Assembly: GCA_903832665.1 (NCBI GenBank) | Contig: CAILCG010000026.1 | Coordinates: forward strand, 62,001-126,000 | Length of the DNA: 64,000 nt | Reading direction: 5' to 3' | Source of the DNA: an uncultured Methanomicrobiales archaeon | Lineage (GTDB): Archaea > Halobacteriota > Methanomicrobia > Methanomicrobiales > Methanospirillaceae | In this document: piece by piece, positions 1 to 64,000 of the stretch | Numbering within the stretch: the first letter of the stretch is position 1 | How the letters are laid out: each line of letters starts with the position of its first letter | Program-made: the position numbers and the translations under genes | Notes under the pieces: model-generated | What the model was told of the DNA's origin: nothing | The model's database searches: none | Seen by the model: only the letters and a program-made list of their open reading frames with translations

Positions 1-713
1 ATCGTACTGGTCTTTCCCCGGGGCCGGGCGGCGGTGGTCTCTGCGATCAGGACGCCTCCCTCCTGGTTGATAAGAGCGTACCTGAATCGATCGATCTCAT
101 CGGGCGATTTTAAGATCAGGTCGACCAGGACGGGTCTCCGGGTACCGTAAAACGGCAATGCATACTCAAAGTCGCCCTTGCCCAGCATCTCCGGGGCCAT
201 AAAACCTGTCATATCCTCAATGGCCTTGTTCCAGGCGATGACACGCCCCCCGGTATCGATCGCAAACGTAGCATCGGGAAGGAAGTTGATGATATCGGAC
301 AGGCGCTGCCGGGATTCCCGGAGCGCATTGATCGCACTCCTGCGCTCGATTGCTATCCGGATCTTATGCTTGAGCTCGGCAAACTGGGCCTTGGGATCCC
401 CACCCTTCTGGAGATAAAAATCCGCACCATTATTGATAGCATCGATGATGACTTCCTCTCTCCCCCTGCCGGTAAAGAGAATAAACGGGATCTCGGGATA
501 TTTTTCCCGTACGATCTTGAGAAACGCGAGGCCATCGACATCGGGCATCTGGTAATCGGAGATGATGAGATCAACCGGGTGGGTGGCAAGGTGCACCAGA
601 CCCTTGTGGGCAGATTCGGCCGTCACCACCGAGAACTCTCCCTCCTTCTCGAGATAGGTCCTGCCAAGATCCAGCAGGACTTCTTCATCATCCACGTAGA
701 GAAGAGAGAACAT
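1..713 (-). CDS. Response regulator receiver-PAS protein (C-terminus outside window)
   Basis: Reading the minus strand from the ATG at 713 gives a protein that stays open to the window edge, so only about the first 237 residues are present. Residues 1-120 form a CheY-like receiver: MFSLLYVDDEE supplies the acidic pocket, LIISDYQMPDVDG carries the phospho-acceptor Asp, and FYLQKGG carries the conserved Lys. A short helix (ELKHKIRIAIERR) leads into a PAS domain from about residue 145 (LSDIINFLPDATFAID). This receiver-PAS layout is common in Methanomicrobiales and usually ends in more PAS domains or a histidine kinase; that part is not visible. TATA-like stretches lie upstream at about 725-762 on the minus strand. 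It is likely a cytoplasmic phosphorelay component with an unknown partner. Confidence 0.85.
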   Translation of the reverse strand, partial: MFSLLYVDDEEVLLDLGRTYLEKEGEFSVVTAESAHKGLVHLATHPVDLIISDYQMPDVDGLAFLKIVREKYPEIPFILFTGRGREEVIIDAINNGADFYLQKGGDPKAQFAELKHKIRIAIERRSAINALRESRQRLSDIINFLPDATFAIDTGGRVIAWNKAIEDMTGFMAPEMLGKGDFEYALPFYGTRRPVLVDLILKSPDEIDRFRYALINQEGGVLIAETTAARPRGKTST

Positions 714-819
714 CAATGAACGGTATTTTTTTATAATTGATATAGTTTTCTTTTATACCTCACGAGGAGATAATATAGTAAGTAATATATACAGGTGACG
801 GGTTGGCTTTTTTTGCCGG

Positions 820-1098
820 TTATATCCTGAAATGGCGGAAGACCAGGTAGCAGGCGACCACGAGACCCCCCAGTAACACCGCATACAACCAGGTGCTGCC
901 TTCGATCGCGATACCAGACCATCCGTTATTGTCCGCTTCAGTGCTCCCCGTTTCAAGACCCAGAGTATGGGTGAAACGCTCTTCAATGCCCATATCGCCG
1001 GTTGCATTATACGCCACCAGTGATATGACAATCACCAGAAGACCAAGGCCAATAAAAATGACAAGCCCTTTTGTATCGCCCGGTTTTTTCTCCGTCAC
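820..1098 (-). CDS. CbiN/PDGLE-like small membrane subunit of ECF metal importer
   Basis: This 92-residue protein has one membrane helix near each end (residues about 11-30 and 68-88) with an extracytoplasmic loop between them. That is the topology of CbiN/NikN-type auxiliary subunits of group I energy-coupling factor transporters. These subunits help the M component load Co2+ or Ni2+. Its ATG overlaps the end of the M gene by four bases, which implies translational coupling, and it is the last gene of a five-gene minus-strand operon starting at the DtxR-like regulator. The similarity is in topology and context, since N subunits have weak sequence conservation. Confidence 0.75.
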   Translation of the reverse strand: MTEKKPGDTKGLVIFIGLGLLVIVISLVAYNATGDMGIEERFTHTLGLETGSTEADNNGWSGIAIEGSTWLYAVLLGGLVVACYLVFRHFRI

Positions 1099-1742
1099 TT
1101 CTCTTCACCCAGCAGGTCCGGCCGGACTTTCCCGATGTACGCCACAATAAGCCCGGTGATGAACGCCTCGATCACGGCAACTCCCATATTTACCGCAGCA
1201 ATAAGGGAGAGACCGGCCAGGATCTGGCCGGGGCTCTGGTTCACACCCTGTACGCCGGAGATAACGATGATGAGGATCATAGCGATATTCCCGCAGAGCA
1301 GGCCGGCGATAGTTGCGATTCCTGCACGGGGTAAGAATGCGGGAATGGTGGATTTCAGGAGCCTGAAGCAGGAGTATCCCACCACCACTTCAACAATATT
1401 GACCAGGGTATTTGCCCCAATCAGTCCCCATCCCCCGTGACCGATGGCAGATGAGAGGATGTTGATGATCAGTACCACCAGAGATCCCGCTGCCGGGCCG
1501 GCAAGGATCCCGATGAGGGGGGTCAGGTTGAGATGAACTCCCCCGAATATGGGGATACTCACCTGGAAGATCGCAAAGGCTGCCGCGGTACAGAAAGCAG
1601 CAAGGGTAATCTTCCTCCGGTCGGGTTTCTTTTCAGCCCGTATCAGGTAAATTGCAATACCGACAAGGATGATCGCTGCAGCCCACCAGACAAGAACAAA
1701 AAACAGGGAAAAAGATCCGTCTTCCAGATGAATATGCGCCAT
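1095..1742 (-). CDS. cbiM: CbiM-family substrate-binding membrane subunit (variant N-terminus)
   Basis: This 215-residue protein of about six membrane helices is the M (S) component of a group I ECF importer for Co2+ or Ni2+. Conserved pieces include FGGVHLNLTPLIGILAGP, with the second metal-binding His, and IGHGGWGLIGANTLVN. Canonical M proteins begin MHIPDG or MHIMEG, where the free N-terminus and His2 chelate the metal. This one begins MAHIHLEDG. Removal of Met before Ala by methionine aminopeptidase would leave Ala-His at the N-terminus and restore His at position 2 (inference). A gap of about 130 bases separates it from cbiO, with an AT-rich TATA-like stretch around 1811-1820, so cbiMN may also have its own promoter. 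Confidence 0.85.
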   Translation of the reverse strand: MAHIHLEDGSFSLFFVLVWWAAAIILVGIAIYLIRAEKKPDRRKITLAAFCTAAAFAIFQVSIPIFGGVHLNLTPLIGILAGPAAGSLVVLIINILSSAIGHGGWGLIGANTLVNIVEVVVGYSCFRLLKSTIPAFLPRAGIATIAGLLCGNIAMILIIVISGVQGVNQSPGQILAGLSLIAAVNMGVAVIEAFITGLIVAYIGKVRPDLLGEEK

Positions 1743-1874
1743 AGATCCTCAACTGCTCCTGACTAAAACGGGAAAAAACCCGGTTAATTCAAGAAGACAA
1801 TTGACGGAGATGTTTAAAAAGATTAGGGAAATTTTGAGCAGACCCCAAACATTTGAAACCCAAACACCGGGCAT

Positions 1875-2762
1875 TCACCGGGAACGGGAGGATTGCAATG
1901 CCCGGATGAGTTCGTCCCGCTGGATGGGACGCTGTTCCGGCTCACGACCCTGCGCCGTGCAGTAATCGAGATATATTCTGACAGTCTGGGGCAGGGCGAG
2001 ACCGGCCTCCCGGATGAGAGAGGGATTGTAAAAAATCTCACACGGAGTGCCTTCGGCAAAGACCGAACCATCCCTGACCAGGCAGACCCGGTCTGCGATC
2101 CTTGCAGCAAGATCGAGATCATGGGTCGCAATGACAACACTGATGCCATATTCCCGTTTGAACCGGAGAATCAATGCCTCGACCCGTTCGCTGTGCAGGG
2201 GATCCAGATCAGAGGTGGGTTCATCCAGCACCATGATTCTGGGTTTCATGGCAAGCACGCCGGCGATAGAGACCAGACGCTTCTGCCCGCCACTCAGGTA
2301 ATTGGGGAGTTTAGCAACAAGGTCTGCTGCACCGACCCACTCAAGAGCACCCATTACAGCCGCTTTTGCATTGTCATGGGACATCCCCAGGTTGAGCGGG
2401 CCGAACATCACATCATCCAGTACCGTGGGGGCAAAGAGCTGGTCATCGGAACGCTGGAAGACGATCCCGACATCCTTCCAGAGATCCGACCGTTCACCGT
2501 GGGTGATCGATCGGCCGTTTACCCAGACATCCCCCTTTGAGGGGGTCAGCAGCCCGTTCAGGTGTTCAAGGAGAGTGGACTTGCCCGAACCATTCGGGCC
2601 ACAGAGTGCTACGATCTCATCCTTAAGCACGTAAAAACACATGTCGTGGATGCCTACGCTTCCATCCGGATAGGAGTGGCTTGCGCAGTCGACGTGAATC
2701 AGCTCGCGCTCGGGATCGACGGGAGCACAGTGAGCATGGGGATCGCGGCGTATGACCGTCAT
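1875..2762 (-). CDS. cbiO: CbiO-type ECF importer ATPase
   Basis: This 295-residue cytoplasmic ABC ATPase energises the adjacent M/Q membrane subunits. Visible motifs are Walker A (CGPNGSGKST), Q-loop (VGIVFQRSDDQLF), signature (YLSGGQKRLVSIAG), Walker B (IMVLDEPTSDLDP) and the H-loop (VVIATHDLD). The stretch FQRSDDQLFAPTVLDDV is typical of metal and vitamin ECF ATPases. The N-terminus adds about 18 residues rich in His and Cys (DPHAHCAPVDPEREL) before the ABC fold; whether this binds metal is unknown. The start codon follows the cbiQ stop by one base, so the two are almost certainly co-translated. Confidence 0.93.
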   Translation of the reverse strand: MTVIRRDPHAHCAPVDPERELIHVDCASHSYPDGSVGIHDMCFYVLKDEIVALCGPNGSGKSTLLEHLNGLLTPSKGDVWVNGRSITHGERSDLWKDVGIVFQRSDDQLFAPTVLDDVMFGPLNLGMSHDNAKAAVMGALEWVGAADLVAKLPNYLSGGQKRLVSIAGVLAMKPRIMVLDEPTSDLDPLHSERVEALILRFKREYGISVVIATHDLDLAARIADRVCLVRDGSVFAEGTPCEIFYNPSLIREAGLALPQTVRIYLDYCTAQGREPEQRPIQRDELIRALQSSRSR

Positions 2763-2763
2763 T

Positions 2764-3585
2764 TCAGGAGATTCCCCCGGTATTTGGCACCATCAGGACA
2801 ATAATGGCAATTACGCAGCAAAAAACACCTATCACAACCATGCCCGACAACCCGGGCCGGGGGATCTCGGTCCCCGCTTCGTACTTCCCGCTATATCCCC
2901 GGGAGATCATCGCGAGATGCACCCGCTCCGCCCGGTCGAACGAGCGGATGAAGACAAGAGCAAATACTTCGGCAAAGATCTGGCCCTGGATACGGATGCT
3001 GTGGATAATTCCGCCACCCCGGGAACGCACGGCCTTGAAGATCGCACCGGTCATGGAGAGCGTGAGGAACAGGAAGCGATATGCCAGGAGAAAGATCTGG
3101 TCAAGGGGGGTAGGAAAGAGACGGTAGATCATGGCGGAGAAATGCTGGTAGCGTGTGGTCATAAGGAAGAAGAGCGAGTACGTGACCGAGATCAATGCCT
3201 TGAGGAGCAGCGTGACGATGAGGATCACGCCATTGTTCGTGAGGGTGAGGGTGAACAAGCCCAGGGTCCAGGAAAATACGGGAGTGCCGGGCTCAGTCCA
3301 CGCCATTATGCCAACCAGGGAGATAACAAAAAGGACGGGCAGGGTATACCATGCGAACAGCTTCTTTACCGGAAACCCTGCTGAGGCGTAGAGCCCGAGA
3401 ATGATGAGATAGAGTATCCCGCAGATCACCAGGTTGCGGGTGAGGGTGATGAGGAGTATGACGAGAAGAAGCCCCGAGAATTTTGTCCACGGGCTTACAC
3501 GGGAGAAGAAAGTACCCTCCCGCTGGGCATACGTGGTGATCAGATCCAGATCCGGGATATGCGAAGAGATCATCGTTGAACTCAT
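2764..3585 (-). CDS. cbiQ: CbiQ-type ECF transmembrane coupling subunit
   Basis: This 273-residue integral membrane protein is the T component that links the ATPase to the M subunit. It has about six hydrophobic helices and the two short cytoplasmic coupling motifs of the family: an Ala-Arg-Gly type box seen as FKAVRSRGGGI, and RVHLAMISRGYSG near residue 235. The start overlaps the end of the DtxR-like regulator gene by about 20 bases, placing regulator, T component and ATPase in one transcript. Substrate choice is set by the M subunit, not by this protein. Confidence 0.9.
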   Translation of the reverse strand: MSSTMISSHIPDLDLITTYAQREGTFFSRVSPWTKFSGLLLVILLITLTRNLVICGILYLIILGLYASAGFPVKKLFAWYTLPVLFVISLVGIMAWTEPGTPVFSWTLGLFTLTLTNNGVILIVTLLLKALISVTYSLFFLMTTRYQHFSAMIYRLFPTPLDQIFLLAYRFLFLTLSMTGAIFKAVRSRGGGIIHSIRIQGQIFAEVFALVFIRSFDRAERVHLAMISRGYSGKYEAGTEIPRPGLSGMVVIGVFCCVIAIIVLMVPNTGGIS

Positions 3586-3604
3586 GACTCCGGCACCTCC
3601 TTCA

Positions 3605-4060
3605 TCATCCGGACTCCGCCAGATTTTTTAATATGGAATCGGTCATGCACCCGTCAGTATGGGTTATCTCCCCGCATATGCCCTGGCTGGGATGACCCAT
3701 TGCCCGGCAGAGGGTATCGATCGCGTCCTTGGTCACGAGACTCTCGAACCGGGTGACTTCCCGGCATGCCTGCTCGTGGGAAAGGCCATACCGCACAAGG
3801 ATCAGGCTGAGGATCCGATGCCGTTTTACCAGGAATTCTGCATGGTGTTTTCCCGCATCGGAAAGGCAGACACCACGGTACGGGACATGAGTGATGTACC
3901 CCGCAACCGTAAGCTCGGTTATAGTCTTGGTGATGGTAGAAGGATCAACGGCAAAAGCTGCGGCAATCTCGCTGGTCCTGACCGTATTCCCCCGCCCGAA
4001 GATATACTTAAGGTACTCCACTTTCCGGGGGGAGAGCGCAAGACCGGATTCTGGCTCCAT
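3605..4060 (-). CDS. DtxR/MntR-family metal-dependent regulator
   Basis: From the ATG at 4060 this is a 151-residue DtxR-family protein: a winged helix at residues about 12-70 (VDPSTITKTITELTVAGYI) followed by the dimerisation domain with typical metal-ligand regions (KRHRILSLILVRYGL and GICGEITHTDGCM). An in-frame TTG at 4108 would give 167 residues; the ATG fits the usual family start before LSPRKVEYLKY. Family members repress uptake genes when loaded with Fe2+ or Mn2+, and some archaeal ones respond to other metals. It heads the operon with cbiQ, cbiO, cbiM and cbiN, so it probably controls that importer and itself. Which metal it senses cannot be read from the sequence. Confidence 0.88.
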   Translation of the reverse strand: MEPESGLALSPRKVEYLKYIFGRGNTVRTSEIAAAFAVDPSTITKTITELTVAGYITHVPYRGVCLSDAGKHHAEFLVKRHRILSLILVRYGLSHEQACREVTRFESLVTKDAIDTLCRAMGHPSQGICGEITHTDGCMTDSILKNLAESG

Positions 4061-4243
4061 ACCGGATATATGGATCAATGACTCACATAAGGTTTGGTAT
4101 AACCCCAAATTTCTTTGGCCGCAGGGTATAGCAAAAGCCGGGTTTCAACCCGTTCTCAGGTTTACGACGTGACATACCGGAAACCGTACGATTCCTCATG
4201 TACTAAAAAGAACATAGGTAGTAGGTAATACTTCCATCATTTA

Positions 4244-5425
4244 ATGGAAGCAAAAAAAACAGGATTGGACATGATCGATCTCGGAAAAACCTTGGAAGAG
4301 AAAGAACGCCTCATCCAGCTCGTGATGATCTGCATGAGCGCCGGGATCCTCACTGCGGATGTCTTTCTCCCCCTGGGGTTTGTCATATGGATCCTCTATC
4401 TCATGCCACTCCTGATATCGGTCTGGCTCTCGTATCGCTATGCTCTGTTTGTCACGGCATGGTTCATCACCGGGGCCATCCTGGGAGGCAGCCTGATATC
4501 GGCCGCTGTCCGGCAGGATCCTTCCGACCTGCCAAATCGTGCAATCTTCATCCTGATGATAGCGATCGTTGCACTCCTTGTCTGGGAGATCAGGACCAAT
4601 TACTCTCTCCTGGAAGCCGAAGTTGTTGAACGGCGCAAATCACAGGCCGATCTTGAAGAACTGACCCGCAACCTGGAAGAAAGAATTGAAAAACGGACCC
4701 ACGAGCTCTCTGAGGCAAACCGGAATCTTACCGATGATATCGAAAAGCGTCACATCGTGGAGCTCTCGCTGGGGACGGCAAACAAGAAACTCTCCCTCCT
4801 CACACAGATCACCCGGCATGATATCTCGAACCGGATCTTTGCCCTGATGACCGAGATCGACTATGCAAAGGATCTCTCAACCGATCCCCGGCTCAGGGAA
4901 TCTCTCGGGAACCTGGAGCGGACATCTATGGCAATCCAGGACCAGATCGCCTTTACCAAGGATTACCAGGACATTGGAGCAGAGGCTCCCTCATGGCACC
5001 CGGTTCCCCCAACAGTATGGAGTGCGGCACGCCAGCTGGATACTCCTTCGATCACCATAACGGTTGAGTGTGACGGCCTGGAGATATTTGCTGATGCCAT
5101 GATCGGGAAAGTATTCTACAACCTGTTTCATAATGCCCTCAGGCATGGAGAGAGAGTCACCCGGATTACGGTTTCCTGTACTGAGTCAAAAGAAGGATTG
5201 ATCCTGTCTTTCGAGGACAACGGGATCGGTATCGAGCACCAGAACAAGCAGCATATATTCAAGAAAGGGTATGGAAAAGATTCAGGCCTCGGCCTCTTCC
5301 TGATCCGCGAGATACTCGCCATCACCTCCATCACGATACGGGAAGTCGGAGAACCGGGTAAGGGAGCGCGGTTCGAGATGGTCGTGCCGGCGGGCAGGTA
5401 TCGCCAGGTACCTGATCATGGATGA
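4244..5425 (+). CDS. Membrane histidine kinase
   Basis: This 393-residue protein starts with a short cytoplasmic segment, then about four membrane helices (residues 23-115) with no large external sensor domain. A coiled coil (about 120-180) follows. The H-box is TQITRHDISNRIFAL with His192, and the ATPase domain shows the N box (NLFHNALRHGERV), G1 (DNGIGI) and G2 (GLGLFLI). It should autophosphorylate and pass phosphate to a response regulator. No receiver gene is adjacent; the partial response regulator at the window start lies about 3.5 kb away on the other strand. The gene diverges from the metal-importer operon, with both promoters in the 180-base gap. Confidence 0.88.
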   Translation: MEAKKTGLDMIDLGKTLEEKERLIQLVMICMSAGILTADVFLPLGFVIWILYLMPLLISVWLSYRYALFVTAWFITGAILGGSLISAAVRQDPSDLPNRAIFILMIAIVALLVWEIRTNYSLLEAEVVERRKSQADLEELTRNLEERIEKRTHELSEANRNLTDDIEKRHIVELSLGTANKKLSLLTQITRHDISNRIFALMTEIDYAKDLSTDPRLRESLGNLERTSMAIQDQIAFTKDYQDIGAEAPSWHPVPPTVWSAARQLDTPSITITVECDGLEIFADAMIGKVFYNLFHNALRHGERVTRITVSCTESKEGLILSFEDNGIGIEHQNKQHIFKKGYGKDSGLGLFLIREILAITSITIREVGEPGKGARFEMVVPAGRYRQVPDHG

Positions 5426-5498
5426 TTCGATCGCAAAGTCCGCAAAACCGGTTCTCTCCATGCGTAAACACTTATACTCTTGCGAACAATATTAGAGT

Positions 5499-5518
5499 AC
5501 AGTTTATAAAAGGACTGT
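5499..5518 (+). promoter_or_regulatory. TATA box flanked by ACAGT/ACTGT inverted repeat
   Basis: A TTTATAAAAG box lies between ACAGT (5499-5503) and ACTGT (5514-5518), a perfect 5-bp inverted repeat. The box centre is about 24 bases before the ATG at 5532, so transcription would start at or next to the start codon, giving a leaderless message. The repeat may be a repressor site or chance. Confidence 0.45.
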
Positions 5519-5531
5519 TTGAGTAATCATT

Positions 5532-5711
5532 ATGTATGGATCATCAAATTTTGGCGGCAACCGCGGTCCCCGCGACTTCGGTCCCCGTGAAATGACAAAA
5601 GTAGTCTGTTCAGACTGTGGAAAGGAATGCGAAGTACCGTTCAAGCCAACTGAGGGAAGGCCCGTCTACTGCAGAGACTGTCTCCCGAAACACCGGAAGC
5701 CCCGCTTCTAA
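5532..5711 (+). CDS. Small CxxC-x17-CxxC zinc-ribbon protein
   Basis: This 59-residue protein has a Gly/Arg/Pro/Phe-rich N-terminus (about 20 residues) and one zinc-ribbon knuckle pair. CSDC and CRDC are separated by exactly 17 residues, which matches the CxxC-x17-CxxC family. Four Cys at this spacing should bind Zn2+. The basic C-terminus (KHRKPRF) and RG-rich start suggest nucleic-acid binding, an inference only. The gene stands alone between the kinase and the frameshifted surface-protein gene. Confidence 0.85.
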   Translation: MYGSSNFGGNRGPRDFGPREMTKVVCSDCGKECEVPFKPTEGRPVYCRDCLPKHRKPRF

Positions 5712-5894
5712 GTGTTTTCACGGTTAATTATTTCTCTTTTTTTACGTGATTTTACATGGGTTTCTCCATTCCGGATATGAATCGCGAGTGGAGCGGATAT
5801 CCGGTTTTGTTCAGAACAAAGGAGATCTTCCGGCCCGGTGCTGCTCCAATCCAAATGTATTTGAGAGAATCGGCCAATCACTCTCACGATCATC

Positions 5895-6603
5895 ATGTAC
5901 CATTCCGTGCATCCATACCGGAGGTGGCAGAGAACAGGTGCCCTTCTCGCTGCTGCAATTATCCTGTCAATCCTGCTTATGCCCCTTGTTTCTGCCGCTG
6001 ATACCGGTCTCACCCGGGGTTCCCGGTTCTCGGTGAGTGTAACAGGAACGCCCAATACCCCCCATTATGTCTGGCTGACCCGGGACCTACACCATGAGCG
6101 GTGAACCGGGCGACCAGCCACCCATACTGCTCGCCAACCAGGCAAATATTGTGAAAGATCCCCAGGGGGGACCATATGTAATCGGTTCGTACCAGTTCAA
6201 CAACGGAGGCGGGCGCACGATCCTTGACGACGTGGCACCTTCGACCGCATCCATGTCCAACACGCAGTATTACGGCCTGGTTACTACTGACAGTAACGGA
6301 CAGGCAACAGTGGTATTCCAGACCTCGGGGAATACCGCGATGCGGACCTTCTCGGTGAATGTCGAAAATCCCCAGTCTGCTGCCCGGGACAATATCGCGG
6401 TCCAGCGGGGAGATACCTCAGTGAAGAGCGGATCGGTAGGATTCGATACGATTCCATCGACCCCGACTCCCACGCCGGTCCCGACAACAACACCAGTGCC
6501 ATCGCCAACGGGCACACCCACTCCCCGGGTACCACTGGAGATGGGAGTAGGTCTTGTCGCGATGATCGGCGCAGTCCTCCTGGTGAAGCGGAACATCCCC
6601 TAG
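5895..6603 (+). pseudogene. Secreted surface protein, frameshifted near base 6082
   Basis: Two frames together make one secreted protein. The first (5895-6104) encodes a signal peptide (LLAAAIILSILLMPLVSA) and the start of a domain ending TPNTPHYVWLTR. The second (open through 6094-6603) continues TYTMSGEPGDQPPILLANQ and runs through the domain to a Pro/Thr stalk (PTPTPVPTTTPVPSP) and a C-terminal membrane anchor (LEMGVGLVAMIGAVLLVKR). Joining them needs loss of one G in the GGG at 6082-6084. The resulting protein of about 235 residues has the layout of Methanomicrobiales surface proteins: signal, beta domain, Thr/Pro stalk, anchor. The C-terminal part is well preserved, so this is a recent mutation or a sequencing error, not an old relic. 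Confidence 0.75.
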
Positions 6604-6629
6604 ATTTTTCCCGGAACCAACAGCAGAGA

Positions 6630-7355
6630 TCAGACCGTCATGTTCCGGAATACCCGTACGCAGACCACGAGTACGATTCCCCCCACCACAAAGAGCAGCC
6701 CCATCTGGAGCAGGGGAACTTGCCCCGTACCGACCGATCTGATTGCATCGATGGCAAAACTGAGCGGATTCACCAGGGCGACGTCACGCATCCATGAGGG
6801 CATCACACTGTAAGGCATGAGTGCGCTCGAGGTGAAGAAGAGCGGCATCGAGATGAGGGTATTTACCGCGGCGTAGGTGTCATGGTCATCGATATACAGG
6901 GCCAGGGTGGTAGCAAGTCCCGACAGAAGCACCCCGAAGAGAATCAGGATCAGGTAGATCATACCATACTGAAAAGGGGAAAGGATCGTTGCCCCGATAA
7001 GGATCGCGATGAGCAGGATCACCGTAGCCTGGATGACCCCCCGGATGGTAATGAACAGGATCTTGCCGAAAAGGATATCCTCGCGGGGCGACGGCAGGGC
7101 AAGGAACTTGTTCAGGAATCCGAGCACCTTGTCAAACATCAGCAGCGATCCACCCTGCAGGGAAGACGCAAGCATGGTCATCACGAGAATACCAGGCGTG
7201 ATGAAGTCCAGATAATTGCCGGTGAATTTGACCGGCAGGGCAAGGCCGACAAAGATGAGCCAGGCGGCAGGCATCACGAGCAGGGTGATGACGGCTACTT
7301 TACCCCGGGCCCATTTCACCAGGTCGCGTTCCATGTAATACCATATGCCCTTCAT
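6630..7355 (-). CDS. ABC-2 type transporter permease
   Basis: This 241-residue membrane protein has about six helices and the ABC-2 layout, including the conserved region LVNPLSFAIDAIRSVGTG before the last helix. It pairs with the ATPase gene just upstream, and its ATG overlaps that gene's TAA by one base (TAATG), so translation is coupled. This family exports drugs, lipids or polysaccharides; nothing here indicates the substrate. It is likely a homodimer in the cytoplasmic membrane. Confidence 0.88.
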   Translation of the reverse strand: MKGIWYYMERDLVKWARGKVAVITLLVMPAAWLIFVGLALPVKFTGNYLDFITPGILVMTMLASSLQGGSLLMFDKVLGFLNKFLALPSPREDILFGKILFITIRGVIQATVILLIAILIGATILSPFQYGMIYLILILFGVLLSGLATTLALYIDDHDTYAAVNTLISMPLFFTSSALMPYSVMPSWMRDVALVNPLSFAIDAIRSVGTGQVPLLQMGLLFVVGGIVLVVCVRVFRNMTV

Positions 7356-8308
7356 TACCGCCTCCGGAGCATGACCCTGAATTGCTTGTCGTTGAACGAT
7401 CGGGGCTCATCGCTGCTCCCCACCACATTGAGGAATACATCGTCAAGGGTGGGCTCGTGCAGCGAGAGTGAGTGGACTTTCATGCCCAGGGCGGACAAGG
7501 ATTCTGCAATAAGCGGCAGCGCTTCGCGGCCGTTCTCAGCGGTGAACGTGACTTCATTCTCTTTCCTTCCCAGGTAACGGATGCCGCTCAGTTCCACAGG
7601 AGAATATTCGCCGGAAATAATTGCCGTGATGACATCTTTCATCAGCTGTGCCTTAAGCGCCTTTGGTTCACCGATTGCCCGAATGCTGCCACGGCTGATG
7701 ATCGCCACACGGTCACAGTACTTGTCTGCCTCATCCATGTAGTGAGTCGTCACAAAGATTGTCATGCCCCGGCCGCGGAGTTCCTGGATATGCTCCCAGA
7801 TCTTCTTTCGTGCCGCAACATCAAGACCGAGAGTCGGTTCATCGAGAAAGAGCACCGCGGGGTTGTGCACGAGCGCCTGGGCCAGTTCGAGCCTGCGCCG
7901 CATACCCCCCGAATAGGTCTTCACCAGATCGTCTGCCCGGTCGGCAAGCTCCATGATCTCAAGGGCCTCCTCTGCCTGTCTGCGGGGATCAGGGACCCCA
8001 TAGAGTTTGGCAAAGAAGATCACATTCTCCCGGCCGGTCAGGCGGATATCGACGGCCATATCCTGCGGAACATAACTGAGGTGCTTGCGGACTTTCTCTC
8101 CTTCAGTGGCACAATCGTACCCATGGACCGTTGCAGTACCTTCGGTCGGGCGAAGCAGGGTGGTGAGCATCAGCACCGTAGTTGTTTTACCCGAACCATT
8201 GGGACCAAGAAGTGCGAAGATCTCGTTGTCGACCGAGAGGGTGAGGTGATCGATAGCACAAAGATCCCCATAATATTTTGTCAGGTCATGTGTCTCGATT
8301 GCGGTCAT
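7355..8308 (-). CDS. DrrA-like ABC transporter ATPase
   Basis: From the ATG at 8308 this is a 317-residue ABC-2 exporter ATPase. Motifs: Walker A LLGPNGSGKTT, signature YSGGMRRRLELAQAL, Walker B AVLFLDEPTLGLD, and H-loop IFVTTHYMDEADKYCDR. The C-terminal 90 residues form the DrrA-type accessory domain ending SLHEPTLDDVFLNVVG. An upstream in-frame start at 8362 exists, but the ATG at 8308 is preceded by GGGGGAT and begins MTAIETHDLTKYYGD, the usual family N-terminus. It forms an operon with the permease gene downstream. Confidence 0.92.
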   Translation of the reverse strand: MTAIETHDLTKYYGDLCAIDHLTLSVDNEIFALLGPNGSGKTTTVLMLTTLLRPTEGTATVHGYDCATEGEKVRKHLSYVPQDMAVDIRLTGRENVIFFAKLYGVPDPRRQAEEALEIMELADRADDLVKTYSGGMRRRLELAQALVHNPAVLFLDEPTLGLDVAARKKIWEHIQELRGRGMTIFVTTHYMDEADKYCDRVAIISRGSIRAIGEPKALKAQLMKDVITAIISGEYSPVELSGIRYLGRKENEVTFTAENGREALPLIAESLSALGMKVHSLSLHEPTLDDVFLNVVGSSDEPRSFNDKQFRVMLRRR

Positions 8309-8448
8309 AGGATCCCCCGGTAATGACAAGGCCTGACTTTCCAGAAGTGAGTTCCCCGTCAACAGGATTCTTTACCGGAAATCTCTTTTTTGGCTGAATA
8401 ACGTTATGGGTTCGGGCAAAGGCATACCAACCGGTTTTACTGCCGGAT

Positions 8449-8800
8449 GGGACCCTGCCACCCCCTCCTCCAAAAAATGAGGAGACCGGGTTACCCATGC
8501 CTCCACGGGAAAAAGATTTAACCCAACCCTCCCCTTTCAGCACAAGCGGGGACCCTACCCCCCGCTTGCTCCATAAACCTAGCCATAATTTTGATTGGAT
8601 CCACGACGGAGGGAAATCCAGCGGCTGGCTAAAATGGGCAGAGGGGTAGGGTCCCCCAAGTAACCGGAAGGGACCCTGCCCACCCTCCCCACAAAAAAAT
8701 GAGTGACCCTAGCTACCCATACCCCCACGGAAAAAAGATTTGACCCCCACCCACCCATCCTGGCAGGGGGGTTACCCACCCCCAACACGCAACCGGAATA
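8449..8800. repeat. Tandem C-run/G-run hairpin repeats (locus A)
   Basis: The gap between the ABC operon and nikR holds no credible gene. Two imperfect copies of an 80-base unit lie at about 8449-8530 and 8670-8750. Both run GGGACCCTGCC, C-rich block, AAAAAATGAG, TACCCAT, CCACGG, AAAAAGATTT, ACCC. Between and after them are hairpins made of a C run and a G run, for example AGCGGGG...CCCCCCGCT at 8544-8566. Related material occurs at about 36.3-36.6 kb and 61.0-61.2 kb. Confidence 0.7.
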
Positions 8801-8858
8801 GTACATCAAAAAAAGGATGACAGTAAACCATTGAACGGTAAAAAAATCGGAGCTTTCT

Positions 8859-9281
8859 TTACTCATCCACAGTTATCGTGGTGAGTTTGACCGACTCCAC
8901 ACCCTTCTGGGACATGAGCCGCTCAGCGAACAGCTTGAGGTCAGCCCCGTCGCCGTGAACAAGAATCACTTCAAGGCACCGGTTATGGGTGACATGCGAG
9001 TGCAGCGATGCCTTGATCAGTTTGTGGTAATCGTGCTGGATATCGGTGAGAGTGACGAGCAGCCCCCGCTGGTCGTGATCGTATACCATCGTGATGACTC
9101 CTTCCCGTTCACCCTTGACATCCGACATCCATTTGTAATAGGTGATGTAGGTACGGATTGCATCGCGGATACCCTCTGACCGGGACGAGTACCCCCGCTG
9201 GTTGATAATCTCATCAAACTTGTCGAGCAGATTGCTGGGAAGCGATATTCCGATGCGGGAGAGATCAGAGTCCATGGTCAT
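8859..9281 (-). CDS. nikR: NikR nickel-responsive transcriptional regulator
   Basis: This 140-residue protein has the NikR layout: an N-terminal ribbon-helix-helix DNA-binding domain (residues 8-50, RIGISLPSNLLDKFDEII and GYSSRSEGIRDAIR) and a C-terminal ACT-like tetramerisation domain. The nickel ligands are in place: a His in HDYHKL, then LHSHVTHNRCLE, giving the two His and the Cys of the high-affinity site. GAGGT lies six bases upstream of the ATG at 9281, which supports this start over the internal Met3. It is divergent from nikMN-nikO-nikQ and should repress that operon when nickel is sufficient. Confidence 0.95.
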   Translation of the reverse strand: MTMDSDLSRIGISLPSNLLDKFDEIINQRGYSSRSEGIRDAIRTYITYYKWMSDVKGEREGVITMVYDHDQRGLLVTLTDIQHDYHKLIKASLHSHVTHNRCLEVILVHGDGADLKLFAERLMSQKGVESVKLTTITVDE

Positions 9282-9507
9282 AAAAAACCTCGTTATGTGT
9301 ATATGAATGCGGATTGTTTTTTAAGGTTTTCTAAAAAAATCCAGAAAAGTATGAATCCGTGAGACGAATCTACACGGGAATTCTCGATCCTGCGGAGAGG
9401 GAATGGATGCCGGCGGATCAAAACGAGAACCCAAAAGTTCTATCCCATGAGGAAAAAACAGGTCATCTCTGCAATAAAATTCAGAAAAAAAGAAAATAAT
9501 GGTGAGA

Positions 9508-9570
9508 TAAAATATCAAATAACAACACTTTTTAACTACAAGGGGTTACAAGAATTCATATTCGTAATAC
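9508..9570 (+). promoter_or_regulatory. nikMNOQ promoter with candidate NikR operator
   Basis: A TATA-like TAAAATATC lies near 9508. Downstream is an inverted repeat: GGGTTAC (9543-9549), 14 bases, GTAATAC (9564-9570). From memory, non-enterobacterial NikR sites have the form GTGTTAC-N13/14-GTAACAC; this site matches 12 of 14 bases with a 14-base spacer. It would cover the expected transcription start, 17 bases before the ATG at 9587, where a bound repressor would block RNA polymerase. The rest of the 305-base gap holds the nikR promoter and no gene. Confidence 0.65.
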
Positions 9571-9586
9571 CGAACCCTGGTGGCCC

Positions 9587-10588
9587 ATGCATATTCCCGA
9601 TGGTTTTTTCCCGATCTCACAAGCTGCCATGTACTGGATTATCGCCCTCATCTTCATCGCCCTGTCCCTTCGCTGGGCAAAGCGGGAGATGAGCGAGGAG
9701 AAAGTGCCGCTCGTTGCTGTGCTCGCAGCGGGAATATTTGCCATCCAGACGCTCAATATGGCTCTTCCCATCTCGATCATTCCCGGCGGGGTGAGCGGGC
9801 ATGTCGTCGGGGCGGCCCTTGCTGCAATCGTGCTCGGCTCACCCTTTGCCGCAATTTTTATTCTTACGCTCGTGCTGATCCTCCAGGGCATTTTCTTTGG
9901 CGACGGGGGCATCACAGCGATGGGAGCCAATATCATCAATATGGGAGTCCTTGGCGGATTTTTTGGGTTCTACACGTACCAACCTGTGAACAATGTGTTC
10001 CGCAATCGCTTCTGTGCAGCCTTCATTGCCGGCTGGGTCTCGCTCTTTATCCCTGCCATCGTTTGTGCAGTCGAGCTGGCAGTTGCAGGAACCCTGCCCC
10101 TCACGTTCGGCCTAATAACGATGGGGGTGTACCATGCAGTCATCGGAATCATCGAAGGTGGTGTCACGGCCTTTGCCATCTCGCTGATCATCCATGCCCG
10201 GCCGGATATCGTTTCGGGAGAGATTCCTGCGGGTGCACGTAAGGCAGGGGATATGCTCATTGTGGCTGGTATTACTATCGCACTCGGGATCGCAATCTTT
10301 GCCCCCTATTACGCCTCCACCTATCCTGACGGACTGGACAGCACGTTCCTCTCCGCATATGGGGCAAAAGAGGTGAGCACGGTCCATATCGATGAATCAA
10401 AGGTCGCATCTGCCGAATCGGCAGTGATTGAGAAGACGGGGAACTCCTTCTCATGGCAGGCACCACTTCCGGGGTATTCCCTGCCGGGTCTTGATAAGCC
10501 CGGGGAAGTGCTTGCCATTCTCTTTGGTGTGATCATCCTCTTCATTCTCGGGTTCGGCATCAGTCGGTTCATAGCCCGGAAGAATTGA
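9587..10588 (+). CDS. nikMN: NikMN fused substrate-binding subunit of ECF nickel importer
   Basis: This 333-residue membrane protein fuses the M component (residues 1-215) to an N/PDGLE domain (about 225-333). It starts MHIPDGFFP, the canonical metal-chelating N-terminus. The second ligand His is in [12 protein letters not shown], and [18 protein letters not shown] is the conserved helix pair. The N part carries YPDGLDSTF, the PDGLE signature, and ends in a membrane helix. Together with the ATPase and T component it imports Ni2+. Assignment to nickel rests on the divergent nikR and the operator; the family also includes cobalt importers. Confidence 0.9.
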
Positions 10589-10634
10589 GAGGGTTTTATT
10601 GTGAAAAAAACCCACGAGTAAACGGAATTTCTCT

Positions 10635-11486
10635 ATGCATCTTATCGAGACCCGCTATCTCACCTATACCTATCCCGGCAATGTCACCGCACTGCACTCG
10701 CTCAACTTCGTAGCTCCCCGCAATGCCCGCATCGCCGTTATCGGCTCGAACGGCGCCGGCAAGAGTACGCTCTTCAAATGTTTCAACGGTATCTTCAGGC
10801 CGAGTTCCGGTTCCGTCCTGATCCGCGGAGAACCCATAACAAAAGAAAATATCCGCGAGGTGCGCAAGTTCGTCGGCATCGTATTCCAGAATGCCGACGA
10901 TCAGATCTTCTCCCCGACTGTAGAGCAGGATGTGGCATTCGGGCCTACCAATCTCGGGCTTGATGAAGAGACCATCCACCACCGGGTGGAAGAAGCGCTC
11001 AGGCTCGTGGGGATCGAAGACCTTGCCCACCGCGTCCCCCATCACCTGAGCGGAGGAGAGAAGAAACGGGTCGCGATAGCGGGAATTATTGCCATGGAAC
11101 CGGAGGTGCTGGTCCTCGATGAACCGACCGCCGGGCTCGACCCGAAAGGTGTCCACGATCTCGTCGAGTTCATCAATTCACTCTCACGGAAATACGGCAT
11201 GACCGTGATCTTCTCCACCCACGATGTGGCGATGGTTGCCGAAGTCGCGGACTATGTGTATGTCATGAATAAGGGCCGGTTTGTTGCCGAGGGCAGTGTT
11301 GAAGAAATATTCTTACAGCCGGATATGCTCCGCTCGGTCAGGCTCGATGTGCCCGTGTTACCGAAACTGATCCGATCCCTCAATACGCACGGCATCCCGG
11401 TTCCCATGGCGTATACCTACGAGGATGTGGAACGGGCGCTTATCACTACCTATAAGGGCTTACCCCGGGACAGCACCCTCCCATGA
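10635..11486 (+). CDS. nikO: NikO ECF nickel importer ATPase
   Basis: This 283-residue ABC ATPase shows Walker A (IGSNGAGKSTL), Q-loop (VGIVFQNADDQIF), signature (HLSGGEKKRVAIAG), Walker B (EVLVLDEPTAGLDP) and H-loop (VIFSTHDVAMV). It is the energy component for NikMN and NikQ. The next gene starts four bases before its stop (ATGA overlap), so it is translationally coupled to nikQ. It is a paralogue of the CbiO protein at 1875-2762 but lacks that protein's His/Cys-rich N-terminal tail. Confidence 0.93.
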   Translation: MHLIETRYLTYTYPGNVTALHSLNFVAPRNARIAVIGSNGAGKSTLFKCFNGIFRPSSGSVLIRGEPITKENIREVRKFVGIVFQNADDQIFSPTVEQDVAFGPTNLGLDEETIHHRVEEALRLVGIEDLAHRVPHHLSGGEKKRVAIAGIIAMEPEVLVLDEPTAGLDPKGVHDLVEFINSLSRKYGMTVIFSTHDVAMVAEVADYVYVMNKGRFVAEGSVEEIFLQPDMLRSVRLDVPVLPKLIRSLNTHGIPVPMAYTYEDVERALITTYKGLPRDSTLP

Positions 11487-12310
11487 TAGAGGAACTCTTT
11501 TACATCGAGAAAGCTGCCTACCGGGACAGCGTTATCCACCAGCTCGATGCACGGGTAAAGATCATCGGCATGTTTGCCGTGATCATCGCGATGGTTGCAA
11601 TCCCGTATTCACCGTTGGTGTTTACCGTAGGAGTACTGTTCTTTGCCTTCCTTGCGGCGCTCTGGGCACTTGCCGGTCTGCCGTGGCTCATCTATGCAAA
11701 ACGCCTGCTGATGGTACTGCCGTTCGGGTTTTTCATCATTGTTTTCCAGATCTTCTTCACCAACCGGTATTACCCGGTCTTCCACGTAATTGCAAACCTG
11801 CCGTTTGGCATCCATATTTACGCAGAATCCGTGGAGTTTGCCATCATCCTCTTCGTGAAGTTTGTCGTCTGTGTGACTGCGATCATCCTGCTCTCTTCGA
11901 TTACAAAACTCCATGACATGCTCGAAGGAGCGGGACGCATGGGTCTGCCCCCGGAGTTTGCCCTCACGTTCGGGATGATGATCCGGTATCTCTTTGTCTT
12001 TGGCTACATCTACCGGAAGATCAATGAATCCCTCACCACCCGGTGTTTTGACCCGTTCAATTCCGCTCTTCCCTACCGCTACCGGATGAAACAGATCGGG
12101 TATACGGTCGGGACGATCTTCATCCGGTCCTATGAACAGGGGGAACGGGTCTACACGAGCATGCTCTGCCGGGGATATGGCAAGGACAGCCACATCTTTA
12201 TTGCAAAAAAACCGCTCCGGACCGTGGAGTGGTTGTTCCTGATCTTCTGCCTCTGCTTGGCCGTAATCGTCCCTGTTGAGACGTGGCTCACCGGAGTTCG
12301 GCTGCTCTGA
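11483..12310 (+). CDS. nikQ: NikQ ECF transmembrane coupling subunit
   Basis: This 275-residue membrane protein is the T component of the nickel importer, with about five or six helices. The family's cytoplasmic coupling motif is seen as RVYTSMLCRGYGKDS near residue 220, and the segment LDARVKIIGMFAVII marks the N-terminus. It overlaps nikO by four bases. It is the last gene of the operon; a T-rich stretch at about 12347-12356 may be the terminator. Confidence 0.92.
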   Translation: MIEELFYIEKAAYRDSVIHQLDARVKIIGMFAVIIAMVAIPYSPLVFTVGVLFFAFLAALWALAGLPWLIYAKRLLMVLPFGFFIIVFQIFFTNRYYPVFHVIANLPFGIHIYAESVEFAIILFVKFVVCVTAIILLSSITKLHDMLEGAGRMGLPPEFALTFGMMIRYLFVFGYIYRKINESLTTRCFDPFNSALPYRYRMKQIGYTVGTIFIRSYEQGERVYTSMLCRGYGKDSHIFIAKKPLRTVEWLFLIFCLCLAVIVPVETWLTGVRLL

Positions 12311-12460
12311 TCAACGGGCTTTTTTCAACAGGACAGGAAATAATCATTTTTTTTTAGGATTTTTCCGTGAGGTCAGGGCAATCGGATCCGGATCAGGACT
12401 GATGTCTGGAAAGGGGAATGAAAGAGCAACAGCCAGATCCTTTTGTTAGCGGCGACAGGT

Positions 12461-13556
12461 TCACGACATCCCTGAAAAGATGAGCCAGATCCCAAACCCG
12501 AGCAGGAGCAGGCCCCCGAGTTTCTGCACAACGCCCGCGTAGCGCAACAACCGTTCCCCGGGAATTGATCTATGAAGTACCGTAAGAGCGATAAAGGGAG
12601 TAAGAATCCCCGCGGATAATACCAGGATCATCGATACAGGTGCGATGGTTGCATTCAGGAGCAGTGTCTCAATAAGGATCAGGAACGGGGCAATGGCACA
12701 GGGTGCAAAGAGGATTGCAAAGACGATGCCGAGAGAAAAAATGCCCGGGAGGGTATGGAACCGGAATGCCAGGGTAGACGCACTGTCTTTCACCCGCGGG
12801 AAGAGAGAACAGTCCCAGCTGGAGCAGTCCTACAAATATCGCGATAAGACCCGCGATGACATTGATAAGCAGCCGTGAACCGGTGTCAGGCCTGAATGCA
12901 ACACCGGCACCGAGAATACCCGCAGTGGCAAGCAGGTATGCCGCAAGGATGCCAGTGCCGAATACCAGGGGATAGTACGTACCGGCCTTCCCTTTCGCTA
13001 CCGCACCCCCGGCTGCCGCAATGAGCACCACGAGGCTCCACAGCAGGCAGGGTGAGAGCCCAGTCATCAGGCCCAGGATGAAGAAAAATAGCACAGAGGG
13101 TAGATTATTACCATCAAAGAGACTTTTCCTTTTTTCCGGGACAGGATACGCACCAGATTCGGCGAGCCTAATCTCATTCGCGAGCTTTTCAGGAGAGATC
13201 TCGTTGAAGGAAAGGACCTTGTTGCGGTTGATCACCACTACAGGAATCTCCGTGACACCATAGGAGACGAGAAGATTTACCCCGGCCCTATCGTCGATCT
13301 CGATGCTCTCGACTGCGACCCGGTCCCGGTATTGAGCCCGCAGGGAATCGATGAGAGGATCGGTCTTCTCACAGTTGACGCACCCCTGCTGGTGGAAATA
13401 TTCCAGGATGACGATCCCCGAGACCGGCTGGACGATGAGGATGGCGATGAGGAACGCGAGGATCACAACAGGGAGCCTGCCGAGGTTATTCTGCAGAGCG
13501 GCCGTGCTGGCTTTGCTTCCCGGAAGGTATTCCCTTTTGTTCCAGCCCGGTTTCAT
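12461..13556 (-). pseudogene. Thioredoxin-CcdA/DsbD-like membrane protein, frameshifted near 12795
   Basis: From an ATG at 13556 the first frame encodes a membrane helix, an extracytoplasmic thioredoxin-like domain with a CxxC site (QQGCVNCEKTDPLI), and the first CcdA-type helices (GLSPCLLWSLVVLIAA). The frame breaks near 12795 (LQLGLFSLP), and the second frame (from about 12793) continues VKDSASTLAFRFHTLPG and FAPCAIAPFLILIETLL to the end. Both CcdA Pro-Cys motifs are kept. Removing one base in CCCGCGGG joins the parts into about 365 residues. Intact, it would carry reducing power across the membrane to extracytoplasmic thiols. It follows the DUF4418 gene in the same direction. Confidence 0.78.
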
Positions 13557-13704
13557 AAAAAAGTCCTGGTATATTCTGTCCTGTGATACATTCTTTCCCT
13601 GTTGAACTAATAGGGAAAAACAAAAAAAATAGGGAAAAACAAAAAAAGGTTTGGTTCCCGGAAAGGTGCTTCTTCCGGGAAAACCGGAACCAGATGTTTT
13701 GAGA

Positions 13705-14130
13705 TTACGGTGACATCTCTTCCTGTGCATCGTAGATGACCCAGCAGGCCACGGCAATAATAACAACGCCGAGGATTACCAGCACGGGTTTAGTCACCAG
13801 GTTGCAGGGGTGTTCCGCCATGCCGCACATCTTGGTGATATAGAGCGGGAACAGGAACGCGAGAATACCCAGACCGATACCAAAGAACCCGATGACCCTC
13901 TTGGTCTCGGCTGACTTGGAAAACGCAAGCAGCAGGCCGGCGAGGATCGCGAGTGCACCGACGCCGATTTCGGCCCTGGCGGTCCATCCGCAGGGCATGA
14001 CCAGGGATGAGCCGCTGGCGAGTTTTGCATACATTCCACCCACTTCACAGACAGGGGCAAACGTCCAGGGCCCCACAAGCAGGAGAATTCCCAATACTAC
14101 CAGAATAATTGCAGGTAACGAAATTTTCAT
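13705..14130 (-). CDS. DUF4418 family membrane protein
   Basis: This 141-residue protein has four hydrophobic helices and conserved Cys residues (FAPVCEVGG, MPCGWTARAE, MCGMAEHPCNLVTKP). The pattern fits the DUF4418 family, whose function is unknown. Cys pairs on the outer face would fit its neighbour downstream, a thioredoxin-CcdA protein, suggesting a thiol-redox or metal role (inference). The TATA box about 27 bases upstream of the ATG implies a leaderless transcript. Confidence 0.8.
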   Translation of the reverse strand: MKISLPAIILVVLGILLLVGPWTFAPVCEVGGMYAKLASGSSLVMPCGWTARAEIGVGALAILAGLLLAFSKSAETKRVIGFFGIGLGILAFLFPLYITKMCGMAEHPCNLVTKPVLVILGVVIIAVACWVIYDAQEEMSP

Positions 14131-14143
14131 ACCCTCTTCTCGA

Positions 14144-14174
14144 GTGATTACCTATTTAAACATTTGGTAATCGC
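14144..14174 (-). promoter_or_regulatory. Inverted repeat straddling the DUF4418 promoter
   Basis: AGTGATTACC (14143-14152) and GGTAATCGCT (14166-14175) form a 10-bp inverted repeat with one mismatch, separated by 13 bases that contain the TATA-like TATTTAAACA. On the minus strand the TATA lies about 27 bases before the ATG at 14130. A dimeric repressor bound here would occlude TBP/TFB. No regulator is assigned. Confidence 0.55.
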
Positions 14175-14175
14175 T

Positions 14176-14737
14176 TATCATAAAAAAAATTGTTTTGAGG
14201 TCGTTACAACAACCCCACCCATAGCACCTGCATCGCTTCTTTGCAGGGTAGTACTTACTGCCAAAGAGATCTTCCTTTGCATAAAAATCTTCAGGGACAC
14301 CCGGGACCTCACGTCAGAAAAGTGTGAAGCAATTACCAAAGGTATTTGAAGTATGTTTCCCGGCCTTATCTGTGCGATACCCCGTCACGGGAATGGATGC
14401 TCTCTTTGCCACATCCCCTGGCACCAGGCATCATGTGCCCAAAAAGAACGTTCCCCCGACCGGGGAAATAACCCTCGCATTAACCAATAAAACAACCATA
14501 AGGATGGGATCCGTCATGTCAGTCTTGGACAAATATTATCTCCGGAAAGTCGCAGCACGGTTCATTCCGTTCAGGATAGTTCCCCAGAGAGATTCCAGGC
14601 CCCGGAAGGACCGCAGGCATACAAAAAGCCTGATGATTCACTAAACAGGGGCGCCAGATCTAAGAAACAGAGGAAATTCCTTCGGGATCAACAGAGCAGA
14701 TGCTGGGACAATTATCTGAATTGAAAGAAGGGATTGT
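14176..14737. other. Intergenic stretch without a convincing gene
   Basis: About 560 bases lie between the DUF4418 promoter and the 3' end of the HTH-PAS-PAS gene. An open frame at 14324-14644 on the plus strand (106 codons) shows no recognisable domain, is rich in Arg/Pro/Lys, and has no clear ribosome binding site. No tRNA-like fold or repeat was seen. Confidence 0.4.
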
Positions 14738-15772
14738 TCAGACGACAGGTCTGACCCTGTCCGAGCCCGCGCCCGACAATCCCGGGACCGGCAGAACCAA
14801 ACGATCCCACGCATTGCTGGGAAGGTTCTCAGGCCCTGCGATGGAAGGCCGGGTCAGATCCCGTATGACCATAACGATATTGATTATTTCACCACGGGCA
14901 TTGTAAATCGGGCGGAGGTGAAGATGAACGGGGAACTCCCCGCCATCATTTCGCCGCATCCGGGAGTTCACTTCATAATGCCCCTGTCCAGTGAAGGCAT
15001 TCTGCAGGTTGCCGGGAAAATGGGGTATGGCTCCCCCGATTTCCAAGAGGAGGCCGGAGTTTTTCCCGAGACATTCTCCCGCTGCATACCCGAACATCTT
15101 CATTGCTGCCGGGTTTGCGAACGAAACTGCGGCGGTTCTCGCATCGATGAGGATAACCGCATCATCAATACAGGAAATGATTCCTTCGACCAGTTTCCGA
15201 CTTTCATCCGTCACGGATTCAAACTTCTGCTTCTCCCGCGTGACATCGCTCATGATGATCGTGATCCCCCGCGTCCCGTCATTGAAGACAGTCGGGGTCA
15301 GCCTGACATCAAAGATGAGCTCCCTGTCGCGGATAACCTCACTGATTTCGGTCCTGATATCGGTCCCGTAATGGGCTTCACGGATTTTATCAGCGAGTTG
15401 CTGCTTTCCAATAACCGGAATCCCGCTCAGGTCCGCTCGTTTTCCGAGAAGTGCTTCCCGGTTCATCCCGGAAAACTCCAGGTAATTATCATTCACCCGG
15501 GAGATCTTCATCTCCCGATCGAGAATAATGATAAAATCATCGGAGCGATCCAGCATTGTTGGGATGCTGGTCCTCCGGGACATGATAAAAATTTTCGACA
15601 TGCCATGCTCGAGCTGTTCGACCTGCCCGGTCATCAGGAGAATCTCAAGATATTTTGCCGCCGCATTCCGGTTCATCCCGAGGGTGCTGGCGATCCGGGT
15701 GATCTTGATACCTTTCGGGTTGTCACGCAGGAGGTCCTTTATCCGCTGGAGCTCGGCATCGTGGGTTTTCAT
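14738..15772 (-). CDS. HTH-PAS-PAS regulator
   Basis: The ATG at 15772 gives 344 residues. Residues 1-65 form a winged-helix-like HTH (RIKDLLRDNPKGIKITRIAS, NRNAAAKYLEILLMTGQV). Two PAS domains follow, at about 75-190 (DDFIIILDREMKISRVNDNY) and about 200-315 (GIISCIDDAVILIDARTAAV). There is no kinase domain, so it may be a one-component transcription factor sensing a small ligand or redox state through PAS. An upstream TTG at 15814 is unlikely, because the TATA-like box at 15822-15831 is too close to it but is about 25 bases before the expected transcription start for the ATG. The last 30 residues are Pro/Gly-rich and unassigned. Confidence 0.8.
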   Translation of the reverse strand: MKTHDAELQRIKDLLRDNPKGIKITRIASTLGMNRNAAAKYLEILLMTGQVEQLEHGMSKIFIMSRRTSIPTMLDRSDDFIIILDREMKISRVNDNYLEFSGMNREALLGKRADLSGIPVIGKQQLADKIREAHYGTDIRTEISEVIRDRELIFDVRLTPTVFNDGTRGITIIMSDVTREKQKFESVTDESRKLVEGIISCIDDAVILIDARTAAVSFANPAAMKMFGYAAGECLGKNSGLLLEIGGAIPHFPGNLQNAFTGQGHYEVNSRMRRNDGGEFPVHLHLRPIYNARGEIINIVMVIRDLTRPSIAGPENLPSNAWDRLVLPVPGLSGAGSDRVRPVV

Positions 15773-15963
15773 AAGATATTCCGTTCGGATTTCACGTGGT
15801 GAGGAATTCTTCAAATTAATTGATAAATATACCCGGGAACCTCATTTTTTGAAACATGGTAACCCTGAGCAATGTGCCCGAACGGAGCGGGAAACCCGGA
15901 ACTGTCGCAGATTTTGAAACATACTACAAGGTTTAAATTCATTTCAGGGAAAGGGAGAATAGC

Positions 15964-17184
15964 ATGCGTTCATCCCCCCGGTTCAATTTTTTCCGGTTGA
16001 TCTCCCGCAACCTGAAAAGCCGCCCGTACCGGAGTATGGCGATAATTCTCATCTTTGCTCTCATTGCGGCAACCCTCTTTTCGGCCATGTACCTGGCCGG
16101 AGGTGCTGCACAAAGTCTTGACCGGGGGACGCGATGGTTCGGTGCGGATCTCACGGTCATTCCGGAGAACTCCTCCACCGTGGGCGAGGGTAGTCTCCTG
16201 ACAGGAAACCCCGCAATGTTTTTTTTCAATGGTGCAGTGGTTGAAAATGTCTCACGCATTCCCGGGGTTGCAAGAGCCAGCCCGCAGATCCTGGTGGCTA
16301 CCCTGGCAGGTGCCTCATGTTGTTCTGATTTTCTCCAGATTATTGCCGTGAATCCGGAAAAAGACTTCACCCTTCTGCCGTGGCTCAACGATCACCCGGG
16401 CGTGACGCTGGACAAGGACGGAATTATTGTCGGCAGCCGGATAGAAGGTGACATTCATTCTTTGCTCATCTTCTATGGCCACAGCTACCATATTGTCGGC
16501 AGGATCGAACCCACCGGCATGCGGAGTATCGACAAGGCCGTCTTCATCCGGATGGAAGATGCCCATATCATGGCTGATGAATCCGGAACAAAAGCAGTAA
16601 AACCCCTGGTACTGCCTCCGGGGATGATCTCATCGGTTCTCGTGCAGATGGACCCGGGAGCATCCTCAGTTGCTGTGGAGGATGCGATTATCAGAGAGGT
16701 ACCCGACACCCGGATACTTACCCGGGCCAGTCTTTCGGGAACGGTAACGCAGCACCTTGCCGGCATCACCCTGCTCCTCCATGACATCGCAGTAATTGTA
16801 ACAGCGATTTTTCTGCCGGTTCTTGTCTTTGTCTCCGTCATGCTGGCCCGGGACATGAAACAGGAACTCACGATCCTGGGAGCATTGGGAGCAACGAAGG
16901 CATTTGTCCTCAGGCTGATCCTTGCAGAGACATTTTCCGCAGCGCTTATCGGTAGTCTTGCCGGCATCGGATCAGCGTTGGTTGTGCTTTTCGGGTTCCA
17001 GGATTTCATTGCACTTTCCCTGAATGTCCCGTTCTCTGTCCCGACCGCTGTGGATCTTCTTTCTGCCGCAGGAAGTACCCTTGTCCTCACGCTCGTGATC
17101 AGCGGGATCGCTTCACTCTATCCCACCTTCCGGCTTCTGCGTTCAGAGGCCTACGGGAATATACGCACTGATGAATCAGATTAG
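15964..17184 (+). CDS. FtsX/MacB-like ABC transporter permease
   Basis: This 406-residue protein has an N-terminal membrane helix (ILIFALIAATLFSAMYLAGG), a large external domain of about 220 residues, and three C-terminal helices with the FtsX-type linker QELTILGALGATKAFVLRLI. GGGAG-type ribosome binding and a GTTTAAATTC box at 15931-15940 precede the ATG. The external domain has an adjacent Cys pair (ASCCSDFLQ). MacB-like permeases need an ATPase; none is next to this gene, so it must borrow one or have lost it. The nearby DUF4418 gene belongs to a family that, as I recall, often accompanies such permeases. Confidence 0.82.
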   Translation: MRSSPRFNFFRLISRNLKSRPYRSMAIILIFALIAATLFSAMYLAGGAAQSLDRGTRWFGADLTVIPENSSTVGEGSLLTGNPAMFFFNGAVVENVSRIPGVARASPQILVATLAGASCCSDFLQIIAVNPEKDFTLLPWLNDHPGVTLDKDGIIVGSRIEGDIHSLLIFYGHSYHIVGRIEPTGMRSIDKAVFIRMEDAHIMADESGTKAVKPLVLPPGMISSVLVQMDPGASSVAVEDAIIREVPDTRILTRASLSGTVTQHLAGITLLLHDIAVIVTAIFLPVLVFVSVMLARDMKQELTILGALGATKAFVLRLILAETFSAALIGSLAGIGSALVVLFGFQDFIALSLNVPFSVPTAVDLLSAAGSTLVLTLVISGIASLYPTFRLLRSEAYGNIRTDESD

Positions 17185-17290
17185 CGGGACACCATCGGTA
17201 ATTGAAGATTTTTTGTACGGGGACAATACCATACCGGCGAACAGTTGTCCCTGTCGTCACCTTTTTTAATTACTCCTTCCATCATCTTGC

Positions 17291-17599
17291 ATGGCAAACC
17301 TGTTCGGGCACGGGTTCATCACCAGCATCATGCTGATCGCAGAGCACTTTGGCCTGCCACCGGGACAGGCATGGCATGGAGTTGGGGATCATGTCGAGGG
17401 CCTCATCCTCCCGGAGAAATTCAGGGGAACTGAAATTGAAGAACTCACCACGCTCCTGAGGAAGAAAGTGATCTGGCACCAGCCGGGAAATATGGACAAG
17501 GAAGATGCGCAGGAGGTGATCCGGACCCTCAACCGGCTGATCGTTGCAATCGACCGCGAACTGGGGATTAAGGATGCCGAAATCGGACAGTTCCGGTAA
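17291..17599 (+). CDS. Conserved hypothetical protein, 102 residues
   Basis: The ATG at 17291 starts a soluble, mostly helical protein with no signal peptide or membrane segment. Features include a His-rich N-terminal half (LFGHGFITSIMLIAEHFGL, HGVGDHVEGLILPEKF) and an amphipathic C-terminal helix (EDAQEVIRTLNRLIVAIDREL). No known domain was recognised. It lies alone just upstream of the gyrase promoter; codon use resembles its neighbours. Confidence 0.7.
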   Translation: MANLFGHGFITSIMLIAEHFGLPPGQAWHGVGDHVEGLILPEKFRGTEIEELTTLLRKKVIWHQPGNMDKEDAQEVIRTLNRLIVAIDRELGIKDAEIGQFR

Positions 17600-17663
17600 C
17601 ATGTGCATAGTTTATATAGTTGAATCCGTTTTTTACGCCTATGCTTTAAGTCATTGAACAGCC

Positions 17664-22304
<4,641 letters not shown>

Positions 22305-22360
22305 GATTTAATCCATACATTTTATTAATCTCATCTCAAATCTCTTTTTTAGAAAAGATC

Positions 22361-24043
22361 TTGTCCGGTTTACCTGAATACGAAGATGCGCTGTCAGAAT
22401 CCATCAGCGTTATCCTGATCATTCTTCTTGTGCTGATAGCGGCGCTAGCAGTCTTTATCATCCTTTTTGGATCTGCCAGTCCGACCGAGAAATCTGCGTT
22501 TGTTGCCCTGCGGGGAGAAGCCTATACGACCAATTCGGGGAATACAACCCTCGCCCTGCTCAATATGCAGGGAGACCCGGTAAGCCTCGATGCCACCCGG
22601 ACCCAGGGAATCTCACCAGTTCGCTTCACGCTTGATACACCCTTCAACACCACAGAGCCGGTCGGCATTTATCCCTTGATCGCCGATACCACGTGGCAAC
22701 CGGGTGACACGGTTTTCATCTACCTGGATGACGGCGGCTACTGGGCGACCGACAATATGAACACACGTATTGCAAGGAACCTCACGTCAGGCCAGATTCG
22801 GGATATGCAGAGTGGCACCTGGAAGGTAAAAGTGATTGATACCAAGGCAAATCTGCTGATTGCCACCATCCCGATCACCATCCCGATCACCATCCGGGGC
22901 AACGGTTCCAGTATGCAGTACTCACCCGGTATCCTGGGGACCTATTACAATACCCAGTCATGGACATCACCGCTGGTCACGAATATTGCCAGCCAGATCC
23001 ATTTTGCCGACGCTTCCAGCGGGCAGGCATCGGACATCAGTAACTGGCCGGTAGGATATATAGGGAAAGCCGACAGTTTCTCGGGGAAGTACGATGGACT
23101 CATCAGGATCGATACCACCGACGATTACACCTTCTACCTCACGTCAGATGATGGGTCTTACCTGGATATCGATGGATCCCGGGTAGTGGATAATGGAGGA
23201 CTCCATAGTGCACAGATGAAACAGGCCACGGTCCACCTCCTGCCCGGTTACCACCCCATCACCGTTACCATGTACGAAAATACCGGGCAGGCGGTGATCT
23301 GGCTGGAATGCTCAGCACCCTCAGTCGGGGCCCACCAGATAGTGACGAAACTCTACCATGTCCCGAGCACACCACCGGTTGCAGATTTTACTGCCACGCC
23401 ACGCGCCGGTACCGCACCGCTTGTTGTCCAGTTCACGGATGCCTCTGCGGATGCACAATCCTGGTCGTGGGACTTTGGGGATGGCACCCCGGGCTCAACA
23501 GCAAAAAACCCGGCCCATACCTACACCACCGGGGGAAGTTTCAACGTCACCCTCGCCACTACAAATTCATTCGGGTCTGCCACTTCCCGGAAGGACAATT
23601 ACATAACCATTGGTTCATTTGTTGCCGGTTTTTCAGCGTCCTACTATCGCGGGCAGACATGGACAGATCTCGCCGGCACCCGGACAGATGCACAGATCCA
23701 GTTTTCCGACCAGGGCGGTTCTACATGGCCAAACGATATGGTTGGCAGGCAGGAAGATTTCAGTGTCCTCTGGGACGGGTACCTGAGGGTAACAACCGAT
23801 ACTACGTACACATTCTACCTGACGTCTGACGATGGCTCGTGGCTCTGGGCAGATGAGGCGATGATCATCGATAATGGAGGGCTCCACTCTGCCCAGGAAC
23901 GCACGGGTTCGATCCACCTCACGCCGGGGTATCACCACATCGTGGTAAAGATGTACGAAAATACCGGGCAGGCGGTTGCCCGGCTTGAATACTCGTCCCC
24001 GGCATTGACAAGGCAGTACGTTACTGATGCCTGGCATATGTAG
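22361..24043 (+). CDS. Pilin-anchored adhesin with PA14-PKD-PA14 domains
   Basis: This 560-residue protein starts like an archaeal type IV pilin: EDALSESISVILIILLVLIA, a short charged leader and a hydrophobic helix. A pilin-like beta region (to about residue 190) ends GTWKVKVIDTKANLLIATIP. Then come a PA14 domain (about 195-330, FYLTSDDGSYLDIDG), a PKD domain (about 335-420, SWSWDFGDGTP) and a second PA14 (about 425-560, FYLTSDDGSWLWAD). PA14 domains often bind glycans. It would be a pilus- or membrane-anchored adhesin. The start is TTG. It follows gyrA after a short gap and precedes a related small pilin. Confidence 0.85.
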   Translation: MSGLPEYEDALSESISVILIILLVLIAALAVFIILFGSASPTEKSAFVALRGEAYTTNSGNTTLALLNMQGDPVSLDATRTQGISPVRFTLDTPFNTTEPVGIYPLIADTTWQPGDTVFIYLDDGGYWATDNMNTRIARNLTSGQIRDMQSGTWKVKVIDTKANLLIATIPITIPITIRGNGSSMQYSPGILGTYYNTQSWTSPLVTNIASQIHFADASSGQASDISNWPVGYIGKADSFSGKYDGLIRIDTTDDYTFYLTSDDGSYLDIDGSRVVDNGGLHSAQMKQATVHLLPGYHPITVTMYENTGQAVIWLECSAPSVGAHQIVTKLYHVPSTPPVADFTATPRAGTAPLVVQFTDASADAQSWSWDFGDGTPGSTAKNPAHTYTTGGSFNVTLATTNSFGSATSRKDNYITIGSFVAGFSASYYRGQTWTDLAGTRTDAQIQFSDQGGSTWPNDMVGRQEDFSVLWDGYLRVTTDTTYTFYLTSDDGSWLWADEAMIIDNGGLHSAQERTGSIHLTPGYHHIVVKMYENTGQAVARLEYSSPALTRQYVTDAWHM

Positions 24044-24159
24044 AAGAGGAAAAACCTTTTTTATCCAGATGCCTGTTCTTCGCTCTCGCCTCATGTGCCA
24101 TAATATCCATACATTTTTGTTACCCTGCACACAAGCTAAGTAATCAGGTACGAATCACC

Positions 24160-24660
24160 ATGCCGGAACGCCAGGAAAGGGCAATTTCAGAAACCATGTC
24201 GGTGATATTGATCATCGTCCTGCTGATCATCGCCACGGTCCTGATCACCTCGCTCCTGAACGGGACAATGACAAGAATGCTCCAGAAACCGGCCCTTGTC
24301 ACGGTGCAGGCCGACCAGTTCGATACAACCGGCGGGGCCCATATCATAAGCCTCTATAATAACCAGGGAGATCACGTGATCCTGAACGGTACCTCGCAGA
24401 CCGACGGAGTAGCGATCATAACGTTATCATTAATTTCTCCATCTGGTGCGACAATCCCGCTCGGAAGACTGACTGCAATGAGTCAGAGGGCCTGGCAGCC
24501 TGGCGATACCCTCTATATTTACCAGAGTGGTGGCAGTTATAGTTTTTCTGACACCGCACCAACGGGGGTTACCAGTCTCGCCCCGGGAACCTGGAAGATT
24601 ACCATCCATGACGATAAGGTGCACGTCCTGCTCCACACCATTCCGGTAACAATCAGATGA
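24160..24660 (+). CDS. Archaeal type IV pilin-like protein
   Basis: This 166-residue protein has the archaeal pilin N-terminus: a charged leader (MPERQER), then AISETMSVILIIVLLIIATV, which serves as signal and assembly helix. Cleavage would be by a PibD/EppA-type peptidase. The rest is a beta-rich domain (WQPGDTLYIYQSGGSYSF, PGTWKITIHDD) that matches the pilin part of the preceding gene in order and motifs, so the two are paralogues. It may be the plain subunit of a filament decorated by the larger protein (inference). Confidence 0.83.
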   Translation: MPERQERAISETMSVILIIVLLIIATVLITSLLNGTMTRMLQKPALVTVQADQFDTTGGAHIISLYNNQGDHVILNGTSQTDGVAIITLSLISPSGATIPLGRLTAMSQRAWQPGDTLYIYQSGGSYSFSDTAPTGVTSLAPGTWKITIHDDKVHVLLHTIPVTIR

Positions 24661-24713
24661 TGGTGGACTTCCCTGTTCCGGAAAGCTCCGGGCAGGTGGC
24701 CCGGGTTTCCAGA

Positions 24714-26165
24714 TCAGGCAGTTTTTTTATCCGTACGGGGATTTTTCAGCAGGGATAACAGCACTACGATCACACTCAGGCAGGCCGATACCAGCATAAT
24801 CCGGCTGATTGATACGGCCAGAAGTGCCGGGTCCGCATCGATTACATCCCCTCCGTAACCTGCGGCAAGAAGCTGGAACGAGAGCAGGATACTGCCCAGC
24901 GAAACACCGAGTGCCATGCCCAGATTCCTGCTGGTGGCAATCACACTCGATGCAGTCGAGAGCTGTTCCCGGGGGAGCACACTCATGATGGCAGTATTGT
25001 TGGGTGACTGGAAGAGGCCGACGCCGGTCCCGAAGAGCACGAAGGCGATGATAATGCCCGGAATTTCCCGGGTAAGGGCGGAGTAGGCAAAGAGGAGGAA
25101 GGCTATTGTGGTGATTACCATGCCCAGCGCAGCATAATTCCGGTCAGAGCGGCGATCGTACAGCCACCCGGCCAGCGGGGCTACAATCACCATGACTGCC
25201 GGCGTGACCAGGAAGACCAGCCCCACCTGGGAAGGACGATACCCCAGCACACCCTCAAAATAGAAAGGCCCCACCACGGCCATCATAAAATTGGCAATAA
25301 AGACCAGTACCACCGCAATCACCGGAAATAAAAACGCACGGTCGGAAAAGACACTCAGGTCCAGCAGGGGTGCCGGGCAACAGCGCTCGTGCCGGATGAA
25401 CAGGCCAAGCGTGATAAAAAATACTATTGCTGAAAAAATAGCCACCGGGGTAATATGTCCCGACTCGGCAAGGCTGCCAAGTGCGAGAATCAGGGCGGCA
25501 AACATGACCACCATTGCCGCAGATCCATGCCAGTCGCGCGATAAGGAATCTGTCCGTTTCTCATCGATCCGCAGGTAAGCGGCTGCTGCTATAATCAGGA
25601 GGATGCCAATCGGGATGTTGATAAAGAAGATATACTGCCAGCCCAGTGAGTCCACGACAAAACCCCCGACAATCGGCCCCGCAATGCTCCCGATCGCAAC
25701 CGTCGCACCAAGGTATCCCATTGCGCGTCCTCGTTCCTCAGGAGGGGTTGTGGCAAAGATGAGCGCAGACGAGATGGAGAAGAGCATCGCGGCCCCCGCA
25801 CCCTGGATCACCCGGAACAGGATCAATTCAGGAAGTCCCATCGAGAGTCCGCACGCAAGAGAACTGCCGGTAAACACAATAATCCCGACAAAAAAGAGCC
25901 GGGCCCTTCCCACGTACTCCGAGACTTTGCCGAAAATGAGAAGCAGGCTCGTCATGGTGATGAGATAGGCGGTGATCGTCCACTGGGAACTGGAAAGGTC
26001 CACGGCAAAGAACCGGGTCATGGTCGGCAGGGCAATATTCACGACCGTGCCGTCAATAACTGCCATCAGGACCGAGGCAAGTACGATAATGAGTACTGCA
26101 TACCGGTGACGAAAAGGAGACAACCCGCCGGGGGGTTCACCTGCGGAAGAGATGTTTTTGCTCAT
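24714..26165 (-). CDS. MFS transporter, DHA2 (14-helix) family
   Basis: From the ATG at 26165 this is a 483-residue multidrug-type major facilitator with about 14 membrane helices. Family motifs: LMAVIDGTVVNIALPTM in helix 1 (motif D1), GKVSEYVGRARLFFVG (motif A) and RVIQGAGAAMLFSISSAL with IFATTPPEERGRAMG. It likely exports drugs or metabolites using the proton gradient. An upstream open stretch to 26564 lacks MFS features, is rich in Cys/His and is antisense to the YjbQ gene, so I excluded it. The gene diverges from yjbQ. Confidence 0.92.
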   Translation of the reverse strand: MSKNISSAGEPPGGLSPFRHRYAVLIIVLASVLMAVIDGTVVNIALPTMTRFFAVDLSSSQWTITAYLITMTSLLLIFGKVSEYVGRARLFFVGIIVFTGSSLACGLSMGLPELILFRVIQGAGAAMLFSISSALIFATTPPEERGRAMGYLGATVAIGSIAGPIVGGFVVDSLGWQYIFFINIPIGILLIIAAAAYLRIDEKRTDSLSRDWHGSAAMVVMFAALILALGSLAESGHITPVAIFSAIVFFITLGLFIRHERCCPAPLLDLSVFSDRAFLFPVIAVVLVFIANFMMAVVGPFYFEGVLGYRPSQVGLVFLVTPAVMVIVAPLAGWLYDRRSDRNYAALGMVITTIAFLLFAYSALTREIPGIIIAFVLFGTGVGLFQSPNNTAIMSVLPREQLSTASSVIATSRNLGMALGVSLGSILLSFQLLAAGYGGDVIDADPALLAVSISRIMLVSACLSVIVVLLSLLKNPRTDKKTA

Positions 26166-26297
26166 TGCACACGCTTGAGGAATCTTGGTTCCCGGGATGT
26201 TTAACAATTGGCAACCATGGAAAGACCGGCAGTATTTTCCGGTTCTCAAAAGCGAATCATTTTGGTATGGGAAGCAGAGATGCAGGTGGAGGCATCC

Positions 26298-26714
26298 ATG
26301 CTGAGAACGACAATCCGGGTCAGGACAGACAGCGAAGGCGATGTGATCAATCTTACCGATCAGGTAAATGCAGTTATTACGGAGAGCGGGATCAGGACAG
26401 GACTTGTCCATCTTTTTGTACAGCACTCGACAGCGGCACTGACCACGATCGAATTTGAGCCGGGAGTGCTCGAAGATCTCCGGCGGGCACTCACGGTACT
26501 GGCTCCCGACAATGCGACCTATGCCCATAATACCCGCTGGGGCGATGGTAACGGGCGCTCCCATGTCAGGGCTTCACTGGTGGGACCCTCTCTGACGGTC
26601 CCGGTTTCCGAGGGCAGTCCGATGTGCGGCATCTGGCAGCAGATCGTATTGCTGGAGCTGGATGTGAATGCCGGGCGGGAGAGAACAATCATCTGCACCG
26701 TGACAGGCAAGTGA
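26298..26714 (+). CDS. YjbQ/UPF0047 family protein
   Basis: This 138-residue protein belongs to the YjbQ family (secondary thiamine-phosphate synthase activity reported; true role unclear). Conserved pieces: VHLFVQHSTAALTTIEFEPG, NTRWGDGNGRSHVRASLVG, and SEGSPMCGIWQQIVLLELD. The ATG at 26298 was chosen because GGTGGAGG ends five bases upstream. Two earlier in-frame starts (26208, 26280) have no such site and add residues not typical of the family. Confidence 0.88.
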   Translation: MLRTTIRVRTDSEGDVINLTDQVNAVITESGIRTGLVHLFVQHSTAALTTIEFEPGVLEDLRRALTVLAPDNATYAHNTRWGDGNGRSHVRASLVGPSLTVPVSEGSPMCGIWQQIVLLELDVNAGRERTIICTVTGK

Positions 26715-26770
26715 AGGGATGATGCACTCCAGCCAAGTTTTTATCCCCGTTCCTCACGCACAATAAAACC

Positions 26771-27577
26771 ATGAGCAATACCATACGGGAGCAGATCACT
26801 GGCAAATGTGCTGAACTCGACATTCCGCTTGTCGGTTTTGCGTCCGCCAGCAGCTGGGATACCCCCCGGTTCGAACCGTGGATTCCCCCGGAGTTCCGGC
26901 CCCGCGCATTATGGCCGGAAGTAAAAACGGTCATCGTCATAGGCATCCACGTCAGCCTGCCGGCCCTTGAGACGGCACCTTCCATCTGGTACCACGAGGT
27001 ATACCGGACGGTCAATACCCTGCTCGACACCAGTGCCTACCGGATCGCCTTGTTCTTAGGCACCCGTGGTTTTCCGTCAATCTCCCTGCCAAGGGACGGG
27101 TATGGATCGATCGAGGTGCTCAAGGAACGGCCCGTTGCGTTCTTCTCCCATCGCCATGCGGCCTATCTCGCCGGCCTGGGGACATTCGGTATCAACAACA
27201 TGCTGCTGACCCCGCAGTTCGGGCCACGGGTCCGGTTCACCACCCTATTTACCACCGCCGAGATCCGGCCAGACCCCGTAATGGAAAAAGACCTCTGCAT
27301 CCGGTGCATGCGATGTTCAAAGATATGCCCGGTCGCTGCTATCGGAAGCAGGGATTATCCTGAAGGGATTACCGACAAGCGCACCTGTGCCACGCGATCC
27401 AGTGAGCTGCACAAACGGTATATTTCTCCATGTGGTCTCTGCATCAAGGTCTGCCCCGCAGGAGAGGATCGCGTTAAGTTCCGGAGGAAAGATATGAACA
27501 TCTATAACGAGAAGACGGATGAATTCAGCCACTATCACGAGGCGTGGAACCACGTGAGATCCTACGGGGGAAAATAA
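26771..27577 (+). CDS. QueG-related 4Fe-4S protein
   Basis: This 268-residue soluble protein has an N-terminal domain resembling epoxyqueuosine reductase and reductive dehalogenase-type proteins (AAYLAGLGTFGINNMLLTPQFGPRVRF) and two [4Fe-4S] clusters: CIRCMRCSKICP near residue 177 and CGLCIKVCP near 222. It lacks the C-terminal HEAT repeats of QueG and may use or not use a cobamide. Archaea have archaeosine rather than queuosine, so a tRNA role is doubtful. It is a probable redox enzyme of unknown substrate. Confidence 0.82.
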   Translation: MSNTIREQITGKCAELDIPLVGFASASSWDTPRFEPWIPPEFRPRALWPEVKTVIVIGIHVSLPALETAPSIWYHEVYRTVNTLLDTSAYRIALFLGTRGFPSISLPRDGYGSIEVLKERPVAFFSHRHAAYLAGLGTFGINNMLLTPQFGPRVRFTTLFTTAEIRPDPVMEKDLCIRCMRCSKICPVAAIGSRDYPEGITDKRTCATRSSELHKRYISPCGLCIKVCPAGEDRVKFRRKDMNIYNEKTDEFSHYHEAWNHVRSYGGK

Positions 27578-27684
27578 CCCATTGAAAAAAAATAAAAAAT
27601 TCCCGATGAATAATCACTTTGGCCTGCTCTCTCGTGAATCAGTATTTCCCGAAACCTGTTTTTTTTTAACGAAACGCGAAAGAT

Positions 27685-28419
27685 ATGCAAAGGTCCGGTA
27701 CAAAGACTAATGCACCCATGCCTGAACCAGCCGGAAAAAACCCGGATAACACCATACAGGGACCACAACAATCCAACGTGACGAACCCTGTTCTCTTCAC
27801 CTGTGTCGCATTGAGCCCGGATGATGTCGAGGCAGCCGCACGACACTACACGGAAGTCTTTGTCCGGGACGAACCCACCACCCGGTGGCACAGGATTACC
27901 GAGGATAATTTTTTACCCTTCGCTCGTGCGTATGTGCAGTTTTGCGAGAAGGAGGGAATGAGCTTCATCGCACAGGAAGAAGGCACCGGTAAAGTAATCG
28001 GGTTTATCTTCTGCCACGACCTGGCGCTGGACCTCGACGCACTCGGGCCCGATATCCGGGAATATCTCTCCCGGTTTGACGCGACGATCCGGCTTATCGA
28101 TGCGCTGGAAGAAAATTACCGGGATCCCGGTGCAATGAAGCCGGGAATGGCTCTCCATGTGTACCAGCTGGGGATCAGCCGGGAATTCCGGAATCGTTCC
28201 GTCTCAACCGCACTCATTCTAACCGCGATCTCCTTTGCCCGGGAGAGGGGGTTCAAGCAGATCGTTACCGAATGCACCGGGCCGCAATCCTGCAGTTCGT
28301 TCGGGAATTGCGGTTTTACCCCCAAGGGATCGATAGAATATTCGTCATTTCTTATTGACGGGATCGCATTCTTTAACGGACTGGAAGGCAGGATTACGCT
28401 TATGGTTCGGGATCTGTAA
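27685..28419 (+). CDS. GNAT-family N-acetyltransferase
   Basis: This 244-residue cytoplasmic protein has the GNAT fold at about residues 35-235. The acetyl-CoA region is LHVYQLGISREFRNRSVSTA followed by LILTAISFARERGF, and GKVIGFIFCHDLAL is the central strand. The N-terminal 30 residues are Pro/Asn-rich and probably disordered; the ATG at 27718 is an alternative start. Two Cys near the end (TECTGPQSCSSFGNCGF) are unusual for the family and may be a metal or disulfide site. Substrate unknown; no operon partner. Confidence 0.82.
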   Translation: MQRSGTKTNAPMPEPAGKNPDNTIQGPQQSNVTNPVLFTCVALSPDDVEAAARHYTEVFVRDEPTTRWHRITEDNFLPFARAYVQFCEKEGMSFIAQEEGTGKVIGFIFCHDLALDLDALGPDIREYLSRFDATIRLIDALEENYRDPGAMKPGMALHVYQLGISREFRNRSVSTALILTAISFARERGFKQIVTECTGPQSCSSFGNCGFTPKGSIEYSSFLIDGIAFFNGLEGRITLMVRDL

Positions 28420-28498
28420 AAAGTATCCTCCAGAAAAAATCACTTTTGTCCCGGAACCTTATAAACAATTTAAATATGAGGAGATCCCCATTTCACGT

Positions 28499-29044
28499 AT
28501 GAGAAAATCCCTCGTATTCCTCGCAGTTTTAGTGATTGCCGCTGCCCTGATTGCCGGGTGCACAACACCTGCCAAGCCAGCACCGCAACCAACCCCTGCC
28601 ACCCAGCCCCCAACCATCGTAGTTACGACCGTGGCAACTCCGGCCATTCCCGCCCAGCTTGCGCGAAACTGGGTGATCACTTCCATGGGAATCCAGGATG
28701 GTTCAGCCGTCATCAACCCGGCAGCAAAGATTACCCTGACCATTGCAACGGGTGGTACCCTTTCCGGAAATGGCGGGTGCAACAACTACAATGGACCCTT
28801 TACCCTCTCAGGAACGACAACTCCCAAGGGCCAGGGCATCTCTGTCGGACCACTTGTCTCCACAAAGATGTATTGTACGGACTATTCCTCCCAGGAGACA
28901 ACGTACCTCAATATCCTGCAAAAAGCCATGGCATACAATGTCGATGGCAATCAGCTCTCCATCACCGCATCGACCGGGGATGTCCTGATCTACCAGACGC
29001 CGGTCTCACTGGTGACGCCGGTACAGAACCCTATGCCGGGATAA
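28499..29044 (+). CDS. META-domain lipoprotein (HslJ-like)
   Basis: This 181-residue protein begins with a lipoprotein signal (FLAVLVIAAALIAGCTTP) whose Cys21 would be lipidated. A Pro/Thr linker follows (PAPQPTPATQPPT), then a META domain (about residues 50-165) with the family signature GGTLSGNGGCNNYNGPFTL. META proteins are found on the outside of the membrane and are linked to stress resistance in bacteria. The ATG at 28499 has GAGGAG upstream, and TTATAAAC at 28459-28466 is a suitable TATA box. Confidence 0.9.
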   Translation: MRKSLVFLAVLVIAAALIAGCTTPAKPAPQPTPATQPPTIVVTTVATPAIPAQLARNWVITSMGIQDGSAVINPAAKITLTIATGGTLSGNGGCNNYNGPFTLSGTTTPKGQGISVGPLVSTKMYCTDYSSQETTYLNILQKAMAYNVDGNQLSITASTGDVLIYQTPVSLVTPVQNPMPG

Positions 29045-29127
29045 CACCCCCTTTTTTATGAAATAACAATTCAACAGGTATTTAGCCGGTGGAATTACGG
29101 TACTAGTACGCATCCAAAGGCGACATT

Positions 29128-29703
29128 ATGGAAGAGAACCATCCTAATCTTACACGAATCATAGAAGAAGAGCTGATCGATTACCGGATCCGCTCCCGTT
29201 TTTACCACCCGAAGTACGTCAAATCCCTGGGCCTTGCCGGCACTGAACGGGTACTGGAATTCGGGAGCGGAGGGGGGAGCATTTCACGGGCACTTGCCGG
29301 GGCACTCAGCCCGGAAGGAGCGTTAACCTGCGTTGAAATTTCCCCCTACTGGATAGAAAAAGCGAAGCACCGGTTGAAAGCATTTAGCAACATCTCCTAC
29401 CTCTTGGGAGATATTACCCGGATGGCACTGCCGACCGATCATTTCGATGTCGTCATTGTGCATTTTGTTCTCCATGACATTGAACCGGCAGCCAGAGTTG
29501 AGATCGTAAGTACGCTTGCACAATGCCTGCGACCAGAAGGTTCCCTCTTCATCCGGGAACCGGCAAATCCCCTGCACGAGATGCCCCTTTCGGAAATCCG
29601 GAGCCTGATGAGGAATGCGGGTCTCCGGGAGATCCGTACCGGCTGCACCCGGACATGGCGGCGGACATGGATCTGCGGGGGGACGTTCAAGAAGAGCTGG
29701 TGA
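29128..29703 (+). CDS. Class I SAM-dependent methyltransferase
   Basis: This 191-residue protein has a Rossmann methyltransferase fold. Motif I is VLEFGSGGGSISRAL, the acidic strand-2 end is TCVEISPYWIEKA, motif II/III is LPTDHFDVVIVHFVLHDI, and the later strand is RPEGSLFIREPANP. The substrate is unknown. The C-terminus is short and ends in Trp/Arg-rich sequence (RTWRRTWICGGTFKKSW). It stands alone between the META lipoprotein and the STAS gene. Confidence 0.87.
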   Translation: MEENHPNLTRIIEEELIDYRIRSRFYHPKYVKSLGLAGTERVLEFGSGGGSISRALAGALSPEGALTCVEISPYWIEKAKHRLKAFSNISYLLGDITRMALPTDHFDVVIVHFVLHDIEPAARVEIVSTLAQCLRPEGSLFIREPANPLHEMPLSEIRSLMRNAGLREIRTGCTRTWRRTWICGGTFKKSW

Positions 29704-29875
29704 CCTGATAACGGAATTGTTGTTAAATCTCTTCAATCCTGAAAATACACCATAACAGGACGGATCCAAGACACAGGCAAAAACGAGGGGTATTTCACGG
29801 TCAATACCGGGAGATACCAAACCAAAAACACTACATCGCCGCACGATACACATAACGAATACAGGAATGGGTTGT

Positions 29876-30217
29876 ATGGTACTTGACATTTCAACGATAA
29901 ACGGCACCACCACGATCGTGCTCGTCCGGCGTTTTGATTCAGAGAATGTCCCGACGATAGAGAACGAATTAAAAACCGTAATTGAAGAACACCCGGCAGG
30001 CGTTATATTTGATTTTTCCCGGACCGAGTATATCGCAAGTGCCGGCATGCGAGTCCTGCTCAGCACGACCCGAACGATCATGAAAGCCGGGGGAAAGGTT
30101 GCTCTCTCATCGCTCTCCCCCCAGGTGAAACAGGTCTTTGAGATCGCCGGGTTCACAAAAATTTTCTCTATCTTTGGTACGCGGGATGAGGCACTGGCGA
30201 ACCTGCAGAAAAAATAA
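29876..30217 (+). CDS. STAS-domain anti-sigma-factor-antagonist-like protein
   Basis: This 113-residue single-domain protein has the SpoIIAA/RsbV fold. The phosphorylatable Ser is in EYIASAGMRVLLS. An ATG three codons earlier (29867) is the alternative start. In bacteria such proteins switch partners according to phosphorylation by a serine kinase and dephosphorylation by a SpoIIE phosphatase. A SpoIIE-type phosphatase is encoded at 57.3-59.5 kb in this window; pairing them is inference. Archaea lack sigma factors, so the output must differ. Confidence 0.87.
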   Translation: MVLDISTINGTTTIVLVRRFDSENVPTIENELKTVIEEHPAGVIFDFSRTEYIASAGMRVLLSTTRTIMKAGGKVALSSLSPQVKQVFEIAGFTKIFSIFGTRDEALANLQKK

Positions 30218-30281
30218 TAATGCACTTTTTCCCCTATCGTTACGCCAATCATTCTCCCGCGGGACCAGTATTTTAAAAAAA

Positions 30282-30638
30282 TCAGGTCTTCTGGTCAGGG
30301 ACTTCCCCTTCATCGGAAGGCGGGCGGGTTTCTTCCTTAAAAAAATCAACCCATGCCTGCTGGGTCTCTTTTGCAATCATGCTAGATTTGAGATGCATAT
30401 AGAGGGCATAAATGACCAGGACATACGCCAGGGTCCGGATCACGATCAGCGGAACGGTAAGAGGTACCTTAAATCCGAGGAGCGTGGCGGCATGCGAGAT
30501 GCCGAACAGGCCAAACGCAGCGCCGATGAAGAGGGGCAGGGATTCGTGACTTCTGCGATAACAGAGGCATCCGAGCAGCACGATACCAATACACAGCACC
30601 AGGTTCACAAAGAGAATTGGATCCCATTCGATTGCCAT
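30282..30638 (-). CDS. Small three-helix membrane protein, unknown
   Basis: This 118-residue protein has three hydrophobic helices (about residues 8-25, 34-54 and 60-82) and a charged cytoplasmic tail (ETQQAWVDFFKEETRPPSDE). The layout resembles small membrane proteins found near PAS sensors in Methanomicrobiales, but no family was recognised. A good ATG at 30638 starts it. Neighbours give no clear functional link. Confidence 0.65.
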   Translation of the reverse strand: MAIEWDPILFVNLVLCIGIVLLGCLCYRRSHESLPLFIGAAFGLFGISHAATLLGFKVPLTVPLIVIRTLAYVLVIYALYMHLKSSMIAKETQQAWVDFFKEETRPPSDEGEVPDQKT

Positions 30639-30751
30639 GAGAATACGCTCATACCCATGTAGGTTCGGGAACGTATATCGGTTTACTTTTGATCAGCCGT
30701 ACAGGAACAGGTACGGTTGCTGTGGGGGGTAAAAAATACTAAAAAAATGGT

Positions 30752-31015
30752 TTAGTCGAGCGGAATCTGCTCGAGCTGTGACACCAGCTCCCAGATACGG
30801 GTCCTTGCATGGATCGGCATGTTGGGATCATTGGAGATTTCATCAACTTTTGATATGGCTTCGGCTGCGCGGAGACCCATCGCCTTTGAATTGTTCATAA
30901 GCAGCGTCCGGGTCTCGTCTGCTACGCGCCGGATATTTCTGGGGATCGAGCTGTCCTCCTGGATGTGCTGCAACATCAGGATACAGTTTTCCATTGTTTT
31001 TTCAGGGTTTGGCAT
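30752..31015 (-). CDS. UPF0147 family protein
   Basis: This 87-residue helical, acidic protein matches the archaeal UPF0147 family, with the core [20 protein letters not shown] and the end [14 protein letters not shown]. Its function is unknown; it is widely conserved in archaea. It diverges from the UPF0148 gene at 31095, with an 80-base shared promoter region. Confidence 0.92.
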
Positions 31016-31094
31016 GGGAACACCTACCTGTGTACCTGTAGTTAATATGCGTAACTGGCATATATAGATTAAATATCAAACCGACGGTGAAAAC

Positions 31095-31508
31095 ATGGCA
31101 GTGCGCAAAGAAGATGAAATAATGGCTGAATACCTCCTCAAAGGGGGTAAAATGCTCGAAAAGACCTGCAAAACCTGCGGATGTCCACTCTTTGAAGTCA
31201 AGGGAAAGAAACTCTGTGTCGTCTGTGAGGAGCGGGGAACGGCAGCACCCGCGAGTGCAGCCGCCCCGGCACATCACGAACACGGTCATTCCTGTGGCTG
31301 TGGCGAGGACCACGATCACGGCGAGACCTGCGGATGCGGCGAAGACCATGAAGATACCTGCGATGGTGGCCTGGTCGATGAACTCGCAACGACCATCTTC
31401 TCCCTCTGCGAGCGCATCCAGAACGAGAAGGATCCCGAGAATGTGCTTCTCCTGATGAATGCCGTCAAGACCGGCACCGAGACGCTCGAACTTCTCGTCA
31501 AGATGTAA
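31095..31508 (+). CDS. UPF0148 (autoantigen p27-like) zinc-ribbon protein
   Basis: This 137-residue protein has the family's N-terminus (EIMAEYLLKGGKMLEKTC) and a zinc ribbon (CKTCGCPLFEVKGKKLCVVC, residues about 29-48). A middle linker is very rich in His, Cys, Asp and Glu (HHEHGHSCGCGEDHDHG, TCGCGEDHEDTC), a likely metal-binding stretch not usual in the family. The C-terminal helix is SLCERIQNEKDPENVLLLMN. The role is unknown. Its 3' end overlaps the convergent DedA gene. Confidence 0.88.
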   Translation: MAVRKEDEIMAEYLLKGGKMLEKTCKTCGCPLFEVKGKKLCVVCEERGTAAPASAAAPAHHEHGHSCGCGEDHDHGETCGCGEDHEDTCDGGLVDELATTIFSLCERIQNEKDPENVLLLMNAVKTGTETLELLVKM

Positions 31509-32164
31509 TTTGGGGTGTCGGTTCTGTTTTTCTGCCGCATGTAATCGCGGGCAAAGAGGACCAGTGTGATGATGATCGCTGCTGCCAGGATGATGATGAA
31601 GAGGTCCGTCAGGTAATCTAGGTAATCGCTGACAACCGAGATGCTCCCGATAGAATACCCGAGAAGGAGGAGCATTCCGCACCAGACAGCCGAGCTGATG
31701 AGATTGGATACCAAGTATTTGCGGTACTGCATCGCATTCACTCCCGCAATAAAAGACGGCACATTCAGGACCGGCAGGAAGCGGCTGAGGATGAGCGAGA
31801 CCGGGCCGAACCGGTCAATCAGCGCGAGAGCCTTCCGGATGTTTCCATCCTGGAGAACTGCCGGACAGGTGCCCTGGCAGAGTGTGAGGCCGAACATCCG
31901 TCCGCTCCAGTAATTGATCTCGTACCCCGCAAACCCACCCGCGACTGCAAAGACAAATATCCACTCCATCGAGAGCCCGTCGGCCATTACCACCGCCCCC
32001 AGGAGAACCAGGAACGTGTTATCGGGAATCGGACCGCCAATGATGGTGGAGGCGAGCATAATGATGAGGAAAACCAGCAGGTACATCCCAATCCCGTACT
32101 GGATGATCTGGTCCGAGAGGGACAGACTGGTGAGCGGCAGCAGGGCTGCACTGAGGAAAATCAC
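31316..32164 (-). CDS. DedA-family membrane protein (C-terminal tail suspect)
   Basis: This membrane protein has about five helices and DedA/SNARE-associated motifs: GGPIPDNTFLVLLGAVV, GYEINYWSGRMFG and SRFLPVLNVPSFIAGVNAM. DedA proteins act in membrane homeostasis and lipid flipping. The start is GTG. As read, the frame runs 193 bases into the opposite UPF0148 gene and adds a Ser/Arg-rich tail of about 64 residues unlike DedA. Dropping one base in the T5 run at 31527-31531 would end the protein at 31498 after DYMRQK-TEPTPQITS, a normal length. The tail is therefore probably not real. Confidence 0.83.
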   Translation of the reverse strand: MIFLSAALLPLTSLSLSDQIIQYGIGMYLLVFLIIMLASTIIGGPIPDNTFLVLLGAVVMADGLSMEWIFVFAVAGGFAGYEINYWSGRMFGLTLCQGTCPAVLQDGNIRKALALIDRFGPVSLILSRFLPVLNVPSFIAGVNAMQYRKYLVSNLISSAVWCGMLLLLGYSIGSISVVSDYLDYLTDLFIIILAAAIIITLVLFARDYMRQKNRTDTPNYILTRSSSVSVPVLTAFIRRSTFSGSFSFWMRSQREKMVVASSSTRPPSQVSSWSSPHPQVSP

Positions 32165-32340
32165 GGTAACCGAGAATGTCCGCTCATCCCATATGAAGCT
32201 CGTTATCGTAAAGAGACTCAGGTCTCATGAAAAGTCCGGGAATGCAACAAAAACAAGACCCGGCCATTATCAGGCAATCCGGAATAATTCCTCAAATGAA
32301 TACAGAGTATCTCGAACCCCAGGACTGAAGTAAACTCTTC

Positions 32341-32475
32341 CTAAAGGGGGTCTAAATCCCAAAGCCCGTCATTGGCCTGTTCCAGTGCAAACCTGAGGCG
32401 CTCTTCGATTTCATAGCGGGTATTTTCTGCACGTTTCCTGCAGAGCGCCTGCCGGATCTTATGCCCGGTTCCACG
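32341..32475 (-). pseudogene. Relic of a response-regulator/PAS sensor gene
   Basis: Minus-strand codons read GHKIRQALCRKRAENTRYEI followed by EERLRFALEQANDGLWDLD and then a stop. The first part matches the helix after a receiver domain (compare ELKHKIRIAIERR in the gene at the window start), and the second matches the opening of a PAS domain. Nothing upstream in frame gives a receiver, and the PAS stops after about 20 residues. It is a fragment left by deletion or rearrangement next to the large PAS kinase. The rest of the gap from 32165 shows no gene. Confidence 0.6.
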
Positions 32476-32585
32476 AACGGGGATTGCTTCTTATCCGGCG
32501 GGGAAAAATTTCAGCCCGCCACAGGAGAAGTTGATTTAAGCGACATAATCGCCGTAAAGGAAAGTCCGGTCGAATCGTTCGGAGG

Positions 32586-35500
32586 TTACTCCAGCAGTTC
32601 CCCGAACCGGAATACAAATTCCGTGCCCTTCCCCGTCACCACTTCGACCGTTGATCGCAACTGGTGTTTTGCCAGGAAGTTTACCAGCTTGAGGCCAAGG
32701 GACCTGGCAGTCAGGGGATCGAATCCCGCCGGCATGCCGATTCCGTTATCGCTGACGCTCAGCAGGTACGACTCCCCTTCCCTTGTCATCCGAATAACGA
32801 TGGTGCAGGGATCCGACTGATCAGGCCGGCATCCAATCTCATCGGGGGGGAATGCATGTTTGAGGGAGTTGGTCACGAGTTCGTTGATGATCAGGCCGGT
32901 CGGGGTTGCTCTCCCGATATCAAGAGCTACCCCCCGGGCCTCAACGATAGTCATGACGGCTTGTGATGACCGGTACGAGATGACGACCTGCTCGACGAGA
33001 GGTGTCAGATAGTGTTCCATATCGACATTGGAGAACTGGTGGGTCCGGTAGAGCGTTTCGTGAATGAGCGCCATGCTTCGTGCCCGGTTCTGGAGATCTT
33101 TCTTGAGCTCACGTCCCGCCGGGGTCTCTTCAGTCGAGCCGTCGAGACTCAGGAGTGAGATGAATGCGGTCAGGTTGTTCTTGACCCGGTGGTGAATCTC
33201 GGCAAGAAGGACCTCTTTTTCCGCGAGAGCATCGGTGAGCTGCTGCTCCCTGCTTGTCAGGTCATCGACCGTCTGGCGCAGTTCCTCCTGGGTCGATGTG
33301 AGCTCCTCATACGCCGCATTGAGATCGTCATGCCTCCGTTTCAGTTCATCTTCCGCGTTCTTGCGTCCCGTGATATCCTCAAACACGGTATACACTTCAG
33401 AGGGTTCGGCCTGAGCATGATGAAACACGGGAACCGCGTCAATGCTGATCCAGCGCAACATATTCAGCACGGGGTTAAAAACTCCCATGATCACTCCCCT
33501 CACCGGCAGACCGGTCCGCAGGGCGACAATAGCTGGATGCTCAGTTCCAGGGAATGGTTCGCCATTCTCACGGATAGTGTCACGTTCCTCTTTGACCGAA
33601 CTGCTGCCAAGGAACCGCTCACGGGTCTTGCCCAGGATGCGTTCTGCAGCGGGATTCATCGCAATGATATACCCGCTTGCATCCTGGTGAACCACCCCTT
33701 GCAGCATCGTCTCCGACAACAGCCGGTGCCGCTCCTCGCTTTCCCGGAGGGCAGTTTCGGCATTCTTTCGGTCGGTGATATCCCGTACTATGGTAGAGGC
33801 ACCGATGAGTTTTCCCGTACGATCCCTTACGGGCGACAGTGTTAGGGATACCGGGATCAGGGTCCCGTCTTTTTTGATTCGTTGTGTTTCGTAGTGAGCG
33901 AATGGCTCACCGCGTCCGATCTTGTCAATGAGATATTCCCTGTCATCGCTCTGACCGGGCGGAATAAGGATGGATATATTCCTCCCTATGACTTCCTCCG
34001 GGGAGTACCCATAGATTTTCCCGGCCCCGGCATTCCAGCTTGTTATGATCCCGCCGAGGGATTTCCCGATGATGGCATCGTCAGAGCTCTCGACAATGGA
34101 TGCAAGGTTGGCAATCTTCTCTTCTGCATTCCTGCGCCCGGTGATGTCGGTAAATACGGTCGCAAATTTTCCGTGTTCCGGGGAGTACGCCGAGACAGCG
34201 AAATGCATATTCAGGGGCGGGAAAAAGACTTCAAAATCTTCCGGATGACCGGTCTCTGCGACAAGGCAGTATAGTTCGAAATACGGGGGAGTAGCAACCC
34301 CATACACTTCCCTACTGGTCTTTCCCATAACATCTTCCCGTTTCAGGCCGAGAATTCGCTCAAATGCCGGATTGACATCAAGGATACGGTAATCGACAGG
34401 ATCACCGGAAGCATCATACACCAGTTCATGGAGTGCACTACCCTCCGTCATTCGCGTGAAAAGAACCCGGAATTTTTCCTCGCTCTGCCTCACCTCTTCT
34501 TCCGCACGTTTTCGCTCAGTGATATCCTGCACGATGCCGGCCACCCGGGACAACCGGCCAGAACTGCCATCGCGATGCCGGCCCACCGCCCAGATCCAGC
34601 GGGTCTCGCCATCCGTTCTCCGGATCCGGCATTCAAAATTCCAGTCGCCCCGTGTCCCGATAGCATGACGGAACTTTGTATCCACATCCGGACGATCGTC
34701 AGGGATTACATGATCGAGAAACATCTCGTAGGTCCACTGGGGGAGCATTTCGGGATACCCAAAGATGAGATCATGTTCAGGCGACCGGAAGGCCGTATGG
34801 TCAATGAGATCAAGGTCCCATGCGCCGGTATGACAGGTCTCAAGCGCAAAACGCATCCGGTCCTCGCTCTCCCTGATCGCTGTTTCCGCCCGTTTGCGCT
34901 CTGTGAGATCCCGGATGATACAGGTGCACACCCAGGATCCCGCTACCCTGTGACGGGATAAGGAGATTTCCGCGGAGAACGTACTGAGGTCTTTTCTCCG
35001 GACTACCATGTCAAGGGGATTCTGAGTGGCTGAATCAGTTTCAGGATTAAGAGAACTCCCGGGATTGCAGGAAAGACTATCGGCATATTCTTCAGGGATC
35101 GCCAGCTGGACAAAAGACGAGCCAACCGCTTCAGACGGGCTGTACCCAAACATCTTCTCTGCAGCCGGGTTCCAGATAATTACCCTGTTGAGCGAATCGA
35201 AGACCACTATGGCATCGGTCGCCGTTTCGATGAGTGATTTGTAACCGGCTTCTGATTCGCCAAAGAACCGGGAGAGCATCTCTTCGAGAGGGATACCCGT
35301 CCGCCGGGCACTGCGACTCAGGGAGATAAACGCTACAAGGACATACAGCGCCCCGAGATACTGGGCCGACCTGCCGACCCATCCGAGCGGGCTGCCGAGA
35401 ACTGCGGGGAAGTGCACCGCAAGGAGACCAATCCCAATAAGTGCCAGACCGATCGAGTACCAGAAGAAAAAATCCTCACGTCTCTGGTGATATAACCAGA

Positions 35501-36095
35501 TAAGAATTCCCGATGCCATCAGGAAGAACAGGATCGCACCGGTAATGATGAGTTCCCTCATGACGGTAAAGCCGGAACCCGGGATAAAAAACAGGGGAAC
35601 CATGCCAAGCACAGCAGCGCCGGCTAAAACGAAGACGCCAAGAACCGATCCGGCATACAGGATCGCGATCCTGGATGCATCCCCTGGACTCGATCTCGGG
35701 ATGGTCCCTGAGAGGGCGATAAGGATTCCGACCAACTGCAAAAAAGCGCCAAGACAGAAACTGGTGTTATGGACCGTGATATTGGCGTTCATCGAGTCTG
35801 GCAGGTAGTTGATAACTGCTGCAGCAATCGCCCCGAGCCCGAGCATCAGCATACCGGTCCCCTGGAGCAGGACACCGTTCGATCCGCTGCCCCTGAAAGA
35901 CCTGTACGCGATATAGGCGACATACAGGGGAATCAGACCGAGGAACAATGAGTTGAAGACCAGCAGGAGGACCGGGGGATTAAATGCAGCCTTGATATTG
36001 AGGAAAAGGAAGATTGCGATAAGGGCAAGATAGACCGGTACAAGGATGAGGCTCGCACGCTTCCGTAGGTTTAGGACCACCGGAATTTCATTCAT
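32586..36095 (-). CDS. Membrane multi-PAS sensor histidine kinase
   Basis: This 1169-residue protein starts with about eight membrane helices (residues 12-265, MASE-like). Five PAS domains follow at roughly 285-410, 415-535, 545-665, 670-785 and 795-910, with ITERKRAE or ITDRKNAE linkers between them. A coiled coil leads to a HisKA_2-type H-box (LLAEIHHRVKNNLTAFISLL) and a HATPase domain with NELVTNSLKHAF, DNGIGM and GLKLVNFLA. No receiver domain is attached. PAS1 and PAS4 share the pattern of oxygen/redox or small-ligand sensors, but no haem or flavin ligand can be named. The C-terminus is complete. Confidence 0.92.
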   Translation of the reverse strand: MNEIPVVLNLRKRASLILVPVYLALIAIFLFLNIKAAFNPPVLLLVFNSLFLGLIPLYVAYIAYRSFRGSGSNGVLLQGTGMLMLGLGAIAAAVINYLPDSMNANITVHNTSFCLGAFLQLVGILIALSGTIPRSSPGDASRIAILYAGSVLGVFVLAGAAVLGMVPLFFIPGSGFTVMRELIITGAILFFLMASGILIWLYHQRREDFFFWYSIGLALIGIGLLAVHFPAVLGSPLGWVGRSAQYLGALYVLVAFISLSRSARRTGIPLEEMLSRFFGESEAGYKSLIETATDAIVVFDSLNRVIIWNPAAEKMFGYSPSEAVGSSFVQLAIPEEYADSLSCNPGSSLNPETDSATQNPLDMVVRRKDLSTFSAEISLSRHRVAGSWVCTCIIRDLTERKRAETAIRESEDRMRFALETCHTGAWDLDLIDHTAFRSPEHDLIFGYPEMLPQWTYEMFLDHVIPDDRPDVDTKFRHAIGTRGDWNFECRIRRTDGETRWIWAVGRHRDGSSGRLSRVAGIVQDITERKRAEEEVRQSEEKFRVLFTRMTEGSALHELVYDASGDPVDYRILDVNPAFERILGLKREDVMGKTSREVYGVATPPYFELYCLVAETGHPEDFEVFFPPLNMHFAVSAYSPEHGKFATVFTDITGRRNAEEKIANLASIVESSDDAIIGKSLGGIITSWNAGAGKIYGYSPEEVIGRNISILIPPGQSDDREYLIDKIGRGEPFAHYETQRIKKDGTLIPVSLTLSPVRDRTGKLIGASTIVRDITDRKNAETALRESEERHRLLSETMLQGVVHQDASGYIIAMNPAAERILGKTRERFLGSSSVKEERDTIRENGEPFPGTEHPAIVALRTGLPVRGVIMGVFNPVLNMLRWISIDAVPVFHHAQAEPSEVYTVFEDITGRKNAEDELKRRHDDLNAAYEELTSTQEELRQTVDDLTSREQQLTDALAEKEVLLAEIHHRVKNNLTAFISLLSLDGSTEETPAGRELKKDLQNRARSMALIHETLYRTHQFSNVDMEHYLTPLVEQVVISYRSSQAVMTIVEARGVALDIGRATPTGLIINELVTNSLKHAFPPDEIGCRPDQSDPCTIVIRMTREGESYLLSVSDNGIGMPAGFDPLTARSLGLKLVNFLAKHQLRSTVEVVTGKGTEFVFRFGELLE

Positions 36096-36279
36096 CGGAA
36101 TTCACCGGAAAATCCAAATCGCTTGACAATCCGGGGCTATAGGGATGATGGCTTTTCACGGATTTATCTCCACAACAACTGGGTAAATTCACATTCACCC
36201 AATCGATGATAAATCTGGCGTTTTTAGCATACCTGTCAGGGCGAGGAAACGTTCATTCCTCCCGAATAGGGCAGGCAGG

Positions 36280-36600
36280 TGTGAAAATCCTAGAGAACGA
36301 TAGCTCGCCAACACAAACCTCATTCCAAAAGGGGGGGTACCCTGTCTTGCACAAGACAAGGGGGGTAGGGTACCCCCTCTCGTATGTTCGAGTGGGGGGA
36401 TCCCCCCCTTCCCGGCTCGGACCAGATACCGGGTTTTCAGACGTGATTCCACGGGAAGCGAGGGTTATGCAGATGCCGGAAAGGGGGGGTGGTACCCCCT
36501 CTTGTCCGGGACAGGGGGGAGGGGGACCCCCTCTCACTTTGTGGAGTGGGGGTGGGTAGGGTACCATACCCCCACTCGTACTTTGGAGAGGGGGGTCCAC
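36280..36600. repeat. Array of C-run/G-run hairpins (locus B)
   Basis: The 733-base gap 36096-36828 contains at least five adjacent hairpins built from a C run, a short arm, and a G run. Examples: CCCCCTCTCG-loop-CGAGTGGGGG near 36374-36397, CCCCCTCTTGTCC-loop-CAGGGGGGAGGGGG near 36497-36522, and CCCCCTCTCAC-TTT-GTGGAGTGGGGG near 36529-36552. The G runs of four or more could also form quadruplexes. Open frames across it encode only Gly/Pro-rich low-complexity peptide. The rest of the gap shows no gene. Confidence 0.7.
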
Positions 36601-36828
36601 TTAGTATAGATGTGGTGGCTCGGTTCGCGCACTATAGTATAGATAAATCCCCGATCTAAGAAGGTTTGTTGGGTGGGATAGGTGCCCGTGAGTTTGGGGG
36701 TAGCCATGGGGAGCACAGCGGGGTCATGGCCGGAATCGCAGGACATATTACCTGAGAAAATCTAGCCAAAGAATGACAGGATTTTATCCATAGGAAATTA
36801 TATCATCCCTCAAAGGATCTTAAGAACC

Positions 36829-37338
36829 ATGAAACGCTCTCTGGTTCTCGTTGTAATTATGGCAGTCGTCATGGTGATGACCGCGTTGAGTGGATGTACA
36901 AGTACTACCACCCCGCCCGGGGTTAAGGTTGCAAACACATTTACCGTAACGTCAACTCCTGCACCAACTTCCGTGATCCCCACGTTAACTACTCCCGCAC
37001 CAGTTCCCGAACCGGATTTAGCGGCAATTGCGGATAAGAAATTTGTTGACGCGACCGAGGCTTGTTATTTGGCCAATCCCATCATCTCCAATGTAGCAAC
37101 CCAGCAGGCGTTTGTTTCCTGTATCCAGAATACCCCGGATCCAAAGGGAGTGTGCGCATTGAACTACAAGAATAATGTCCTCAAGTACACAAAAGATGAC
37201 AATACCTCGGCGGGATACCAAAGGGAGAACACGAGAATTCAGCTGGCACGGGACGCCTATAGTAAGAATTTGTCCTACAACCACCTCACCGACAAGGCTG
37301 AGGCATGCACCCAGTTACCGATGAGCCCGCCGGTTTGA
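36829..37338 (+). CDS. Lipoprotein of unknown function
   Basis: This 169-residue protein has a lipoprotein signal (VVIMAVVMVMTALSGCTSTT, Cys23) and a Thr/Pro linker (TSTPAPTSVIPTLTTPAPVP). A helical domain of about 110 residues follows with four Cys (EACYLANP, AFVSCIQNTPDPKGVCAL, KAEACTQLP) that could form two disulfides outside the cell. No family was recognised. An AT-rich box (AAATTATATC) near 36794 may be its promoter. Confidence 0.78.
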   Translation: MKRSLVLVVIMAVVMVMTALSGCTSTTTPPGVKVANTFTVTSTPAPTSVIPTLTTPAPVPEPDLAAIADKKFVDATEACYLANPIISNVATQQAFVSCIQNTPDPKGVCALNYKNNVLKYTKDDNTSAGYQRENTRIQLARDAYSKNLSYNHLTDKAEACTQLPMSPPV

Positions 37339-37501
37339 TGGGTCCGGGATTCATTGAAGTCACATCGTTGGTTGACGGGATATCCCGTTCTTTTTTTTTT
37401 AGAGTGGGCAGGGCCTTAAATTAGATTGCACTACGCTGGACAGCACATAAACATTGATCTCATCAAAAGGATCATTGGCATGATAGAATACTAAGAGGGT
37501 A

Positions 37502-37535
37502 CCCCGCCTCAGGGCATCTCAGACACACGGCGGGG
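37502..37535 (+). repeat. 34-nt CCCCGCC...GGCGGGG element, copy 1
   Basis: CCCCGCCTC, a short loop, then CACGGCGGGG form a hairpin with a 7-bp GC stem. The same 34-nt element, differing by only a few bases, lies at 61167-61200. Both are preceded by AGGGT. The rest of 37339-37703 shows no gene. Confidence 0.7.
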
Positions 37536-37703
37536 CAATGAGGATCAATTTTGTCGTAAACCTCGGGAGCATCCCACGGGGGCGGCGACGTTTATAGTAA
37601 TATATGTACTGGGATTGGCTAAAAAAATGAAAAATAGTTCCCTGGATTCAGGAATCCAGGTACCATCACCCGGAAACGAAAAAAGGTTATATCCAACGTT
37701 CAC

Positions 37704-38318
37704 TTACCCGAAGATCCCTTTCTTCAGCTTCTCCTTCTCAGCAATACCCTGAAGCCGCACAAGTTCGGCCCGCACAGTCGCTTCACGCTGCTGGGTGAAC
37801 TGCTTCACCGCGGGGCTGGTTGTCGGATCATTCAGGATCTTGTCCATTTTATCAAGAGCCGCGATATCATCTCTGACGTGTTTGGCAATATCATCCGCAG
37901 CCACCTTATCTCCGCCAAACAAGAGTGATGAACTGTCGGGAGAGGATGAACTCACGCAGCTGCCGGAAGGGGACGTATCCTTCGAACCGGATGAACTATC
38001 CACTGAGGTTTTTGAGCCCGCATCATTGCCTGATGTGGACGAGTCCTTTGAGACCGAAGAACTTCCTGAACCGGCATCTTTCTTGTCCATGCCGGACCCG
38101 GACGATGTATCTGAGGATTTTGATACCCCTGTGGAGGAGTCTGAACTTCCTCCGGAACCTGAGCTGCCTCCGTAGTCAGAGCTGTTTCCGGCATCGGAAC
38201 CACCGCTGGAACCGGAACTTCCACCGCCACTGCTTCCGCTGTCCTCTGCCATCACGACACCTACCGTGATAAAGACCATCGCAAGGATGATCAACGCTAC
38301 GACAAGTTTCTTTATCAT
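37704..38318 (-). CDS. Secreted Ser/Gly-rich protein
   Basis: This 204-residue protein has a signal peptide (LVVALIILAMVFITVGVVMA) and then about 100 residues of Ser, Gly, Asp and Thr repeats (SGSSGGGSSGSSGGSDAG). The C-terminal 75 residues form a charged helical domain (VAADDIAKHVRDDIAALDKM and AVKQFTQQREATVRAELVRL). It is probably an exported surface protein with a flexible linker; no anchor is visible and no family was recognised. Confidence 0.75.
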   Translation of the reverse strand: MIKKLVVALIILAMVFITVGVVMAEDSGSSGGGSSGSSGGSDAGNSSDYGGSSGSGGSSDSSTGVSKSSDTSSGSGMDKKDAGSGSSSVSKDSSTSGNDAGSKTSVDSSSGSKDTSPSGSCVSSSSPDSSSLLFGGDKVAADDIAKHVRDDIAALDKMDKILNDPTTSPAVKQFTQQREATVRAELVRLQGIAEKEKLKKGIFG

Positions 38319-38473
38319 GGGTCTGTCACCACCCCCAGAATAGCCCCATGAAAATAAAAAATTTGGGATGAAACCTCATTCTTTGAAACATACCATAGAA
38401 CAAGAACAACTGCTGCACGAGAAAAAAAGTGAGGTGAACGAGGATTAACAGGGTTATCCGGACTGGAGAGATC

Positions 38474-40714
38474 CTACCCGTACACCCGCCGGCAAAGATC
38501 GAAGATCTTCTGTGCCGTCTTTTCCCCAATCCCCTTCACCGCGGCGAGCTCCTCCAAGGATGCATTGACAATTTCCTGGATTGACCCGAAATGCGCGAGC
38601 AGTAACCGGGCGTTCTTCATCCCAATCTCCGGGAATGCCGAGATGATATACTCCTGCTCCTCGCGCTGAGAGTGATGGGACTTGTGGGGGTGCACCTTGC
38701 GCTCGCCCCGCTCCCCGTCCTCGCGTTTCGAGAGGACAAAGAGCATCTGGGCGGTATCCTGCTCATCGCGGGTGAAGAGGATCGAAACACCCATATCCAC
38801 CGTGAGGGCCGCCAGCACACCCTTGATCGCATTCGGGTGAAGGTCGCGCTGGGCATAGAGATCCCCGCCCTCGATGATCATCACCGGGCGGGTAACAGAC
38901 TCTGCCATTGCTTTTACCTGCCCCAGCAGGTCGCGGTTGATGAGCGTATCGACAAAGTCCCTCGCGGTCTTGCGCTCGACAAGAATACGATCACCGATCG
39001 CATAGTCGCCGTGAGCGAGGCGCTCGATCCTGATCACGGCGCCCATATTCGAGAGAACCTCCACAACTTTTGAGGAGGTCTCGCGGTCGTCGATGATGAT
39101 CTTCGGTCCCTGCGGGGTGAATTCATCGAGAGTCTCCCGTTCCACCACAAGCGGTTGCTGCGAAGCGGCGGGGGAATAACCGCCCATGGTCCGCATGCTC
39201 TTGTGCATCTGTTTCTCTTTCGATGCGCTGACGTGGCGGAAGACCTCGTCCGAGGTTCCCTTCGTCACCATCACCACGATCTTTCCTGCGCCGGACCTTC
39301 CTGTCCGGCCGCGGCGCTGGATCGACCGGATCTCCGAGGGCACGGCCTCATAGAAGATCACCATGTCGGTCGCCGGGACATCAAGGCCTTCTTCGCCAAC
39401 AGAAGTCGCGATCAGCACCTTGAACTCGCCTTCGCGGAACCGGGTGAGAGCAGCGATCTGCTTCTTCTGCGAGAGCCCTTTCTCGGCATCCTTGGTTGCC
39501 TGTCCCACGAACCGCTCGCTGACGATACCATAGCGGGCAAAGAAGTCCACAAGGAGTTGCACCGTGTCGCGGTATGTGGCAAAGACGATGATCCGGCTGT
39601 CGGGGTGTGAGACCAGCTGGTCCTGTACGAGCTTCAGGGCGTGTTCGGGTTTCGGGTGCAGTTCCCGGGTCCACCCGAGGGTGCGATCGAAGAGTTCCTG
39701 GAAGACCGGGTCCTTGACCAGCCGCTGGCTCGCCTTGCTCCCTCCGGCTCCTGTGCCTTCCGCCACCAGCTTTGCGAGATACCCCTTGAGCACTTCACTT
39801 CCCTGCGATTCTGCCAATGTAATGGCATGCCGGAGTTTCATCAGCTCCGCATAGAGCGATGCTCCCGAGTAGGCAGCCGGATCCTGGTTCTGGATCCGCG
39901 CCTGGATCTGGGCATTGATCGCATTGAGCTCTTTCATGGAGAGTTTATCCCGTTTGGGTACGGTAAAGTTCAGGGAAGTGAGGATTGCAAGCCGGTCCCC
40001 GATAAGCGTATTGAGGGAGTGGATGGCTGCCTTGAGGTCGGAGGGGAGAGCGATGGAGAGATACTCCACCTCCCGTTCGAATACATACGGGCGGACATCC
40101 GGGTCGTTCTCGGTCCGGTTCTCTATGTGGGCGATACCGAGGTTTGAGCAGACGTCCTGAACTTTCTCCTGCACCCCTCCGGGGGATGCGGTCATTGCAA
40201 GGAGGAGGGGCTTGTCCGCGGTGCCCATATAGCGCTGGGCCAGGAAGACATAGGCATAGTTGCCTACCGCCCTGTGACACTCATCTACAATCAGCAGCGT
40301 CACATCATTCAGGGTATACCGCCCGGCAAGGAGATCATTTTTGATGACCTGCGGGGTGGCAAGGATCACGGTGGCCCGGTTCCAGTCGGCGGTTCGCTCA
40401 GCCGGGGGTGCTTCACCCGTGAACATCACAAACGGCGATGCGGTACTGCCTTCCCGGGACTTTACCAGCAGGTACTTTTCAAAATAGCGGAGATGCTGCT
40501 CGACGAGCGGCTTGGTTGGGGCAAGCATCAGGATCCTGCCCCCTCCATTATAGAGCCGGGAAGCAGCCACCAGCAGGGACACTGCCGTCTTGCCCAAACC
40601 GGTGGGGAGGATGACCATCGTGTTGGCATCCAGTGCCCGCATCGCAATCGAGAGCTGGTACTCCCGCGATTCGAGACTGTCCGGCTTGATCAGGGGGTGG
40701 CTGATGCTGCTCAT
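38474..40714 (-). CDS. hef: Hef-type DNA helicase/nuclease
   Basis: This 746-residue protein joins a superfamily 2 helicase to an XPF-type nuclease. Helicase motifs: ILPTGLGKTAVSLL (I), LIVDECHRAVGNYAYVF (II, DECH), LLLAMTASPGG (III) and QRRGRTGRSGAGKIVVM (VI). The ERCC4 nuclease is at about 545-680 (IIIDDRETSSK and VERKTARDF), and helix-hairpin-helix motifs end the protein (FPEIGMKNARLLLAHFG, VKGIGEKTAQKIF). Hef acts on stalled replication forks. It is followed upstream by glyS in the same direction with 15 bases between them. Confidence 0.96.
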   Translation of the reverse strand: MSSISHPLIKPDSLESREYQLSIAMRALDANTMVILPTGLGKTAVSLLVAASRLYNGGGRILMLAPTKPLVEQHLRYFEKYLLVKSREGSTASPFVMFTGEAPPAERTADWNRATVILATPQVIKNDLLAGRYTLNDVTLLIVDECHRAVGNYAYVFLAQRYMGTADKPLLLAMTASPGGVQEKVQDVCSNLGIAHIENRTENDPDVRPYVFEREVEYLSIALPSDLKAAIHSLNTLIGDRLAILTSLNFTVPKRDKLSMKELNAINAQIQARIQNQDPAAYSGASLYAELMKLRHAITLAESQGSEVLKGYLAKLVAEGTGAGGSKASQRLVKDPVFQELFDRTLGWTRELHPKPEHALKLVQDQLVSHPDSRIIVFATYRDTVQLLVDFFARYGIVSERFVGQATKDAEKGLSQKKQIAALTRFREGEFKVLIATSVGEEGLDVPATDMVIFYEAVPSEIRSIQRRGRTGRSGAGKIVVMVTKGTSDEVFRHVSASKEKQMHKSMRTMGGYSPAASQQPLVVERETLDEFTPQGPKIIIDDRETSSKVVEVLSNMGAVIRIERLAHGDYAIGDRILVERKTARDFVDTLINRDLLGQVKAMAESVTRPVMIIEGGDLYAQRDLHPNAIKGVLAALTVDMGVSILFTRDEQDTAQMLFVLSKREDGERGERKVHPHKSHHSQREEQEYIISAFPEIGMKNARLLLAHFGSIQEIVNASLEELAAVKGIGEKTAQKIFDLCRRVYG

Positions 40715-40729
40715 GGGGTTGGTAAAAAT

Positions 40730-42454
40730 TTACGTTTCCAGTGCTGAAAACTTCAGGCTGCCATCGACAAGGGCTGTGACGGTAGCGGGAATCCTGTCGA
40801 TCGCAATCCGTACCTGCTTCATACTGTCCCGGTCCCGGAGGGTAACGGTCTGGTTCTCTTTCGTATCGTAATCCACCGTGATGCAGAAGGGAGTACCGAT
40901 TTCATCCTGTCTCCTGTAACGCCGGCCTATTGCCCCGCTGTCATCATATTCAGCAAGGATACCGGCCTTGTGAAGCGTGCGGGTGATGGTATCGGCGATC
41001 TCCTCCAGACCATCCCGGGTCATGAGCGGGAAGACCGCGACCTGGATGGGGGCCACGTTGGGGGAGAAGCGCATCACCGTGCGGGCTTCGCCGTCGGCAA
41101 CATCTTCATCATAGGCCCCTTCGAGCACCGCGTAACACATGCGGTCGATACCGTACGAGGGTTCGATGACGTGAGGAACAATATCCTCGCCCCGTATGTC
41201 AATGATCTCATCGCGGACCTCGAACAGGTCAGCGGGAATATGGATCTTCTCGCCATCAACTTCTACATCAGCGCCATCGGCCGTGGGGGTTGCAACGGCA
41301 AGAGCTTCAAAGATCGCCTTTGCTTTCGTGCGGTACTGTTTACCCAGTACGCTCATATTCGGGATGATCCGTCTCCGGGGAACCTTCTTTGGCTCATCGT
41401 ACTGGATGAAGACCGTCATCGGGGTGCCGCTCTCGTTGGCATGGGCATTTAAGTCATAATCCGTGCGGTCGGCGAGACCAACCGTCTCAACCCAGCCGAA
41501 CCGGTCGGAGCGGATCTCGGCATCCCAGCAATCGGTAGCATAGTGAGCCCGCTCCTCGGGCAGGTGCTGCCGGAAACGGAGCCGGTCGGGTTTTATGCCG
41601 ATCGTTACGAGTAGGTGATGGGTAAGGGCCACGTAGTAGGCGAGGTATTCATTGGCGATAACTCCCTTGTCAACGGCTTCCCGCATCGACATTGAGACTG
41701 CATCCTCGAATTTCTCCTGTTGGACGTACGTGAGCAGTGGCATCGTGTAGTTGGCGTAGCGTTTGAACGAGGGGTGGTGATTCTTCTCGTTCGGATGAAC
41801 AAAGATCTCGGCTTCTGCCTGGGTGAACTCCCGGAGCCGGATCATACCCTGGCGGGGAGAGATCTCATTACGGTAGGACTTGCCGATCTGAACTGCACCA
41901 AACGGCAGTTTGTCCCGGTAGAACCGGAGCAGGCGGGAGAAATCCACAAACATCCCCTGTGCCGTCTCGGGACGCAGGTACCCGACACGCTGGGAACCCG
42001 GACCGATCGTTGTCTGGAACATGAGGTTGAAATTGAAGACCTCGACGTTACCGAGAACTTCCTCGCAGGCCATGCAGGCACAGGGGGCGATCGCTGCGGC
42101 AAGTTCCTCATTTTTCATAATGGAAGGATTCTTTACCCCGCCGGCTTCTGCCACGTGGTCCGCCCGGAGGAACTCCTTGCAGTGCGGGCACTGGCACATC
42201 TTGTCAGAAAATCCCTTTACGTGACCAGAAGCGATAAAAATTGCTTCCTGCCCGATCGTGGGGCATTCAATTTCATAGTAGCCTTCCTGGATGACGTAAA
42301 AATCCCGCCAGATTTTTTCGACCCGCCGCTTCATCATCGCGCCCAGCGGGCCGTAGTCGATGAAGCCCGCCACTGCGCCGTAGCATTCGGATGTGGGCCA
42401 GATGAACCCGCGGCGTTTGGCAAGCTCCATCACATTTTCAAATACGTCGCTCAT
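40730..42454 (-). CDS. glyS: Glycyl-tRNA synthetase (archaeal/eukaryal type)
   Basis: This 574-residue class II synthetase charges tRNA-Gly with glycine in the cytoplasm. Class II motifs are seen in FIDYGPLGAMMKRRVEKIWR (motif 1 region), YRNEISPRQGMIRLREFTQ (motif 2) and IEPSYGIDRMCYAVLEG (motif 3). A Cys-rich insertion near residues 85-135 (CQCPHCKEFL, CACMACEE) probably binds zinc. The C-terminal anticodon-binding domain begins around 460 (PIQVAVFPLM). The ATG at 42454 gives the usual archaeal start. Confidence 0.96.
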   Translation of the reverse strand: MSDVFENVMELAKRRGFIWPTSECYGAVAGFIDYGPLGAMMKRRVEKIWRDFYVIQEGYYEIECPTIGQEAIFIASGHVKGFSDKMCQCPHCKEFLRADHVAEAGGVKNPSIMKNEELAAAIAPCACMACEEVLGNVEVFNFNLMFQTTIGPGSQRVGYLRPETAQGMFVDFSRLLRFYRDKLPFGAVQIGKSYRNEISPRQGMIRLREFTQAEAEIFVHPNEKNHHPSFKRYANYTMPLLTYVQQEKFEDAVSMSMREAVDKGVIANEYLAYYVALTHHLLVTIGIKPDRLRFRQHLPEERAHYATDCWDAEIRSDRFGWVETVGLADRTDYDLNAHANESGTPMTVFIQYDEPKKVPRRRIIPNMSVLGKQYRTKAKAIFEALAVATPTADGADVEVDGEKIHIPADLFEVRDEIIDIRGEDIVPHVIEPSYGIDRMCYAVLEGAYDEDVADGEARTVMRFSPNVAPIQVAVFPLMTRDGLEEIADTITRTLHKAGILAEYDDSGAIGRRYRRQDEIGTPFCITVDYDTKENQTVTLRDRDSMKQVRIAIDRIPATVTALVDGSLKFSALET

Positions 42455-42778
42455 GGTGATCCCTGATCAATATCTCACTACCATTGCACAACTGACGACA
42501 AAAAGACTCTCATCCGGTACTGCACCTGCCGGGGCATCGCACAGATGTTAATCAAAGTGTATTACAATCCGCATGCAGGTACCAGTTGACCATGAGTTTG
42601 ATGAGAAATTGAGATAAAAAAAATGCGCGTCAGATTGGGCGATTTGGATGTGAAACAGCACCCGCGATCATGCGCATTTAAACACCAATTTAAAGGTCTT
42701 TTGGTCAAACAAAGCGTAAAGATAGGATTAAATAGTTCACGAAGTATTGTATATCCTAATCCCAGTACGGGGTATGCA

Positions 42779-43387
42779 ATGACCGAAGACAAACGCAAGG
42801 CACATCTCTTAAAACTCTTCAGCTCCATGTCGGGCAAGACCAAGATAGTCGAGCCGATGAAAAATATCCATGGTACTTTGAGAGACAGCGACGCGATCGA
42901 ACGAGAGGTCGCCCTCGTCATGAGAGAGATCACGGAACAGGGAATCTTCAAGACCTCATTAAAGCCGATCCAGCTTGCCAAACTCGTCACGTTATTCTAC
43001 GCTGGCAGAAATGACACTGAGATCGCCAGGGAACTGGGTGATGAGAAGTTGTCAAAGACGGTAGCCCGGGCAAGAGTCCGGCTCAAGCTCTTCCGCGAGC
43101 TTGATTTCAAGATGCCCTTTGACAAGATGAAGATGGAAGAACTTATCACGTCCGGCAAGACCATGAAGGAAGTTTCCGAAGAGCTTGGAGTGAGTCCTTC
43201 AACGCTCCGTGAATACCGCCATGTGATCGAAGAACAGGAAGACCCGACGATTGATCCGTACATCGACCGCATCCGCGACGTTATGGAAGACCGCGACCTG
43301 ACCGAGCAGATGACCCGGAGAGTAACTGCGGACAGTCTTGGGGACTCCATCGATATCACCGAAGCTGAACTGATAGATGTAACGTAA
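42779..43387 (+). CDS. Archaeal HTH protein, Cmi4-like
   Basis: From the ATG at 42779 this is a 202-residue soluble protein. Residues 60-120 hold one helix-turn-helix-like unit (IQLAKLVTLFYAGRNDTEIA) and about 120-160 a second (SGKTMKEVSEELGVSPSTLR, EYRHVIEEQE). The order resembles the haloarchaeal conditioned-medium-induced protein 4 family. The C-terminus is acidic. An ATTAAATAG box near 42727 is about 50 bases upstream. It is probably a DNA-binding regulator; targets unknown. Confidence 0.75.
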   Translation: MTEDKRKAHLLKLFSSMSGKTKIVEPMKNIHGTLRDSDAIEREVALVMREITEQGIFKTSLKPIQLAKLVTLFYAGRNDTEIARELGDEKLSKTVARARVRLKLFRELDFKMPFDKMKMEELITSGKTMKEVSEELGVSPSTLREYRHVIEEQEDPTIDPYIDRIRDVMEDRDLTEQMTRRVTADSLGDSIDITEAELIDVT

Positions 43388-43501
43388 AGGCCGATCCTTT
43401 ACCAACATCAGACCTTTTTTAGCCGTGGGCGCTCTTTTTCAAAATCACCTGAGCCGTGACCCAATGGCAAATTTCATTCGATAGGCAGCAGATCTGCATA
43501 T

Positions 43502-44164
43502 ATGCAACTCACCTGGCTCGGACATTCGTGCGTGCTGCTTACCGGTTCAAAAAAAGTGCTCATCGATCCCTTCATTAACAGCGGCAGTGTAGCGGGAACA
43601 GATCCGGACATTGTGGCAGTGACACACGGTCATGCAGATCACCTGGGTGAGGCCGTTGCCCTCAACCGGAAGACAGTTGCCATCACCGAGATCGCCCGGT
43701 ACCTGAAGGCAAAGGGCCTGCCCGCTGAAAGTATGAACATCGGGGGAACAATCGTTGTTGACGGGGTCTCTTTTACCATGACTGCCGCGATGCACTCGAG
43801 TAGCATCGAAGAAGCGGGACCGGGTTATTCTGCCGGATCCCCTGCCGGATTTGTTATCGGTATGGATGGGGTGAAGATCTACCATGCAGGGGATACAGCA
43901 CTCTTCTCGGACATGAAACTGATCGGGGATCTCTATCACCCGGATATCGCACTTCTCCCGATTGGCGGGCGCTTTACGATGGGAACTGCCGAAGCGATGA
44001 TGGCAGCAAATTTCATCGGGGCAAAAACGGTCATCCCTATCCATTATAATACCTGGGAGAGGATTGCTGCGGATCCTGTACCGTTCAAAAAGGCGATCGA
44101 GCGGACAACCGACATCAAAGTACAGATCCTGAAACCCGGAGAGAGTATACAGACCGGGTCATGA
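43502..44164 (+). CDS. UPF0173 metallo-beta-lactamase-fold hydrolase
   Basis: This 220-residue protein has the beta-lactamase fold metal site: GHSCVLL near the N-terminus, VTHGHADHLGE (HxHxDH), MHSS in the middle, IYHAGDTALFSDM, and IPIHYNTWE near the end. It belongs to the UPF0173 group of predicted metal-dependent hydrolases; the substrate is unknown. It starts with an ATG just 3' of a gap with no clear operon partner. Confidence 0.93.
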   Translation: MQLTWLGHSCVLLTGSKKVLIDPFINSGSVAGTDPDIVAVTHGHADHLGEAVALNRKTVAITEIARYLKAKGLPAESMNIGGTIVVDGVSFTMTAAMHSSSIEEAGPGYSAGSPAGFVIGMDGVKIYHAGDTALFSDMKLIGDLYHPDIALLPIGGRFTMGTAEAMMAANFIGAKTVIPIHYNTWERIAADPVPFKKAIERTTDIKVQILKPGESIQTGS

Positions 44165-44261
44165 TCTCCTCTGTCCGGACCGTCACCGCACGGAACTATG
44201 AAAAATATATATAGATAGGCAAAGATGATCTCCGCAACAAAAATTCACCCGGTGCATTACC

Positions 44262-44387
44262 ATGTCCAACTGTTCGAAGTGCGGTTCAAAAAATACCGAG
44301 TGGACAGACTGCAAGACCGTCAATGATAAGACGATTGTTGTCTGCATCTGCAATGATTGTAAACATACCTGGGAGCAGGGGCTGTAG
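44262..44387 (+). CDS. Small zinc-ribbon protein, 41 residues
   Basis: The ATG at 44262 starts MSNCSKCGSKNTEWTD, followed by CICNDCKHTWEQGL. Two CxxC knuckles about 20 residues apart form a zinc ribbon like those of TFIIS or RNA polymerase small subunits. A strong TATA box (AAATATATATAG at 44203-44214) lies upstream at the right distance for a short leader. It is probably a real, separately transcribed small protein, perhaps nucleic-acid binding. Confidence 0.75.
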   Translation: MSNCSKCGSKNTEWTDCKTVNDKTIVVCICNDCKHTWEQGL

Positions 44388-44572
44388 CAGACAAACGGGA
44401 CCGGGGAAATCCGCTCAATCATACGTATCCTCAAAGGCATAGCGCTTTTTTTCCGGATATATTTTTAGGATGCATTCTGCAGGTTTTCCGATAGATTCCC
44501 GAATATACCATTAACGGGATCCGGAAGGTACGAACCGGTGGTAATTCGGTAAATCACCAACCCGAAGACTAA

Positions 44573-45568
44573 ATGAGGTTCCGGAACAAAACGGCTGTAC
44601 ATATGCAGACTCATCATAACACTCTCGTGCGCTGCCTGTTTGCCCTTGCGTGCCTCTTCCTTATCACCGGGGTATCCGCTGCGTCAATTCAGGCATCTGT
44701 CGGGGAGATCATCCCTCTGTCGGGATATTCCTATGGCAGCCAGACGGTCTATCTCTTCTTGACCGGGCCCAATCTCCCGGTGAACGGGGTGGCCCTGAAT
44801 GACATTACCAAACATGCGGACCAGGGGTATTTTACCCGCGTGCAGGTCGACGGGGATGACCACTGGAGTTATAAATGGGGTACGGGAAACCTCGGGGGAC
44901 GACTCGATTCAGGCACCTACACGATCTGGGTAGTCAACGGACCCAACGACTTATCCCACCTGAGCCAGGCCGATTACAGCACGATCTCAGTTACGCTGGG
45001 AAAACCCTCGATCTCTGTTGATCAGCCCGCAGTACCGGGCACCATGGACCTCAAGTCCGTTCCCGATGGGGCTTCTGTAACGATGGAGGAAAAATACCTG
45101 GGTAAGACACCACTCACCCTTTCAGGACTTAATCCGGGCACCTATACGGTCACATTCTCGGCGTTCGGGTACCAGAAATTTGTCACGCAGATTCCCGTTG
45201 TTGCCGGGGGAATATCCGATGTGACCGCTAACCTTGTTCCGGATCAGGGAGCTCTCGCTATTACCTCGGTCCCCGCCGGGGCAGGTGTACAGGTGGATGG
45301 AGGCTCTACCGGGATCACACCGGTTATCGCAGGAAATCTCACCAGCGGAAATCATACGGTAGCAGTTTCCCTGGAAGGTTACCAGCCTTGGCAACAGACC
45401 GTGACGCTTCTCCCGGGACAGATCCTGCCGGTTGCGATCAATCTTTCTCCGGTATCCCCGCAAAAGACAGCAGCCGCGACAACGCCCAAGTCCGGACCAG
45501 CCCCGGCCCCGCTCATTGCGGGGTTTTTGGCAATAATGGGTATTCTCCACTATGTGCGGAGACATTGA
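44573..45568 (+). CDS. Secreted PEGA-domain protein
   Basis: This 331-residue protein has a signal peptide (CLFALACLFLITGVSAAS), an N-terminal beta domain of about 120 residues (SGYSYGSQTVYLFLTGPNLP, DSGTYTIWVVNGPNDL), two PEGA domains (about 165-230, SVPDGASVTMEEKYLGKTPL; about 235-300, SVPAGAGVQVDGGSTGITP) and a C-terminal hydrophobic helix with a basic end (YVRRH). The N-terminal domain resembles the start of the frameshifted gene at 5895 in pattern. It is probably surface-anchored. An ATG at 44603 is an alternative start. Confidence 0.87.
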   Translation: MRFRNKTAVHMQTHHNTLVRCLFALACLFLITGVSAASIQASVGEIIPLSGYSYGSQTVYLFLTGPNLPVNGVALNDITKHADQGYFTRVQVDGDDHWSYKWGTGNLGGRLDSGTYTIWVVNGPNDLSHLSQADYSTISVTLGKPSISVDQPAVPGTMDLKSVPDGASVTMEEKYLGKTPLTLSGLNPGTYTVTFSAFGYQKFVTQIPVVAGGISDVTANLVPDQGALAITSVPAGAGVQVDGGSTGITPVIAGNLTSGNHTVAVSLEGYQPWQQTVTLLPGQILPVAINLSPVSPQKTAAATTPKSGPAPAPLIAGFLAIMGILHYVRRH

Positions 45569-45685
45569 ACAACCTTCAATCACCATATGCCATATTTTAC
45601 CCCGAAAAACCGGATTGAAACCGGTGAGTGCTAAAAGCAGGGTAATATATATCGATGAATGGGCAACCGGAAAGGGGGAGTCTGC

Positions 45686-45913
45686 ATGAGTGCAAGTATC
45701 TTTGAGATCCTGATGGCAGTGGGGCTGGGTACCATAGCCGGAACCGGCATTGGCCTGCTCATCGGGTTTGTAACAAAACAGCAGAAGAGTGAATGGTCTG
45801 CCATGACCCGGAAGAAAAAAACGATCAATATCGCACTCGTACTCTTTTTTTCCGCAGTGTGTAGTGCAGGAATTGCGTGGTATATGTTTACCGGATCTCA
45901 AACTGCGCTATGA
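45686..45913 (+). CDS. Small two-helix membrane protein
   Basis: The ATG at 45686 follows GGGGGAG by five bases and gives 75 residues. Two membrane helices (about 5-30, LMAVGLGTIAGTGIGLLIGF; and 48-68, IALVLFFSAVCSAGIAWYMF) are joined by a basic loop (TKQQKSEWSAMTRKKK). An in-frame ATG at 45659 lacks such a site. Function unknown. Confidence 0.65.
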   Translation: MSASIFEILMAVGLGTIAGTGIGLLIGFVTKQQKSEWSAMTRKKKTINIALVLFFSAVCSAGIAWYMFTGSQTAL

Positions 45914-46050
45914 CAATCGGATTTGTTCGATCAATCCTAAGCGGATAATTATTACTAAAAAAAATATCTTACCCTCCGGCAGATTCCAGAATATTTTTTG
46001 GCTACCATTGACCATACAGGAAGAAAAAAGTTTTTTTTAAGGCCAATAGC

Positions 46051-46716
46051 CTATTCAAGCCACCGGGTTACATCTTCCACCGGGGGACGGATGGAGGGGG
46101 AGAGTTCATCTGCCGCGTACCCGACAGCGCACCCCATCAGTTCCCATTCGCCCGCAGGAATTCCCAGGATTTTGCAGAACTCTGGATTGCCCGACATCTG
46201 GGAAGTGATCGAAACGATCTGGAACCCCAGTTCAAGCGCCGTTGCCTTCAGCCACATATTCTCCAGGCAGTGTGCAAGCGACTGGAGTTCAACGGGGGGG
46301 AACCCCTTGCGTTCGGCCACGACGATGTAATACGGCGCATTGCCCACACCGGGAACCCGTCCCATCTTCCGGATCATACCGAGGCGCTGGACAAAGGAGA
46401 CTGCCTTTTCGCGGAGCACCGGGTTCTGTTCCATCTCCCGCTCCAGTCCCTGCGCCATGACCGTGACCTGGTCCATGACAAGGGGTATGGCTGCATCCAG
46501 GCTCCGGGATCCCCTCTTCATCACAAAGAAACGCCGGAAGTAATCTTTCGATCCCCCGATTGCAGCGGCTGCATAGGGAGCCAGCAATCCTGCGTGAAGA
46601 ATACGGCGGATCTCATCTTCATCGGGAAACTCGGGCCTGAACTGCCGGTAGGAACGGCGGTCAGCAAGGATCTGGTCAAGGTGCATATTTTTCTGGTCGA
46701 AAATCTCGTCGCACAT
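46051..46716 (-). CDS. Nitroreductase-family protein
   Basis: This 221-residue protein has the FMN-binding nitroreductase fold: DRRSYRQFRPEFPDEDEI and RILHAGLLAPYAAAAIGG at the N-terminus, a central NAPYYIVVAERK strand and LENMWLKATALELGF, IPAGEWELMGCAVGYA near the end. These proteins reduce quinones, nitro compounds or flavins with NAD(P)H. Compared with the family, the N-terminal flavin loop has a GGSKDYFRRFFVMKRG insertion that is unremarkable. Substrate unknown. Confidence 0.9.
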   Translation of the reverse strand: MCDEIFDQKNMHLDQILADRRSYRQFRPEFPDEDEIRRILHAGLLAPYAAAAIGGSKDYFRRFFVMKRGSRSLDAAIPLVMDQVTVMAQGLEREMEQNPVLREKAVSFVQRLGMIRKMGRVPGVGNAPYYIVVAERKGFPPVELQSLAHCLENMWLKATALELGFQIVSITSQMSGNPEFCKILGIPAGEWELMGCAVGYAADELSPSIRPPVEDVTRWLE

Positions 46717-46792
46717 ACAAATTTCCTTTCAAAGGTGTTTGCATGGCGGGCTATTGAAGCTTGCCGACAGGGAATGATAAGGACCTTTCGGG

Positions 46793-47389
46793 TTATCGAT
46801 GAATCGCATGCAGTAAGCCCATCACCCCAAGGGCAGCATGCACGGGTTTCCTTTCGATCTCAAAATCGTAATGCACACCGATATAATCGAGGAGGGCCGG
46901 GTTCGGGCGACCCCCGATAGGTGGCTGGTGCAATTCCATCTCAATCCTCCTGATGCCCGCAAGCTCCGGGGGATGGATCAACCACTCCGCACCTTCACAG
47001 TCACATTTCAAAAAATCGCAGCCACCCACACGTTCTAGGATCATTTTCAGAGTATAGGTAGAGGCGCTTACCTGCTGGTCATCCCAGCAGATCACTGCCG
47101 GTTTCCCATTGCCAAGTCCCCCCTCCAGCACCCGTACTGAAACATTATTTGCCCGGATATTGTCCCGGAGCAGGGCAGTTGTGACCGGCTCAACGGCAGT
47201 TACCTGCCGGGCAAAGCGGGCTGCACGGATGCAGAACGCCCCGACATTTGCACCAATATCCACCACCCGGTCTTCCGGCAGGATGTCATTGAACCGGTAC
47301 TCGCTCACTTCAGTAATCTGGCGAAACGGTGCGTCCCGTGACAGGAAGGTTACTACTTCATCTTCGGGAAAACGGGAGGAGGGACACAT
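46793..47389 (-). CDS. FkbM-family methyltransferase
   Basis: This 198-residue protein has a SAM-binding motif VVDIGANVGAFCIRAARFA and acidic ends VTAVEPVTTALLRDNI, with the FkbM feature FLKCDCEGAEWLIHPP. The family methylates sugars or small molecules at oxygen. The protein is short but complete at both ends. It sits between the nitroreductase and pirin genes on the same strand with small gaps. Confidence 0.87.
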   Translation of the reverse strand: MCPSSRFPEDEVVTFLSRDAPFRQITEVSEYRFNDILPEDRVVDIGANVGAFCIRAARFARQVTAVEPVTTALLRDNIRANNVSVRVLEGGLGNGKPAVICWDDQQVSASTYTLKMILERVGGCDFLKCDCEGAEWLIHPPELAGIRRIEMELHQPPIGGRPNPALLDYIGVHYDFEIERKPVHAALGVMGLLHAIHR

Positions 47390-47416
47390 CGGGCAGTGCC
47401 TTGATTGTACCGGAGA

Positions 47417-48274
47417 TTATGCTTTTGTTTTGATAAAAGTCCCTTCCTCATATTCTTTAAACGCCAGGCGCAGTTCATCCCGGGTATTCATAACGATAGG
47501 TCCGCGCCATGCGACGGGCTCACGGATGGGTTTTCCGCTGATGAAAAGGAACCGGAAACCCTTTTCAAACGATTGTGCCCAGATGGAATCTCCATCGCTG
47601 AACAGGACCAGGTCACGGTTGGTGACGCGATATCCCTCTTTGATATCGAAGGTGCCTTCGCCCCCGATCACGTAGGCCATTGCGGTGTGACCCGCCTTTA
47701 CTTCGTGGGAAAAAACCGAGTCGGGACCAAGGGTGACATCCAGGTACTGGGGATCGGCAATGATATCCCGGACGGGACCCTTTACCCCGTCAACTACCCC
47801 GCAAATCACCCGAATCGTGATGCCCTTCTGCGGTGTGACCACGGGAATATCTTCATTTTTTATTTCCTGGTAACGGGGTTTCATCATCTTGCCGGACCGG
47901 GGCAGGTTCACCCAGAGCTGGAACCCCCCCATACGGCCATTCATCGGTTGGGGCATTTCAGAATGGATGATGCCCGACCCCGCGGTCATCCACTGAACAT
48001 CCCCGGCATTGACGCTGCCTGCGTTACCCATGCTGTCGGTATGTTCCACCGAGCCATTGAGCATATACGTGACGGTTTCGATACCCCGGTGCGGGTGGGA
48101 GGGAAATCCTGCCAGGTAATCTTCGGGGCGGGGTGAGCGGAAATCATCCAGCATCAGGAACGGGTCAAACTGGGGAACTTCATAGTACCCGAACGCCCGG
48201 TGCAGCCGGACTCCCGCTCCTTCCACTGTTGCATATGCTGAAAGGATTCTTTCCATCATCCGCACCCGTGTCAT
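47417..48274 (-). CDS. Pirin-family protein
   Basis: This 285-residue bicupin (from the ATG at 48274) has the pirin N-terminal cupin with its metal-binding motif GFPSHPHRGIETVTYML and MTAGSGIIHSEMP, and a C-terminal cupin. Pirins bind Fe2+ or other metals; some are quercetinases and the cellular role is often unknown. The Met pair at 48259 is an alternative start. The gene diverges from the methyltransferase at 48379, with only about 105 bases between starts. Confidence 0.9.
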   Translation of the reverse strand: MTRVRMMERILSAYATVEGAGVRLHRAFGYYEVPQFDPFLMLDDFRSPRPEDYLAGFPSHPHRGIETVTYMLNGSVEHTDSMGNAGSVNAGDVQWMTAGSGIIHSEMPQPMNGRMGGFQLWVNLPRSGKMMKPRYQEIKNEDIPVVTPQKGITIRVICGVVDGVKGPVRDIIADPQYLDVTLGPDSVFSHEVKAGHTAMAYVIGGEGTFDIKEGYRVTNRDLVLFSDGDSIWAQSFEKGFRFLFISGKPIREPVAWRGPIVMNTRDELRLAFKEYEEGTFIKTKA

Positions 48275-48378
48275 AAGAGAGGACTGGAAGTCATGGCTCA
48301 TTAAAGTATGGGTCATCCAGAAGAAGTACGGCAAAACGATCGCGTTTATTGGCACTGCGTACGTACATTCCGGAGATA

Positions 48379-49185
48379 ATGGGACTCAGGGACCAGTTGC
48401 GGGGGATTATTCCGGATCGGGAACTTCGTGGGATCTCCGATCATTTCGAAGTGATTGGGGATATTGCAATCATTTCCATCCCGCCGGAACTTTCTGCCTA
48501 TAAACCAGACATAGCCCGGGTGATCGTCTCCCGTCGCAGGAATATCTCTACCGTGCTCAATAAGGTAGCCAAGGTTTCCGGAGACGGGAGAACTGCTGCG
48601 TATGAAATCCTTACGGGTACAACAATGGAGACCCTGCACCGAGAATTTGGTTTTGCGTACCGCTTCGATGTGAGCAAGGTCTTTTTCAATACCCGGCTGG
48701 CGAGTGAACGGAAGCGGATCGCTGACCAGACTGAAAGCGGCGAGAGGGTGTATGTACCGTTCTGCGGAGTCGGACCATTCGCTATTCCCGTGGCAGCCAG
48801 AGGGGCACACGTGGTAGCGGTTGAACAGAATCCTGACGCGTTTCCCTATCTTGAGGAAAATATCGGTCTCAATAAGGTGAAACAGAATATCATCGCTATC
48901 CAGGGGGATGCGTTCGATACCGGCCAGCTCCCGCACCGGCTGTTTGACCGGATCATAGCTCCGGCACCGTACGGCCTGGACAGGATTTTTGATATCCTCT
49001 CACCCCTTGTTGTGAAAAATGGAATGATGCATTTCTACACATTTAAAACCCGGAATGAGATTCCGGCACTGATGGAAGAATACGCACAGAAAGGGTTTGA
49101 TGTCACATGGTACAGCCCGTGCGGAAATGTAGCACCCGGCGTGAGCCGCTGGGTCTTCGATCTGGTTCACACTTCCCGGCCATAA
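48379..49185 (+). CDS. Trm5/Met-10+-like methyltransferase
   Basis: From the ATG at 48379, preceded by GGAG, this is a 268-residue SAM methyltransferase of the Trm5/TYW2 type: VYVPFCGVGPFAIPVAARG (motif I), VVAVEQNPDAFPYLEENI and IAIQGDAFD. It has the short N-terminal region (HFEVIGDIAIISIPPEL) but lacks the extra D1 domain of longer archaeal Trm5 proteins. The motif where Trm5 has NLP reads APAPYGLDRIF, so the reaction, m1G37 formation or a wyosine step, is uncertain. Confidence 0.82.
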   Translation: MGLRDQLRGIIPDRELRGISDHFEVIGDIAIISIPPELSAYKPDIARVIVSRRRNISTVLNKVAKVSGDGRTAAYEILTGTTMETLHREFGFAYRFDVSKVFFNTRLASERKRIADQTESGERVYVPFCGVGPFAIPVAARGAHVVAVEQNPDAFPYLEENIGLNKVKQNIIAIQGDAFDTGQLPHRLFDRIIAPAPYGLDRIFDILSPLVVKNGMMHFYTFKTRNEIPALMEEYAQKGFDVTWYSPCGNVAPGVSRWVFDLVHTSRP

Positions 49186-50239
49186 TGCAGGGTGAAGAGG
49201 CCCATATACTCATCCTCATAGCAGGCAGTGTCGCTCCTGAGGGAAAAATCAGGCCCCAGTACTGTCCTGAATAGATCATGCCACTGGGTCCGGAGCATGT
49301 GGTAATCGGTCCTCTCTCCCCGCGGCTCTGTCAGGATTGAGATTACCTCGGTCATGAGAAAGGAATCCACACAATCGGTAGCTTCGCCGGAAGGTACGTC
49401 CTGGTCAAAAGCAAAGGCAATCATCCGGCCATAGGACTGGTACACGGATAATGCAAGATCCGGTGAATACAATCCGGGTGTATCATTATTTGCATCCATC
49501 TCAAAAAGGACGAAATGATCGATCCACGGTCTGAGCCGGGCAAGATGAATCCGTTTGTCTTCGACGGGCATATGATGATAGGCAAGCGAGGAAAAAACGA
49601 TATCGTAATGCTGGCGAATGCCAGCAGAGCAGTCCTGGATACGTGCATTCTCCGTAGTGATGGGGATGCCGGGGAAGGCATCAGAGACTTTTTTTTTGCA
49701 AGTTCAATCATGGCGGGAGACGGGTCCACGAGATGTATTTCTGAAATCCGGTTTGCCTTCCCGGTCTCAACCAGACCAGAAAGGAACATCACCGTAAGGC
49801 CCCCGTCCCCGCATCCGATATCCATAATGCGCACGGGGGTACCAAATGAGGGGAGGGAATGGGTGCACTGGTGCACAAGTTGCTTCCGGATCTTTTTCAT
49901 CATTGGCACATGGGAGAAATGAACAAAAGGCCGGCGATCTTCGAACACGACAACCGGTTTTATCATTTTTCCCTGGTGCCGCTGCAAAAAGCCCAGGAGA
50001 AACGCCGATGTGGACATGCCCGCCTCTTCTCGTTTCGCACCCGCCTCGAGCCATTCGATTCCGGGGCGATCCTCTCCCCGGGCTGCAAGCAGGGTGCCGA
50101 TGTAAAAACAAAATGCCGGGAACAGGTTTCTGCGGATTTTTGGTTCGTATATCGCTGGACTGGCACCATTCTGTGCAATCTCTTTGGCATACTGGGCCCA
50201 ATGGAATTTTTCCTGTGCTGAGAGAAAAACATGAATCAC
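49167..50239 (-). pseudogene. SAM methyltransferase, frame break in an A9 run
   Basis: The first frame (GTG start at 50239) gives an N-terminal helical region and a methyltransferase motif VRIMDIGCGDGGLTVMFLSG, then HLVDPSPAMIELAKKK. The frame breaks in nine A residues (49689-49697, T on the plus strand). Shifting back one base continues VSDAFPGIPIT, then HYDIVFSSLAYHHMPVEDKR and the rest to 49167. Together they give about 357 residues, a complete enzyme. The break lies on an A-AAA-AAG-type slippery run, so -1 frameshifting, transcript slippage, phase variation or sequence error are all possible. The 3' end overlaps the convergent gene by 19 bases. Confidence 0.78.
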
Positions 50240-50292
50240 TACCCTGCTTTCCGGTTATTTAGTCAGCTTGTTGGTCGTTACAGGCAAAAATT

Positions 50293-50457
50293 ATGACGGA
50301 TATTATGATCAATAAGGTTACCGCTCAGGTATTCACTGAAAGTGAAGAGGGAAAAAGAGCAGTTGAACGGTGTTTCCCTCACTATGCAGATGAGCGGGTG
50401 ACTGAATCCGGAATTACATCCCCTCATTTACAACATCCCGTCTTCCTCATCGTATGA
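50293..50457 (+). CDS. Possible small protein, 54 residues
   Basis: An ATG at 50293 opens MTDIMINKVTAQVFTESEEG, ending HPVFLIV. It is soluble, with a charged middle (EEGKRAVERCFPHYADERV), and no family was recognised. It lies alone in the gap between two minus-strand genes and has no strong ribosome site. It may be chance. Confidence 0.3.
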   Translation: MTDIMINKVTAQVFTESEEGKRAVERCFPHYADERVTESGITSPHLQHPVFLIV

Positions 50458-50499
50458 CCGTGTGTGCGAAGAGGATTACCCGTTAGGGGTCCGGACCTT

Positions 50500-51012
50500 T
50501 CATTTCAGGGTATGGACTTCAGCCTTCTCTTTATGATAGAGCAGGTACAAGGCTGCAAGGACAACCGGGAAGAGGAGATCTATCCATAATACCGCCCCGA
50601 GATTGTTGGGAGAAGCATCTCCGTGTGCAATAAACTCGTACACATGGCCGAGACCCGCTCCAAACAGGAACAGCCCTCCTCCAATGATCGTTGCTAGCCA
50701 GAAATGATCCCGGAACTTCAGGCACAGGATACCAACGATACCGATCGATGCGTCCCAGATCCCCACTTCACGCTGGAAGGGACTGCCGGCGGCCCACCCG
50801 ATGGACTCGGCTACCCGGTCAGAGAAGAGCAGGTGGCCGATTCCCCCCCAGAGCAGGGACAGACCGAGCCCGCATACGAGCTGCCACATCAGGATAATTT
50901 CGAGTTTCCGGTGAGTGTCAGCGGTTTTTTTCTCCCGGGTTATATGTACCACGGCAACCAGTACCCCAAGAAGCGGAAAGAGGAGCGACCAGAGGATTTC
51001 CATAAGACTCAT
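50500..51012 (-). CDS. Membrane protein, DUF6790-like
   Basis: This 170-residue protein has five hydrophobic helices with short loops (WSLLFPLLGVLVAVVHITRE, LVCGLGLSLLWGGIGHLLF, FLFGAGLGHVYEFIAHGDAS). His and Glu in the membrane (GGIGHLLF, GHVYEFIAHGD) are conserved-looking. It resembles the DUF6790 group, but this is from memory. It is followed on the same strand by the SatP-like gene upstream. Confidence 0.7.
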   Translation of the reverse strand: MSLMEILWSLLFPLLGVLVAVVHITREKKTADTHRKLEIILMWQLVCGLGLSLLWGGIGHLLFSDRVAESIGWAAGSPFQREVGIWDASIGIVGILCLKFRDHFWLATIIGGGLFLFGAGLGHVYEFIAHGDASPNNLGAVLWIDLLFPVVLAALYLLYHKEKAEVHTLK

Positions 51013-51106
51013 ACGTTGGATCTTGGGCTGGAAGATAAATAAGACCTGTTAATCGTGAGGGCTATAGCCTACAAGTGTCAAATCAGCGGATTTGTTAAAA
51101 AAAGAG

Positions 51107-51541
51107 TTATACCGGAAGGACCCGGCTGCCATAAACCTCGTTGATGACCTGCCCGACACCCATATACAGGGCGAGCAGTCCTGCGACAAGACCGGAGAAT
51201 CCACCGAGATGAAGGATAAGGGAACTGCCGGTGAGTTGCGCTGCGACCAGCAAAACTGCCAGGACAAAGACCATAAAGAGAGTGAACGCCAGTAAGCGGT
51301 GCATTTTTAATGTGCAGATGAACAAGCCGAAGATAAGGAGAGACCAGACTGCAAGGAATGCTGCGAGATCCACCGGACCGGGCGCCTTTGTTAGACCCAG
51401 TGCAGGGAGCACCAGAATCGTGGCAAAGGAGATCCAGAAAAATCCGAAACTGCCAAATGTAAGCATGCCAAACGTGTTGTTCTTCTTCCATTCCATCAAT
51501 CCGACAATAACCTGGGCGAGGCCGCCGTAAAAGATCGCCAT
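51107..51541 (-). pseudogene. GPR1/FUN34/SatP-like acetate transporter, 5' end damaged
   Basis: From the first usable ATG (51541) this encodes 144 residues with about five helices, including GGLAQVIVGLMEWKKNNTFG, the family core. The frame stays open back to 51637, where codons read PAPLGLCAFGLTTILL and LSLHNAGFTPLGSPILAM, the family's normal N-terminus (NPAPLGL), but no ATG, GTG or TTG occurs there. One extra base in the CCGG at about 51634 would make INPAPLGL. So the start is missing, shifted or a rare codon. Intact proteins of about 190-200 residues import acetate/succinate. Confidence 0.7.
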
Positions 51542-51641
51542 TGCAAGAATGGGACTTCCAAGGGGGGTGAACCCGGCATTGTGAAGGCTGAGTAAGATCG
51601 TAGTCAGTCCGAATGCGCACAGTCCCAGGGGGGCCGGTTAA

Positions 51642-51866
51642 TTAATCCTCAAACTGGGGAGAGTCATCGCCATGGCCACCCCGAATAAATATTTTTTCAA
51701 CCGGGACTCCAAAAAAATCCGAGATCCGGAATGCCAGTTCAAGGGAGGGATCGCATTTTCCTTTTTCAATGGCAAGGATCGTCTGTCGTGTTACCGCCAG
51801 TTTGTCAGCCAGGGCTTCCTGCGTGAGATCGTGTAACGCCCGGTAGACTTTGATGCGATTCTTCAT
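51642..51866 (-). CDS. XRE-family HTH regulator
   Basis: This 74-residue protein is a single HTH of the small XRE/YgzD type: [20 protein letters not shown] and [20 protein letters not shown], ending [11 protein letters not shown]. Such proteins often repress their own operon with a membrane protein partner. It lies between a small membrane-protein gene upstream and the damaged SatP-like gene downstream on the same strand. Its operator may be the inverted repeat at 52326. Confidence 0.88.
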
Positions 51867-51965
51867 TCAGCCCTGAACCTCATAGTTTTGACAATTATGG
51901 GACATGGCGGCAAACGGTTAGGATGGAATTGTTTTACGTCGAATCTTCTCTACGATTCCGTCCAT

Positions 51966-52265
51966 TCACAGGGCATAGAAGACAATGATTGCAAAGGTCA
52001 TGACCACAATAACCCCGCTCCAGAGCGCCGGATTATTGATCGCGTGGGAATGCCGCTCGTGTATTACTACGGGATACATCAGGGAAAAACCTGTATACAC
52101 CCCGATGTAGATGAGAATATCCGGCAAAAACCTGCTTTCGGGAATAGCAAGGATATTTTTTAATACAATCACCAGGGCAAACAGGCAGGCTGCAGCAGTC
52201 AGGGCAAAACGTATCCTTCCATCCCCAAGGCTGTGAGGCAATACCGGGATCCTTTTCACGTTCAT
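51966..52265 (-). CDS. Small membrane protein beside the XRE regulator
   Basis: This 99-residue protein has three hydrophobic helices (FALTAAACLFALVIVLKNIL, ILIYIGVYTGFSLMYPVVI, ALWSGVIVVMTFAIIVFYAL). XRE regulator plus small multi-helix protein is a recurring archaeal/bacterial pairing with unknown purpose. No family was recognised. Its ATG is at 52265 and it should be the first gene of the cluster. Confidence 0.7.
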   Translation of the reverse strand: MNVKRIPVLPHSLGDGRIRFALTAAACLFALVIVLKNILAIPESRFLPDILIYIGVYTGFSLMYPVVIHERHSHAINNPALWSGVIVVMTFAIIVFYAL

Positions 52266-52325
52266 CGGTAAACGGGTGAACAGATGACGACCAAGTTCTT
52301 TTTATCATGCTCGTATAACTCCATC

Positions 52326-52352
52326 AAAGGATAAAAAAGTAAATTATCCTTT
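52326..52352 (-). promoter_or_regulatory. 9-bp inverted repeat, candidate operator
   Basis: AAAGGATAA (52326-52334) and TTATCCTTT (52344-52352) form a perfect inverted repeat with a nine-base AT-rich spacer. It lies 61 bases upstream of the membrane-protein ATG at 52265. An AT-rich TATA-like run (GGAATATATATTTTACC) is nearby at about 52381-52397. It suits a dimeric HTH repressor such as the one encoded at 51642. Confidence 0.55.
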
Positions 52353-52529
52353 ACATTTTAAAAAGTACCTTTAACTTTTTGGAATATATATTTTACCAAT
52401 AAAGGATTTTTGCTATTCTTGCAGAACCAACAAAAACGCGGAAGCGCCGAGTCTCATCTGCAATTCAGGTACAACCGGGAATTGGATAGCATGATATCCC
52501 AGTAAAAAAAACCGTATACTACGAACCAT

Positions 52530-54452
52530 ATGCCGCAGGGACCAGTGATTATCGGACTTATCCAGATGGCTGTCGGGAATGACCCGGATGCGATGCTGAA
52601 AAAAGCGCAGGACAAGGTAGAGCAGGCAGCAAAAGCAGGTGCAAACATTGTCTGCCTCCCGGAACTGTTCAAAAACCGTTATTTTCCCCAGCATATGGGG
52701 GTCGATATTTCGGCATTTGCAGAAACGGTCCCCGGGAAATCAACCCAGATTTTTTCAGATATTGCCAGGGCCCATCAGATCGTTATCATTGTCCCGCTGT
52801 TAGAGAAAACACCGGAAGGGAAGATCTATAATTCCGCGGTTGCGATCGATGCAGATGGCACCGTTTCGGCTCCGTACCATAAAGTACATATTCCCCAGGA
52901 TCCCGGTTTCTTTGAGAAAGGATATTTCTATCCCGGTGAGGGTTACCGGATTTTTGATACCCGGTACGGGCGTATTGCGGTCCTCATCTGTTTTGACCAG
53001 TGGTTCCCTGAGGCTGCAAGGTGTGTTGCCCTTGAGGGTGCAGAGATCATCTTTTACCCCACGGCAATCGGGCACCCGGGAGGGGAAGAGCCGGTTGAAG
53101 GGGACTGGCAGGAGGCATGGGAGCTGATTCAGCGGAGTCATGCTGTAGCAAACTGTGTCCACATCGCTGCGGTGAACAGGGTTGGCCCGGAAGAGGCCTG
53201 CCGGTTCTTCGGGGGATCATTTGTATGCGATGCATTTGGCAAGATCCTGTCAAAATCCGGAAACAGTGAAGAGAACCTCATTGTATCCGTTGATCTCTCC
53301 ATGAATACCTCTGTCCAGGAATCCTGGGGCTTTTTCAGGAACCGCCGCCCGGATACCTATGGGCGGATAGGCGTTGTTTTTCCCGGGGAAAGTGGTGCAT
53401 TTCCCTCATTACGGAAAGAAGACACTCCAAGGAACCGCGGATTCCACATGCCGGCTGAATGGGAGCCTCATGATGCAGTCTGGCTCTCGTGGCCGCACAA
53501 TCCCCATACATTTCCCCACCTTGAAGCCGTTGAAGAAGTATATTATGAGTTCATCCGGGCGGTCCATACCTCAGAAAGGGTCGAACTCTTTGTACCTTCA
53601 GCAGTAATCCACCGCAAGGTCAGGGCCCGGCTCAGGGAGTCCGGTGTAGATCTCTCCCGGATTAATCTCCATACCAGTGAATATTCTGACGTCTGGATCC
53701 GGGATTACGGGCCGACATTCCTTGTCAACCGCAGCCTGAAAAAGATCGCCATTGTCCACTGGGACTTCAATGCATGGGGGGGAAAATATGAAGACCAAAT
53801 CCAGGACGGCAGGATCCCTCTCGCAATCAATCGCAGGCTTTGCCTGCCCTTGTTCAGCCCGGGCATGGTGCTGGAGGGGGGCTCAATCGATGTAAATGGC
53901 AAGGGAACCATGCTGACAACCCGGGCATGTCTCCTGAATCCCAACCGGAACCCCGATCTCTCTGCCGATCAGATTGAAGAAAGGCTCAAAGAGTATCTCG
54001 GGATCGAGAAGGTGATCTGGTTAAACGAGGGAGTTGTCGGGGACGATACCGACGGGCACATTGACGATATCGCACGGTTCGTCGGCCCGTCAACGGTTGT
54101 CTGCGCCTATGAAAGAGACATTGCGGATGCAAATTACCCTGCCCTGCATGACAATTACGAGATACTCCGGCAATCCTGCGACCAGAGCCAGAAACCTCTC
54201 ACGATTATTAAACTCCCGATGCCTGCTCCGGTGATCGATGGCGATGAACGTTACCCGGCAAGTTATACGAATTTCTATATCGGAAACTCAGTGGTGATCG
54301 TTCCGGTGTTCAAGGATTCACACGATGCTGAAGCACTGCGGATCATAAAGGAACTCTTCCCGGACCGGGAAGTAATTGGCATCAATGCCCGGGCCATGGT
54401 AGAAGGATTCGGTACCTTTCACTGCGGGACACAGCAGCAGCCCAGGTTATAA
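52530..54452 (+). CDS. Fused N-carbamoylputrescine amidase / agmatine deiminase
   Basis: This 640-residue protein joins two enzymes of one pathway. Residues 1-300 are a nitrilase-fold AguB with Glu45 (LPELFKN), Lys118 (YHKVHIPQ) and Cys154 (LICFDQWFPE). Residues about 305-640 are an AguA-type agmatine deiminase with SDVWIRDYGPTFLV, VLEGGSIDVNG, DDTDGHIDDIARF and catalytic Cys632 (TFHCGTQQQP). Agmatine deiminase makes N-carbamoylputrescine, which the amidase turns to putrescine, CO2 and NH3. Fusion would channel the intermediate. The second-step enzyme comes first in the chain. Confidence 0.93.
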   Translation: MPQGPVIIGLIQMAVGNDPDAMLKKAQDKVEQAAKAGANIVCLPELFKNRYFPQHMGVDISAFAETVPGKSTQIFSDIARAHQIVIIVPLLEKTPEGKIYNSAVAIDADGTVSAPYHKVHIPQDPGFFEKGYFYPGEGYRIFDTRYGRIAVLICFDQWFPEAARCVALEGAEIIFYPTAIGHPGGEEPVEGDWQEAWELIQRSHAVANCVHIAAVNRVGPEEACRFFGGSFVCDAFGKILSKSGNSEENLIVSVDLSMNTSVQESWGFFRNRRPDTYGRIGVVFPGESGAFPSLRKEDTPRNRGFHMPAEWEPHDAVWLSWPHNPHTFPHLEAVEEVYYEFIRAVHTSERVELFVPSAVIHRKVRARLRESGVDLSRINLHTSEYSDVWIRDYGPTFLVNRSLKKIAIVHWDFNAWGGKYEDQIQDGRIPLAINRRLCLPLFSPGMVLEGGSIDVNGKGTMLTTRACLLNPNRNPDLSADQIEERLKEYLGIEKVIWLNEGVVGDDTDGHIDDIARFVGPSTVVCAYERDIADANYPALHDNYEILRQSCDQSQKPLTIIKLPMPAPVIDGDERYPASYTNFYIGNSVVIVPVFKDSHDAEALRIIKELFPDREVIGINARAMVEGFGTFHCGTQQQPRL

Positions 54453-54489
54453 TCCATAAGGAATATCCCCGGAAAAAAGATTTATGGGG

Positions 54490-55284
54490 TTATTCCCCGC
54501 GCTGTTTTTTCATATCCTCAAGGGACAGGGAAGGATTTTTGTATCGCCCACGGGATGCAGTCTTTGATCCCATCTGGATCGCTGCAACCGGACAGAGATG
54601 CATACAGGCAAGGCAGAGTTCACAATGGTGCAACCAGGATGGCTTTTCATTCACCATTGCAATGTTCTGCACCGGACACACCCGAGAACAAGTCCCACAG
54701 GATGTGCATTTTTCATCGGCAACGAAATCCTTGTCCATCCCCTGCACATTTTTAATAAATCCCTTGTACAGGAAATGTTTGAGCAGGGACGTGAAGGGGG
54801 ATATCCCGGGTCGTACCATAAGCCCGGTATCAATAATTGTGGCGATCTCAACAAGGCGTTCATGGGCCAATGCGAGAATTTCTTCTTTTTTCTTTCCCTG
54901 CGGGGGATCATAGAGCGGGACGAAGTTACCCGGCATCCGGACCGTAAAGGCCGCATCAGGTTGCCTGCCGCGGTGTTTCTGTAAAATGCTATCCATCTGG
55001 TGCAGAGCAGACCCGCCCATGCCGCCCATAGTAAGGACCACAAAGCAGTAACCAGTACTGCGAATATCAAGTCGTTCTGCGAATGCAGCAACGATTGAGG
55101 GAAGTCCGAGATCATAGACCGGACAAATTATGCCGACCTGATCTGCATCGGGAACAATCTCTGCCGGGGATCCTGCGAGAGAGGGGATCGACACCAGTTG
55201 GCAGTCCCCGAGACGTGCACCTATGGTTTTTGCGGCAGCGAGAGAGTTTCCCGTCCCGGTAAAATAATAAATTATCGTTTTCAT
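54490..55284 (-). CDS. EFR1-family flavodoxin-ferredoxin protein
   Basis: From the ATG at 55284 this is a 264-residue protein. The N-terminus is a flavodoxin-like domain (IIYYFTGTGNSLAAAKTIG as the FMN phosphate loop; LTMGGMGGSALHQMDSIL in the middle). The C-terminus holds two [4Fe-4S] ferredoxin motifs, CTSCGTCSRVCP and CELCLACMHLCP. Such proteins shuttle electrons between ferredoxin and flavin partners. An extra 19 residues upstream (start 55341) add nothing known. Neighbours give no clear partner. Confidence 0.88.
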   Translation of the reverse strand: MKTIIYYFTGTGNSLAAAKTIGARLGDCQLVSIPSLAGSPAEIVPDADQVGIICPVYDLGLPSIVAAFAERLDIRSTGYCFVVLTMGGMGGSALHQMDSILQKHRGRQPDAAFTVRMPGNFVPLYDPPQGKKKEEILALAHERLVEIATIIDTGLMVRPGISPFTSLLKHFLYKGFIKNVQGMDKDFVADEKCTSCGTCSRVCPVQNIAMVNEKPSWLHHCELCLACMHLCPVAAIQMGSKTASRGRYKNPSLSLEDMKKQRGE

Positions 55285-55431
55285 GGCCGGTTTTCCCATT
55301 TTTTTGATAAATTCCTTCCAGTTATTGGATTTTGAGAACAAAAAAGTTCGTTATTGAATTTTATTATGCTCAAAACAGGGAAAGATTGTGCCGTTCCATA
55401 AAAAATAGAATTACCGTTTATTCAGGAAACC

Positions 55432-56388
55432 TTAAAATCCAGGAGGTGGGGGTGATGTATGCTCACTATCGGTCGGACCTGTCGGAACCAGGCTCACCGA
55501 ACTTTTTGGAATATGCGTTTCAAGCGACACCTTGATCCGGTTGATAATATCCTGTACTTCGCCCATCTTCTTCTCACCATCAAACTCTAAGAATATCTCG
55601 ATATACACATTGCTTCCCGATCGCCGTGAACGGACGCCGTGCAGAGCAGTGTAATCATTGAAGAAGAGGGCGAGATGGCGGACGATGACCATCTGGAGTT
55701 CTTCATCCAGCGTCTTGTCAAGCAGGTCAGGCAGGGAGATTGTGATCACCCGGTACCCCGAGAACAGGAGGAACCCGGCAATCACGAAAGAAGCGAGTGG
55801 ATCGATGTAGAGTGACCAGCTGAAGCCGGAGAGTTCAAGAGTAGCAATAAGGGAAACAAGAACAGTGAAATCAGAGAATGCCTTTGTACGGAACAACTTC
55901 CACTGCGAATCCATGATGGGTGACGGTTCTCTCTGGTTGAAGCGGTAATTCTTCAACCAGAGATAGGAGTTCATGCTCACGCCAATCACCATCAGAACGA
56001 TACCCAGCAATACCCCCTCATGAACAAGCTCTCCCGGAACAGCAATCCGGTACAGGGCAACTGCAAAGACAATCAATAACGAGATGATCATCACACCGCC
56101 CGTGATGACCGAAGTGATCGTCTCCATCTTACCCATGCCATAATCGTATGACCCGGCGCCACCTTTTGCCATCTTGCGTATCGTGAGATAGGCAAGGAAC
56201 GTTGCAATGATCTCGTTGCCGCATTTCACCGCATCAGCAAACAGAACAATCGATCCCGAAAGGATTGCAGCTGCGATGTCCGGAATCCACAGGATGAAAT
56301 CGATAATCAGGCTTGTCAGGACGGTCCGTTGTTTGGCGGCATAGGAACCCGGGCCTCCTCCGACATCGAAAGATTCTGCATGCGACAT
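55432..56388 (-). CDS. Cation diffusion facilitator-like transporter with altered metal site
   Basis: This 318-residue protein has six membrane helices and the C-terminal cytoplasmic domain of the CDF family (LPDLLDKTLDEELQMVI; HGVRSRRSGSNVYIEIFLEF). The helix 2 metal motif reads FADAVKCGNEI, so the usual His is Lys55 and the next Asp is Glu59. In helix 5, KAFSD replaces HxxxD (Lys169, Asp173). The two His of the Zn2+/Cd2+ site are thus lost. It may carry a different cation or have another function. The C-terminal tail is Ser/Pro-rich. Confidence 0.85.
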   Translation of the reverse strand: MSHAESFDVGGGPGSYAAKQRTVLTSLIIDFILWIPDIAAAILSGSIVLFADAVKCGNEIIATFLAYLTIRKMAKGGAGSYDYGMGKMETITSVITGGVMIISLLIVFAVALYRIAVPGELVHEGVLLGIVLMVIGVSMNSYLWLKNYRFNQREPSPIMDSQWKLFRTKAFSDFTVLVSLIATLELSGFSWSLYIDPLASFVIAGFLLFSGYRVITISLPDLLDKTLDEELQMVIVRHLALFFNDYTALHGVRSRRSGSNVYIEIFLEFDGEKKMGEVQDIINRIKVSLETHIPKSSVSLVPTGPTDSEHTSPPPPGF

Positions 56389-56602
56389 GGATTTACATTT
56401 CCATTTGGGATTTCATGGGCTAAAAAGACCTCGGAATTCATCCGGAAGGAAATTTTTTTTCTATCCTGAAAAAAAGAAATAAAATGAGTTTTTAAAAACC
56501 CCGGGAGGAAAAAATTTAAAGATTCCCCGGCAATAAAGTTGAGCATTTTTTTAACAATACCCGATGCTGATTTCTCAACTGAACCGATGAAAAGGCTTAC
56601 TC

Positions 56603-57205
56603 ATGGACAACGACCAGATCAACTATCTCAGGCACCGTTTGGAGAGGTATGAGAAGAGCATTCAGGAGACTGATGAGCATTTCGATCAGCTGGAGTGTTT
56701 TGGAAGATACCGCGCCTGCTCCCCGTTTTTTGAAAAAAGCGGTATATCTCTCCTTATCGATGCACTGAAATCAGAGTGTGACGAATGTGACATATTCTGG
56801 CAGGAATTCGACAGGATCAACGAAGAACTCACTTCATTTGAAACCCGCAAAGGCCACGTTTACCGGGATCTGCTGTATGCGGATCTCAAAAGTTATGTGG
56901 CCGCATACCATTCTGCACTCTGTTGTGCGGACATTTCTCTCCTCTCCATCGAACGCGATCACGATCCGTTCAAAAGAGAGGAGATTCGGGTATTGCTTGC
57001 AGAGTTACAGAAAGACCATGATACCCGGGAAATTGAGATCTTCGTAACATCACTGGACAGACAATTTTTGCAGATGGCAGAACCAGCAAAAGGCTCATCT
57101 TCAAAAAAATCCCTGGCACCAGGATGTGCGGATCGTATGTCCAGTATCGTCAGAGACGACCACTCACTGATTGGTGGGGAAAATGAACAGGCGCGCCGGG
57201 CCTGA
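56603..57205 (+). CDS. Soluble helical protein, unknown
   Basis: This 200-residue acidic protein is nearly all helix, with a likely coiled coil at residues 5-30 (NYLRHRLERYEKSIQETDEH) and a Cys-rich middle (FGRYRACSPF, KSECDECDIFW, ALCCADISLL). The C-terminus is low complexity (KGSSSKKSLAPGCADRM). No family was recognised. It stands alone between divergent and convergent genes. Confidence 0.65.
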   Translation: MDNDQINYLRHRLERYEKSIQETDEHFDQLECFGRYRACSPFFEKSGISLLIDALKSECDECDIFWQEFDRINEELTSFETRKGHVYRDLLYADLKSYVAAYHSALCCADISLLSIERDHDPFKREEIRVLLAELQKDHDTREIEIFVTSLDRQFLQMAEPAKGSSSKKSLAPGCADRMSSIVRDDHSLIGGENEQARRA

Positions 57206-57328
57206 TATTTCCGGTTAATGTTACCTGATATTATTTTTCAGCAAATGTCACGCCCGGTAAAATCTCGTTGAGATCTACCAGGTTAAATCAAAAAAAAAAT
57301 TATGTCCGGATCCAGATGCCGGAATATT

Positions 57329-59533
57329 CTATCTGACTCTCACAACTATCAGGGTAATGTCATCTGACTGGGGGGCACTGTCACTGAATGTTCTGATCTC
57401 ATCGATGATACCAGCAAGAATTTTTTGTATAGGATCATCCCGGTGTTTTTTCACATAACTGGCCAGTCGTTCGTCGCCAAACTCCTCATTCTGTGGATTG
57501 AACGCCTCAGTCACCCCGTCCGTATACAGGATGAGAAGGTCCCCTGATTCCAGGACTCGTTTCCCCGGGACACCGCCTACTTCAGGAACAACCCCCAGCG
57601 CAATACACCGGCCATCATCCAGGAACTGGACCTCACTTGAATCGCGACGTACGAGGAGCGGGGGGTTATGGCCTGCATTTGCATAAGTAAAGGTCTTGTT
57701 CACCGGATCCAGGACACTGTAAAAGACCGTGATGAACATGCTCGACCGGCCGTCTTCATAGATCAGCCGGTTCGCCCGCTTGAGGGCAACTGAGGGATTC
57801 ACCTCAGAAATGCCACTCACCCGGATTAAGGTGCGGGAGAGTGCCATGAACAAGGCAGCGCTCACTCCCTTGCCGGAAACATCTGCAATCGCGAGTCCCC
57901 ACCGGTCCTGGCCAAGGGGAATGAAATCGTACAGATCGCCACCAATCTCCATTGCGGGAATAGTTGTTGCTGCCAGTTCGATTCCGGGAATAACCGGAAT
58001 GCACTCTGGGAGGAACGTATCCTGGATCTCCTTTGCAATCTCCATCTCTTTGGAATACCGTTCTTTCTCTGCCGTTGTACGCCGGAGATCCTCGATGTTC
58101 TTCTTGAGATCCAGGGTCATGGAATTGAACGAATTGGCAAGGCCCTCAAATTCATCTCCTGAGTCGATGGCAAGATGATAATCGAGATCCCCTTTACCGA
58201 TGGCAACAGTTCCCTGCCGTAGTACCTCCACAGGTCTGGTAATGATCCTCGCGAGTCGGAACGAGAGGAATAGGACAACGATCAGGAGTATGCAGAAAAG
58301 GCCACCAAACAGGACCAGGATCCTGAAGGTAATGTCGTTGATTTCTTTAGTGGTCTCATTAGTTTTCTCCTGGATATCGGTCCGGGTCATATTGGCAAGT
58401 GCCATTACTTCTGAAGCCGGCTCGTAAAAGGCCAAACTCCAGTTCATCGATTGGATGGGAGCATAGGCAATGTAGAATTTCTGGTTATCGATCGTAATTG
58501 TAGTAAAAAAATCCCCGCCGGCAATCATTTTATTTCCGACACCTACCAGATCCGGATGGGAGCTATTGAGGATATTGTGCGTTCCAAAAACCTCTTCACA
58601 TTTCGTGTTGTCATCAGTCAGGCAAGGTCCGCTAATCACTTCTCCTTTGTTATCGATCAGAAATGAAGAGCTAAAAGGATTATTATTGAGATCGATTTTG
58701 TCGCTCTGGGACCTTTCCCCTGTTAAGAGCATATGATAAGATCCTGGATGATCGGGAAGAAAGTTGAGAATATTGTCAGTTATTTGCTGAAGGGTGAAAT
58801 CCGAAGCAATCACCCAGGTACCGTATTTTGTCGGAACGGCCCGCGAACTCGTAACAACCCTCCCGTTGCCACCCTTATCGTCATATGGGTAACCCCAGAC
58901 TACCTTGGAGGATTTCTTCGCATCGTTAAACCAGGTCCTTTCCCGGGGATTATAATCAGGATCTGTCCTGTTGTCATAGGGATATTTTCGCATGATTCCC
59001 GAATCTGTGGCAATGTAGATCGCGGTCATATCCCCATCTTCCTGGAACACTTTCTTGAGCAGATCATCCATTCCTGCAAGTTTCCGATACTCTTCGGAGT
59101 TTTCAGTAGTTGTGGAGTTGGGGACAAGAAAGGCAAAGGTACCTTCGAATTTATCGGCAGGAGGGTCATTCCTTGAAAAGGATCGAACCCGGGGGTTCAG
59201 GGGGGTATTATTCTGCAGGGTGACAGCCTGTGCTGCAAGAATCTCCATCTCGCCATCCGTAATATTGAAAAGGAGGTTGACGATAAGAGCCTTATTCTCC
59301 ACAACTACGTTCAGGTTTGCCAATGATTGGCCCGCAAGAGCAACTGTGCTCCCATTCTTCGCGGTCTCGCCGAGATCCAGACTTCCGTTTTTTGCGTAAT
59401 TGCCGATTGCCATTATTGTGGTAAAAGCTACAGCCCCCATGATGAGCAGCGAGATGAGAGAAAGGGATAATAAAATGACGAGAATCTTCTCCCGGACGCT
59501 CAAATTTTTGAAAAGGGAAAGTGAAGGGGTCAT
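57329..59533 (-). CDS. Membrane SpoIIE-type PP2C phosphatase with Cache and HAMP
   Basis: From the ATG at 59533 this is a 734-residue protein. A first helix (ILVILLSLSLISLLIMGAVA) is followed by a large external dCache-like sensor (about 60-390, MRKYPYDNRTDPDYNPRERT), a second helix (ILVLFGGLFCILLIVVLFLS), HAMP (about 425-480), a coiled coil and a SpoIIE phosphatase (about 505-734, MEIGGDLYDFIPLGQDRWGL, AIADVSGKGVSAALFMALSR). It should dephosphorylate a STAS-type partner on an external signal. The STAS gene at 29.9 kb is a candidate. Confidence 0.92.
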   Translation of the reverse strand: MTPSLSLFKNLSVREKILVILLSLSLISLLIMGAVAFTTIMAIGNYAKNGSLDLGETAKNGSTVALAGQSLANLNVVVENKALIVNLLFNITDGEMEILAAQAVTLQNNTPLNPRVRSFSRNDPPADKFEGTFAFLVPNSTTTENSEEYRKLAGMDDLLKKVFQEDGDMTAIYIATDSGIMRKYPYDNRTDPDYNPRERTWFNDAKKSSKVVWGYPYDDKGGNGRVVTSSRAVPTKYGTWVIASDFTLQQITDNILNFLPDHPGSYHMLLTGERSQSDKIDLNNNPFSSSFLIDNKGEVISGPCLTDDNTKCEEVFGTHNILNSSHPDLVGVGNKMIAGGDFFTTITIDNQKFYIAYAPIQSMNWSLAFYEPASEVMALANMTRTDIQEKTNETTKEINDITFRILVLFGGLFCILLIVVLFLSFRLARIITRPVEVLRQGTVAIGKGDLDYHLAIDSGDEFEGLANSFNSMTLDLKKNIEDLRRTTAEKERYSKEMEIAKEIQDTFLPECIPVIPGIELAATTIPAMEIGGDLYDFIPLGQDRWGLAIADVSGKGVSAALFMALSRTLIRVSGISEVNPSVALKRANRLIYEDGRSSMFITVFYSVLDPVNKTFTYANAGHNPPLLVRRDSSEVQFLDDGRCIALGVVPEVGGVPGKRVLESGDLLILYTDGVTEAFNPQNEEFGDERLASYVKKHRDDPIQKILAGIIDEIRTFSDSAPQSDDITLIVVRVR

Positions 59534-59775
59534 GGTATCAGGCAATTTATTTTTGAATCCTCATCTTTCAAAGAAACCCTGAACATAAAGGGATCTGCAC
59601 GCTCTTAAAACGTGAGTGAACTTCACGTAAGATATGTCCGTACATCGCCACCCATCAGTATTCCTATGGTAAATACCACGATCATAATAATTATGACAAA
59701 ATTCAGGCAGGATACCGATGAGTCTGACCGGGCCTGCGCAGGAGAGACCCCAAGGATTACCTGCCGGTTGATCTC

Positions 59776-60402
59776 CTACCACATCTTTCTTGAACGCCAG
59801 TACATCCAGCAGATCGCACAGAATAAGAGAAATATGATCAACTGCGAACCGAAACTCACTTCAAGAGTATTTCCCTCAACGGTCCGTATGCCCCCGAGCA
59901 GGGTACCCAGGAGGAATGCAACCAGGGTAAAATAGAAGCCGGCATATTCATTGGGAAAAACAATCTCCTGCAATTTCCGGTTCTGCAACTCCGCCTGTTC
60001 TCCCATGTCCATCTTCTGGTAAATGATCCCCAGCAGAGCCTGGGCATAGGCGTGATAGGGACTCAGTTCCACGGCATGCTCGAGGGCTTCGATCGCTTCG
60101 TGATGCTGCCCCAGCTTGTCAAACGCCACTCCCCTGTTGATCCAGGCATCAACGGATCCTGGATTAATGGATACTGCTCTCTGCGTACAGGTCAAAGATT
60201 CCGCGCACTTGTCGAGACTGATCAGTGCAATGGCTTTGTTGTTAAGAATTACGTCATTATCCGGGTTTATCTTGAGAGCCTCGTCGTAACATTCCAGTGC
60301 TTCACGTATCTTTCCCAGCTGGACAAGATCATGAGCCCGTTCATCAAACGAGGGCGAAGATTCAGCTATTGTTCGAATACTATCTTTTCTCTTTTGGGTA
60401 TA
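59776..60402 (-). pseudogene. TPR-repeat membrane protein, start uncertain (frame break near 60385)
   Basis: The frame open from 60402 encodes two or three TPR repeats (LVQLGKIREALECYDEALKI, NNKAIALISLDKCAESLTCT, INRGVAFDKLGQHHEAIEAL and HAVELSPYHAYAQALLG) and a C-terminal pair of helices (FYFTLVAFLLGTLLGGI, LIIFLLFCAICWMYWRSRK). No ATG, GTG or TTG precedes the first TPR in frame. An ATG at 60428 in another frame reads MERISCHFNIPKREK and would join if one base were added in the A-rich run near 60385. The 139-codon piece starting with TTG at 60195 would cut a TPR in half, so it is unlikely. Confidence 0.6.
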
Positions 60403-60655
60403 TTAAAATGGCAGGATATACGTTCCATTATGCCCGGGGAACGTAAGCCCCGGGGAATCCGGCTTTACCGATCTCCCGGAATGGGGAGAAAAACATAGAA
60501 CGAAGCGGTAGGAGAGCGTTGTCATGAAAATTTTGAAAATTCAGAGAGATAGATCAGCAAAAGGAGAAATTGAGTCCGTCGTGCAAAATTTTCATTGTTT
60601 TGGTGCAGTGTCTTTGACTTCACATAGGTTTTTTGAATAATTTTTTTTGGTCAGA

Positions 60656-60818
60656 CCCTGCCTGAAAAATTTCAATCGCGTACATGGGGTGTTAGATAAT
60701 GTGCCGATTGTCGGATAATTATCCGGCAAAAGGTATGTACAACTGACAACAAATTATTTTCTCCGGCGTGAGGGTCCGGCAATAAAATCAAAGTCTGATT
60801 AAAAATTTTCAGGCAGGG
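60656..60818. repeat. 163-bp element with 22-bp terminal inverted repeats
   Basis: The left end (60656-60677) begins CCCTGCCTGAAAAATTT and the right end (60797-60818) finishes AAATTTTCAGGCAGGG; the arms match at 20 of 22 bases. Inside lies a 22-bp near-palindrome (60709-60730), with core CGGATAATTATCCG perfect. No coding frame exists. The form suggests a MITE-like element, but no target-site duplication was seen. Confidence 0.55.
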
Positions 60819-60826
60819 GACGAGGG

Positions 60827-61200
60827 GTCGATTGAAAAAAAAATTTCAGAGATCGATTTTATTTTTTTCGTGCAAAATGCGGATCGGCTTTTGTATTGCA
60901 AAAGTACGGGAACTTCATCCAAATTTTTAATCAAATCCTAAGGATTAACAAACCGGTCAATTGTGGGGAGGGTCCCCCATTTTGCACAAAGGTGACCCTC
61001 AACTCCAAAAAAAGAGGGGAGGTGCCTGACCACCCCTCTTCTTGAAAATATTTTGAGCCGACCCTCCCCTCTTAGGGAAAGAGGGGACCCTACCCCATTT
61101 TAGAAAAGTGGGGTGGGTCTTGAACATGCAACAAGGGGGCTGAAATGGTAAATGGTAAGGAGGGTTCCCCGCCTCGGGATCTATCAGAGGCACGGCGGGG
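60827..61200. repeat. C-run/G-run hairpin array (locus C) and second 34-nt element
   Basis: This AT-rich gap becomes hairpin-rich from 60960: GGGTCCCCC...GGTGACCC, AGGGGAGGTG...CACCCCT, CCCCTCTTAGGGAAAGAGGGG, and ACCCCATTTTAGAAAAGTGGGGT. At 61167-61200 is the second copy of the 34-nt CCCCGCC...GGCGGGG element found at 37502. Nothing codes for protein. Hairpins at the end could terminate transcription of the gene at 61223. Confidence 0.65.
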
Positions 61201-61222
61201 TAAATTCCTTTTTGAATTTATG

Positions 61223-62326
61223 TTATTGAACAGCCAACTTCTCCGGCTTTTTTGGCTCGTACATTGCAATAATTTTCTTAAAATGTTCTGCCATCTTAAA
61301 TAATTCGTTTAGGTTGTTGATTGGAATTTTATTTTCTGTCCGGGTTTCATTATCAAAGACTCCAATTGATTTCTGTTTGGTATTGAAATAAAACCGGCAA
61401 ATCGGTTTTCGGTTGTTGTCATCAAATAATATTGCACAATAAGACTTTGCATCCCGCATCACAACTCGAACAGGATCGGTTGTTTCTGTCAGGATTGCTT
61501 TAACGATATAATATCCTTCATACTCTTCTTCTGTCGTGACAATTTCTTCAGAATTTTCTTCGAGGGGTTGTGTTAAATTTCCTTCAATTGGTTCTGTTGG
61601 TAACTTTGGCGTCTCTGGTTCCATTGCCGATTTCAACCGGTCATTTATTTTCTCTAATAAAAACTGATTCAACGATTCTTTGGTTATGATGGTGAATTTA
61701 TCTTTTGCCTGTGCGGTCAGTGTTTTTGGGTATACCTGTTTAGCAAAAAATTTTACAAACTCTTCAGAAGGCTTTGAGAATTCTTTGTTGATTATCTGAA
61801 TTATCTCTCGTGTGTACTTCAACTGGGACGCTGTATCTTCAAGTTCATCGAGATTCAAACCCTGTTTTGTAAATTTTTTTAACTCCGCAATGAGAGGTTC
61901 TTTGATGTCAAGCAGATTAATTTCAAGGAATGGTTTCTGATCCATCTTGTTCTTGGCTTCAAGATCTGTAAAAAATTGATAGACGATACCATTGGTAAGG
62001 ATTCCAACCTTAGCTGGAGTAACTGAAAAATACCGGAACAGTTGTGATGCATGTTCTTTGTTTAAATCTGCACTAACGGCTTTGCATTCAACAAGAATCA
62101 CTGGATTCCCATCTTTCATTATCGCGTAGTCGACCTTCTCCCCTTTTTTTGTCCCGACATCAGCGATTAATACAGGATTTACTTCATTTGGATTAAAGAC
62201 ATCATATCCTAGAATTCTGATAAATGGCATAATTAGTGCATTTTTTGTGCCTTCTTCTGTGGCAATTTTTTCCGAAATTGTTGGTATATTTTTGGCAAAT
62301 GCCTGTATCTCAGCAATAAAGTCCAT
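61223..62326 (-). CDS. Orphan HSDR_N-domain restriction-endonuclease-like protein
   Basis: From the ATG at 62326 this is a 367-residue protein. Residues 20-130 match the N-terminal nuclease domain of type I restriction R subunits: a PD-(D/E)xK-type site in VGTKKGEKVDYAIMK and VILVECKAVSADL. No helicase follows. The middle is helical, a Pro/Glu linker (about 225-260) leads to a beta-rich C-terminal domain (RVVMRDAKSYCAILFDDNN, RKPICRFYFNTKQKSIGVFD). No methylase or specificity gene is nearby. Its codon use and base content are much more AT-rich than neighbours, suggesting transfer. Confidence 0.8.
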   Translation of the reverse strand: MDFIAEIQAFAKNIPTISEKIATEEGTKNALIMPFIRILGYDVFNPNEVNPVLIADVGTKKGEKVDYAIMKDGNPVILVECKAVSADLNKEHASQLFRYFSVTPAKVGILTNGIVYQFFTDLEAKNKMDQKPFLEINLLDIKEPLIAELKKFTKQGLNLDELEDTASQLKYTREIIQIINKEFSKPSEEFVKFFAKQVYPKTLTAQAKDKFTIITKESLNQFLLEKINDRLKSAMEPETPKLPTEPIEGNLTQPLEENSEEIVTTEEEYEGYYIVKAILTETTDPVRVVMRDAKSYCAILFDDNNRKPICRFYFNTKQKSIGVFDNETRTENKIPINNLNELFKMAEHFKKIIAMYEPKKPEKLAVQ

Positions 62327-62465
62327 GAGAAAAATATCATAATACCAGATATTTATGCCTTTATTATTTGATGCGAAAAAGATATGCAATATAACGATGA
62401 TCACTTGAAAACAAAAAGATTTTTTCTGTTTCTTTGAATTAGGGCGGTTAATGGAAATGCGTCTT

Positions 62466-62610
62466 AATTTTATTGCGATGAACGCCGCCGCCCCCGAAGG
62501 GACGCCCCCGCGGCGGGTCAGGGACCGGTTATCGCAATAAACCGTTCTACCCAGCGAGGCCCCGACGAGGCAGCCGAGCGACCCCCGAAGGGGGGTGGGT
62601 TGGCTCCTAA
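62466..62610. other. GC-rich structured element, candidate RNA or insertion site
   Basis: TTTATTGCGAT (62469-62479) pairs with ATCGCAATAAA (62531-62541), enclosing a GC-rich block with its own inverted parts (CGCCGC...GCGGCG). A second hairpin, AGCC...CCCCCGAAGGGGGG...GGCT, is at about 62572-62604. This lies between the stop of the VIT1-like gene and the start of the HSDR_N gene, both on the minus strand. It may be a leader or a small RNA. It is unlike the surrounding AT-rich DNA. Confidence 0.5.
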
Positions 62611-62662
62611 TTTTTCCAAAAAAACCTTGAAAATTGAGGATGTTTCCTGAAAAATTTAACGG

Positions 62663-63544
62663 TCAGATATTGACGTTCAGTACGGTCCGGATTGCAACCC
62701 CGATCACGAACGAGATCGCCGCAATACCAAGGCTGATCGCCGCCATCTCAGCAAAGCGCCGGTAAAAGGGGAGATCTTTTGCCACGGATACGTAAAACGT
62801 GAAAACCAAAATCACGAGAATTGCCGCCAGGAGAGTAAACATCAGTGCGATAAACGGGCTGGAGAGGAGCAGGAACGGCAGAATCAGCAGGGCTACGGTA
62901 ACAATGTAGGTGATACCGGTGTATACCGAAGCCTTGAATGGATCGGTAGGTCCCCCATCAGATCGCTGCGAGAGATACTCAGACGCTCCCATGGAGAGCG
63001 ATGCTGCTACCCCCATCACGAGCCCCACAACTGCGATGATCTGGGTATTCTGTATGGCAAACGTGAGTCCGGCAAGCGTGCCGGTGAACTCGACGAGTGC
63101 ATCATTCAACCCCAGTACCACGGAACCCACATATTTGAGGCGATCTTCATCGATCAGGGCAATCAGTTCGCGCTCGTGTATCTCTTCGTTCTTTAAGATC
63201 CCGGCAATCTCCGGAATGGTGAACGGAATATCCCGATCGAACGACTGGGCCTTCTTCTCAACACCCTCAAGGAGCTTGATGGCGAAGGTCAGTCCAAGCA
63301 GGCGTGCGAGCACGTAATAAAACCAGACTCTCAAAACATCGGGTTGAACATCCCTTTTGGTATAGCGCTTCCAGATCCCGTAGTGATCGAGTTCATCGCT
63401 GGCGATCTTTGTTAACACCGTACGGTTGTGCTCATCCGAAGTTGTTGCGGCAATCTTTGTATAGATAAGATGTTCTGTTATCTCACCTTTTTGCAAGGCA
63501 AGAAGGATGGCGATATTTTTCTGATCGGTCGTAATTTCTGGCAT
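62663..63544 (-). CDS. Ferritin-like/VIT1 (CCC1) fusion transporter
   Basis: From the ATG at 63544, preceded by GAGGGAT, this is a 293-residue protein. Residues 1-140 form a ferritin-like four-helix domain with metal-ligand pairs (QKGEITEHLIY, ASDELDHYGIWKRY, NEEIHERELIAL). The C-terminal part (about 145-293) is a VIT1/CCC1 Fe2+/Mn2+ transporter (GSVVLGLNDALVEFTGTLAG, MGASEYLSQRSDGG). It probably exports Fe or Mn from the cytoplasm, sensed or loaded by the ferritin-like domain. Confidence 0.92.
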   Translation of the reverse strand: MPEITTDQKNIAILLALQKGEITEHLIYTKIAATTSDEHNRTVLTKIASDELDHYGIWKRYTKRDVQPDVLRVWFYYVLARLLGLTFAIKLLEGVEKKAQSFDRDIPFTIPEIAGILKNEEIHERELIALIDEDRLKYVGSVVLGLNDALVEFTGTLAGLTFAIQNTQIIAVVGLVMGVAASLSMGASEYLSQRSDGGPTDPFKASVYTGITYIVTVALLILPFLLLSSPFIALMFTLLAAILVILVFTFYVSVAKDLPFYRRFAEMAAISLGIAAISFVIGVAIRTVLNVNI

Positions 63545-63802
63545 AGTCAATCCCTCAGGCAGATGTGCCGGACAGTATCCCGGGTAAAATTCACGGGATT
63601 AGTTAAAAAATTAAACGGCCGGACGGAGAACGGGCTGCACCTGCGTCTTGTGGCACAAATTGCAAATTAGCCTGTTTTCCCGGTTCACCGTTCCGGGGTA
63701 GAGTGATTGCGGGAAGTGTTTTTCCAGGAATGGGAGGGAACAGGAAGAGGCGGAGTTCACGGGTCCCGGGAACTATCGAGCGATAACAGGCACCGGGAAG
63801 GA

Positions 63803-63955
63803 TCATAACGGGCCGGAACGGATGGTATTGATCTTCTGGTCCTCGTCCCGCAGGATGAGATAGTACGAATCTGAAGGAAAGTCTTCAATACTCTCAATTT
63901 TTGGGGGAGAATTGGTGAAAAGGTACCCGTTTGCAGAACGGAAAATATAGAGCAT
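63803..63955 (-). CDS. Small protein or C-terminus of a longer one
   Basis: An ATG at 63955 follows GGAGG by five bases and gives 50 residues: MLYIFRSANGYLFTNSPPK to KINTIRSGPL. The same frame stays open to the window end (KPAPTLSKYLFEEGD upstream), so it could instead be the C-terminus of a longer protein. The strong ribosome site favours a small protein. No family was recognised. The gap 63545-63802 shows no other gene. Confidence 0.5.
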   Translation of the reverse strand: MLYIFRSANGYLFTNSPPKIESIEDFPSDSYYLILRDEDQKINTIRSGPL

Positions 63956-64000
63956 ATCTCCCTCCTCAAACAGGTATTTTGAGAGTGTTGGAGCCGGCTT

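What the first reader, a model, noticed from the sequence alone, without database searches (positions are those of the whole stretch)
36280..36600. Dense array of long C-run/G-run hairpins
At least five hairpins with C5 and G5-7 runs are packed in 320 bases. The arms differ (TCTCG, TCTTGTCC, TCTCAC) but the C5/G5 edges are fixed. This is not a CRISPR, REP or BIME form I know. It might be a family of mobile hairpins, quadruplex sites or terminators.
Basis: partly seen in the sequence, partly recalled or inferred. Interest (0 to 1): 0.65.

Follow-up and report, generated by a model that had tools for sequence, protein, structure and literature searches.

The report
Archaeal mosaic hairpin-array repeats
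The cluster of C-run/G-run hairpins is one copy of an apparently undescribed, fast-changing family of modular intergenic DNA repeats, found across one genus of methane-producing archaea, that looks like small mobile or recombining hairpin DNA without the enzyme known to move such repeats in bacteria.

Summary
13 runs of C5+ or G5+ lie in 321 nt (0.7 expected); it is the densest spot in the window. It is one copy of a dispersed family.

Each array strings ~34-nt C-run/G-run hairpin modules around a ~75-nt 'core' spacer (motif GCTTCGCATGGAGTCACG, minus strand here). Core pairs lie about 156, 189 or 222 nt apart, in one-module steps. The own genome holds about 13 cores, including a second array in the window (8444-8784). 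Three related species have 11-37 model hits and other members of the genus fewer. Outside the genus only four genomes gave one weak hit each.

At one gene end the array is 457 nt, ~537 nt, a ~45-nt remnant or absent in four species. Arrays at shared sites usually resemble arrays elsewhere more than each other. So the family turns over at DNA level.

CRISPR, Rfam RNAs and four-run quadruplexes were not found in this array. Position does not fit terminators. No GTAG tag or Y1 transposase was found, so it is not a RAYT-type REP. Core and arms show little or no RNA-like covariation.

Best reading: a BIME/GC-cluster-like mosaic palindromic repeat, non-autonomous; its moving enzyme and host role are unknown.

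The parts
36325..36605 (-). the whole hairpin array (given on the strand of the conserved core)
36340..36365 (.). hairpin module 1, CCCTGTCTTGCACAAGACAAGGGGGG
36373..36399 (.). hairpin module 2, CCCCCTCTCGTATGTTCGAGTGGGGGG
36394..36408 (.). palindrome joining module 2 to the core, GGGGGGATCCCCCCC
36409..36482 (-). core spacer; conserved motif at 36442-36459 (minus strand GCTTCCCGTGGAATCACG); model R1 match 36373-36506, E 6.8e-23
36495..36519 (.). hairpin module 3, CCCCCTCTTGTCCGGGACAGGGGGG
36527..36552 (.). hairpin module 4, CCCCCTCTCACTTTGTGGAGTGGGGG
36569..36595 (.). hairpin module 5, CCCCCACTCGTACTTTGGAGAGGGGGG
8444..8784 (+). second, more diverged array of the same family in the window; core match 8550-8671, E 5e-11

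Best explanation
A mosaic interspersed palindromic repeat family of archaeal DNA: arrays of ~34-nt C-run/G-run hairpin modules built around one or more copies of a ~75-nt conserved core, in intergenic gaps. Shown: dispersed copies in this genome and in many species of the genus; quantised spacing; shared sites with different content; sizes from full array to small remnant to absence at one site; no Rfam family, GTAG tag or Y1 transposase. Inferred: it spreads and turns over as DNA, because the C/G-run stems act as short homologies and as hairpins in single-stranded DNA (recombination, template switching or gene conversion between arrays, gaining and losing modules), possibly helped by an unidentified trans-acting enzyme that reads the core. 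Any host role (nucleoid or topology site, insulation of neighbouring genes) is unproven.
For: Dispersed copies: own genome; relatives, with reversed-pattern controls at or near 0 in the carriers. Modular build: centre-to-centre spacing of neighbouring hairpins peaks at 34 nt, 74 of 104 within 28-38, and core pairs lie 156, 189-190 or 222-224 nt apart (about 190 also in G016 and G003). Dispersal: the window array is 84% identical over 239 nt to one in G034 whose flanking genes did not match; the C22 array of this genome is 93% identical over 199 nt to a G034 array at another site, while the G034 ortholog of its own flank has no array. Size polymorphism at that gene end: 457 nt (G000), about 537 (G007), about 45-nt remnant (G021), none (G034). 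Turnover: of five shared sites with usable array hits only L119/L114 are each other's best hit. Arms largely interchangeable: native stems only 0.5 kcal/mol better than chimeras.
Against: No target-site duplication and no autonomous parent was found. Several sites are shared between species, which fits long residence as well as mobility, and gene conversion could replace transposition altogether. The core is conserved in sequence over 41 copies and partly in more distant species, which may mean a host function that selection keeps. Arms do pair slightly better than chimeras (z -2.8).
Confidence: 0.6

Rival explanations
1. A host-functional chromosomal site: the core is a binding site for a chromatin, topoisomerase or segregation protein and the hairpins set spacing or supercoiling, as E. 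coli BIMEs bind gyrase and IHF. Copies stay at set positions because they work there.
For: A sequence-conserved core without conserved structure, quantised spacing, and sites shared between species with both flanks conserved (L040/L108/L117, L103/L116, L119/L114). An array with a related-looking core at the same site in the more distant G029.
Against: G034 lacks the array at a site that G000 and G007 share, and G021 keeps only a remnant there. Copy number varies from 0 to 37 model hits within one genus. No candidate protein was identified.
Confidence: 0.2
2. A large structured non-coding RNA or cis-regulatory RNA, transcribed from the array.
For: Very stable folds on either strand; A-rich loops predominate on the core strand (109 against 36); core orientation is coherent within arrays.
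Against: RNAalifold finds no consensus pair in 41 aligned cores; arm positions do not covary beyond shuffles (with register ambiguity) and native stems barely beat chimeras; no Rfam match; array content is exchanged between sites.
Confidence: 0.1
3. Transcription terminators or 3'-end stabilisers in tandem.
For: Roughly half of 24 arrays lie between convergent genes by mechanical ORF calls.
Against: This array lies between divergent genes, about 230 nt from either start; others are in tandem or divergent gaps.
Confidence: 0.05
4. Non-autonomous elements moved by a Y1 (HUH) single-strand transposase, as REPs are by RAYT.
For: Imperfect hairpins in arrays with an interspersed motif; mosaic, intergenic, clade-specific; an inverted repeat GGGGGGTGGTACCCTGTC bounds many modules.
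Against: No Y1_Tnp domain in any of the four main carriers, although the same search finds it in other members of the genus and in control genomes. No GTAG next to any of 161 hairpins. The mispair beside the C-run, suggestive in a filtered set, is not significant in the unbiased set.
Confidence: 0.05

Closest known systems
REP/BIME elements of bacteria (RAYT/TnpAREP associated; PMC2817692, PMC8266576)
   Same: Short imperfect palindromes in intergenic mosaics with conserved motifs between them; many copies; rapid turnover; clade-specific.
   Different: No GTAG tag; no Y1 transposase found in carriers; loops mostly A-rich on the core strand rather than strict alternation of orientation; modules are C5-7/G5-7 edged; archaeal.
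Repetitive potential-quadruplex/GC-hairpin sequences of Methanomicrobiaceae (rPQS; PMC8044849)
   Same: Same archaeal order (order name from L100); interspersed intergenic G-run plus C-run sequences that fold into GC hairpins; about half in tail-to-tail gaps.
   Different: rPQS is a single ~43-nt unit with four G-runs followed by a C-rich tract; the array here has no four-run G motif, and has A-rich loops, a 75-nt core and many hairpins per array. rPQS-like strings were not found in the fetched loci. The paper does not mention Methanoregula.
GC clusters of yeast mitochondrial DNA (GC42 etc.; PMC4478555)
   Same: GC-rich palindromes, intergenic, that merge and shuffle into larger composites and differ between strains at the same site.
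   Different: Different domain of life; short flanking duplications (AG or ACT) were reported there and were not shown here.
MITEs
   Same: Small, non-coding, dispersed, with an inverted repeat at the module edges.
   Different: No target-site duplication or parent transposon found; tandem mosaics of hairpins rather than one unit.

Membership tests
REP/BIME (RAYT type) | Imperfect palindromes, intergenic, many copies in mosaic arrays with motifs between the palindromes | tested here: met
REP/BIME (RAYT type) | GTAG-type tetranucleotide 5' of the stem | tested here: not met
   0 of 161 hairpins with GTAG immediately 5' or CTAC immediately 3'
REP/BIME (RAYT type) | Cognate Y1 (RAYT) transposase in the genome | tested here: not met
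   PF01797 absent from G000, G034, G021, G007; found in G001, G004, G008, G011, G017 and in controls; G007 is only 70% complete
REP/BIME (RAYT type) | Alternating orientation of palindromes | tested here: inconclusive
   A-rich loop on the core strand in 109 and T-rich in 36 of 161 hairpins: orientation is biased, but loop composition is only a proxy
MITE | Terminal inverted repeats | tested here: met
   GGGGGGTGGTACCCTGTC and its complement bound many modules
MITE | Target-site duplication at empty/filled site pairs | tested here: inconclusive
   one-sided boundary in G001 against G034; no two-sided clean empty site
CRISPR | Near-identical direct repeats with unique spacers of similar length | tested here: not met
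   repeat family D1 is 68-78% identical with spacing 122, 32, 42; no Rfam CRISPR hit at the gathering threshold
Intrinsic-type terminators | Position at 3' ends of genes | tested here: not met
   the window array lies between divergent genes
G-quadruplex repeat (rPQS) | Four G3+ runs with loops of 1-7 | tested here: not met
   none in 36280-36600 on either strand; one in the second array (8674, minus)
Structured ncRNA | Conserved, covarying secondary structure | tested here: not met
   0 consensus pairs in 41 cores; arms nearly uncoupled
Structured ncRNA | Transcription | not testable with these tools
   no RNA-seq available
Yeast mtDNA GC-cluster type (works like) | Shuffling of palindromic modules; size polymorphism at one site | tested here: met

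The most novel reading that the evidence does not exclude
A new type of archaeal modular repeat in which a sequence-conserved 75-nt core plus hairpins laid out in a ~34-nt module is copied and reassembled between chromosomal sites by an enzyme unrelated to RAYT, or serves as a host-built architectural site with a defined pitch (cores about 156, 189 or 222 nt apart).
Probability: 0.25. Interest if true: 0.75.

Novelty: new variant of a known kind. Interest (0 to 1): 0.48.

Why it matters
REP/BIME-like mosaics are understood in bacteria through their Y1 transposase. Here a genus of archaea carries an equally modular, fast-evolving system in which that enzyme was not found, with a conserved core and quantised spacing. 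It gives a clean test of whether such mosaics need a transposase or can arise from hairpin-driven recombination alone, and a candidate for a new enzyme or a chromosome-architecture site in methanogens.

Tried and rejected
Simple CCCCCTCT..GGGGG counting: it mixes this family with an unrelated repeat (GTGACCCCCTCTCTCCCCCAGAGGGGG...), so it was dropped as a copy count. Rfam with permissive thresholds: only chance-level matches far below gathering scores. Viral contigs: no exact copy of the module edge. A REP-like conserved A.A/T.T mispair next to the C-run looked strong in a filtered regex set but was not significant in the unbiased set. RNA consensus structure of the core: none. Looking for an autonomous parent in the array-rich stretch G034 C1:703500-717500: ORFs were listed but not tested against families. 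Clean empty sites with duplications: not obtained. The first core search of relatives with 3 mismatches is noisy outside the four main carriers; the sequence model R1 replaced it.

Full report
WHAT WAS CLAIMED. At least five hairpins with C5 and G5-7 edges in 36280-36600. The sequence bears this out. There are 13 runs of C5+ or G5+ in 321 nt against 0.69 expected from the rest of the window; the next densest stretch has 7. The strand folds far better than dinucleotide shuffles, as DNA (z -5.5) and as RNA of the other strand (z -5.0). A single loose C5..G5 pattern is not rare in the window (7 against 5.3 expected), so the clustering is the signal.

ANATOMY. The array (36325-36605) holds hairpin modules at 36340-36365, 36373-36399, 36495-36519, 36527-36552 and 36569-36595. 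A 74-nt spacer, 36409-36482, splits them into two groups. On the minus strand that spacer carries GCTTCCCGTGGAATCACG. Searched with the consensus GCTTCGCATGGAGTCACG, the own genome gives 10 places and the reversed control none. Those examined lie in similar arrays, except that C26:14792 was not confirmed as one.

FAMILY. A search of the own genome with the whole array gives 25 matching places, many of them real arrays when read. Forty-one cores from four genomes align. A sequence-only model of them (R1) gives 16 hits in this genome, about 13 distinct cores once overlapping antisense hits are removed. It gives 37 in G034, 14 in G021, 11 in G007 (these counts also include some antisense overlaps), 10 in G016, 10 in G037, 8 in G003, 7 in G008, and fewer or none elsewhere in the genus. 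In 199 genomes of the order only four outside the genus match, once each (best E 3e-7); the best of these, L226 in another genus of the family, does look like an array when read. The module edge GGGGGGTGGTACCCTGTC is likewise concentrated in the same four carriers. The order is Methanomicrobiales by the title of L100, a contig of the same length as G007 C95. That the genus is Methanoregula is my guess from genome sizes and was not tested.

LAYOUT RULE. Neighbouring hairpins lie 34 nt apart centre to centre in the commonest case (74 of 104 within 28-38). Core pairs lie 156, 189-190 or 222-224 nt apart, that is, in steps of about one module; one pair is at 134. Pairs at about 190 also occur in G016 (once as three cores in a row), and at 185 in G003. 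Both cores of a pair have the same orientation in the arrays read.

TURNOVER. Comparing flanks and arrays separately, several sites are shared between species (L040/L108/L117, L023/L115, L103/L116, L104/L144/L037, L041/L109/L134/L171, L119/L114, L024/L148, L045/L107). Of the five shared sites with usable array hits (L023/L115, L103/L116, L108/L117, L024/L148, L119/L114) only L119/L114 are each other's best match. The window array is 84% identical over 239 nt to one in G034, although neither flanking gene matched there. The L023 array is 93% identical over 199 nt to a G034 array elsewhere, while the G034 ortholog of the L023 gene end has none. At that gene end the array is 457 nt in G000, about 537 in G007, a remnant of about 45 nt in G021, and absent in G034. 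Downstream of another gene, four species have arrays, and G001 has a homologous flank up to the boundary and then no array. At a third site the more distant G029 has an array of different sequence with a related-looking core.

STRUCTURE VERSUS SEQUENCE. RNAalifold finds no consensus pair in the aligned cores. Variable arm positions pair no better than shuffled ones, though register shifts along the G-runs blur this test. Native stems beat chimeras of 5' and 3' halves by only 0.5 kcal/mol (z -2.8). So the runs and a small set of arm types recur, largely interchangeably. A conserved mispair next to the C-run, suggestive in a filtered set, is not significant in the unbiased set.

GENE CONTEXT. 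The window array lies between divergent genes: a multi-PAS histidine kinase and a small lipoprotein-like ORF without a Pfam match. Over 24 arrays, mechanical ORF calls put roughly half between convergent genes and the rest in tandem or divergent gaps. That resembles the distribution reported for Methanomicrobiaceae rPQS (about half tail-to-tail, 39% head-to-tail, 11% head-to-head; PMC8044849) and does not fit a terminator role.

KNOWN KINDS. REP/BIME elements are marked by GTAG-type tags and a Y1 transposase (PMC2817692, PMC8266576). None of 161 hairpins has GTAG next to the stem, and PF01797 is absent from all four main carriers while found in relatives and controls. It is therefore not filed as a REP, although it works like a BIME. 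Rfam gives nothing. No four-run quadruplex motif lies in this array. The nearest described archaeal sequences are the rPQS hairpins, a single ~43-nt unit of different build. The closest analogy in behaviour is the merging and shuffling GC clusters of yeast mitochondria (PMC4478555). No description of this family was found in the paper searches, which cover open-access papers only.

VERDICT. A genus-wide mosaic palindromic repeat family with a conserved core and a quantised layout. Shown: the family, the layout, dispersal and size change. Inferred: that the spread and turnover act at DNA level through hairpins and short run homologies, perhaps with an unidentified enzyme. Not shown: target-site duplication, transcription, any host role.

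Noticed in passing
window 8444-8784: A second, more diverged array of the same family, between an ABC transporter ATPase (7355-8362, -) and a NikR-type regulator (8859-9281, -).
   Followed up: partly
L005, L006, L008, L009, L011-L014, L017, L019-L021 (own genome): Another dispersed repeat: GTGACCCCCTCTCTCCCCCAGAGGGGGAGGCATCCCAAGGGGAGCACCCCCTTGACCCCCATTTCGGAAGTTCTTG..., about 20 copies, unrelated to the finding but caught by the same CCCCCTCT pattern.
   Followed up: no
window about 37480-37535; also in L047 and L105 flanks: Dispersed hairpin TACTAAGAGGGTACCCCGCCTCAGGGCATCTCAGACACACGGCGGGG, with similar copies in a second species; the flank comparison links several copies.
   Followed up: no
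L025:850-1150 and L026:850-1150 (own genome): Two copies of a different element: a C7/G5 hairpin followed by TTTTGTCACATGTACATGTGATTAAC.CATGTACATG..., a series of ACATGTACATGT palindromes.
   Followed up: no
L110, L129, L136, L171 flanks: Repeat of the type AACGCCGCCGC..CGAAGGGGCGCCCC.GCGGCGG next to arrays in several species.
   Followed up: no
L202 about 1190-1280 (G037): An array follows closely on what looks like a tRNA gene (read by eye, not run through a tRNA finder).
   Followed up: no
L246 upstream of 1500 (G024): Repeats of the type CAGACCCTGATT / TTTTCATCGCGATCACGATCG occupy the intergenic site where other species have hairpin arrays.
   Followed up: no
L113 and L044 against L108, L111, L112, L116: One hairpin type occurs in both orientations, CCCCTCATGTGCCCGGAGGGG and its reverse complement CCCCTCCGGGCACATGAGGGG, which suggests flipping of single modules.
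   Followed up: no
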